From Calditrichota bacterium (GTDB lineage: Bacteria; Zhuqueibacterota; Zhuqueibacteria; Thermofontimicrobiales; Thermofontimicrobiaceae), in NCBI GenBank assembly GCA_013152715.1, contig JAADFU010000049.1, forward strand, positions 1-34,115: a stretch of 34,115 nt of DNA, in the 5' to 3' direction. Shown here one piece after another: positions 1-34,115 of this stretch. The translations under genes and the position numbers were made by a program. Below the pieces are notes generated by a model. The model saw only the letters and a program-made list of their open reading frames with translations. It had not been told where the DNA came from and searched no databases. Every line of letters starts with the position of its first letter. Position 1 is the stretch's first letter.

Positions 1-177
1 GGCATTCCTGTTCCAGCTTTGAGTAGCGCATTGTCCTATTTTGACAGCTATCGCAGTGAACAGCTGCCGGCAAATCTGCTGCAGGCGCAGCGCGACTATT
101 TCGGCGCGCATACGTTTGAACGACTGGATCAGCCGAGAGGCATGTTTTTTCATCATCAATGGGGGGGAAATAATTAG
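1..177 (+). CDS. gnd: 6-phosphogluconate dehydrogenase, decarboxylating (C-terminal 58 residues, cut by window edge)
   Basis: Frame 1 is open from base 1 to a TAG at 175-177. The translation is the typical C-terminal tail of 6-phosphogluconate dehydrogenase: it starts [18 protein letters not shown] and continues [20 protein letters not shown], ending in HHQWGGNN. In the family this tail belongs to the all-helical dimerisation domain, and the conserved arginine and histidine of RDYFGAH contact the substrate phosphate of the partner subunit. The enzyme oxidises 6-phosphogluconate to ribulose 5-phosphate, CO2 and NADPH in the cytosol. The N-terminal Rossmann domain lies outside the window. It sits 268 nt upstream of a gluconate-type SDR, so the neighbourhood is a sugar-acid one. 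Identification is firm because this tail is highly conserved. Confidence 0.93.
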
Positions 178-220
178 CCACGAAGACGCCAGGTCTAATA
201 TTTTAAACAGAATAGCAATG

Positions 221-284
221 AAAGGCAATAAAAGCCTTACGGCTTAATTCCGAAATTGGGATGGAGTTAAGGCGTCAGCCTTTT
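221..284. repeat. Cluster of interlocking GGC/GCC palindromes (REP-like) after gnd
   Basis: Several short inverted repeats overlap here: AAGGC 222-226 with GCCTT 234-238, AAGCC 232-236 with GGCTT 241-245, GGCTTAATTCC 241-251 with GGAGTTAAGGC 263-273 (one mismatch, one GU), and AAGGC 269-273 with GCCTT 278-282 followed by only four T. They could form one folded element that ends the gnd transcript or a REP-type interspersed repeat. The U-tract is too short to call a clean intrinsic terminator. The rest of 178-445 holds only a small hairpin, AGTCT-TCG-AGACT at 396-408, and the SDR ribosome binding site. Confidence 0.4.
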
Positions 285-445
285 AAAAACAATAATCTTA
301 TGCCTATCATTCGATTTTTACTAGTCATTCATATTATTTTCAGTAGAAAATTTGAATTGAACATTCAAAAAATAAAAAACAATTTTGGAACTTTGAGTCT
401 TCGAGACTTGGAGACACAAGTTTAAAAAGTTTTTGAGAGGTAAAT

Positions 446-1210
446 ATGGAAAGATTTTCATTGGAAAATAAAATTGCACTGGTTACGGGAGCCAGCCGGG
501 GGCTGGGACGCGCTATTGCCCTGGGCTACGCCCAGGCAGGCGCAGATTTGGTTCTGATTTCCCGCGGAGAAAATGCATTGCACCAAGTCGAAAAAGAGAT
601 TCGGGAACTCGGGCGCAGGGCATTTGTCTTTCCGACTGATTTGCTGGCGACAGAAAAAATCCCGGCACTTTTTCAGCAAATCGTTGAACAGGTGAAAAGT
701 GTGGACATTTTGGTCAACGTCGCGGGCACTGTTCACCGCCAGGCAGCGGTAGATTTTCCGCTCTCTGAGTGGAAAAAAATTTTCGAGTTGAATGTCACAG
801 CGCCATTTGTGCTCAGTCAGGAATTTGCGAAACATTGCATTGCGAAAAATAAATCCGGGAAAATTATTTACATCGCTTCTCTTCTGAGCGAACGAGGCCG
901 GGAATCGATTCCCGCGTACACAGCCAGCAAAGGCGCGATTCGCCAGCTCACTCAAGCTCTGGCTGTCGAGTGGGCGCCGCACAAAATCAATGTGAATGCT
1001 ATTGGGCCTGGCTATTTTGAAACAGAATTGACAAAACCACTGATTGAGGATGAAAAAGTTAACCGCTGGGTGCTGGAAAAAACGCCGCTACATCGTTGGG
1101 GACAACCTGACGATCTTGTTGGGACGGCGATTTTTCTGGCAGCGCCGGCGTCGGATTTCATCACCGGACAGGTCATTTACGTGGACGGTGGCTGGCTGGC
1201 AGCGATTTAG
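446..1210 (+). CDS. SDR-family oxidoreductase, gluconate 5-dehydrogenase / KduD-like
   Basis: A classical short-chain dehydrogenase of 254 aa, the normal length. The cofactor motif TGASRGLG is at residues 14-21, NVAG (a variant of NNAG) at 91-94, and the catalytic tetrad is Asn116, Ser145, Tyr158 and Lys162 (AYTASKG). The C-terminal IYVDGGW motif is typical. Best resemblance is to gluconate 5-dehydrogenase and 2-dehydro-3-deoxy-D-gluconate 5-dehydrogenase, which interconvert keto- and hydroxy-sugar acids with NAD(P)H in the cytosol. The exact substrate cannot be read from the sequence. The start ATG at 446 follows a GAGAGG at 435-440. The gene sits between gnd and a LarA homologue, with a KDG-kinase-like gene after that, so a sugar-acid substrate is a reasonable inference. 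Confidence 0.85.
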   Translation: MERFSLENKIALVTGASRGLGRAIALGYAQAGADLVLISRGENALHQVEKEIRELGRRAFVFPTDLLATEKIPALFQQIVEQVKSVDILVNVAGTVHRQAAVDFPLSEWKKIFELNVTAPFVLSQEFAKHCIAKNKSGKIIYIASLLSERGRESIPAYTASKGAIRQLTQALAVEWAPHKINVNAIGPGYFETELTKPLIEDEKVNRWVLEKTPLHRWGQPDDLVGTAIFLAAPASDFITGQVIYVDGGWLAAI

Positions 1211-1233
1211 TGATAGTGAAGCGGAGAAAAGTG

Positions 1234-2499
1234 ATGCAATTAGGGAAAGGAAAAAAGGAAGCGCCGCTTGAAAAGACGGAGATTGTTGAAATTTTTTCAT
1301 CGGCTGCCTCCTCTGGGGATTTTGAAGGAAAGAAAATTTTAGTCATCGTCCCAGACACGACACGCAGCGCGCCAATGAATGAATTGTTTCCGATTTTTTT
1401 CGATTCGGTAAATCGTCTCGTTAGGAAAATTGATGTGATGATTGCTCTGGGAACACATCCGGAAATGCCAGAAGATCAGATTTTGCGCCATTTGGGGATT
1501 CCCGAAGCGGATCGCAGCACCAACTACGCCGATGTCAGATTTTTTAATCATCAGTGGAAAAATAAGGACGATCTGGCATCAATCGGCGCGATTTCCGAAG
1601 ATGAAATGGAAGAAATTAGCCGCGGTTTGCTGCGCGAAAAAGTGGAAGTGACGATCAACAAAAAGATTTTTGATTATGATGTGTTGGTGATTATCGGGCC
1701 TACTTTTCCGCATGAAGTAGTGGGATTTTCCGGTGGAAATAAATATTTTTTCCCTGGAATTTCCGGCAAAGAAATGATCGACAGTTTTCACTGGCTGGGC
1801 GCGCTGATCACGAATCCTGTGATTAACGGAACAAAATACACGCCGGTGCGGGAAGTGATTGATCGCGCAGCAGCGATGATTCCAAGAGAAAAACGTTGTT
1901 TTAGTCTGGTAGTCAAAAATCACCGCGTGCACGGAATTTATTTCGGTGCGCCTGAAGAAGCATTTTCTGCGGCAGCGGATTTGTCGCGCGAGTTGAATAT
2001 TGTTTTTAAAAAACAGCCGTTTCAAAAAGTTCTCTCTTGCGCTCCGGAAATGTATTCGGATTTGTGGACTGCCGGAAAGTGCATGTACAAAATCGAGCCT
2101 GTGGTCGCCGATGGCGGCGAATTGATCATTTACGCGCCGCACATAAAACAGGTATCTCAGACTCACGGCGCGGAAATTGAAAAAATCGGTTATCATGTGC
2201 GCGATTATTTTGTGAAACAGTGGGAAAAATTTCGGCATGTCGGCGGCGGTGTGCTGGCTCATTCCACCCATGTACGGGGAATTGGAAAATTTAAAAAAGG
2301 GAAAGAATTGCCTCGCATTCAGGTGACTCTGGCGACACAGATTCCCGAGGAAATTTGCCGAAAAATAAATTTGGGTTACCGCGATCCGAAAACGATTAAT
2401 GTCGAAGAATGGGTAAATCGTGAAGATGAAGGAATTTTGTACGTCCCTGAGGCAGGAGAAATTTTGTACCGATTGGAGAATGATCCGTTCAGACATTAA
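1234..2499 (+). CDS. LarA-superfamily nickel-pincer racemase/epimerase homologue (substrate unknown)
   Basis: The protein is 421 aa, close to the 424 aa of lactate racemase LarA. The N-terminal Lar_N motif DTTR is at 41-44 and GTH at 73-75. Then come His160, Lys170 and His186 (PHEVVGFSGGNK ... SFH). The spacing of 10 and 16 residues equals that of LarA His174, Lys184 and His200, where the lysine tethers the nickel-pincer nucleotide cofactor and the histidines act in hydride transfer and acid-base chemistry. The active site therefore looks intact. The family racemises or epimerises alpha-hydroxy acids, and sugar-acid members are known. The frame opens at a GTG at 1210 that overlaps the upstream stop, but ATG 1234 has a GGAG 7 nt upstream and is chosen. 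No larB/C/E cofactor genes are in the window. Context suggests an aldonate substrate. Confidence 0.85.
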   Translation: MQLGKGKKEAPLEKTEIVEIFSSAASSGDFEGKKILVIVPDTTRSAPMNELFPIFFDSVNRLVRKIDVMIALGTHPEMPEDQILRHLGIPEADRSTNYADVRFFNHQWKNKDDLASIGAISEDEMEEISRGLLREKVEVTINKKIFDYDVLVIIGPTFPHEVVGFSGGNKYFFPGISGKEMIDSFHWLGALITNPVINGTKYTPVREVIDRAAAMIPREKRCFSLVVKNHRVHGIYFGAPEEAFSAAADLSRELNIVFKKQPFQKVLSCAPEMYSDLWTAGKCMYKIEPVVADGGELIIYAPHIKQVSQTHGAEIEKIGYHVRDYFVKQWEKFRHVGGGVLAHSTHVRGIGKFKKGKELPRIQVTLATQIPEEICRKINLGYRDPKTINVEEWVNREDEGILYVPEAGEILYRLENDPFRH

Positions 2500-2591
2500 T
2501 AAAAGTTAAAAGTGCAGACTTGCGGAAGATTAAAAGAAGCGCATTCTGAATCAAAATGAGTAACCAAATAAAAATGTGAAAGGGAACGAAA

Positions 2592-3669
2592 ATGGCGAAG
2601 TTGAATGTCAGAAAAGATGCTTGTGATCTGGATTTTCTTTCACTCGGCGCACTTGTGCACAGACTCGATCCCGGAGTAGTGCCTTTTCGGAAGGCGAGAA
2701 ATTTACAGGTTCATGTTTCCGGCGGCGAATACAATGTTGCGGCAAATCTTTCTGATTGTTTCGGATTGAATACCGGCATCGCCACTGCCATGGTGGACTA
2801 TCCCATTGGCGAATTGGTGCAAAATCGCGTCCGAGAGATGGGAGTGAAACCTTTCTACAAATTTTTCGAGCACGATGGCGTGCGAGGTCCCAATATCGCC
2901 ACGGTGTACAGCGATTGCGGCTTTGGGGTCAGGCCCCCGGTTGTTTTCTACAACCGGTCCAATGAAGCCGGGGCTTTGTTGAAATCAGGCGATTTTGATT
3001 GGGACGAAATTTTTGGCAGAGGCGTGCGCTGGTTCCATTCCGGTGGGATTTTCGCAGCTCTGTCCGAGACAACTTCCGATGTTATTATTGAAGGAATGAA
3101 AGCAGCGCAAAAATACGGAGCGATCACTTCCTTTGATTTGAATTATCGCGCGAAATTGTGGCAACCAATCGGCGGACTGGAAAAAGCGCAAAGCGTACTG
3201 CATCGTGGACCATGTGGATGTGCTGCTTGGCAATGAAGAAGATTTGCAATTAGGCCTTGGCATTCCTGGCCCTGAAGTAGCAGCAGAATCTAAATTCGAT
3301 ACGTCCAACTTTTTTGAAATGATCGCGCGTGTGATTAAAAAATTTCCCGACGTGAAAATGGTCGCCACCACGCTCAGGGAAGTTGTCTCTGCAAACATGC
3401 ATAACTGGGGCGCGGTTCTCTGGTACGACGGTGAAAAATATGAAACTCCCAAAGCCGAACTCCACGTCCTCGATCGCATCGGCGGCGGCGATGGCTTTGC
3501 TTCGGGTCTGATTTACGGACTGATCACCGGAAGAAATTCGGAAGAAGCGTTGCGCCTCGGCTGGGCTCACGGCGCGCTGTTGACGACTTATCCGGGCGAT
3601 ACGACAATGGCAAAATTGGAAGAAGTGGAGATTTTCGCAAAAGGCGGGTCCGCACGAGTACAGCGGTGA
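2592..3669 (+). pseudogene. kdgK: PfkB-family sugar kinase, 2-dehydro-3-deoxygluconate kinase-like, split by a frameshift
   Basis: Two reading frames together make one PfkB kinase of normal length (about 358 aa). The first (2592-3236) carries the sugar-binding N-terminal half with VSGGEYNVAANL and the SFDLNYRAKLW strand. The second (open before 3205, ending 3669) resumes with DHVDVLLGNEED and carries PfkB signature 2, DRIGGGDGFASG, whose Asp is the catalytic base. The first frame runs out in a non-homologous tail (HRGPCGCAAWQ). The break lies within about 3175-3205 and amounts to one extra base or two (or five) missing bases. A run of five A at 3181-3185 is one candidate site. GGGDGFASG and GNEED fit KDG kinases, which make KDPG for the Entner-Doudoroff route. 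It is either a true pseudogene or a sequencing or assembly error. Confidence 0.8.
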
Positions 3670-3832
3670 TTTTGAAAAAATTTTACGTTTTGTTTTGAGA
3701 GTTGGCGTGCAGCAGATACTGGAATTCCGTTGTGCGCCTTTTTAGTTATCAAGAATGATGGTATAAATTTTAATTTTTAATGAGTAGAATGATTGTTCAT
3801 TTTGTTCGAAATTTAATAGGTTGATTAATATA

Positions 3833-3890
3833 GAACGCGGATTGACGCGGATTAAACGGATTTGCGCTGATATTTAAATGATTAATCCGC
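3833..3890. repeat. Degenerate ACGCGGATT direct repeat with inverted copy
   Basis: Copies of a nine-base unit follow each other: ACGCGGATT near 3835, GACGCGGATTAA near 3845, AACGGATTT near 3855, then GCGCTGAT. The segment GCGGATTAA at 3847-3855 is the exact reverse complement of TTAATCCGC at 3882-3890, so the element can fold back. Intergenic repeats of this flavour are widespread in environmental bacterial genomes. No coding function is visible. Confidence 0.55.
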
Positions 3891-3984
3891 TAAAATTTCC
3901 CATCAAAGTCAATAAAAAACTCTTTCACTTCAAAATCACAACACCTCTCATTATTATTATTTTCAAAAATATTCAAATCAAAGC

Positions 3985-4013
3985 TTGACATTAATCTGAT
4001 AAATAATTATTTT
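3985..4013 (+). promoter_or_regulatory. Sigma-70-type promoter upstream of the M19 dipeptidase
   Basis: TTGACA at 3985-3990, a 17-nt spacer, and TATTTT at 4008-4013. The -35 box is perfect and the -10 box matches at four of six. It would start transcription near 4020, about 47 nt before the ATG at 4067. Confidence 0.55.
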
Positions 4014-4066
4014 ACAGAAGGAAAGAAACGAGAAAAATTTGCGCCAATCTCAGCGAAGGAAAAATC

Positions 4067-5164
4067 ATGCCAGATTTGAGCCAGATACCTGTGTGCGATA
4101 TGCACTGCGATACTGCTTTTGAAATATTGGCCGGAAAATCGCTTGCGACGGAGGATTGTCAGGTGAATCTTCCTGCTATGAAGAGAGCAAATGTGAAAAT
4201 ACAGGTATTTGCCTGTTACATTTCGCCGATGACTTCCAAAGGCGCGCGGTTTCCGATGTTGATGAACATGATTGCGGCGTTCAAAAAAGAAATTGAAAAA
4301 TATCCTGAAGAAATAACTCTTTGCACAGATAGCTCGCAAATTGAATCGGCAATGGCGTCCGGAAAGATTGCGGCGATTCTCGCTGTGGAAAATGGCATGG
4401 CGGTGGAGAATAATGTCTATAATTTGCAGACGATTTACGAGGCGGGCGTACGACTGATGACAATTGTACACTCGGTTTCCAGCGACTGGGCGATTTCTTC
4501 CAATGACAAAAATCCGGCGTTTGACGGTTTGACTGAAAACGGCGCGAAGATGATCGCGCAAATGAATCGGTTGGGGATGATCGTCGATGTTTCTCACGCG
4601 CACGAAAAAACTGTGACGCAAGTGCTGCAAATCAGCGAGAAACCAATTGTTGCTTCTCATTCTTGCGCGGCTACGATTTGTCCGGTGCCGAGAAATTTGA
4701 CTGATGACCAAATTCGGCAAATTGCCACGCGCGGCGGCATGGTCGGAGTTAATTTTTTCCCGGGATTTTTGGATCATGAATATTGGCAGACCTTACTGGA
4801 AAATTGCGGCGATCTGTTTGAAAAATTGGACGAAATGGAAGTTCAGGCGCAAGGCGATGCGAAGAAGATTTCCGATGCGTTTCAGGAATATCGCGAGGAA
4901 TTCAGGCGGGAAATGGCGGGAAAAAATGTAACGCTGAACGCTGTGATCGATCACGTGGAACACATCCGGGCTCTTGTCGGCGACGATGCGGTTGGTTTTG
5001 GCTCGGATTTTGACGGCGTGCCGGCGTTGCCCGAAGGAATAAATTCTGTGGCGGATTTTCACACATTGCGGGAGCGAATGGTTGAGCGAGGAATTTCCGG
5101 CGAAACGCTGGAAAAGATTTCCTACAAGAATTTTCTGCGCGTCTTTCGGACTGCTGTCGGATGA
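4067..5164 (+). CDS. Membrane dipeptidase family (peptidase M19) enzyme
   Basis: The protein is 365 aa, the usual length for bacterial M19 dipeptidases. The binuclear zinc site is complete: His13 and Asp15 in DMHCDT, Glu108 in AVENG, His177 in DVSHAH and His198 in ASHSC. The acidic GSDFDG motif lies near the C-terminus. The family hydrolyses dipeptides, often with a D-residue or dehydro C-terminal residue, in a TIM-barrel amidohydrolase fold. No signal peptide or anchor is present, so it is predicted to be cytosolic. The ATG at 4067 is preceded by GAAGGAAAAATC, a good Shine-Dalgarno. It appears to be a single-gene unit with its own promoter at 3985. The natural substrate is not known, and cell-wall or dietary peptides are equally possible. 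Confidence 0.9.
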   Translation: MPDLSQIPVCDMHCDTAFEILAGKSLATEDCQVNLPAMKRANVKIQVFACYISPMTSKGARFPMLMNMIAAFKKEIEKYPEEITLCTDSSQIESAMASGKIAAILAVENGMAVENNVYNLQTIYEAGVRLMTIVHSVSSDWAISSNDKNPAFDGLTENGAKMIAQMNRLGMIVDVSHAHEKTVTQVLQISEKPIVASHSCAATICPVPRNLTDDQIRQIATRGGMVGVNFFPGFLDHEYWQTLLENCGDLFEKLDEMEVQAQGDAKKISDAFQEYREEFRREMAGKNVTLNAVIDHVEHIRALVGDDAVGFGSDFDGVPALPEGINSVADFHTLRERMVERGISGETLEKISYKNFLRVFRTAVG

Positions 5165-5313
5165 TTTCAGGCTAAAATTTAATGAAGTTGCCAATTTTGC
5201 CCTAAAAAAATAATGGCACAAAAATATGAATTAATGAGTTAAAATTATCAAGCTCTTGGCACCTGCGTTTTCCCACGCTCATTTTTCACGAACCCGCTCG
5301 AGGAGGCGAGTTT

Positions 5314-6312
5314 ATGACCAGATTAAAAATAGCTATATCCTTTTTGCTTGCTTTTTTACTTTTTTCCTGTATGAACTTTACCAGACATAAAATTACTCCG
5401 ACACAAATCAATTTGTCCGAGCGCCGTCTGAATCGATTAGAAAAAATTCAGCGCACCATGGTAAAAATAGTTTGTTCAGCCTATTATGAAAATTACTACT
5501 ATTTGGTTCCGTCTCCGAAAAACAAAAATGCCAGTCTGGAAGATTTGCTTTACAAGAAACAGCTCACGACAAATTCCGTCTCCGGCAGCGCCCTGATTTT
5601 GAACCGCAACCCGAGCAATATTTTACTGCTCAGCGCCTATCACATTTTCGATTTTCCGGACACGGTTCGCGTTTTTTACAAAGACGAGAATGGCAATGCC
5701 ACCGCAAATTTGCAATCCGTCTCCATTAAATACGACCAGCGCATTTTTATCACGCATCATGACGGCACGCGGAGCTTGGGGCATCTGTTCAGTTCTGAAC
5801 AGCGCAACGACATTGCGCTGTTAGAGACGAAAGCCGCGGAAAATCAGTTGCTGGAAAACTCATTCACCGCGCCCTTTGCACAAGAAAGTGATTTGAAATT
5901 TGGCAAAGAAGCCTATCTCATCGGCTATCCCAAGGGATTTTTGTTCATTTCGCGGGGACTGATCAGTCCGTCGCCTTATCCGAATAAATTTATGGTTTCT
6001 GCGGCATTTAATCGCGGTTTTTCCGGCGGGATTGTGCTGGCGTTTAAGGAAGGGAAAGATTCTTACGTTTATTTGGGAATGGCAAATTCCATGGCTTATG
6101 ATTCCCAAATAGTTTTAGTGCCGGATGAGACGCTTCCACGTTTGGATAATTTCAGAGATTTCCCCTACACAGACAATGCGTACGTCAAAGAACTAAAGAT
6201 GGTCAATTATGGTTTGACTTTTGCCATTAAAGCAAATATAATTGCCAATTTTTTGGAACAGGAAAGGGAACGGCTGCGACGGCGCGGATTTGTTTTACCG
6301 AACAAATTGTAG
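5314..6312 (+). CDS. Trypsin-like serine protease lipoprotein (putative)
   Basis: 332 aa. The N-terminus is a lipoprotein signal: a hydrophobic stretch (residues 5-18) ending in LLFSC with Cys19 as the lipidation site. The body resembles the chymotrypsin/HtrA fold with divergent motifs. His110 in LSAYHIFD stands for the TAxH motif, Asp166 in RNDIALLE for the catalytic aspartate, and Ser237 in NRGFSGGIVL for GNSGGP. All three triad residues are present in the right order and spacing, so activity is plausible. There is no PDZ domain. AGGAGG at 5300-5305 precedes the ATG. It stands 149 nt after the dipeptidase and 222 nt before the nucleotidyltransferase. Family assignment is by motif, and the substrate is unknown. 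Confidence 0.65.
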   Translation: MTRLKIAISFLLAFLLFSCMNFTRHKITPTQINLSERRLNRLEKIQRTMVKIVCSAYYENYYYLVPSPKNKNASLEDLLYKKQLTTNSVSGSALILNRNPSNILLLSAYHIFDFPDTVRVFYKDENGNATANLQSVSIKYDQRIFITHHDGTRSLGHLFSSEQRNDIALLETKAAENQLLENSFTAPFAQESDLKFGKEAYLIGYPKGFLFISRGLISPSPYPNKFMVSAAFNRGFSGGIVLAFKEGKDSYVYLGMANSMAYDSQIVLVPDETLPRLDNFRDFPYTDNAYVKELKMVNYGLTFAIKANIIANFLEQERERLRRRGFVLPNKL

Positions 6313-6534
6313 CTCACAACTTTGTCTCAAAATGCAACGACATTTTCCCGCCGACACATTTTCCTTTCACTGACGAGGGTTAAGGCGCTGAAAATCGCGG
6401 CGGAATTTTTTGCCTGATTTTTGCAACATTTCTCGTTCAAATTGAGACGTAGCAAACAAATCTGATTGACGAAAACGTCAGATGTGAATTTTGAAGTAGC
6501 AAATTGAGAAAATTTTATCAGAGGACGGAATTTT

Positions 6535-7599
6535 ATGAAAGCATTAATTACCAGCGGCGGCAAAGGAACTCGGCTCAGACCGCTCACTCACACGCAAAAC
6601 AAACATCTGATTCCCATTGCCAATAAACCAATTCTGCACTATGCCATTGAAACAGTGGCAGCGGCGGGAATTAAGGAGATCGGCATCACTACCAACGCGG
6701 ATAGCGACGAAGTCCCGCGTTCGATTGGCGACGGCAGTCAATGGGGAGTAAAAATAACCTACATTCCGCAGGAGTCACCACTCGGACTGGCGCATGTGAT
6801 CAAAATCGCGGAAGATTTCATCGGAAAAGAACCGTTTATTTTTTACCTGGGTGACAACATGGTTGTTGGCGGCGTAAAAAGATTTGTTGACGCCTTTGAG
6901 AAGGATCACGTAAATTGCTACCTCACTTTAGCGAAAGTCAAAGACCCTGAGCGATTCGGAGTGCCGGAAATTGTTGATAATCGCATCATTTCCGTGGAAG
7001 AAAAGCCCAAAAATCCGAAAAGCCATTTTGCCGTTGCCGGAATTTATATTTACGATCACCATGTTTTTGAAGCAGTGAATAATATCGAACCCAGCGCGCG
7101 CGGTGAGTTGGAAATTTCAGACGCGCACCAGTATCTGATCGATCACGGTCATCAGGTTGGTTTTTCTGAAATTACCGGTTGGTGGAAAGACACGGGGAAA
7201 CCCATCGATTTATTGGAGGCGAATCGGCTGGTGCTGGAACACACCAAGCCGGAAATCAAAGGGGTAATCAACGGAAAATCTTCGCTGGCAGGAAATGTGT
7301 CCGTCGGCAAAGGCTCAAAAATTATCAACAGCAACATCCGCGGGCCCGTTGTGGTCGGCGAAAACACAGTGATCGAAAATAGTTACATTGGTCCTTTTAC
7401 TTCCATTCAAAACGACTGCTACATTCGCAACAGCGAGATCGAGTACTCCATTGTTTTAAACAAATGCAAAGTGCTCGACATCGGCATTCGCATCGAAAGC
7501 AGTCTGTTGGGCACTGATGTGGAAATTGTGAAATCTGAAAATAAGCCTTCCACGCATCGATTTTTCATCGGAGACCAGAGTCGAATAGAATTGGTTTGA
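6535..7599 (+). CDS. rmlA: Glucose-1-phosphate thymidylyltransferase, long (beta-helix) type
   Basis: 354 aa. The nucleotidyltransferase N-terminal domain opens with the signature GGKGTRLRPLT (residues 8-18), followed by the NKHLIPIANKPI substrate motif, the metal-site YLGDNM, the EEKPKNPKS loop and GWWKDTGKP. Residues about 240-340 are hexapeptide-like repeats of a left-handed beta-helix. This two-domain layout is that of the long RmlA family, which makes dTDP-glucose from dTTP and glucose 1-phosphate for deoxysugar or envelope glycan synthesis. The start ATG follows GAGGACGG. A glycosyltransferase begins 11 nt downstream, so the two are probably one transcript. Related sugar nucleotidyltransferases with other nucleotides cannot be excluded on sequence alone. 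No rmlB/C/D genes are nearby. Confidence 0.87.
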   Translation: MKALITSGGKGTRLRPLTHTQNKHLIPIANKPILHYAIETVAAAGIKEIGITTNADSDEVPRSIGDGSQWGVKITYIPQESPLGLAHVIKIAEDFIGKEPFIFYLGDNMVVGGVKRFVDAFEKDHVNCYLTLAKVKDPERFGVPEIVDNRIISVEEKPKNPKSHFAVAGIYIYDHHVFEAVNNIEPSARGELEISDAHQYLIDHGHQVGFSEITGWWKDTGKPIDLLEANRLVLEHTKPEIKGVINGKSSLAGNVSVGKGSKIINSNIRGPVVVGENTVIENSYIGPFTSIQNDCYIRNSEIEYSIVLNKCKVLDIGIRIESSLLGTDVEIVKSENKPSTHRFFIGDQSRIELV

Positions 7600-7609
7600 C
7601 AGAAAACGA

Positions 7610-8914
7610 ATGAAAAAAGTTCTCTTTATTTGCTACTATTTTCCTCCCATGGGCATGGGCGGAACTCAGCGCGCGGCAAAATTTGTCAAATATCTGCCTC
7701 AGTTCGGCTGGGAGCCTATTGTTTTGACGGTGAAAGATGTTCACTACTACGCCACGGATGAGACTTTGTTGGACGACATCCGTGGCAGGGAAATCATTCG
7801 CACCGAGTCGCTCGATCCGCTGCGGTTGTGGGCGAAATTTAGAAAAAGCAACTCGGAGCAAAATTCCTCTCCCGTGAAAAAATCTCTCCTGCAAAAAATT
7901 TTGCTGCTGACTAACCGCATCGTCTCCGGCTGGTTGTTCGTGCCGGACGCTAAACTTCTGTGGCTGCCGTTCGTGCTGTGGCAGGGGGTAAAAATAATCA
8001 AAAAGGAGCAAATTCAGATCATTTTCACCACTTCGCCGCCTCATTCTGCCCATCTCATCGGAGTTGTGCTCAAATGGCTCACTGGAGTGAAATTTGTCGC
8101 AGATTTTCGTGATGACTGGACTGGCGGAGAGAGTCAGCTAAATCCGACCTTTATTCATAATTTCATTAATCATTGGCAAGAGAAAATTGTGTTGAAAAAC
8201 GCTGATCGCGTGGTTGCCATGTGCGACCAGCTTTCTCTTTCTCTGAAAGGAAAAAGCGGGAAACAATTTTCCGGCGAAAAATTTGTTACGATTACTAACG
8301 GCTATGATCCCGATGATTTTTCCGGCTTGCTAAATCTGATGCAAAATGAAAAATTCACCATCACTCACTGCGGCTCTATCAGTCGGGTGAGCGATCCGGC
8401 GGTTTTTTTGCGTGCCGTGCGAGAGCTTTTTATTGAAAAGCCTGATTTGAAGCAAAAAATGAAAATACAATTCTTCGGCAGTGATATTTTTGGAAAATTG
8501 CCGCTTTTGCTGAGGGAACTTGATCTGAACGAAATTGTCCCGCCACTGCGCTATTTGTCCCACCGCGAAGCCATCGAACAGATGATGAAATCGCACGTTT
8601 TGCTGCTGACAATTATCAAACACAGCGAAGAAGAAGTCATCACCAGCAAAGTGTTTGAATATCTGGCAACCGGAAAACCGATCTTGCTCATCACTCGCGG
8701 TGGCGCTGTGGCAGATTTAATCCGGCGCACCCATCGCGGCGTTGTCGTCAATCCTGACGATGGCGCGGAGATCAAAAAGGCGATTCTTTTATTCTATGAA
8801 CAGTTTGAAAGCGGAAAGCTAATTCCTGCTCCTCCTCTTGCCATGCCTGAATTTGACAGAAGATTGCTCTCTGAACAATTAGCAACATTGTTTTACAGGT
8901 CGTCCGAAAAATAG
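7610..8914 (+). CDS. Glycosyltransferase, GT-B fold (GT4-like)
   Basis: 434 aa. The N-terminal domain begins VLFICYYFPPMGMGGTQRAAKF, a typical GT4 start with the glycine-rich acceptor/donor loop, and contains FVADFRDDW. The C-terminal domain starts after ITNGYDPDDF and includes ITHCGSISR and SKVFEYLATGKPILL, the nucleotide-sugar binding E-x7-E-like segment. There is no signal peptide or transmembrane segment, so it is a cytosolic or peripheral membrane enzyme. It lies 11 nt after the nucleotidyltransferase gene, which suggests that they work together on an exopolysaccharide or LPS glycan. Donor and acceptor sugars cannot be read from the sequence. Confidence 0.85.
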   Translation: MKKVLFICYYFPPMGMGGTQRAAKFVKYLPQFGWEPIVLTVKDVHYYATDETLLDDIRGREIIRTESLDPLRLWAKFRKSNSEQNSSPVKKSLLQKILLLTNRIVSGWLFVPDAKLLWLPFVLWQGVKIIKKEQIQIIFTTSPPHSAHLIGVVLKWLTGVKFVADFRDDWTGGESQLNPTFIHNFINHWQEKIVLKNADRVVAMCDQLSLSLKGKSGKQFSGEKFVTITNGYDPDDFSGLLNLMQNEKFTITHCGSISRVSDPAVFLRAVRELFIEKPDLKQKMKIQFFGSDIFGKLPLLLRELDLNEIVPPLRYLSHREAIEQMMKSHVLLLTIIKHSEEEVITSKVFEYLATGKPILLITRGGAVADLIRRTHRGVVVNPDDGAEIKKAILLFYEQFESGKLIPAPPLAMPEFDRRLLSEQLATLFYRSSEK

Positions 8915-9065
8915 AGAATGCAAATTTGCATTCCCTACTTATAGACATTTTCAAAAACAACAACGCGACATAATGTGAAAATTTATTGCTGAACGTGCTT
9001 TTTAGGCGGATTACATCTTCATGACATCTTTCCGTAAAAATGCTGCTAATATCTTCGACTTTTTC

Positions 9066-9094
9066 TTGACTTTCAGCCTTGATATTTGTATAAT
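9066..9094 (+). promoter_or_regulatory. Sigma-70 promoter for the M23 peptidase gene
   Basis: TTGACT at 9066-9071, a 17-nt spacer and a perfect TATAAT at 9089-9094. Transcription would start near 9101, giving a leader of about 45 nt before the ATG at 9147. The remainder of 8915-9065 shows nothing further. Confidence 0.75.
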
Positions 9095-9146
9095 ATGAAC
9101 AATAGAATTACCTCTAATCCAAAATACTAAAATAAGGTAAAATCCG

Positions 9147-11456
9147 ATGTCCCGTTTTCGTTTTTGCGTGTTCTTTTTGATTTTCATTTTTCTGCCCAAT
9201 CTGTCTTCAGCACAAAACTACCTCTGGCCTACTGATGCCAGTCATTATTTGACATCTTCATTTGCAGAATATCGCCCGGGACATTTCCATGCCGGCATTG
9301 ACATTAAAACCTGGGGCAAGGAAGGCTACAAAGTGTTTGCTGTTCGCGACGGTTACATCTGGCAAATCCGGGTTTCGCCTTACGGTTACGGCAAAGTGAT
9401 TTATCAAAAATTAGACACCGGAGAAATTGCCTTGTATGCGCATCTCAGTCGATTCAACGATGAGTTGCAGCGGCTTGCCAAGCGGGAACAGAAACGTCGC
9501 GGGGAATATCGCATATCAAAATATTTGAATGCTTCGCAGTTTCCCGTTAAAAAAGGCGACATCATTGGCTACACCGGCTCTACTGGCATTGGCTATCCGC
9601 ACCTACATTTTGAGCTTCGCGACAGGCAAAATCGGCCGATTAATCCATTTACGCGCGGCTACCGAGTGAAAGATCGCGTTAGACCTCACGCCGCGGCGAT
9701 TGGTTTTATTCCTCTGGAAAGTCGCGCCCGAATAAATGGCGACGCCGTGCCGCTCATTCTACCGCTGAGACAAAACGACAGCGGGCAAATAGAAATCAAC
9801 AATCCGCTGATTCTTTCCGGGAAAATCGGATTAGCGATTCAATGCTGGGATCAGGCGAACGATGTGCCCAATAAATTTTCCGCCTACCGATTGCGGCTTT
9901 ACGTGGACGGCGATCTGAAATTTGCCGCACGCTACAGTCGGTTTTCTTATGCCGAGACGCATTTCATTGATTTTGATCGGAATTATCGGCTGCGAAAACG
10001 CGGCATCGGCTTGTTTCAAAATTTATTTAAAAACAAACACAATCCGATGAAATTTTATCAACCGCCGGGGCAGGAAATTGGCGTTTTACAGTGCAGGCCG
10101 AATGCTGTCGATACAACTCGCCGCGCGGGAATTCTCCCAAGGGGAAAACATTCGTTCACTGTTGAAATTAGTGATTTTTGGGGCAACACGACGGTGATTT
10201 CCGGGAATTTTATTGTTGAATATAAAAAAACTCTCAGCGCCCATTTCATGCTGGCGAAAGACACTTTGACTGTCCAAAAGCTACAGGATCAATTCGGGAC
10301 GCCGGTGGCCGATCCCGAGGCGTGGATTTTTAGCAAGGATTTTCCCAATTGGCATAAAGCGGAAATTGGCTCCAACAGGGCGAATCCGGATGATGGCGGT
10401 GAATTTGTTCCTTTCGTTTTGTACCCGGTAACGCAAAAATCGCTGATTAAAATTTCAGCCGTCGATTCCTTCGGAGTAAATAGTTTCCCCTTGTTTTATG
10501 TGCCGGGCTGGAAGTTTGACTTTCGGCCTTCGTCGGTCCTGGTGCATCTGGAAAAAGATTTCTACGACGACTATATTCGATTTGACTTGACGGCGAAAAA
10601 CGGGATTATGCACACGCCGCAGATGATAATCTACCAACAGGGGAACTCGCGCGAGCGCATTCCGCTCGTCCAAAAAGAGTTGAATGAATTCATTGGCGTG
10701 TATCAAATGAAAACTTCGCTCAGCGGAGAATTGACTGTGGACGTCAGCGGTTACGATCAAAACATGGCTCCGGTAACTTATCAGGAAAGATTTTCTCTTC
10801 AGCCGATTTTGCCTGATCGCGGCGGCGAAGTCGTCAGTAACGATGAGAAATGTCGATTGGTTTTCCAAAAAAATGATGTGTACGACCCGCTTTTTTTGCG
10901 CATGAGTCAACGCGATTCTGTGCCGGAAAGTTCGGAATTGTTATTGAGCAAATTGTACGAATTTTATCCACAGGATGTGCTGCTCAAAGGCAGCGCGCAT
11001 CTGACATTGAACTATCCGGTTAATGACTCGTTGCCGGGGAAATTGGCGATTTACGGCTTTTATGGCAAGTCCTGGGGATTTGTGGATAACAAAATCGATA
11101 CTGTTGCGACGACAATTTCCGCGAATATCGGCGGACTGGGCGCCTTTGCTTTGTTGAGGGATACTGTGTCGCCTGAAGTCTATATTTATCCGCCGCGACT
11201 TGTCGCCGGAAGCGGGAGCAAAATATACACTTTCAGAGCCAAAATTACCGATAAACTTTCCGGAATTGCCAATGAAAGATCAATTCGCATGTTGATTGAC
11301 AATAAGAAGGTGATTGCCGAATACGATCCGGAAAAGAAAACAATCGTTTATCAGAATGAGAAACCTTTCTCCGCTGGCAGGCACGAGGTCAAAGTACGCG
11401 CAATTGATCGCAGTGGCAATTTGACCACTCGCCGCAAAAGTTTTATTGTCAAGTAA
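9147..11456 (+). CDS. Secreted M23-family metallopeptidase with long beta-rich C-terminal region
   Basis: 769 aa. A clear signal peptide (about residues 1-22, ending LSSAQ) directs export. The LytM/M23 domain follows at about 25-170 with all zinc ligands and catalytic histidines: His48 and Asp52 in HAGIDI, His99 in YAHL, and His152 and His154 in PHLHFE. These enzymes cleave peptidoglycan cross-bridges or act as LytM regulators. The remaining 600 residues are predicted beta-rich, with Ig-like segments (for example GKHSFTVEISDFWGN and the last 80 residues ending RRKSFIVK). They have no family I recognise, but FCB-group M23 proteins often carry such tails. It has its own consensus promoter, and a weak AAGGT at 9135-9139 serves as ribosome binding site. 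Single-gene unit. Confidence 0.87.
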   Translation: MSRFRFCVFFLIFIFLPNLSSAQNYLWPTDASHYLTSSFAEYRPGHFHAGIDIKTWGKEGYKVFAVRDGYIWQIRVSPYGYGKVIYQKLDTGEIALYAHLSRFNDELQRLAKREQKRRGEYRISKYLNASQFPVKKGDIIGYTGSTGIGYPHLHFELRDRQNRPINPFTRGYRVKDRVRPHAAAIGFIPLESRARINGDAVPLILPLRQNDSGQIEINNPLILSGKIGLAIQCWDQANDVPNKFSAYRLRLYVDGDLKFAARYSRFSYAETHFIDFDRNYRLRKRGIGLFQNLFKNKHNPMKFYQPPGQEIGVLQCRPNAVDTTRRAGILPRGKHSFTVEISDFWGNTTVISGNFIVEYKKTLSAHFMLAKDTLTVQKLQDQFGTPVADPEAWIFSKDFPNWHKAEIGSNRANPDDGGEFVPFVLYPVTQKSLIKISAVDSFGVNSFPLFYVPGWKFDFRPSSVLVHLEKDFYDDYIRFDLTAKNGIMHTPQMIIYQQGNSRERIPLVQKELNEFIGVYQMKTSLSGELTVDVSGYDQNMAPVTYQERFSLQPILPDRGGEVVSNDEKCRLVFQKNDVYDPLFLRMSQRDSVPESSELLLSKLYEFYPQDVLLKGSAHLTLNYPVNDSLPGKLAIYGFYGKSWGFVDNKIDTVATTISANIGGLGAFALLRDTVSPEVYIYPPRLVAGSGSKIYTFRAKITDKLSGIANERSIRMLIDNKKVIAEYDPEKKTIVYQNEKPFSAGRHEVKVRAIDRSGNLTTRRKSFIVK

Positions 11457-11660
11457 ATTAAAGCAAATTATTCGTCCTGACGACGTCTGATTAGTGTGGA
11501 CACGTGTAACATATTATTAAAAAAGAGGTTAACTGTTAAAATCTTTAGTGACTAAAGTTTTATTCCCAAAAGTCTTCGCGGACGGCGTTAGCGGATTTGT
11601 TAAAAAAAATTCATCATTTGAATAAAAATTCTTGACATTTTCATTTTTTTAATTTATAAT
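11457..11660. other. Intergenic region upstream of the receptor operon promoter
   Basis: This part of the 453-nt gap between the M23 gene and the receptor gene is AT-rich. I see no gene and no convincing terminator for the M23 gene. Its right end is the promoter at 11632-11660. The other half of the gap is the folded leader described separately. Confidence 0.5.
11632..11660 (+). promoter_or_regulatory. Consensus sigma-70 promoter of the TonB-receptor operon
   Basis: TTGACA at 11632-11637, a 17-nt spacer and TATAAT at 11655-11660, a perfect match in both boxes. Transcription should start near 11667, which leaves an unusually long leader of about 243 nt before the TTG start at 11910. It is the strongest promoter in the window by consensus match. 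Confidence 0.85.
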
Positions 11661-11666
11661 GAAGTA

Positions 11667-11909
11667 AGGACGCAGAAGTAAGCGCTTCATGGGGCCATGT
11701 AAGTTCGCTTTCTGTTGTAAATATAAAAAGCCATAAACGGCAGGGGCCAGTTGTCGTTTATGGCTATCATGTCATTCAGCAAAAATAAACTGCTCGGGGC
11801 ATTTTATTGCCCGGAGAGGCAGTGCTATTTTTGCTGCAATCTATTACGTTGGACATTCAAAAAAGTTTCAAAATAATGTCATTTCAACTAACTCAGGGAG
11901 GATGAGAAA
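11667..11909 (+). ncRNA. Highly structured 5' leader with three tandem hairpins (candidate cis-regulatory RNA)
   Basis: Three strong hairpins follow the promoter. Hairpin A (11673-11714): CAGAA and AGCG pair with CGCTTTCTG (9 bp, GTA bulge), then CTT/AAG and CATG/CATG close a GGGC loop. Hairpin B (11729-11765): a 14-bp stem AGCCATAAACGGCA with TGTCGTTTATGGCT (one GU), with a nine-base loop GGGGCCAGT. Hairpin C (11777-11836): outer 11-bp stem CAGCAAAAATA/TATTTTTGCTG, middle ACTGC/GCAGT, inner GGGCA/TGCCC. A and B share GGGGCCA at the apex, and C has GGGGCA. None ends in a U-tract, so they are not terminators. I see no B12-box or other riboswitch core I know. The leader precedes a TonB-dependent receptor gene, so regulation by a nutrient or metabolite is a natural guess. 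It could also be a separate small RNA. Confidence 0.55.
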
Positions 11910-14900
11910 TTGCGGTACCCAAAATTTTTTCTCGGTTTAGCTGTCACTCTGATGGCAATAGCCATACTCAGTACCTCTACGGTTTTTGGCGGAACCACCG
12001 GAAAGGTTGCTGGCATCGTCAAAGATGCTGAGACAGGCGACCCTCTCCCCGGCGCCAACATAATTTTGGAGCGTACAACATTGGGAAGCGCCACAGATGT
12101 GGACGGCTACTATTTTATCATCAATGTGCCCCCGGGTCGCTACACTCTGAGAGCGACCATGATGGGGTACAAAACCCAAAAAGTTAAAATTCAGATCAAT
12201 GTTGATCTGACAACAAAAATTAACTTTTCCCTTACTCCGACGGTTATGGATCTGGGCACTTCCGTCGTGGTGACAGCGGAAAGGCCGCTGATTGAGCCAG
12301 AGGTGACCAGCAAGCGCGCCACGGTGACAGCGGATATGATCGAAAATATGCCTGTCCGCAGCGTGCAGGACATCATGGCGCTGCAATCCGGTGTAATTAT
12401 GATGGAACAGGGCAACAAAATCGCCGGATTCGAGACGCGCGGTATCGATCAAGTGCACGTCCGTGGCGGTCGAAGCGGAGAAATCGCCTACATGGTGGAC
12501 GGAATGTACGTGGAAGACGCCATTTATGCGGGCATGGGAACCAGTGTCAACCGGGAGGCAATTCAAGAGTTGACCACAATTATCGGCGCTTTCGACGCGG
12601 AATACGGCGAAGCCCAATCCGCTGTGGTGAACATTGTCACTAAAGAGGGCGCGTCAAGTTACCACATGTCTCTGGAGTACAATACCAGCGAAATCACGGG
12701 ACTGATTTCTGCCGCCGACGACGTGCGAAATGCGCACCAGATCATCGGTTCTTTTGGCGGTCCAATCCCGTTAATTAAAAATATGAGTTTTTTCCTTTCC
12801 GGCGAACAGAGTTACGGCGCTTATTCATCTTACGAGTTTGACAACCACGTTTACGATCCAACGCCGATAAAAGATATTATTAACAACCCCAATGATCCGC
12901 GCTATCAAAAGATTGCGGATCAAATCGAAAAAGGCATCATTACAGAAGTTGATAACATTAAACAATTGCGCAACAACAACGACTATTACTATGTCGGCGA
13001 TGTTTTGCGTGAGTGGAGCACCGGCGCCTGGCGCAAGGCGTGGCGCTATCGTTCTGACTGGGACAATGATGGTTTTAATGAACTCATTGCCTGGGATAAT
13101 TTCGCCGGCTGGAAAGGATTGGGGTGGAGAAAAAATTGGGATTTCTCCGGAAAACTTTCCTGGCGCGTCTCTCCGAACATCAAAATTATGATTCCGTTGC
13201 GCATGAATAGACGCGTGCAACAATCCTGGCAAGCAGGCTGGCAATACGCCATGCAAGGTCGGGATGTGTTAGATGACCGCACGGATCAACAGACTTTTAT
13301 TTTTACTCATCAATTGTCACCAAAATTGTTTTATGAAATTCGCGCTTCGCGATTTTTCAAAGGACGCTCTTATACGATTCATGGCATTAACGGACATCGC
13401 TTAACGCCCGGACACGCGGATGAATTTTCCGATGCCTATCGCATTTTTTACGATGATCCGTCAATCAGCGTGGATTTTGGTCCGCAAGAGTATCCAACAC
13501 GAATTTCCAACAATGGATTTTATGTTCCGATGACATTTGTGCGCTACGATACGATGACCGACGGCCGTGTGCGCCAAATTTATCGCGGCGCCGCCGAGCA
13601 GTATTGGAATTCCAACTTTCAGCAATCGATGCAATTTAAAGCCGATGTTACCTGGCAAGCGCATCGCTACCATCAGTTCAAAATGGGCGCGGAATACAAA
13701 ACATTCGGCTGGGGTAATAAGCTGTTTGGCAAGGATGTCGGCGGAATTCGCTTTCTGGAATACCAGTATCCCTGGACGCGCGGATACCCGTCCTTTTATC
13801 ACCTGAAGCCCGAAGAAGCGGCGGCGTACATTCAGGATAAAATGGATTTCAAAAATTTTATCGTGAATTTGGGCGTTCGTGTGGATTACGCAAATTCCAA
13901 AGGGAAAGCCTGGAAAGACTGGCAAGATCCGACCTCAGGCGTAGAGCAGGGCAAAAGAAAATATCAAATCAGCCCCCGCATCGGTGTAGGCCATCCGATT
14001 ACGGATCGCGCCACTTTTCATTTTAATTACGGACATTTCTTTCAGGTGCCGGATTACCGCGATTTGTACACCAACCAGAATCTCGATTTGAACGCACCAT
14101 CGCCATTCTTTGGCTGGGCGCACATGGACGCGCAGCGTACGATTTCGTACGAGATGGGCGTGGATTATCAATTCAGCGATTTCTGGAAATTTACCGTCGC
14201 GGCCTGGGCAAAAGAAAACAACGGCAATGCCGGAAGTTTTCGCATCACTGGGTTTGATCCCGATAGTCTGGGAGGTTATTCTTACGGTATTATCACTAAC
14301 AATGATTTTGGAAGCTCCAAAGGTATCGACCTTTCTGTTGAAAAGCGACCCAGTGATAATTATTTTCTCGAGTTGCAATATACATATTCCGTTGCTAAAG
14401 CAAATCAATACTATTCCTGGGCCGGGTACTGGGAAGGCAATACTGCGGAAAGCAGAGCAAAGAAAGAATACCTTTACCGATATGATACTCCCCATCTGTT
14501 GACAGGGATGTTCGGTTTTCAGTTTACCAAAGGCCAAGGTCCCACATTGTTTGGGTTCAAAGTTTTGGAAAATTTCCTGATGCAGTTCAACATGCGAATC
14601 CGCAGCGGTTATCCTTACACACCATCGGTAGGCGGACAGGGGCTGGAACCGAATACTGCTCGTCGGCCCATGGTATACAATATTGACGCCGTATTTCGCA
14701 GGGATTTCTATTTCGGCAATTCCATTCGTGCCGGCTTCATTGCTCGCATTACTAATCTGTTCAATATCAGAAACGTATTGCAAGTTTACTCTGAAACTGG
14801 CAGCCCGTCAGAACCGAATCCTGGCTACAGCAAAACGAACTACAGCACAAATTGGGATACGCCGTGGCATTGGAGCCAGGGAAGGCGCATCGATTTCGGG

Positions 14901-14918
14901 CTCAGGATGGAATTTTAA
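11910..14918 (+). CDS. TonB-dependent receptor with N-terminal CarboxypepD_reg-like domain
   Basis: 1002 aa. The signal peptide covers residues 1-27. A CarboxypepD_reg-like domain (about 30-115) has the signature VAGIVKDAETGDPLPGANI and SATDVDGYYFI. The plug domain (about 120-240) includes VVVTAERPLI, DQVHVRGGRSGEIAYMVDG and GAFDAEYGEAQSAVVNIVTKEG. The rest is a beta-barrel ending in an aromatic residue (RMEF). Such receptors import siderophores, glycans or other large solutes, or serve secretion. The ligand is unknown. The start is TTG at 11910, 8 nt after AGGGAGG (11895-11901). The ATG at 11902 abuts the Shine-Dalgarno and reads only 12 codons in another frame. First gene of a three-gene operon led by the folded leader. 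Confidence 0.9.
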   Translation: MRYPKFFLGLAVTLMAIAILSTSTVFGGTTGKVAGIVKDAETGDPLPGANIILERTTLGSATDVDGYYFIINVPPGRYTLRATMMGYKTQKVKIQINVDLTTKINFSLTPTVMDLGTSVVVTAERPLIEPEVTSKRATVTADMIENMPVRSVQDIMALQSGVIMMEQGNKIAGFETRGIDQVHVRGGRSGEIAYMVDGMYVEDAIYAGMGTSVNREAIQELTTIIGAFDAEYGEAQSAVVNIVTKEGASSYHMSLEYNTSEITGLISAADDVRNAHQIIGSFGGPIPLIKNMSFFLSGEQSYGAYSSYEFDNHVYDPTPIKDIINNPNDPRYQKIADQIEKGIITEVDNIKQLRNNNDYYYVGDVLREWSTGAWRKAWRYRSDWDNDGFNELIAWDNFAGWKGLGWRKNWDFSGKLSWRVSPNIKIMIPLRMNRRVQQSWQAGWQYAMQGRDVLDDRTDQQTFIFTHQLSPKLFYEIRASRFFKGRSYTIHGINGHRLTPGHADEFSDAYRIFYDDPSISVDFGPQEYPTRISNNGFYVPMTFVRYDTMTDGRVRQIYRGAAEQYWNSNFQQSMQFKADVTWQAHRYHQFKMGAEYKTFGWGNKLFGKDVGGIRFLEYQYPWTRGYPSFYHLKPEEAAAYIQDKMDFKNFIVNLGVRVDYANSKGKAWKDWQDPTSGVEQGKRKYQISPRIGVGHPITDRATFHFNYGHFFQVPDYRDLYTNQNLDLNAPSPFFGWAHMDAQRTISYEMGVDYQFSDFWKFTVAAWAKENNGNAGSFRITGFDPDSLGGYSYGIITNNDFGSSKGIDLSVEKRPSDNYFLELQYTYSVAKANQYYSWAGYWEGNTAESRAKKEYLYRYDTPHLLTGMFGFQFTKGQGPTLFGFKVLENFLMQFNMRIRSGYPYTPSVGGQGLEPNTARRPMVYNIDAVFRRDFYFGNSIRAGFIARITNLFNIRNVLQVYSETGSPSEPNPGYSKTNYSTNWDTPWHWSQGRRIDFGLRMEF

Positions 14919-15022
14919 ACCATTCATTTCAGCAAAGGTGTGAAATTGAACCCAGGAAAAAGAAATTTTTCAAAGCTGGACTAAATGAAAAAATTGCTTC
15001 ATTATTCTGGAGGACATGTTAA

Positions 15023-18000
15023 ATGAAAAGGCTCATTTTCTACGGCATCGTCGCGACCGCTCTAATTTTGATGTTATTTTCCTCGATGTATGCCGCAGAT
15101 ATCAATAAAAAAGCGACTCGTAAATTGGCAAAAACTGCCAAAACGATTGATCAGGCGGTAGGACTATTAGATGCAGGAAAATTGCAGCACACTGTGTTTA
15201 ACGACGGTCGTCTGGCGACCTGGGCTTATCGTCCGAAAGTACCTTCTGTGTTTTACAAAGGGTGGTCTTATATCCCGGATTTGAATATGATGATTGGCGT
15301 ACCGGAAGATTCTGCGTGGACGCCCTATACTGTAGATATTGCAACCGGGCAACCCAAATTAAAAGGGCCTTCTGTTTCCGCGACTTTTGCCGGCGGCGAT
15401 TGGGGACCAAAAGCGGGATCGTACGGCGGACTTCATTCCGGCGATATGACATTCGGCGATGTGCTTACCGGAACGACGTTAGGCGATTATCCGCTGATGG
15501 CGACCAGTGTTTATCCCACAAGTTGGCCCAAAAATAGTGACGGCTACCCTTTTTGGCCCGGCCTATGGGCGGTGGATCCTAATACCGGAATTGTTGCGAT
15601 CGATTCGGTGCCGGCAAACGAATTTGATTTCAATAACGTGACGCGCCCCTGGATATATTGCCCTACTTCCGATGACACGATTTTAGTAGGCAAGTTTTTC
15701 TCCGACAAAGAAGTTTTCTTTAGCATGACGGACTATGATAAAAACAATCAGGGTCTAGTCTACGCAGAGAGCGACGGGGATACAACGCAGGGGTACGCAT
15801 TGAATATTCAACTGGACATCTCCGGTTTGTGTTATGGGCGTTCTTATGCAGAAGACATTATCTTTTTCCCCATGCAAATTATCAACAACAGCACTCACGA
15901 CTACCATGATGTCTATGTCGGATTTTACAATGATTCCGATGTTCCGGAATATAATCTGACTTCCACATTAAATGACCGTATGGACTGGATGACTTTTCTC
16001 AAGAGCGAGTACGATGTGGAAAATGACACCACATATCAGTACAACATGGCGTATATTTACGATTACCGCTACGGGACAGGAGATTTTCCCGGTCCGGAAT
16101 ATAAAGTCATCCCGGCATTGAAAATTTTGGAAACGCCGCCTGCGCCGCGTGACATCGATCTTGACGGCGATGGCCTGACTGATATTTACGAAGGAGATCA
16201 ATTGGGTATCACCGGTTGGCACTGGTTTGAGTGGGAGCAACGTCCGGGACAGGTGGATAATACGCGGCTGGAACTCATCAGCTACAAAATTTTGGCCGGC
16301 GACACCACCGATATTTTGCCGGAGGAAGACAATGCCTATTTTTGGCCTTCGCCTAACGGAAAACTAAATCCCCATTTTGATTCTCCTGAGGGCATCAAAG
16401 AAATGTTTCCCGATGGTACGGACTGCGTTTTTATTATGAGCTCCGGGCCTTTTGATATTGCGGCGGGCGACACAACGACTTTCTCGTTCGCGCTGGTCAT
16501 GGGCGACGATACAAATGACGTTAAATTTAACGCCCGCACCGCTCAGTTCATGTATGAATTGAATTATCAGGGCGCAGATCCGCCGCCGACGCCGACGGTT
16601 CAGGCTGTTGCCGGAGACGGGGAAGTGACTCTCTACTGGAATGATGCTGCGGAAAAAGCAGTCGATTTGATGACGGCTTACCATGACTTCGAGGGCTATA
16701 AAATTTACCGTACGACGTCCAACCCGGTAAATAATGAATGGGGAGACAAAATTTATGACGGCAACGGACTGGAAGTCGGTTTTGTTCCGTTGGCGCAATA
16801 CGATTTGAACAACAGTATTTCAGGATTGGACCCGGTATATCCGCATTTGAACCTGGGAACTAACAACGGAATAGTTCACATGTTCGTTGACAAAAATGTG
16901 ACTGACGGCGTGACATATTGGTACACAGTCACTGCTTACGACCGGGGTGTGCCTCAGGATCCTGACTTGAATCCCGACAACTGGGCGCCGCTGAATTATC
17001 TCGAATGTTCCAAAGGAACCAATCCCAGCGCCTCGCCGAATCTGGTGATGGTCGTTCCCGGGAAAACCGCTTCCAATTTGGTGCAGTCTGATGTGAAAAT
17101 TCAGCCGCTTCCCGGCACTTACGCCAATAATGATCTTGCAGCGCTAATTGTTGATCCCTACGCAATTACCGGCCACTCTTATTTAATTTCATTTGACGAC
17201 ACCACGTCGACGAGCACGACGTACAGTTTGTTGGACGAGGTGACCGGAAGCTATCTCGTCGAAAATTCGCCGAGTATCCACGGACAGGAATCGCCGATCA
17301 TTGATGGCATGATTTTGACCATCAACCAGAAATTTGACGCGATTGGCTTTGATCCGGATTCTGTCGAATGGTATCACGGCTCTCCGGGTACGCCTTCAAA
17401 TTGTAATTGGCAGTTTTCCGGTTCCTACATTACGAAAGAGCATTTTGATTACGAAATCCGTTTCACAGAAGAACCGGATACGGCATTTTTTCCGCCGACG
17501 CTTGTGGTGCCATTTGAAATCTGGAACATTACTTTGAATCAAAAGGCGAGATTTGCCCAATATCCGCCGCCAAATCCGGCAGATACAACGGAGGAGATGA
17601 AAAATTCATTTACCGACGGCGATGAATTTACCTTACAGGAGACCATTAACGGCAGGATGTCTTTTACGGTAAAACTTAAATTATTCAAACCGCCGCTAAA
17701 CATGATTATTGACACGACTTTTGTCACGGCAGACAGCATGGTATTTGACACCACTTACACGGACACCAGTGTCGCGCCTGTCACCGGCGATGTTTTGCAA
17801 CTCATTACCGGAAAGCCGTTTAAAGGCAGCCGTGATTTCTTCCGCATCAACACCGCGCCGTACATGACAAGAGAGGTGACAGATGATGACATGGACAAAA
17901 TTAAAGTTGTCCCGAATCCTTACATGGTGTCTGCGGAATGGGAGTTAGACCCGTACGTCAAACAATTGCAATTCACTAATTTGCCTGCAGAGTGCGATAT

Positions 18001-18184
18001 CCACATTTACACTCTCAGCGGTGAGCGCGTAATCAGTCTGCATCACAAAAATGATGTCGAAGGATGGGAATATTGGAATATGCTGTCTTTCAATCAGCAG
18101 GAAGTGGCTTATGGCTGTTACGTTTATGTGGTTGAAACGCCGTCAGGGAAAAAGAAAATTGGTAAATTCGTCATACTCAGATAA
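15023..18184 (+). CDS. Large secreted protein with FN3-like domain and FlgD/T9SS-like C-terminal sorting domain
   Basis: 1053 aa. A signal peptide (residues 1-25, ending YAAD) is followed by a long beta-rich region without a family I recognise. A calcium-type acidic loop DIDLDGDGLTD is near residue 380. A fibronectin-III-like domain starts around 530 (PPTPTVQAVAGDGEVTLYW) and includes YWYTVTAYDRG. The last 90 residues, from KIKVVPNPYMVSAEW to KKIGKFVILR, form a FlgD Ig-like or T9SS type A sorting domain with the usual PNPY start and K-F-V-I-L-R end. It is therefore probably surface-attached or secreted. It lies 104 nt after the receptor and 51 nt before the PorV-like gene, in one operon. AGGA just upstream supports the ATG at 15023. 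Its role may be substrate binding for the receptor, but this is inference. Confidence 0.8.
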   Translation: MKRLIFYGIVATALILMLFSSMYAADINKKATRKLAKTAKTIDQAVGLLDAGKLQHTVFNDGRLATWAYRPKVPSVFYKGWSYIPDLNMMIGVPEDSAWTPYTVDIATGQPKLKGPSVSATFAGGDWGPKAGSYGGLHSGDMTFGDVLTGTTLGDYPLMATSVYPTSWPKNSDGYPFWPGLWAVDPNTGIVAIDSVPANEFDFNNVTRPWIYCPTSDDTILVGKFFSDKEVFFSMTDYDKNNQGLVYAESDGDTTQGYALNIQLDISGLCYGRSYAEDIIFFPMQIINNSTHDYHDVYVGFYNDSDVPEYNLTSTLNDRMDWMTFLKSEYDVENDTTYQYNMAYIYDYRYGTGDFPGPEYKVIPALKILETPPAPRDIDLDGDGLTDIYEGDQLGITGWHWFEWEQRPGQVDNTRLELISYKILAGDTTDILPEEDNAYFWPSPNGKLNPHFDSPEGIKEMFPDGTDCVFIMSSGPFDIAAGDTTTFSFALVMGDDTNDVKFNARTAQFMYELNYQGADPPPTPTVQAVAGDGEVTLYWNDAAEKAVDLMTAYHDFEGYKIYRTTSNPVNNEWGDKIYDGNGLEVGFVPLAQYDLNNSISGLDPVYPHLNLGTNNGIVHMFVDKNVTDGVTYWYTVTAYDRGVPQDPDLNPDNWAPLNYLECSKGTNPSASPNLVMVVPGKTASNLVQSDVKIQPLPGTYANNDLAALIVDPYAITGHSYLISFDDTTSTSTTYSLLDEVTGSYLVENSPSIHGQESPIIDGMILTINQKFDAIGFDPDSVEWYHGSPGTPSNCNWQFSGSYITKEHFDYEIRFTEEPDTAFFPPTLVVPFEIWNITLNQKARFAQYPPPNPADTTEEMKNSFTDGDEFTLQETINGRMSFTVKLKLFKPPLNMIIDTTFVTADSMVFDTTYTDTSVAPVTGDVLQLITGKPFKGSRDFFRINTAPYMTREVTDDDMDKIKVVPNPYMVSAEWELDPYVKQLQFTNLPAECDIHIYTLSGERVISLHHKNDVEGWEYWNMLSFNQQEVAYGCYVYVVETPSGKKKIGKFVILR

Positions 18185-18235
18185 GTGAATTGGAGTTTTG
18201 AAAAAATAAAATTGTCAATCAAGGAGATAATAAAA

Positions 18236-19288
18236 ATGAAAAGAGTCATGATATTTCTCTTCATCGTTGTCTTTGTCGGCGCATTGCAGGTCTGGTCGCA
18301 AGACATCAGCCGGGTTGGTACGGCAGCGGGACAATTTTTGAAATTGGGCGTGGGCGCTCGAACCGGCGCTCTCGGAGAAGCTGCGGTCACTATCCCCGGC
18401 GAGGTCACCGGTTTGTACTGGAACCCGGGAACGATCGCGACAATCGATCACACGGCAATGGCTTTTTCCAGAAATGAGCTTTACGCCGACATGTCGTATA
18501 ATTTTATCGGCGTTGTTCAGCCATTGGGCGGAGGCAATGCAATCGGAGTAAGTGCAATTTTTCTCAATACCGGCGATATGGAAATTACCACGCTGGCGCA
18601 TCCGGAAGGTACTGAGACTTATTTTAATTGGCAAGCTTATTGCTTCGGTTTGACTTACAGCCGCTACGTGACTGATCGTTTGAGTCTCGGCGGAACGATT
18701 AAATACATTCGCGAAGGAGCTTATCATCTGCAAGCTCATACTATTGCCATCGATTTGGGATCGTTATTGGATACTGGCATTTTGGGAATGAAAATGGGAA
18801 TGACGCTGAGCAATTTCGGAAGCGACATGCGTCTGGAAGGTCCGAGTCTCAGAGTGTCCCACGACCGCTGGCCCACTAGGCCCGGAACGCTGCCCGTAGA
18901 TGCGTATTTAAAGACGGAAAAGTATCCACTGCCGCTGATGTTTCGCCTGGGATTGTCAATGGAACTCATCGGCGCACAGGGACAAATCAGTTCCAGCGAG
19001 ACCAGCCGCTTGTTCGTAGCCGCGGACGTCTATGATCCGAATGACGCTTTAATGCGATCCAATTTCGGGATTGAATATGCGTGGAAGGACATGTTCTATC
19101 TCCGCGCCGGATATCGCGGCTTGGCGGTTGAAAAGGATGAATACAAATCCTACAACACCGCCAGCTATACTTTCGGCGGCGGTCTGGCGTACGATTTGAA
19201 GTTCGCCAGCTTTCGCGTTGACTACGCATTCACTGATTTCCAATTGCTGGGATCCGGGCACTTGTTCACATTGGTGTTGGGATTTTAA
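18236..19288 (+). CDS. PorV/PorQ-like outer-membrane protein (UPF0164 family)
   Basis: 350 aa from ATG 18236, which has AAGGAG at 18221-18226. The frame is open to a GTG at 18185 touching the upstream stop, but the signal peptide MKRVMIFLFIVVFVGALQVWSQ begins at 18236. The mature N-terminus has the family signature: GTAAGQFLKLGVGARTGALGEA followed by GLYWNPG. The remainder is amphipathic beta-strand with a final aromatic residue (FTLVLGF), as in PorV-type FadL-like barrels. In Bacteroidota PorV carries T9SS cargo to the sortase. Here it is encoded right after a protein with a T9SS-like C-terminal domain, which supports a secretion or surface-anchoring role. A strong terminator follows. Confidence 0.82.
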   Translation: MKRVMIFLFIVVFVGALQVWSQDISRVGTAAGQFLKLGVGARTGALGEAAVTIPGEVTGLYWNPGTIATIDHTAMAFSRNELYADMSYNFIGVVQPLGGGNAIGVSAIFLNTGDMEITTLAHPEGTETYFNWQAYCFGLTYSRYVTDRLSLGGTIKYIREGAYHLQAHTIAIDLGSLLDTGILGMKMGMTLSNFGSDMRLEGPSLRVSHDRWPTRPGTLPVDAYLKTEKYPLPLMFRLGLSMELIGAQGQISSSETSRLFVAADVYDPNDALMRSNFGIEYAWKDMFYLRAGYRGLAVEKDEYKSYNTASYTFGGGLAYDLKFASFRVDYAFTDFQLLGSGHLFTLVLGF

Positions 19289-19319
19289 ATGAAGTAAATC
19301 CGCAGTTTGTATAGCGACA

Positions 19320-19359
19320 AAGCCTCCGGAAAAGAATCTCCCTTCCGGGGGCTTTTTTT
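19320..19359 (+). terminator. Rho-independent terminator of the receptor/PorV operon
   Basis: AAGCCTCCGGAA at 19320-19331 pairs with TTCCGGGGGCTT at 19343-19354 (12 bp, one GU), the loop is 11 nt, and a run of T ends at 19359. It lies 31 nt after the PorV-like stop codon. Confidence 0.92.
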
Positions 19360-19477
19360 ACACGAAAAGGAAAAAGTGCTTGCAAAAAAGAAAATTATGT
19401 ATTATTTTTACAACCAATTTTGATATTGTTGGTTATTTATTTGACTTTGGACGAAATTTCAATCATCGGGACAATCC

Positions 19478-20770
19478 ATGCGAATAAGCGTCGAAAAAAC
19501 AATGAATTACGCTCAAGCCGTTGACTATCTTTTTAGCCTGACGAGTCTCGGATGGAAATTGGGACTGAACAAAATAAGATCTCTTTTGAAAGAACTCGAT
19601 AATCCCCATGAAAAATATCGTGTGATTCATGTCGGCGGCACAAACGGCAAAGGGTCCACCTCCAGTATGTTGGCTTCTATTTTACAGCAATCTGGTTATC
19701 GCACCGGTTTGTTTACGTCGCCGCATCTGATTCGCGTGGGTGAGCGAATTAAGATTGATGGACTACCGATTTCCAGGGAAGACCTTGTTTTTTATATTGA
19801 AAAATTAAAGCCCCTGTTCACAAAATACAAGTGCACTTTTTTTGAGGCGTTGACGGCCATCGGATTTACCTATTTTGCAGATCAAAAAGTTGAAGTGGCA
19901 GTGATTGAAGTCGGCCTCGGCGGGAGGTTGGATGCGACCAATGTGGTAAATCCGCTGCTGAGCATCATCACCAATGTTAATTTTGACCACATGAAACAAT
20001 TGGGCTACGACCGAAAAAGCATTGCGCGCGAAAAAGCCGGCATCATCAAAGAAAATTCCATTTGCATCACCAACAACAAATACCAGAGTGTGGCGCGAGT
20101 GTTTGCAGAAGCGGGTCTGCGAAAAAATACGAAATTGATTTCTTTGAGTGAACTTATGCGCGTAAATAACGCTGTTTACGGAGAAGAAGAAACTGTCTTT
20201 GATCTGGCAATAAACGGTTCATTTTTTCCGAGATTGAGATTGTCGCTCTTAGGTCCCCATCAGGTGGAGAACGCGGCGCTGGCAGTGACGGCAGCAAAGA
20301 TTTTGCAGGAACGATTTTTGCCTTTGAAAAACGATGATATTTATGCCGGTCTGGCGCAAGTGAATTGGCCTGGTCGGTTGCAACTTATCTCGAAAAAGCC
20401 GCGCCTGTTAGCCGATGTCGCGCACAACCCGGATGGCGCGCGGGCTCTTGCCAAATCCGTTCAGAAAATATTTCATTATCGCCGTTTGTATCTTTTGATG
20501 GGGGTCATGCGCGACAAGGAATATGAAAAGATGATAAAACGGTTGGCGCCGATGGTGCATTGTTTTATCGCGGTGAGCCCGGATTATTACCGTAGTCTGG
20601 TGGCGAAAAAGCTTGCCCAATCCGCGCGGAAATATTGTCGGCAGGTAAAAAGTTTTGGTCAAGTTTTCCAAGGCATAGATTATGCATTGAAGCAAGCAAA
20701 GGAGGATGATTTAATAGTTTGCACCGGGTCGCATTTTACTATCGGCGAAGTCTTGCAGTATTTTGAGTAA
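19478..20770 (+). CDS. folC: Bifunctional folylpolyglutamate synthase / dihydrofolate synthase
   Basis: 430 aa, the usual length. The Mur-ligase-like ATP-binding loop is GGTNGKGSTSSML (about 53-65). TSPHLIRVGERI, FFEALTAIGFTYF and VGLGGRLDATNVV are FolC signatures, and the C-terminal domain has LLADVAHNPDGARAL. The enzyme adds glutamate to dihydropteroate and to reduced folates, using ATP, in the cytosol. ATG 19478 is kept as start although its Shine-Dalgarno is weak. A second ATG at 19502 would begin at MNYAQAVDYL, where most FolC proteins start, so translation could begin there. A weak promoter (TTGCAA near 19380, TATTTT near 19403) is possible. It stands alone between a terminator and a long intergenic region. 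Confidence 0.93.
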   Translation: MRISVEKTMNYAQAVDYLFSLTSLGWKLGLNKIRSLLKELDNPHEKYRVIHVGGTNGKGSTSSMLASILQQSGYRTGLFTSPHLIRVGERIKIDGLPISREDLVFYIEKLKPLFTKYKCTFFEALTAIGFTYFADQKVEVAVIEVGLGGRLDATNVVNPLLSIITNVNFDHMKQLGYDRKSIAREKAGIIKENSICITNNKYQSVARVFAEAGLRKNTKLISLSELMRVNNAVYGEEETVFDLAINGSFFPRLRLSLLGPHQVENAALAVTAAKILQERFLPLKNDDIYAGLAQVNWPGRLQLISKKPRLLADVAHNPDGARALAKSVQKIFHYRRLYLLMGVMRDKEYEKMIKRLAPMVHCFIAVSPDYYRSLVAKKLAQSARKYCRQVKSFGQVFQGIDYALKQAKEDDLIVCTGSHFTIGEVLQYFE

Positions 20771-21230
20771 ATTTTTTAAAAAAAACTTGACAATAATGAA
20801 AATTTTTAATAGATTTAGGCGTTCAACTCTCCTTGTTGATAAAAGTGCTTTTCGCTAAGCTCCCAAGACCCTCGGTGGTATAATCCTTGAAAAATGAAAG
20901 AAATCGTTGAGGCGCTATCGAAGTTTTTTCACTCATGGTTGCAAAAAATTTGAAACGTCAAAGTTTTCTTTTTATTCTTGAGTTTAGGCATGATTCGTGT
21001 GAGTCGATGAGTTTAATCTAAAAAGGTAAAAACAGCTATTTTAGGCAAAAATGGCGCACAAAAGAAAATTGTTTTTATTGGAGTTGTTTTATTCCATCCG
21101 TTGACTTCTTTAAAAAGTACCTGGTTTTTGACCAAACTCATCGATACGTGTTGAAAAAAATACTTACATCAGCGGGTAATTTTTTAAGCAAAACGCTCGT
21201 TTGAAAATTTGAAACAAATGAGGGAAGGCA
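20771..21230. other. Intergenic region of 460 nt between folC and the ABC ATPase
   Basis: No gene is supported here. The left end holds a promoter (20787-20815). An inverted repeat pairs TCGATGAGTTT at 21004-21014 with AAACTCATCGA at 21134-21144, with a 119-nt gap. A 19-codon reading frame starting at an ATG at 20894 has no ribosome binding site. If the promoter is used for the ATPase gene, its leader would be about 410 nt long. Confidence 0.5.
20787..20815 (+). promoter_or_regulatory. Sigma-70-type promoter after folC
   Basis: TTGACA at 20787-20792, a 17-nt spacer and TAGATT at 20810-20815 (four of six). The -35 box is perfect. It would start near 20822 and drive the MalK-type ATPase gene or an unrecognised small RNA in the 400 nt before it. 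Confidence 0.45.
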
Positions 21231-22328
21231 ATGGCTCAGGTCAAATTAGAGCATGTCAGCAAAATTTTTGACAAGAATGTTCTCGCGGTGAACGATGTAA
21301 ACGTTGAAGTTCACGATAAGGAATTTATGGTTTTGGTTGGCCCGTCCGGCTGCGGCAAATCGACAACGTTGCGGATGATTGCCGGTTTGGAAGATGTGAG
21401 CAAAGGGAAAATTTACATCGGAAATCGCGCGGTAAACGATGTTCCGCCCAAGGATCGGGATATTGCAATGGTGTTTCAAAATTACGCGCTGTACCCGCAC
21501 ATGACCGTATTTCAGAACATGGCGTTTGGCCTCAAATTGAGGAAATTTCCGAAAAATGAGATTGAAGGACGAGTGCGCGAAGCGGCTGAAATTTTGGAAA
21601 TAACTGAATTGTTAGCTCGAAAGCCCAAAGCGCTTTCCGGCGGGCAAAGGCAGCGAGTGGCGGTCGGCCGGGCGATTGTTCGCAAACCCAAAGTTTTTTT
21701 GTTTGACGAGCCTCTTTCCAACCTCGACGCCAAACTCCGCGTTCAGATGCGAACGGAAATTTCCAAATTGCACAATCGGTTGGAAACGACGATGATTTAC
21801 GTGACCCACGATCAGATGGAAGCGATGACTATGGGCGACCGGATTGTTGTCATGAAGGACGGAATCGTTCATCAGATAGACACGCCGCTGAATTTGTACG
21901 ATCTTCCGGTCAATAAATTTGTCGCTGGTTTTATCGGCAGTCCTGCGATGAATTTTTTGTCGGGAACTTTAAGACGCCACAATGGTTTGATTTTCGACGA
22001 AGGGAACATTCAATTAGCTATCCCGGAAATTTATCGGGACAAATTAGCTAATTTTATCGACAAAGAAATCATTCTTGGTATTCGCCCCGAGGACATCAAC
22101 GACGCTCACTTCGCCGAACTTATAAAATATCCCGCTCCGGTAGAAACTTTGCTGGAGGTCATCGAGCCGATGGGGAATGAATTTTTCCTTTACTTAAATA
22201 CAGGAAATCACCAACTCATCGCCAGAATTAATGAAAAAAACGAACTGGCTGTGGGTAAGAATGCCAAACTTGTTTTTAAGATGGAAAAGGCGCATTTTTT
22301 TGACCCGGAGACGGAGAAAAGACTATAA
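21231..22328 (+). CDS. ABC transporter ATP-binding protein, MalK/UgpC/MsmX type
   Basis: 365 aa. All nucleotide-binding elements are present: Walker A GPSGCGKST, Q-loop FQNYALYPHMTV, signature LSGGQRQR, Walker B VFLFDEP, D-loop LSNLDA and the H-loop YVTHDQMEAM. After residue 240 it has the OB/TOBE-like regulatory domain of carbohydrate-importer ATPases (NFLSGTL ... LGIRPEDI). This subfamily powers sugar, oligosaccharide or glycerol-3-phosphate uptake from the cytoplasmic side. No permease or solute-binding gene is within the window. In MsmX-like cases one ATPase serves several importers encoded elsewhere, which fits an orphan gene. GAGGGAAGGCA just upstream gives a good ribosome binding site for ATG 21231. 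Confidence 0.93.
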   Translation: MAQVKLEHVSKIFDKNVLAVNDVNVEVHDKEFMVLVGPSGCGKSTTLRMIAGLEDVSKGKIYIGNRAVNDVPPKDRDIAMVFQNYALYPHMTVFQNMAFGLKLRKFPKNEIEGRVREAAEILEITELLARKPKALSGGQRQRVAVGRAIVRKPKVFLFDEPLSNLDAKLRVQMRTEISKLHNRLETTMIYVTHDQMEAMTMGDRIVVMKDGIVHQIDTPLNLYDLPVNKFVAGFIGSPAMNFLSGTLRRHNGLIFDEGNIQLAIPEIYRDKLANFIDKEIILGIRPEDINDAHFAELIKYPAPVETLLEVIEPMGNEFFLYLNTGNHQLIARINEKNELAVGKNAKLVFKMEKAHFFDPETEKRL

Positions 22329-22608
22329 TTACTTTTCTGCTATCAAATAGGTGACACGCAAGCATTTCTCCGAATAACACATAATAACCTCAATCGAATC
22401 CCGAATTTGTGAAAAAGATTCAGCGTGATTTCGACTCAGTTTTGTCGGGAAATTTTATTGCTAACGTAAGATTCCCTGACTATTTATCGATTGACATTGT
22501 GAAATCGGCGAGCCATGTTGCTGATATCGACTACGACCTATCACTGACAAAAGGAATTCAGTTTTGGTTAAGAATATATTTACGAATTTATAAAAAAAGG
22601 ATCTAAAG

Positions 22609-23856
22609 ATGGATATTGCAGAATTAAAAGCTTTGAAAATCTCTGAATTGACGAAAGTGGCGCAAGATTTGAACATCACGGGTTCCAGCGGGATGAAAAA
22701 ACAGGAGCTCATTTTCAAAATTCTTGAAGAACAAACAAAACAGGAAGGCCTGATTTTCGCGGAAGGCGTGCTGGAAATTTTACCCGACGGGTACGGATTC
22801 TTGCGTTCGCCGGATTACAATTATTTGCCGGGGCCTGACGATATTTACGTTTCTCCTTCACAGATCAAACGCTTCGGAATGAAAACAGGCGATACTGTTT
22901 CCGGACAAATCCGACCACCCAAAGAAAATGAAAGATTCTTTGCCCTGTTGAAGGTCGAGGCAATAAACTATGAAAATCCGGAAGAAGCGAAAAGCAAAAT
23001 ACTTTTTGACAACCTGACGCCGCTCTATCCTAACGAGCGTTTTAATCTTGAGTTTTCAGCTACAAATTTTTCGACTCGCATCATGAATTTATTAACGCCC
23101 ATCGGAAAAGGCCAGCGCGGGCTCATTGTCGCCCAACCAAAAACCGGCAAAACCATGCTTTTACAAGCCATCGCGAACGCTATTACAACAAATCATCCGG
23201 AAGTCAAATTGATCGTGCTGCTGATTGACGAGAGACCGGAAGAAGTGACTGACATGGAGCGGTCAGTGGAAGCCGAAGTTGTCAGTTCTACTTTTGATGA
23301 ACCTGCCGAGCGGCATGTGCAAGTTTCGGAAATGGTGCTCGACAAAGCCAAACGATTAATTGAGTACCAGCAGGATGTCGTGATTTTATTGGACAGCATC
23401 ACTCGTTTGGCGCGCGCTTACAACGCCGTGGTTCCGCACAGCGGCAAAATTCTCTCCGGCGGTGTGGACGCCAACGCGTTGCACAAGCCGAAAAGATTTT
23501 TCGGCGCGGCGCGGAACATTGAAGAAGGCGGTAGCCTGACGATTATTGCGACGGCGTTGATTGATACCGGCAGTCGCATGGACGAAGTTATTTTTGAAGA
23601 ATTTAAGGGAACAGGCAATATGGAATTAGTACTCGATCGCAATTTGGCAGACAGACGCATTTTTCCCGCAATTGACATCAACAAATCCGGCACGAGAAAA
23701 GAAGAATTGCTATTAACGCCGAAAGAATTGAATCGCGTCTGGATTTTGCGCAAGTTGTTGAGCGAATTTAATCCCATGGAAGCTATCGAATTTATCATCG
23801 AACGAATGCGCGCGACCAAATCCAATAAAAAGTTTTTGGAACTTATGAACTCGTAA
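22609..23856 (+). CDS. rho: Transcription termination factor Rho
   Basis: 415 aa. The N-terminal Rho_N helix bundle ([18 protein letters not shown]) is followed by the RNA-binding CSD-like domain with [20 protein letters not shown]. The ATPase domain has the P-loop [27 protein letters not shown] and [21 protein letters not shown], and the Q/R-loop region [11 protein letters not shown]. Rho is a hexameric RNA helicase that ends transcription at unstructured C-rich RNA. The P-loop variant with Q and T in place of P and A is common in FCB-group Rho. AAAGG lies just before ATG 22609. The gene starts a conserved string rho, rpmE, DUF1385, prfA, prmC. The 280 nt in front of it have no recognisable control element. 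Confidence 0.97.
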
Positions 23857-23870
23857 TTTCGTTTTTTTTC

Positions 23871-23899
23871 TTGCATTACAGGGAAAATATTCTTATATT
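23871..23899 (+). promoter_or_regulatory. Candidate promoter for the rpmE gene
   Basis: TTGCAT at 23871-23876, a 17-nt spacer and TATATT at 23894-23899 (five of six). It would allow rpmE to be transcribed separately from rho, with a leader of about 70 nt. Confidence 0.5.
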
Positions 23900-23973
23900 T
23901 GGTGCTGTTAATTGCGCCAAAGACAATAACATGAGATTTAACTAAAATAAATTGTGTGAGGAGGTTGATTCTT

Positions 23974-24204
23974 TTGAAACCGAAAATTCATCCGGAATAC
24001 AAAGTGGGGACGGTGACTTGCGCCTGTGGCAATTCATTCCAGGTTCGTTCCACCAAAGGGGACATGCATTTGGAAATTTGCTCTAGTTGTCATCCGTTTT
24101 TTACCGGCAAACAGAAATTAGTTGACTCTGCCGGACGCGTAGAAAAATTTATGAGAAAGTATGGATTGAATAAAGAAGCTGACAAAAATCCCCAGAACTC
24201 ATAG
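23974..24204 (+). CDS. rpmE: 50S ribosomal protein L31, zinc-binding type
   Basis: 76 aa starting at TTG 23974 ([20 protein letters not shown]). The AGGAGG at 23959-23964 is 9 nt upstream, and the sequence then aligns with the standard L31 N-terminus MKxxIHPEY. The longer frame from a GTG at 23956 would read through the ribosome binding site. The zinc ligands CAC and CSSC are present, so this is the zinc-containing (C+) form of L31, not the zinc-free paralogue. The C-terminus [10 protein letters not shown] is typical. It lies between rho and DUF1385, a common arrangement, and a terminator follows. Confidence 0.95.
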
Positions 24205-24225
24205 TTATCTCAGCTTTGAAATAGG

Positions 24226-24273
24226 CGGAATACGATCTGATCTTGTTTTTTGGATCAGCTATTCCGTTTTTTT
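24226..24273 (+). terminator. Rho-independent terminator after rpmE
   Basis: CGGAATA at 24226-24232 pairs with TATTCCG at 24260-24266, and inside it CTGATC pairs with GATCAG. The stem is followed by seven T (24267-24273). A loop T-run makes the middle weak. It sits 21 nt after the rpmE stop and could work as a partial terminator. Confidence 0.8.
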
Positions 24274-24317
24274 ATTTCCAAATGAAAATGGCGACTATTT
24301 AAAAAAAGGAAAAGAAT

Positions 24318-25265
24318 TTGGCAGAAAAGAAAAAAATTAATGTTGGCGGACAGGCGGTGATCGAAGGCGTCATGATGCGTTCGCCAGAGCGGGTCGCTGT
24401 GGCAGTCCGGCGTCAGGATGGAAAAATCATCCTGAAAAGTGATCCCTACGAGTCTTTCACGAAGCGGAAAAAAATATGGGGATTGCCCATCGTTCGCGGC
24501 GCCGTGGTGTTGATTGAATCCATGATTTTAGGGATCAAGGCGCTAACTTTTTCCGGCGATATTGCAGTGGCTGAGGACGGCGAGAAATCCAAACATAGCG
24601 AGAAAAATAAAGGGCTCTCCAAACTGTGGTTGGCGGGAACCGTGGCTTTTTCACTCATTGCGGGATTGGCGTTGTTTTTTTATTTGCCGCTGATTTTGAC
24701 AGGTTTGGTGGGAATAAAGAGCGGGTTTTGGTTTAATTTAGTGGATGGGTTTTTGCGAATTTCTATCTTTTTACTGTATCTCGGCGTGATTACGCTCTGG
24801 AAGGATATCCAGCGCATTTTTCGCTATCATGGCGCGGAACACCAGACCATTTTTGCCTTTGAAGACGGTAAAGAACTGACTGTTGAAAATGCGCGACCCT
24901 ACAAGCCTCACCATCCGCGCTGTGGAACAAGTTTCATCATGACAGTTTTGCTCATCAGCATTTTGGTTTTCTTGACGCTGGGAAGACCTGATTCCATTGC
25001 CGACCGGCTCATTCGGCTGGCTTTTGTGCCGCTCATCGGCGGAATTTCCTATGAAGCGATCAAACTGTCTGACAAAAAAATGAATAACCCCATCGTTCGC
25101 TTAATGGTCTTGCCGGGACTGTGGCTGCAACGCATTACCGCTCTGAAACCAGACGACTCGATGTTGGAAGTGGCAATTGTCGCGCTAAAAGGGAGTCTGG
25201 GAGAAAAATTTACAGGAGACACCAACGTCGTCTGGGCGGATGATGTGAATCAGCAACAAGCGTGA
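24318..25265 (+). CDS. DUF1385 family integral membrane protein
   Basis: 315 aa. The DUF1385 signatures are clear: [15 protein letters not shown] at the N-terminus, IRGA-like [16 protein letters not shown], and the central [15 protein letters not shown] plus PRCGTSF. Transmembrane segments are near 107-133, 140-160, 205-225 and 235-250. The family is membrane-bound and of unknown function, with conserved histidine and glutamate residues that suggest metal binding or catalysis. It nearly always sits beside rpmE and prfA, as here. The start is TTG 24318 with AAGGAAAAG just before. Its stop TGA is followed after 15 nt by prfA, so the two are probably co-transcribed. Confidence 0.92.
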
Positions 25266-25280
25266 TTGGAGTGGCTGAAT

Positions 25281-26354
25281 ATGATTGATAAATTAGAAAA
25301 AATAGAAGCGAGATATCAGGAGCTCAGCAAACTGTTGAGCGCCCCGGACATCTTCAAAGATCAAAACCAATTTCGAAAACTCTCCAAAGAACAAAGCGAA
25401 TTGACGCCAATTGTGCAAAAATTTCATAAATTACAAACCATTCGCCGTCAATTAGCGGAAGCCCGCGAGATCGTCGATCAGGCGGACGATTCGGAGATGG
25501 CTGAATTGGCAGAAGAGGAGATCAAAGAGCTGCAGCCGCAGGAAGAGGAATTGGAACAGGAATTGAAAATGTTGCTCATTCCCAAAGATCCTGAAGACGA
25601 AAAAAATGCGATTATCGAAATTCGCGCCGGTACCGGAGGGGATGAAGCTTGTTTGTTCGCCGGCGATTTGACGCGAATGTATTTCAAATATGCTGAACGC
25701 CAAGGCTGGAAGACAGAAGTCCTCAGCTCGCATCCGCAAGAAAGAGGCGGTTTCAAAGAAATTTCTTTTCAGGTCACGGGTTCCAATGCCTACGGAAAAT
25801 TGAAGTTCGAAGCTGGTGTCCATCGCGTCCAGCGCGTTCCGGAAACCGAAGCCAGCGGAAGAATTCACACGTCGGCTGCGTCCGTGGCGGTGTTGCCGGA
25901 AATGGACGAAGTTGAAGTGAAAATTGATCCCAATGAATTGAAAATAGATGTCTACCGTTCGTCGGGCCCCGGCGGGCAGAGCGTGAACACAACCGACTCG
26001 GCGGTGCGCGTGACGCATATTCCGACAGGTCTTGTCGTTACTTGTCAGGATGAAAAGTCTCAGCACAAAAATCGCGCGAAAGCGATCAAAGTTTTGCGGG
26101 CGAGATTGTACGAAAAAGCGAGACGAGAAGAGCAGGAAAAATTAGCCGCCGAACGGCGTTCCATGATCAGCACGGGCGACCGCAGCGCAAAAATTCGCAC
26201 GTTCAATTTCCCGCAAAATCGCGTGACCGACCACCGCATTAATTTGACGCTGTATAAGTTAGATAAAATTTTAGAGGGTGAGTTGGATGAAGTGATCGAA
26301 CAACTCCTCATTGCTGACCGCGCGGAAAGATTAAAATTTGTTGAAACTCAATGA
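25281..26354 (+). CDS. prfA: Peptide chain release factor 1
   Basis: 357 aa from ATG 25281 ([15 protein letters not shown]), the usual RF1 start. A GGAG lies 9 nt upstream at 25268-25271. The frame is open from a TTG at 25266, but that would place the ribosome binding site inside the gene. The GGQ tripeptide that triggers peptide release is in [20 protein letters not shown]. The stop-codon recognition motif PxT of RF1 appears as PET ([13 protein letters not shown]), so it reads UAA and UAG, not UGA. An N-terminal coiled coil and a C-terminal RF domain ([19 protein letters not shown]) are present. It overlaps prmC by four bases (ATGA), so its own modifying enzyme is translationally coupled. 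Confidence 0.97.
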
Positions 26355-27232
26355 CTAAATCCGCCAACACATACACCGTTCTGCAATTGATTCAACTCAT
26401 GTCCGATTTTTTGCAGGAGAAAGGAATTGAAAATCCGCGTCTCAATGCGGAGCTTCTGGCGGGAAAGGTGTTGGAATTGGATCGCGTGCAGCTCTATTTG
26501 AATTTTGAAAGACCTGTTTCCCCTGCGGAACTTGACCGGCTGCGCGAATTGCTGAAGCGGCGCGTAGATCACGAGCCACTGCAATATTTGCTGGGTGAAA
26601 CTGAATTTTTTTCGCTTCAGTTCAAGGTCACGCCGAAAACATTGATTCCACGGCCCGAAACGGAAATTTTGGTGGAATTTATCATTGAAAATTATGCGAA
26701 ATTTTTTCCTGATGTCGATGAAATAAAAATTTTGGACATCGGCAGCGGCAGCGGCAACATCGCTGTGGCGTTGGCAAAAAATATTCCGCCTGCGAAAATT
26801 ACCGCGATTGATGTGGATGAAGAAGCGCTTGCTGTCGCCAGAGAGAATGCGGCAAGGAATGAAGTCGACGATAAAATTCAATTTATCAGACAGGATATTT
26901 TTTCTCCGCTGCCCGAAAATTTTTGGAAATTTCACGTCGTTGTCGGTAATTTACCGTACATCAGCAAAGCGGAAATGAAAACTTTGCCGCGCGAGGTCAG
27001 AGATTTTGAGCCGCGCGTTGCTCTGTTCGGCGGCGATGACGGACTGGATTGTTACCGACGCTTGCAAGAAATATTGGATAAAATTCTTCTGCCCGACGGG
27101 CTACTGATTTTGGAAATTGGCGTCTCGCAGGGAGACGCTGTGTTGCAAATTTTTTCAAAAAACAAACAATTCAGGCAAAAAGAGATCGTGCCTGATTTAA
27201 ATGGCTTGCCGCGCATGTTTTGGGCGAAATGA
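26351..27232 (+). CDS. prmC: Release factor glutamine methyltransferase PrmC/HemK
   Basis: 293 aa, the normal length. The N-terminal helical domain includes [24 protein letters not shown]. The SAM motif is [17 protein letters not shown] and the substrate signature [16 protein letters not shown] appears as [10 protein letters not shown]. The catalytic NPPY motif reads NLPYIS here, a P-to-L change at the second position. The enzyme methylates the glutamine of the GGQ loop in RF1 and RF2 with S-adenosylmethionine, which raises release efficiency. ATG overlaps the prfA stop by four bases (26351-26354), so coupling is direct. NLPY is known in related methyltransferases, so the enzyme may well be active, but this is worth a check. 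Confidence 0.92.
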
Positions 27233-27278
27233 GGATGAAATAAATCAGATTTGAATAAAAAGTAAAAGGAGCGTGAAA

Positions 27279-28649
27279 ATGAATTCGAATATATTTCGAC
27301 AATACGACGTCAGGGGTATTGCTGACACCGAGTTGACCGATGAAAATATCGAATTAATCGGCAAGGCTTATGGCACGTATTTGGGCAAAAAAGGACTGAA
27401 GAAATTTTCCGTGGGCAGAGATGTGCGGCTTTCTTCTTCGAGAATTCAGCAGGCGTTTATTCGCGGGCTGATGTCCACGGGCGCGCACGTCATCGACATC
27501 GGCGTGGTGCCGACGCCAGTGCTCTATTTTTCCATTGTTCATCTCAATATTGACGGCGGTGTCATGATTACCGGCAGCCACAATCCCATCGAATTTAACG
27601 GTCTAAAACTGTGCGAAGGCATTGCCGCAATCTACGGCGAGGAGATTCAAAAATTGCGCGCGCTCATTGACAAGAATGAATTTTTGACAGGCGCAGGATC
27701 GGTCGAAACAGTCGATGTGGTGCCGGACTACAAAGATATGATTAAATCAAAAATTCAATTGAAAAAGCCGCTGAAAATAGTGATTGACGCCGGCAACGGG
27801 ACTGCGGGAGTGATCGCCCCGGAAATCTGGCGGGATCTGGGATGCGAAGTGATTTGTCTTTACTGTGAGCCGGACGGCAATTTCCCCAACCATTTGCCTG
27901 ATCCCACTGTACCCAAGTATGTGGTTGATTTACAAAAAGCGGTTCTGGACAACGGCGCCGACATGGGTATCGGCTACGACGGCGACGCCGACAGAATTGG
28001 CGCTATCGACGACAAAGGCCGCATCATTTACGCTGACAGACTTATTGCGCTGTTTAGCCGTGATGTTTTGCGGCGCAACCCGGGAGGAACGATCGTCTTT
28101 GATGTGAAATGTTCTCAGGCCTTGCCGGAATACATCACAAAATTCGGCGGCAAGCCACTGATGTGGAAAACGGGGCATTCGCTGTTAAAGGCGAAAATGA
28201 AAGAGGAAAATGCTCCCTTTGCCGGCGAAATGTCGGGCCACATCTTTTTTGCCGACGATTTTTTCGGATACGATGACGCAATTTACGCATCCGGCAGATT
28301 GATGGAGATGGTCGCTGCCGGCGATAAAAAATTATCTCAATTGGCGGATGAAATCCCTGCTTTCGTGAGCACCCCGGAAATCCGCATCGAGTGCGCGGAT
28401 GAAAAAAAATTTGATATCGTTGCAGACCTGGTGAAATCATTCAAAGAAAAATATGAAGTCATTGACATTGACGGCGCACGCGTGCAATTTGGCGACGGCT
28501 GGGGTCTGGTGCGAGCGTCAAACACGCAGCCGGTTTTAGTGCTACGATTTGAAGCGAAAACCGAGGAAAAACTGGCAGAAATCAAGCGAATTTTCAAAAC
28601 CAAACTGCACGAATATCCGGCGATAAAGTTTACGGATGACGAATTTTAA
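27279..28649 (+). CDS. Phosphomannomutase/phosphoglucomutase (alpha-D-phosphohexomutase)
   Basis: 456 aa from ATG 27279. AAGGAG (27266-27271) is 7 nt upstream. The frame opens at a GTG at 27273, but that is too close to the ribosome binding site. The phosphoserine loop is TGSHNP with Ser100 (variant of TASHNP), the magnesium loop DGDADR is at 234-239, and the sugar-binding motif GEMSGH is at 316-321. The C-terminal phosphate-binding loop is RASNTQPVLVLRFEA. These are the hallmarks of bifunctional PMM/PGM enzymes such as AlgC, which convert mannose or glucose 6-phosphate to the 1-phosphate in the cytosol. The product can feed the nucleotidyltransferase of the glycan genes at 6535-8914. Confidence 0.92.
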   Translation: MNSNIFRQYDVRGIADTELTDENIELIGKAYGTYLGKKGLKKFSVGRDVRLSSSRIQQAFIRGLMSTGAHVIDIGVVPTPVLYFSIVHLNIDGGVMITGSHNPIEFNGLKLCEGIAAIYGEEIQKLRALIDKNEFLTGAGSVETVDVVPDYKDMIKSKIQLKKPLKIVIDAGNGTAGVIAPEIWRDLGCEVICLYCEPDGNFPNHLPDPTVPKYVVDLQKAVLDNGADMGIGYDGDADRIGAIDDKGRIIYADRLIALFSRDVLRRNPGGTIVFDVKCSQALPEYITKFGGKPLMWKTGHSLLKAKMKEENAPFAGEMSGHIFFADDFFGYDDAIYASGRLMEMVAAGDKKLSQLADEIPAFVSTPEIRIECADEKKFDIVADLVKSFKEKYEVIDIDGARVQFGDGWGLVRASNTQPVLVLRFEAKTEEKLAEIKRIFKTKLHEYPAIKFTDDEF

Positions 28650-28670
28650 AAATAAACGGAGGGACTGAAA

Positions 28671-28799
28671 ATGAGAAAAAGAAAGGCTAAAAAAATTCTG
28701 AGAAGCAAAGAAAGGCTGAATTATTCGCCGAAACAGCTCGAAGCGGCAGAGAAAAAAGTGGGATTGAAAAAGAAGGATCAGGCGAGCGAAGTAAAATAA
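28671..28799 (+). CDS. Small basic protein, 42 aa, unknown function
   Basis: A short frame starts at ATG 28671, 8 nt after a strong GGAGG at 28658-28662, and ends at TAA 28797-28799. The product is MRKRKAKKILRSKERLNYSP followed by a charged helix rich in K and E ending ASEVK. About 15 of 42 residues are lysine or arginine, so it could bind RNA, DNA or ribosomes. There is no signal peptide or transmembrane segment. It lies 21 nt after the phosphohexomutase and directly before a bidirectional terminator, so it is probably the last gene of that transcript. I do not recognise the family. Confidence 0.7.
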   Translation: MRKRKAKKILRSKERLNYSPKQLEAAEKKVGLKKKDQASEVK

Positions 28800-28820
28800 A
28801 ATAGTCGAGTTGAGTCATAA

Positions 28821-28861
28821 AAAAAATTCCGAAGAAAGCACCCATCTTCGGAATTTTTTTT
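28821..28861. terminator. Bidirectional Rho-independent terminator
   Basis: AAAAAATTCCGAAGA at 28821-28835 and TCTTCGGAATTTTTT at 28845-28859 form a perfect 15-bp stem with a 9-nt loop, flanked by T-runs on both strands. It serves the plus-strand 42-aa gene and the minus-strand HEAT gene, which converge here. Confidence 0.93.
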
Positions 28862-28862
28862 G

Positions 28863-30005
28863 TCAATTTTGCATGGAATGGAAAATATCAATCATGAACT
28901 CTAATCTTTTTTCTTCTTCGGTCTGCCCTATCCAGTAAATTGCAGTTTCGCGCAAGTCTGCGTCCGGATTTTCCACGGCGATCTTCCGCAAAATCGCTTT
29001 GCCGACGTCGTTCGGGAGTTGACTAATGGCAAAGATGGCATGTTCTTTAATCGCTCTGTTTTTGCCGTTCGTTACAATTGACACAAGCGTGCGAATGGAA
29101 TTTTTGTCGCCAATTTGACCCAACCAGAAAATTGCTCGTTTGCGGACATCGGCGCTTTGATTTTTCAAGGCAAGCTTGCGCAATATGCGCCGCGCGCCGG
29201 GATATTGATTTTGCGCCAGCGATTGAATGGCTGCGCTGCGGAGTTTTTCGGAAACGGTTTTCGCGCTGATCAAAGCTAACAAGCGAACGCAACGCCTGTC
29301 CGGATAGTTTCCCAAGCCGGAAATGGCAGCCATTTTGACTTCGTCGGAAAATTTATTTTTCAAAATATTCCTGGCGAAGGGGAAAAATTCTTCGGGCAAA
29401 TTATGATACGATAAAGCGTTCACTAATTGCCGCTGCCATTGACAATGCGTCTCCGTCCGAAAAATATTTTTTAAATAAGAAAAGCTGCGGGACGCGCTCA
29501 CTGTTCCCAACCAAAATATAGGGATGTCTTGATCATCAAACTCGGCATGCGGCGACATCGGTTCAATTTCTAAAAATCGCGGCCTGCCGGATTGGAGAAA
29601 AAATTTTATGACGATCAGACAGTCGTCTGCGCACCATTGATCGATTTGTGTTTTGCCAAGACATTCTTTATTAAAAGGGACGCCGATTTGTCGATTATCA
29701 GAATTAACTAATTGACGTTCATCTTCATTCATTAAGATGTCACCGAGACGCGGAAATTTACTTGCGCCTTCGAATGGCGGGATGATTTTCGACGGCGGAG
29801 AAATACCTTTGTCAATGCGGTAAATAATCCAAATGTACGGGTATTTTTTGTGACAAATGGAAAATCTGAACGTTTGGGTCAGTTTGTCGCCAAGAAGAAT
29901 TTCTTTTTGCGCGAGATCAGTGTAAATCGTGGCTGCGGAAACATGCATGCTGTGCAAACATAGAACAAGAATCCACAGGATGACGAATAAACGGAATAGT
30001 TTCAT
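28863..30005 (-). CDS. HEAT-repeat protein with signal peptide
   Basis: 380 aa. The signal peptide MKLFRLFVILWILVLCLHSM ends at about residue 24 (HVSAA), so the protein is exported. Residues 25-190 are without recognised family. From about residue 190 to the end there is a series of helical HEAT/PBS-lyase-like repeats (DEVKMAAISGLGNYPDRRCV, LRSAAIQSLAQNQYPGARRI, VRKRAIFWLGQIGDKNSIRT, IKEHAIFAISQLPNDVGKAI, LRETAIYWIGQTEEEKRLEF). Such arrays bind proteins. It is the last gene of a minus-strand cassette, 94 nt after the anti-sigma-like gene. No clear Shine-Dalgarno precedes its ATG. The same pairing of zf-HC2 and HEAT-repeat genes occurs in several FCB-type and acidobacterial genomes, as I recall. 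A periplasmic or cell-surface sensory or scaffold role is inferred. Confidence 0.8.
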   Translation of the reverse strand: MKLFRLFVILWILVLCLHSMHVSAATIYTDLAQKEILLGDKLTQTFRFSICHKKYPYIWIIYRIDKGISPPSKIIPPFEGASKFPRLGDILMNEDERQLVNSDNRQIGVPFNKECLGKTQIDQWCADDCLIVIKFFLQSGRPRFLEIEPMSPHAEFDDQDIPIFWLGTVSASRSFSYLKNIFRTETHCQWQRQLVNALSYHNLPEEFFPFARNILKNKFSDEVKMAAISGLGNYPDRRCVRLLALISAKTVSEKLRSAAIQSLAQNQYPGARRILRKLALKNQSADVRKRAIFWLGQIGDKNSIRTLVSIVTNGKNRAIKEHAIFAISQLPNDVGKAILRKIAVENPDADLRETAIYWIGQTEEEKRLEFMIDIFHSMQN

Positions 30006-30099
30006 GGCGTCAATGGTTGTAGTTTCAATTTGCCATCAGGTTTTTGGTTTGGATCGCAATATTGACAATTTTATCTGGTGCGACGGCGGAGGCGAACGA

Positions 30100-30687
30100 T
30101 CAGTCTTGAAGATAGACTGTAATTATTTGGCGCTCGAAATTGGCCACGTCAAACTTTCCGAGATTTACTTTCCCGGTCCCATCGCTAAAAAACTGCTCTC
30201 CCTCGGACGAAATTTGTAGGCGAATGTTTCGATACAACCGCTCATGGGGAGAAAGCAAATACAGAGTCGATTCTCCCGTTGCGCGTGATTTCACCGCACG
30301 CAGGAAAATTTCCCCGCGATTCAGCGTAACATTTTGAAAATTACTGTTTGCTTGCGCATTTGAAGAAACAACGACCTGCGCGAAATAATCCAGCGATTTG
30401 TGGCCGTTCAACGGCTCCACCGGTTTCAACAGGACGCCAGTTATCTCAGCGTCAGCGTCGCCAATGGAATTGAGTAAATCAAAAATGGTTGATGACAATG
30501 GTGTCGCGGCTTCATCGTTGAAAATAGTATAAAAACGAGACAACTCGTTGAAGATAATGCGGCAGGGCGCACATTGTTGCAAGTGATTGGCAACTCTATT
30601 CTGTTCCGCATCTTCAATGACCTGATTCGTCATGAGCGATTCGATAATATCCGCTTCAGGGCATGAATGTTGTTTTTTTTCTTTCAT
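30100..30687 (-). CDS. zf-HC2 anti-sigma-factor-like protein
   Basis: 195 aa. The N-terminal zinc motif of anti-sigma factors is present: Cys9 (SCPEAD), then His35, Cys39 and Cys42 in NHLQQCAPC, an HxxxCxxC. In the ZAS family this domain wraps around an ECF sigma factor and keeps it inactive. No transmembrane segment follows; residues 60-195 look soluble and beta-rich. That makes it a cytosolic regulator and not a classical membrane anti-sigma. The ATG at 30687 has no Shine-Dalgarno: the bases before it are pyrimidine-rich (GCCTCCT) and a hairpin GTGG-GAC/GTCCAC lies just upstream, so translation may be regulated or leaderless. It lies 204 nt after the unrecognised helical protein and before the HEAT gene. 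Confidence 0.78.
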   Translation of the reverse strand: MKEKKQHSCPEADIIESLMTNQVIEDAEQNRVANHLQQCAPCRIIFNELSRFYTIFNDEAATPLSSTIFDLLNSIGDADAEITGVLLKPVEPLNGHKSLDYFAQVVVSSNAQANSNFQNVTLNRGEIFLRAVKSRATGESTLYLLSPHERLYRNIRLQISSEGEQFFSDGTGKVNLGKFDVANFERQIITVYLQD

Positions 30688-30721
30688 AGGAGGCTGTCTT
30701 GGTGGACTTTACGTCCCACTT

Positions 30722-30822
30722 TTCAAAAAAGGACTTATGCACGCTGCCTGCGCCGGATGCATTGGTGCAAATCAAAACGGATGTTTGTCCTTCTGAAATG
30801 CATAAGTCCGTTGCTTTTGAAT
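30722..30822. repeat. Imperfect inverted repeat with 11-bp perfect core (miniature element or attenuator)
   Basis: GGACTTATGCA at 30731-30741 and TGCATAAGTCC at 30799-30809 are perfect reverse complements, 57 nt apart. Outside them the flanks also match (TTCAAAA on the left, TTTTGAA on the right). Read on the minus strand, the second arm is followed by six T, so it also resembles a terminator or attenuator for the upstream minus-strand gene. The loop has further small palindromes (GGA-CAAACA-TCC and TGCA-CCAA-TGCA). It could be a miniature inverted-repeat element or a cis-regulatory RNA between the two genes. Confidence 0.6.
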
Positions 30823-30891
30823 TTGTAAGGCTATTATTTAGCTGTCTTTTTGTTATTTTATATACAAACAAGCCTCCAATTTTACGGAAAA

Positions 30892-31989
30892 TTATAACAA
30901 TTCACTCAATTTTTTCCGCAATGATTTCTTCGTGAGTTTGATCAAATACTCGAAAATAGAGCGTTCCTTTTGTCGATAGGTCCTTTGCGTCAAAGCGGGC
31001 AAATATCTTTTCAAATACTGATAGTTGGAATCCGTGGCTTTGTCGCGAGTCAACTCGTAAACAAAATCGCTGATGGCACGGCAGTAAATATCAGCTTTCT
31101 GCGGAGAAATTTTGTTCTTTAGCAGATATTGGGAGTGAATTTTTTGATGAATTGTTCGGATTACATGGCGGTTGACTTTGTCAATTTCTTTACTCTGAAT
31201 ATCGTCAAGGGGTGTGGATCGATCCACGTCGTTGGAAAGTTGTTCGTAGGCGTGTTGAAAAGTCACTTCGCGGATAATACTTGCAATAAGATCGACGGCT
31301 AAATAATTATGATATTGCGGCAGGCTGACGACGATATTCATAATTTTGTCCAGCATAGCAGAAACCGAATCAGACGGCTGATATTTTTCCAGAAAAAAAT
31401 GAAATAATTCCCTTTCCGGAATCGTCTTTTTCTTCAAATCTTTGGGCAATGGCACGGATAAAGTCGTATCGCTCATTTCAAATTCGCTTGTCTGACAATT
31501 ATCAAACCGAGGGTTAAGATAGACAAATTCCCGTCCCATTTCTCGAATCGATGAAAATTTTTGAGAATTCCGAATAGCAACTTTGATGTTGCGAATTATT
31601 TTGGCACCTTCCGGATCGCGCTCTTTAAAAATTCGCGACAATTCCTGTTTGGTCTTTTTGACGATCAGACGACGGAGCATGTTGGAGAGCTGACCTTGCG
31701 CCGGAGGTTCCGGACTATTGATAATTTGTCCAAAATATCGCGTCAATTGAACGAATTCACCGCTTTCATTCCGCATGAATAAACTGGCGATACAATCAAT
31801 TGCCACGTTCTCAAGCTCATTGCTGCTTTCCTGATTTCTCGGGCGAATGTTTCTGCCATTGATTTCCAGGTATTTTAAATAACTGATTGCAATTTTCTGG
31901 GAAATGTTGATGAATTCTGTCAATTGCATCGGGCTGTACGTACCGTCGCAAATGGTCTTTATGAGAGGAAATAATTTCACAAGCTCCAT
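30892..31989 (-). CDS. Unrecognised all-helical 365-aa protein in the sigma-factor position
   Basis: 365 aa from ATG (31989 on the minus strand). A GTG at 31995 adds two residues and is less likely. I do not recognise the family. The sequence is almost entirely predicted helix, with no signal peptide or transmembrane segment, many charged residues and a basic end (KLTKKSLRKKLSELL). Segments such as ENVAIDCIASLF, LRRLIVKKTKQELSRIFKE and GAKIIRNIKVAIRNS look like helical packing domains. No sigma region 2 or 4 signature is certain. It is the first gene of a minus-strand set: this gene, a zf-HC2 anti-sigma-like gene, then a HEAT-repeat gene. That is the usual slot for a sigma factor, so a divergent sigma or transcription-associated protein is inferred. 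Confidence 0.65.
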   Translation of the reverse strand: MELVKLFPLIKTICDGTYSPMQLTEFINISQKIAISYLKYLEINGRNIRPRNQESSNELENVAIDCIASLFMRNESGEFVQLTRYFGQIINSPEPPAQGQLSNMLRRLIVKKTKQELSRIFKERDPEGAKIIRNIKVAIRNSQKFSSIREMGREFVYLNPRFDNCQTSEFEMSDTTLSVPLPKDLKKKTIPERELFHFFLEKYQPSDSVSAMLDKIMNIVVSLPQYHNYLAVDLIASIIREVTFQHAYEQLSNDVDRSTPLDDIQSKEIDKVNRHVIRTIHQKIHSQYLLKNKISPQKADIYCRAISDFVYELTRDKATDSNYQYLKRYLPALTQRTYRQKERSIFEYLIKLTKKSLRKKLSELL

Positions 31990-32138
31990 GCCCACATCTT
32001 TTCAGTAAAAGTTATAAAATTATTTGGATCAATTATTAGTCGCTATGTTTGCAATTATTATACCATTAAAACTAATGAGGTTATGATATTACAGACAGGA
32101 TAACTGCCCAAAAAACAAGGAATAAAAAATAGCATTTG

Positions 32139-32161
32139 ACATAATAAAATAATTATTATGT
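32139..32161. repeat. Perfect inverted repeat ACATAATAA-N5-TTATTATGT (possible operator)
   Basis: Nine-base arms at 32139-32147 and 32153-32161 with a five-base spacer. A second inverted repeat, TGATAC-N4-GTATCA at 32169-32184, follows after 7 nt. Both lie about 150-195 nt upstream of the minus-strand gene starting at 31989, a suitable place for a dimeric regulator. The AT-richness lowers the significance of the first. Confidence 0.4.
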
Positions 32162-32376
32162 TCATACGTGATACAAATGTATCAGCATCGAACAATTCAC
32201 CGGGCGGTTATAGTTGGCTTGCCGCGTTGTGTGTGGCGCGGTTAATGGCGTTATCTCTCGCGAGTCAGCAGGATTCACCGTCAAATTTAAAAAAAAGAGA
32301 GAGCAGATAATTCGCAGGTCTTATTTTAAATATTTATAATGCAAAATTTGTGCCTTTTTCGGAATATTTTGGAGGC

Positions 32377-32413
32377 ATAAAAAAAGCTGACCACAGAAAA
32401 GCTGCGATCAGCT
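32377..32413 (-). terminator. Rho-independent terminator of the response regulator gene
   Basis: On the minus strand AGCTGATC (32413-32406) pairs with GGTCAGCT (32392-32385), 8 bp with one GU. The loop is 13 nt and a T-run (the plus-strand A-run at 32379-32385) follows. It lies 28 nt beyond the stop codon. Confidence 0.85.
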
Positions 32414-32440
32414 ATCATTCAAAGAGAGCTTGCCGTTGGG

Positions 32441-33814
32441 CTATTTATTTATCGGCAAACCATATTTTTTTGCTTTGCGGTAGATCGTGGCGCGACCTAT
32501 TCCAAGTTTTTTTGCGGTTTTTGAAATATTGCCTTCGTTTTCCAGCAGTGCCTGGCGTAGCGCCTGTTCCTCCAATTTTTCTATCCAAGTGGCAAGCGTT
32601 TCGTCGGATTCATAAATTTTTCTTTCACCGATGGAACGAACCGCAGTCGGTAAATCTTTGGTCGCGATCTCATTAGTGCTTGCCAGCACTACGGCGCGCT
32701 CGATAGCATTTTCCAGTTCGCGAACATTGCCGGGCCAATTGTACGCCATGAGCAGCTCCAGAGCCTCAGGCGAAACACCCACAATTTCTTTTTCCTCCTG
32801 CTGAGAATATTTCCGAATAAAGTGAGCGGCAAGCAGAGGAATGTCTTCTTTTCTGTCGCGCAACGGAGGTATCCTTATGCGAAATACATTCAGCCGGTAA
32901 AACAAATCTTCTCTGAATTCATTTTTCTTAATTGCCTCTTCCAAGTTGGTGTTGGTAGCAGAGATAACCCGGACATCGACATCGATGAGATCATTGCCAC
33001 CGACACGTTCAAATTTTTTTTCTTGCAGCACACGCAGAACTTTTGCCTGTGTCGCCGGAGACATGAGCCCGATTTCGTCAAGAAAAAGCGTGCCATTATT
33101 CGCCTGTTCGAATTTGCCGATGCGGCGGGTCATGGCGCCGGTGAAGGAACCTTTTTCATGCCCAAAAAGCTCGCTCTCTAACAGCGTTTCCGGAAGTGCC
33201 GAACAGTTTACTGCCACAAAAGGTTTGTTGGCACGAACCTTGTCGTGATAATGAATGGCGCGCGCAACAAGTTCTTTCCCCGTTCCGCTTTCTCCCAAAA
33301 CGAGAACCGTGACTTTGCTGTTGATCACTTTTTCCATGGATTTAAAAACCTCTTTCATGGCGCCGCTTTGCCCGATGATGTTTTCAAATTCGTAGTTCTG
33401 TCTCAATTCATTGATCTCATTTTGCAGCGAGCTGATCATAAGGGCGTTTCTTACGGTGACTATTAATCTGTTTCTATCCTCGAACGGTTTTTCAATATAA
33501 TCGTAGGCGCCAAATTTCATTGATTGGACAGCTTTTTCGAGGGATCCCAATCCGGAAATCATAATGACCGGAATTCGAGGATCATACTCCTTGATTCGGC
33601 GCAGTGTTTCAATTCCGTCGATGCCGGGCATTTGGATGTCCAATAAAATCAAATCAGGAATTTGCTCACTGATATATTTCAGACAAGCTTCACCGTTTGT
33701 GACCGAGGAAAAGTCATATTTTTTTTCCGGCTTCAAATATCCTTCGATGAGTTTTGCAATATGTTTTTCATCATCGACGATCAAGATTTGATATAAACTT
33801 TTATGCTCTGCCAC
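32441..33814 (-). CDS. Sigma-54-dependent response regulator (NtrC/AtoC family)
   Basis: 457 aa with the full three-domain layout. Receiver domain (about 8-122): acidic pocket Asp14/Asp15, phosphorylation site Asp59 in LLDIQMPG, and Lys in YIEKPF. AAA+ domain (about 142-365): Walker A GESGTGKE, the sigma-54 contact loop GSFTGA (usual GAFTGA, an accepted variant), Walker [10 protein letters not shown], and [17 protein letters not shown]-terminal Fis-type helix-turn-helix: [25 protein letters not shown]. It activates sigma-54 promoters when phosphorylated by a histidine kinase. No kinase gene lies in the window. The start is GTG 33814 with AGGAG 8 nt upstream. It has its own promoter and terminator, so it is a single-gene transcript. 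Its target genes are unknown. Confidence 0.95.
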
Positions 33815-33856
33815 TTTATGCGCTCCTAAAGTTAGTTTGCGTTGTTCTCATTCTTA

Positions 33857-33885
33857 ATAATAACAAAATTATTTCAAATTTTCAA
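33857..33885 (-). promoter_or_regulatory. Sigma-70-type promoter for the response regulator gene
   Basis: On the minus strand TTGAAA (33885-33880), a 17-nt spacer and TATTAT (33862-33857). Each box matches five of six. It would start near 33850, about 36 nt before the GTG at 33814. Confidence 0.65.
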
Positions 33886-34115
33886 GTGTTTTTTCAATTG
33901 ATTTGAATGTCCCCCAAAATCATCAACTCTAATGTGTGATGTGATTCGAAAAATAAAAAAGTTATCTCCGGGGAATAATCTGAAAAAGCTATTTCCCGAA
34001 ATTCACAACTTTATTTCACTTTCTGGACATTTAACTTTTGTTCAACTCCTACCGGAGTTGTCGTCTTTTTGATTTAAACCGTCTAAAAATGTTGAATCCC
34101 TTCGGGATTCAGAGA
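33886..34115. other. Intergenic edge region with palindromic repeats
   Basis: No gene is supported in the last 230 nt. Two short hairpins end the window: CAACTCC-TACC-GGAGTTG at 34043-34060 followed by TCGTCTTTTT, and TGAATCCC-TTC-GGGATTCA at 34093-34111. The first could be a plus-strand terminator, but no plus-strand gene precedes it here. Palindromes of this type are often interspersed REP-like repeats. Confidence 0.5.
34043..34111. repeat. Two short perfect palindromes (REP-like) at the right window edge
   Basis: A 7-bp stem with a 4-nt loop (34043-34060) and an 8-bp stem with a 3-nt loop (34093-34111), 32 nt apart. Their sequences (ACTCC/GGAGT and GAATCCC/GGGATTC) are of the sort that recur between genes in environmental genomes. 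The window has only this copy. Confidence 0.5.

Follow-up and report, generated by a model that had tools for sequence, protein, structure and literature searches.

A conserved, structured leader RNA of a SusC-like receptor operon in candidate division KSB1 bacteria

Promoter, leader and operon

The DNA ahead of a SusC-like receptor operon in a Calditrichota bacterium encodes a leader that is a real, conserved and undescribed regulatory RNA of a known kind, and comparison of orthologous sequences indicates that its core of two hairpins, H2 and H3, is a genuine conserved RNA element. The leader lies in the window, by which we mean the whole 34,115-nucleotide stretch that was analyzed, and runs for 249 nt (11661-11909) from a TATAAT box to the TTG start codon of the receptor gene at 11910. 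The first-pass annotation had proposed a new structured leader here; conservation, covariation and the absence of an Rfam match support this, with the exception of the 5'-most hairpin, H1, which is missing from most relatives. Orthologous leaders were compared in family f1 (the window genome, G000; its sister G001, a candidate division KSB1 MAG; G004, G005 and G006), in family f4 (G012, G017 and G022) and in family f5 (G013 and G018).

The promoter is as perfect as that annotation had stated, with TTGACA (11632-11637) and TATAAT (11655-11660) separated by 17 nt and matching the sigma-70 pattern at 12 of 12 bases; transcription from this plus-strand element (11632-11660) is predicted to start near 11667. 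In G004, whose receptor is only 35-49% identical, the promoter nonetheless matches at 28 of 29 bases and H2 is largely preserved. This promoter type is genuinely used in the window genome, since 158 sites carry at most one mismatch to it vs. 17 for a reversed control pattern. At the downstream end a Shine-Dalgarno sequence, GGGAGG (11896-11901, plus strand), stands 8 nt before the TTG start, a start codon common to the orthologues of G001, G004, G005 and G006 as well, and is not buried in H1-H3.

All three genes that had been placed behind the leader were identified downstream of it on the plus strand. The first (11910-14918) encodes a SusC-like TonB-dependent receptor of 1002 aa with CarboxypepD_reg and Plug domains; the second (15023-18184) a secreted protein of 1053 aa, which has no match in Pfam, NCBIfam or PDB and whose C-terminus resembles, by eye, a type IX secretion sorting domain; and the third (18185-19288) a PorV/PorQ-family protein (NF033709, 165 bits). 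The secreted protein is conserved together with the receptor and the PorV-like gene across KSB1 and Ignavibacteria, and the three genes stand together in nearly all orthologous loci, the G006 contig ending within the second gene. Because the gene upstream of the leader varies between lineages, the leader goes with the operon. The orthologous operons of Melioribacter and Ignavibacteria, with the same three genes, show no leader of this kind in the sequence ahead of them.

The folding energy of the leader is -76.7 kcal/mol (z -3.97), a value reached by none of 200 shuffles, and z falls to -5.4 for its first 180 nt and to -7 for H2 and H3 alone. A general property of receptor genes is ruled out as the source of this structure, as the 18 paralogous receptor genes of the window genome lack both a perfect promoter and a comparable fold. 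A general property of strong promoters is likewise ruled out: among the 20 other perfect promoters of the genome, a comparably structured leader follows one, and that one is a palindrome array. At this site (L097:45-215, contig C117 near 30840) the promoter is followed by the short palindromes CTCCTTTGGAG, CCCTTCGGG, CGCCGAAGGCG and CCCCAGAGGGG, a REP-like repeat cluster that no gene follows closely.

Hairpins and their conservation

The three strong hairpins that had been predicted are all present on the plus strand. H1 (11672-11714), drawn from the predicted fold and comparison with the sister, has the apex CAUG-GGGC-CAUG. H2 (11729-11765) is a long hairpin of 15 pairs in the predicted fold of the window leader, with the loop GGGGCCAGU; covariation over five species and 93% identity to the sister support it. 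H3 (11777-11836), defined by folds and covariation, is a compound hairpin in which an A/U-rich basal stem leads through internal loops to a G/C-rich inner stem, with 11 pairs followed by two inner stems. The earlier statement that the hairpins lack U-tracts was inexact, for the 3' arm of H3 contains a U-run, UAUUUUU (11826-11832, plus strand), which pairs with an A-run on the 5' side and is homologous in position to the U-tract of the relatives' terminators. The corollary that these hairpins are not terminators is contradicted by those relatives, where a U-tract accompanies H3 and the hairpin scores as an intrinsic terminator.

An apex motif GGGGCC(A) shared by the hairpins had also been suggested, and the motif does occur at three sites, as GGGGCCA in H1 (11691-11697) and H2 (11743-11749) and as GGGGCA at 11796-11801. 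The last of these belongs to the 5' arm of the H3 inner stem rather than to a loop, and part of the H1 copy is paired within the CAUG-GGGC-CAUG apex. We reject the shared apex as a conserved feature, given that it is kept in G001 and not in G004, G005 or G006; about two repeated 7-mers are expected by chance in 249 nt (249 × 248/2/4^7 = 1.9).

H1 itself is confined to the window genome and G001, between which it shows two double compensatory changes; G004 has a different hairpin there, and H1 is absent from G005, G006 and families f4 and f5. Identity between the window and G001 is 93% in the promoter, 72% in the H1 region, 93% in H2, 82% in H3 and 100% in the ribosome-binding region, compared with 52% in upstream intergenic DNA and 47% at fourfold-degenerate sites as neutral references.

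A covariance model of the H2 and H3 core, built from the window, G001 and G004 leaders, recovered the G006 and G005 leaders, both unseen in its building, at about 3e-5. When 82 genomes of the phylum were scanned, plus-strand matches were found only before the receptor operon, one per genome, with the G005 leader missed under the stricter filters of that scan. Homologous leaders were aligned with the covariance model because MAFFT misaligned H3 of the diverged ones. Across the five f1 leaders, 15 of the 28 pairs (6 of 14 modeled pairs in H2 and 9 of 14 in H3) have changed on both sides and 93% of cells are paired, counts that lean towards the model to which the alignment was fitted and that come from few sequences. 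The covariation score was reached by none of 500 shuffles, and sliding the alignment by 1-3 columns lowered the paired cells from 93% to 38-49%.

The orthologous receptors of families f4 and f5 are likewise preceded by a TTGACA promoter, after which come a single hairpin and a compound hairpin carrying a U-run. The layout is like that of f1 while the sequences are different, and the f1 covariance model has no match to any f4 or f5 leader. In f4 the first hairpin (H2) is identical at 36 of 36 bases in the three species, between flanks that differ, and occurs once in each genome; in f5 the hairpins are preserved with compensatory changes.

Several further features lie between H3 and the ribosome-binding site. 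A conserved box, AAAAAAGTTTCAAA (11859-11872, plus strand), belongs to a pattern (R)AAAAAGTT(T/G/C)CAA found there in f1 and f4 leaders (window 11859-11872; L016:1421-1432), and AAAAAAGTTBCAAA has only two occurrences in the whole genome. The G004 leader carries an insertion at this place (L032:2460-2590, minus strand) with long inverted ends, GGGGGTGGGATAA...TTATATCCCACCCCC; a similar end at L032:5-16 suggests a possible small mobile repeat. In G005 (L011:1180-1490) about 300 additional, strongly folded nt, absent from the other leaders, separate H3 from the start codon.

Proposed attenuation and alternative explanations

We tentatively favor, at a confidence a little short of even, the explanation that the leader works as a transcription attenuator in which H2 is the recognition hairpin and H3 a conditional terminator. 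Polymerase would start at the strong promoter and make H2 (plus H1 in the window species) and then H3, a terminator-like hairpin whose U-run could release it, leaving a short leader RNA by default. If H2 were bound by some factor (protein, RNA or ligand), or if H3 were blocked, polymerase would read through, and the whole of H3 with its basal clamp would then fold in the mRNA, upstream of the free ribosome-binding site. Termination at H3, its regulation and the part of H2, a candidate recognition element, are all steps that we infer.

The best hairpin-plus-U-tract site coincides with H3 in all 10 orthologous leaders. Its terminator score was matched by 0-1 of 40 shuffles in f4 and f5 and by 0 of 40 in G001, and by 3 of 40 in the window, 3 of 40 in G004, 6 of 40 in G006 and 18 of 40 in G005. 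The f4 terminators are strong, with dG of about -27 to -29 and a U-tract score of 4.78, and lie between promoter and gene; attenuation is placed first because intrinsic terminators of this strength in this position are hard to explain otherwise. Covariation, the recovery of unseen leaders, conservation above neutral DNA and the unique, fully identical f4 H2 also speak for it, as does the agreement in layout with the proven antitermination leader dfn of LoaP (PMC12691694). Against it stand the modest terminator score of the window, the scores of G006 and G005 and the pairing of the U-run within H3, and the single-sequence and consensus folds revealed no conserved antiterminator pairing. Furthermore, two covarying pairs lie beyond the U-run in f1 (columns 61-140 and 62-139), from which it follows that the complete H3 matters in read-through RNA and is under selection there, which counts against attenuation.

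These same pairs fit the main alternative, which we regard as possible if rather doubtful, namely that the hairpins stabilize the 5' end of the transcript of an abundant outer-membrane protein, as in ompA, with no termination or sensing. In the ompA leader of Escherichia coli (cited in PMC7509114), end-dependent decay is blocked by a stable hairpin placed at the very 5' end. The likeness to that 5' untranslated region is that stable 5' hairpins precede the strong ribosome-binding site of a gene for an outer-membrane protein. The KSB1 sequence would accommodate a hairpin near the 5' end if transcription begins at the predicted start, about 7 nt after TATAAT, and in most orthologues a hairpin begins a few to about 30 nt past that start. 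The strong promoter, the free ribosome-binding site and the keeping of architecture between families while sequence changes are also compatible with stabilization. It leaves unexplained, however, the conserved H3 U-run, the strong f4 and f5 terminators and the invariant f4 H2, and 18 receptor paralogues in the window genome do without such a leader. The KSB1 leader differs from ompA in its conserved U-run, its terminator-like hairpin and its sequence-constrained first hairpin.

Processive antitermination, in which H2 and H3 would load a specialized NusG (LoaP) or act on polymerase like put RNA and so carry it across terminators down the 7.4-kb operon, appears unlikely to us. It is favored by the position of the hairpins, which come directly after the promoter of a long operon; 7 of the 10 genomes contain second NusG-family genes, and an element acting on polymerase would be compatible with full H3 mattering in read-through RNA. 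Two hairpins close behind a promoter also make up the put antitermination RNA of phage HK022, a likeness of layout alone, as the KSB1 leader serves a cellular receptor operon and its H3 is terminator-like in relatives. By analogy of layout, the closest proven arrangement is the dfn leader of LoaP, in which a strong promoter precedes first a sequence-conserved hairpin and next a terminator within the leader (PMC12691694); the order of parts is the same, and the dfn and mln leaders of Bacillus velezensis share with ours a long leader, a conserved hairpin before a terminator and a long operon (PMC12691694). The LoaP hairpin is small, however, with a UNCG tetraloop (PMC12691694), whereas H2 has a stem of 12-15 bp and a loop of about 7-14 nt, and by reading, no UNCG loop occurs in H2 of the ten leaders. 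Moreover, G012 (97% complete) has a perfectly conserved H2 and a single NusG-family gene, and in both genomes inspected (G000 and G018) the extra NusG adjoins exopolysaccharide kinase genes. We therefore do not assign the leader to the LoaP-dependent class, since it lacks the UNCG loop and a NusG paralogue is not present wherever the leader is (G012). The second NusG-family genes at L123:1107-1724 and L121:1471-2064 adjoin Wzc-like tyrosine kinase genes and are probably UpxY/LoaP-like regulators of KSB1 exopolysaccharide operons.

Least probable, and in our estimate very unlikely, is a metabolite riboswitch in which H2 and H3 would serve as the binding site for a small molecule related to the receptor substrate. 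A conserved and covarying cis leader ahead of a transport-type receptor would suit such a role, and the lack of an Rfam match would make the riboswitch a new one; on the other hand, no junction or pseudoknot containing invariant unpaired bases was seen, the loops vary between species, and a single gene family is controlled by a single copy per genome. Rfam 15 gave no match at or above gathering score for the window and six orthologous loci, with sub-threshold matches at chance level. The leader resembles the leader attenuators and riboswitches of Rfam 15 in being a conserved cis leader with a terminator-like hairpin, and differs in matching none of them at gathering score and in having no meaningful match below it.

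Other identities were tried and rejected. The leader is not a repeat family, as neither DNA comparison, the covariance model nor the f4 pattern yields a second genomic copy. Regulation by CsrA/RsmA is ruled out for f1, CsrA being found in 0 of the 5 f1 genomes, including G000 (98%) and G005 (95%); the gene is missing in G000, G001 and G004-G006 and present in the f4 and f5 genomes G012, G013, G017, G018 and G022. A leader peptide was dismissed because the 15-codon frame opened by an ATG in H1 of the window is not kept in the sister and has, by eye, no evident ribosome-binding site. A DNA operator was set aside in that arm spacing varies among species and the paired changes suit an RNA stem better.

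Significance for KSB1 bacteria

Beyond attenuation as such, we consider it a rather remote prospect that the leader represents a new class in which a sequence-specific H2, read by a factor or metabolite, controls a clamp-locked terminator H3 across several KSB1 families. If true, this would be a new leader class dedicated to the operon of a SusC-like receptor, a CTD-protein and a PorV-like protein. The element is compact (about 110 nt), has natural variants from ten genomes and is suitable for in vitro work. The KSB1 bacteria are uncultured and their regulation is almost unexplored, and a single-copy, conserved leader on one receptor operon of about 19 compared points to an operon under special control.
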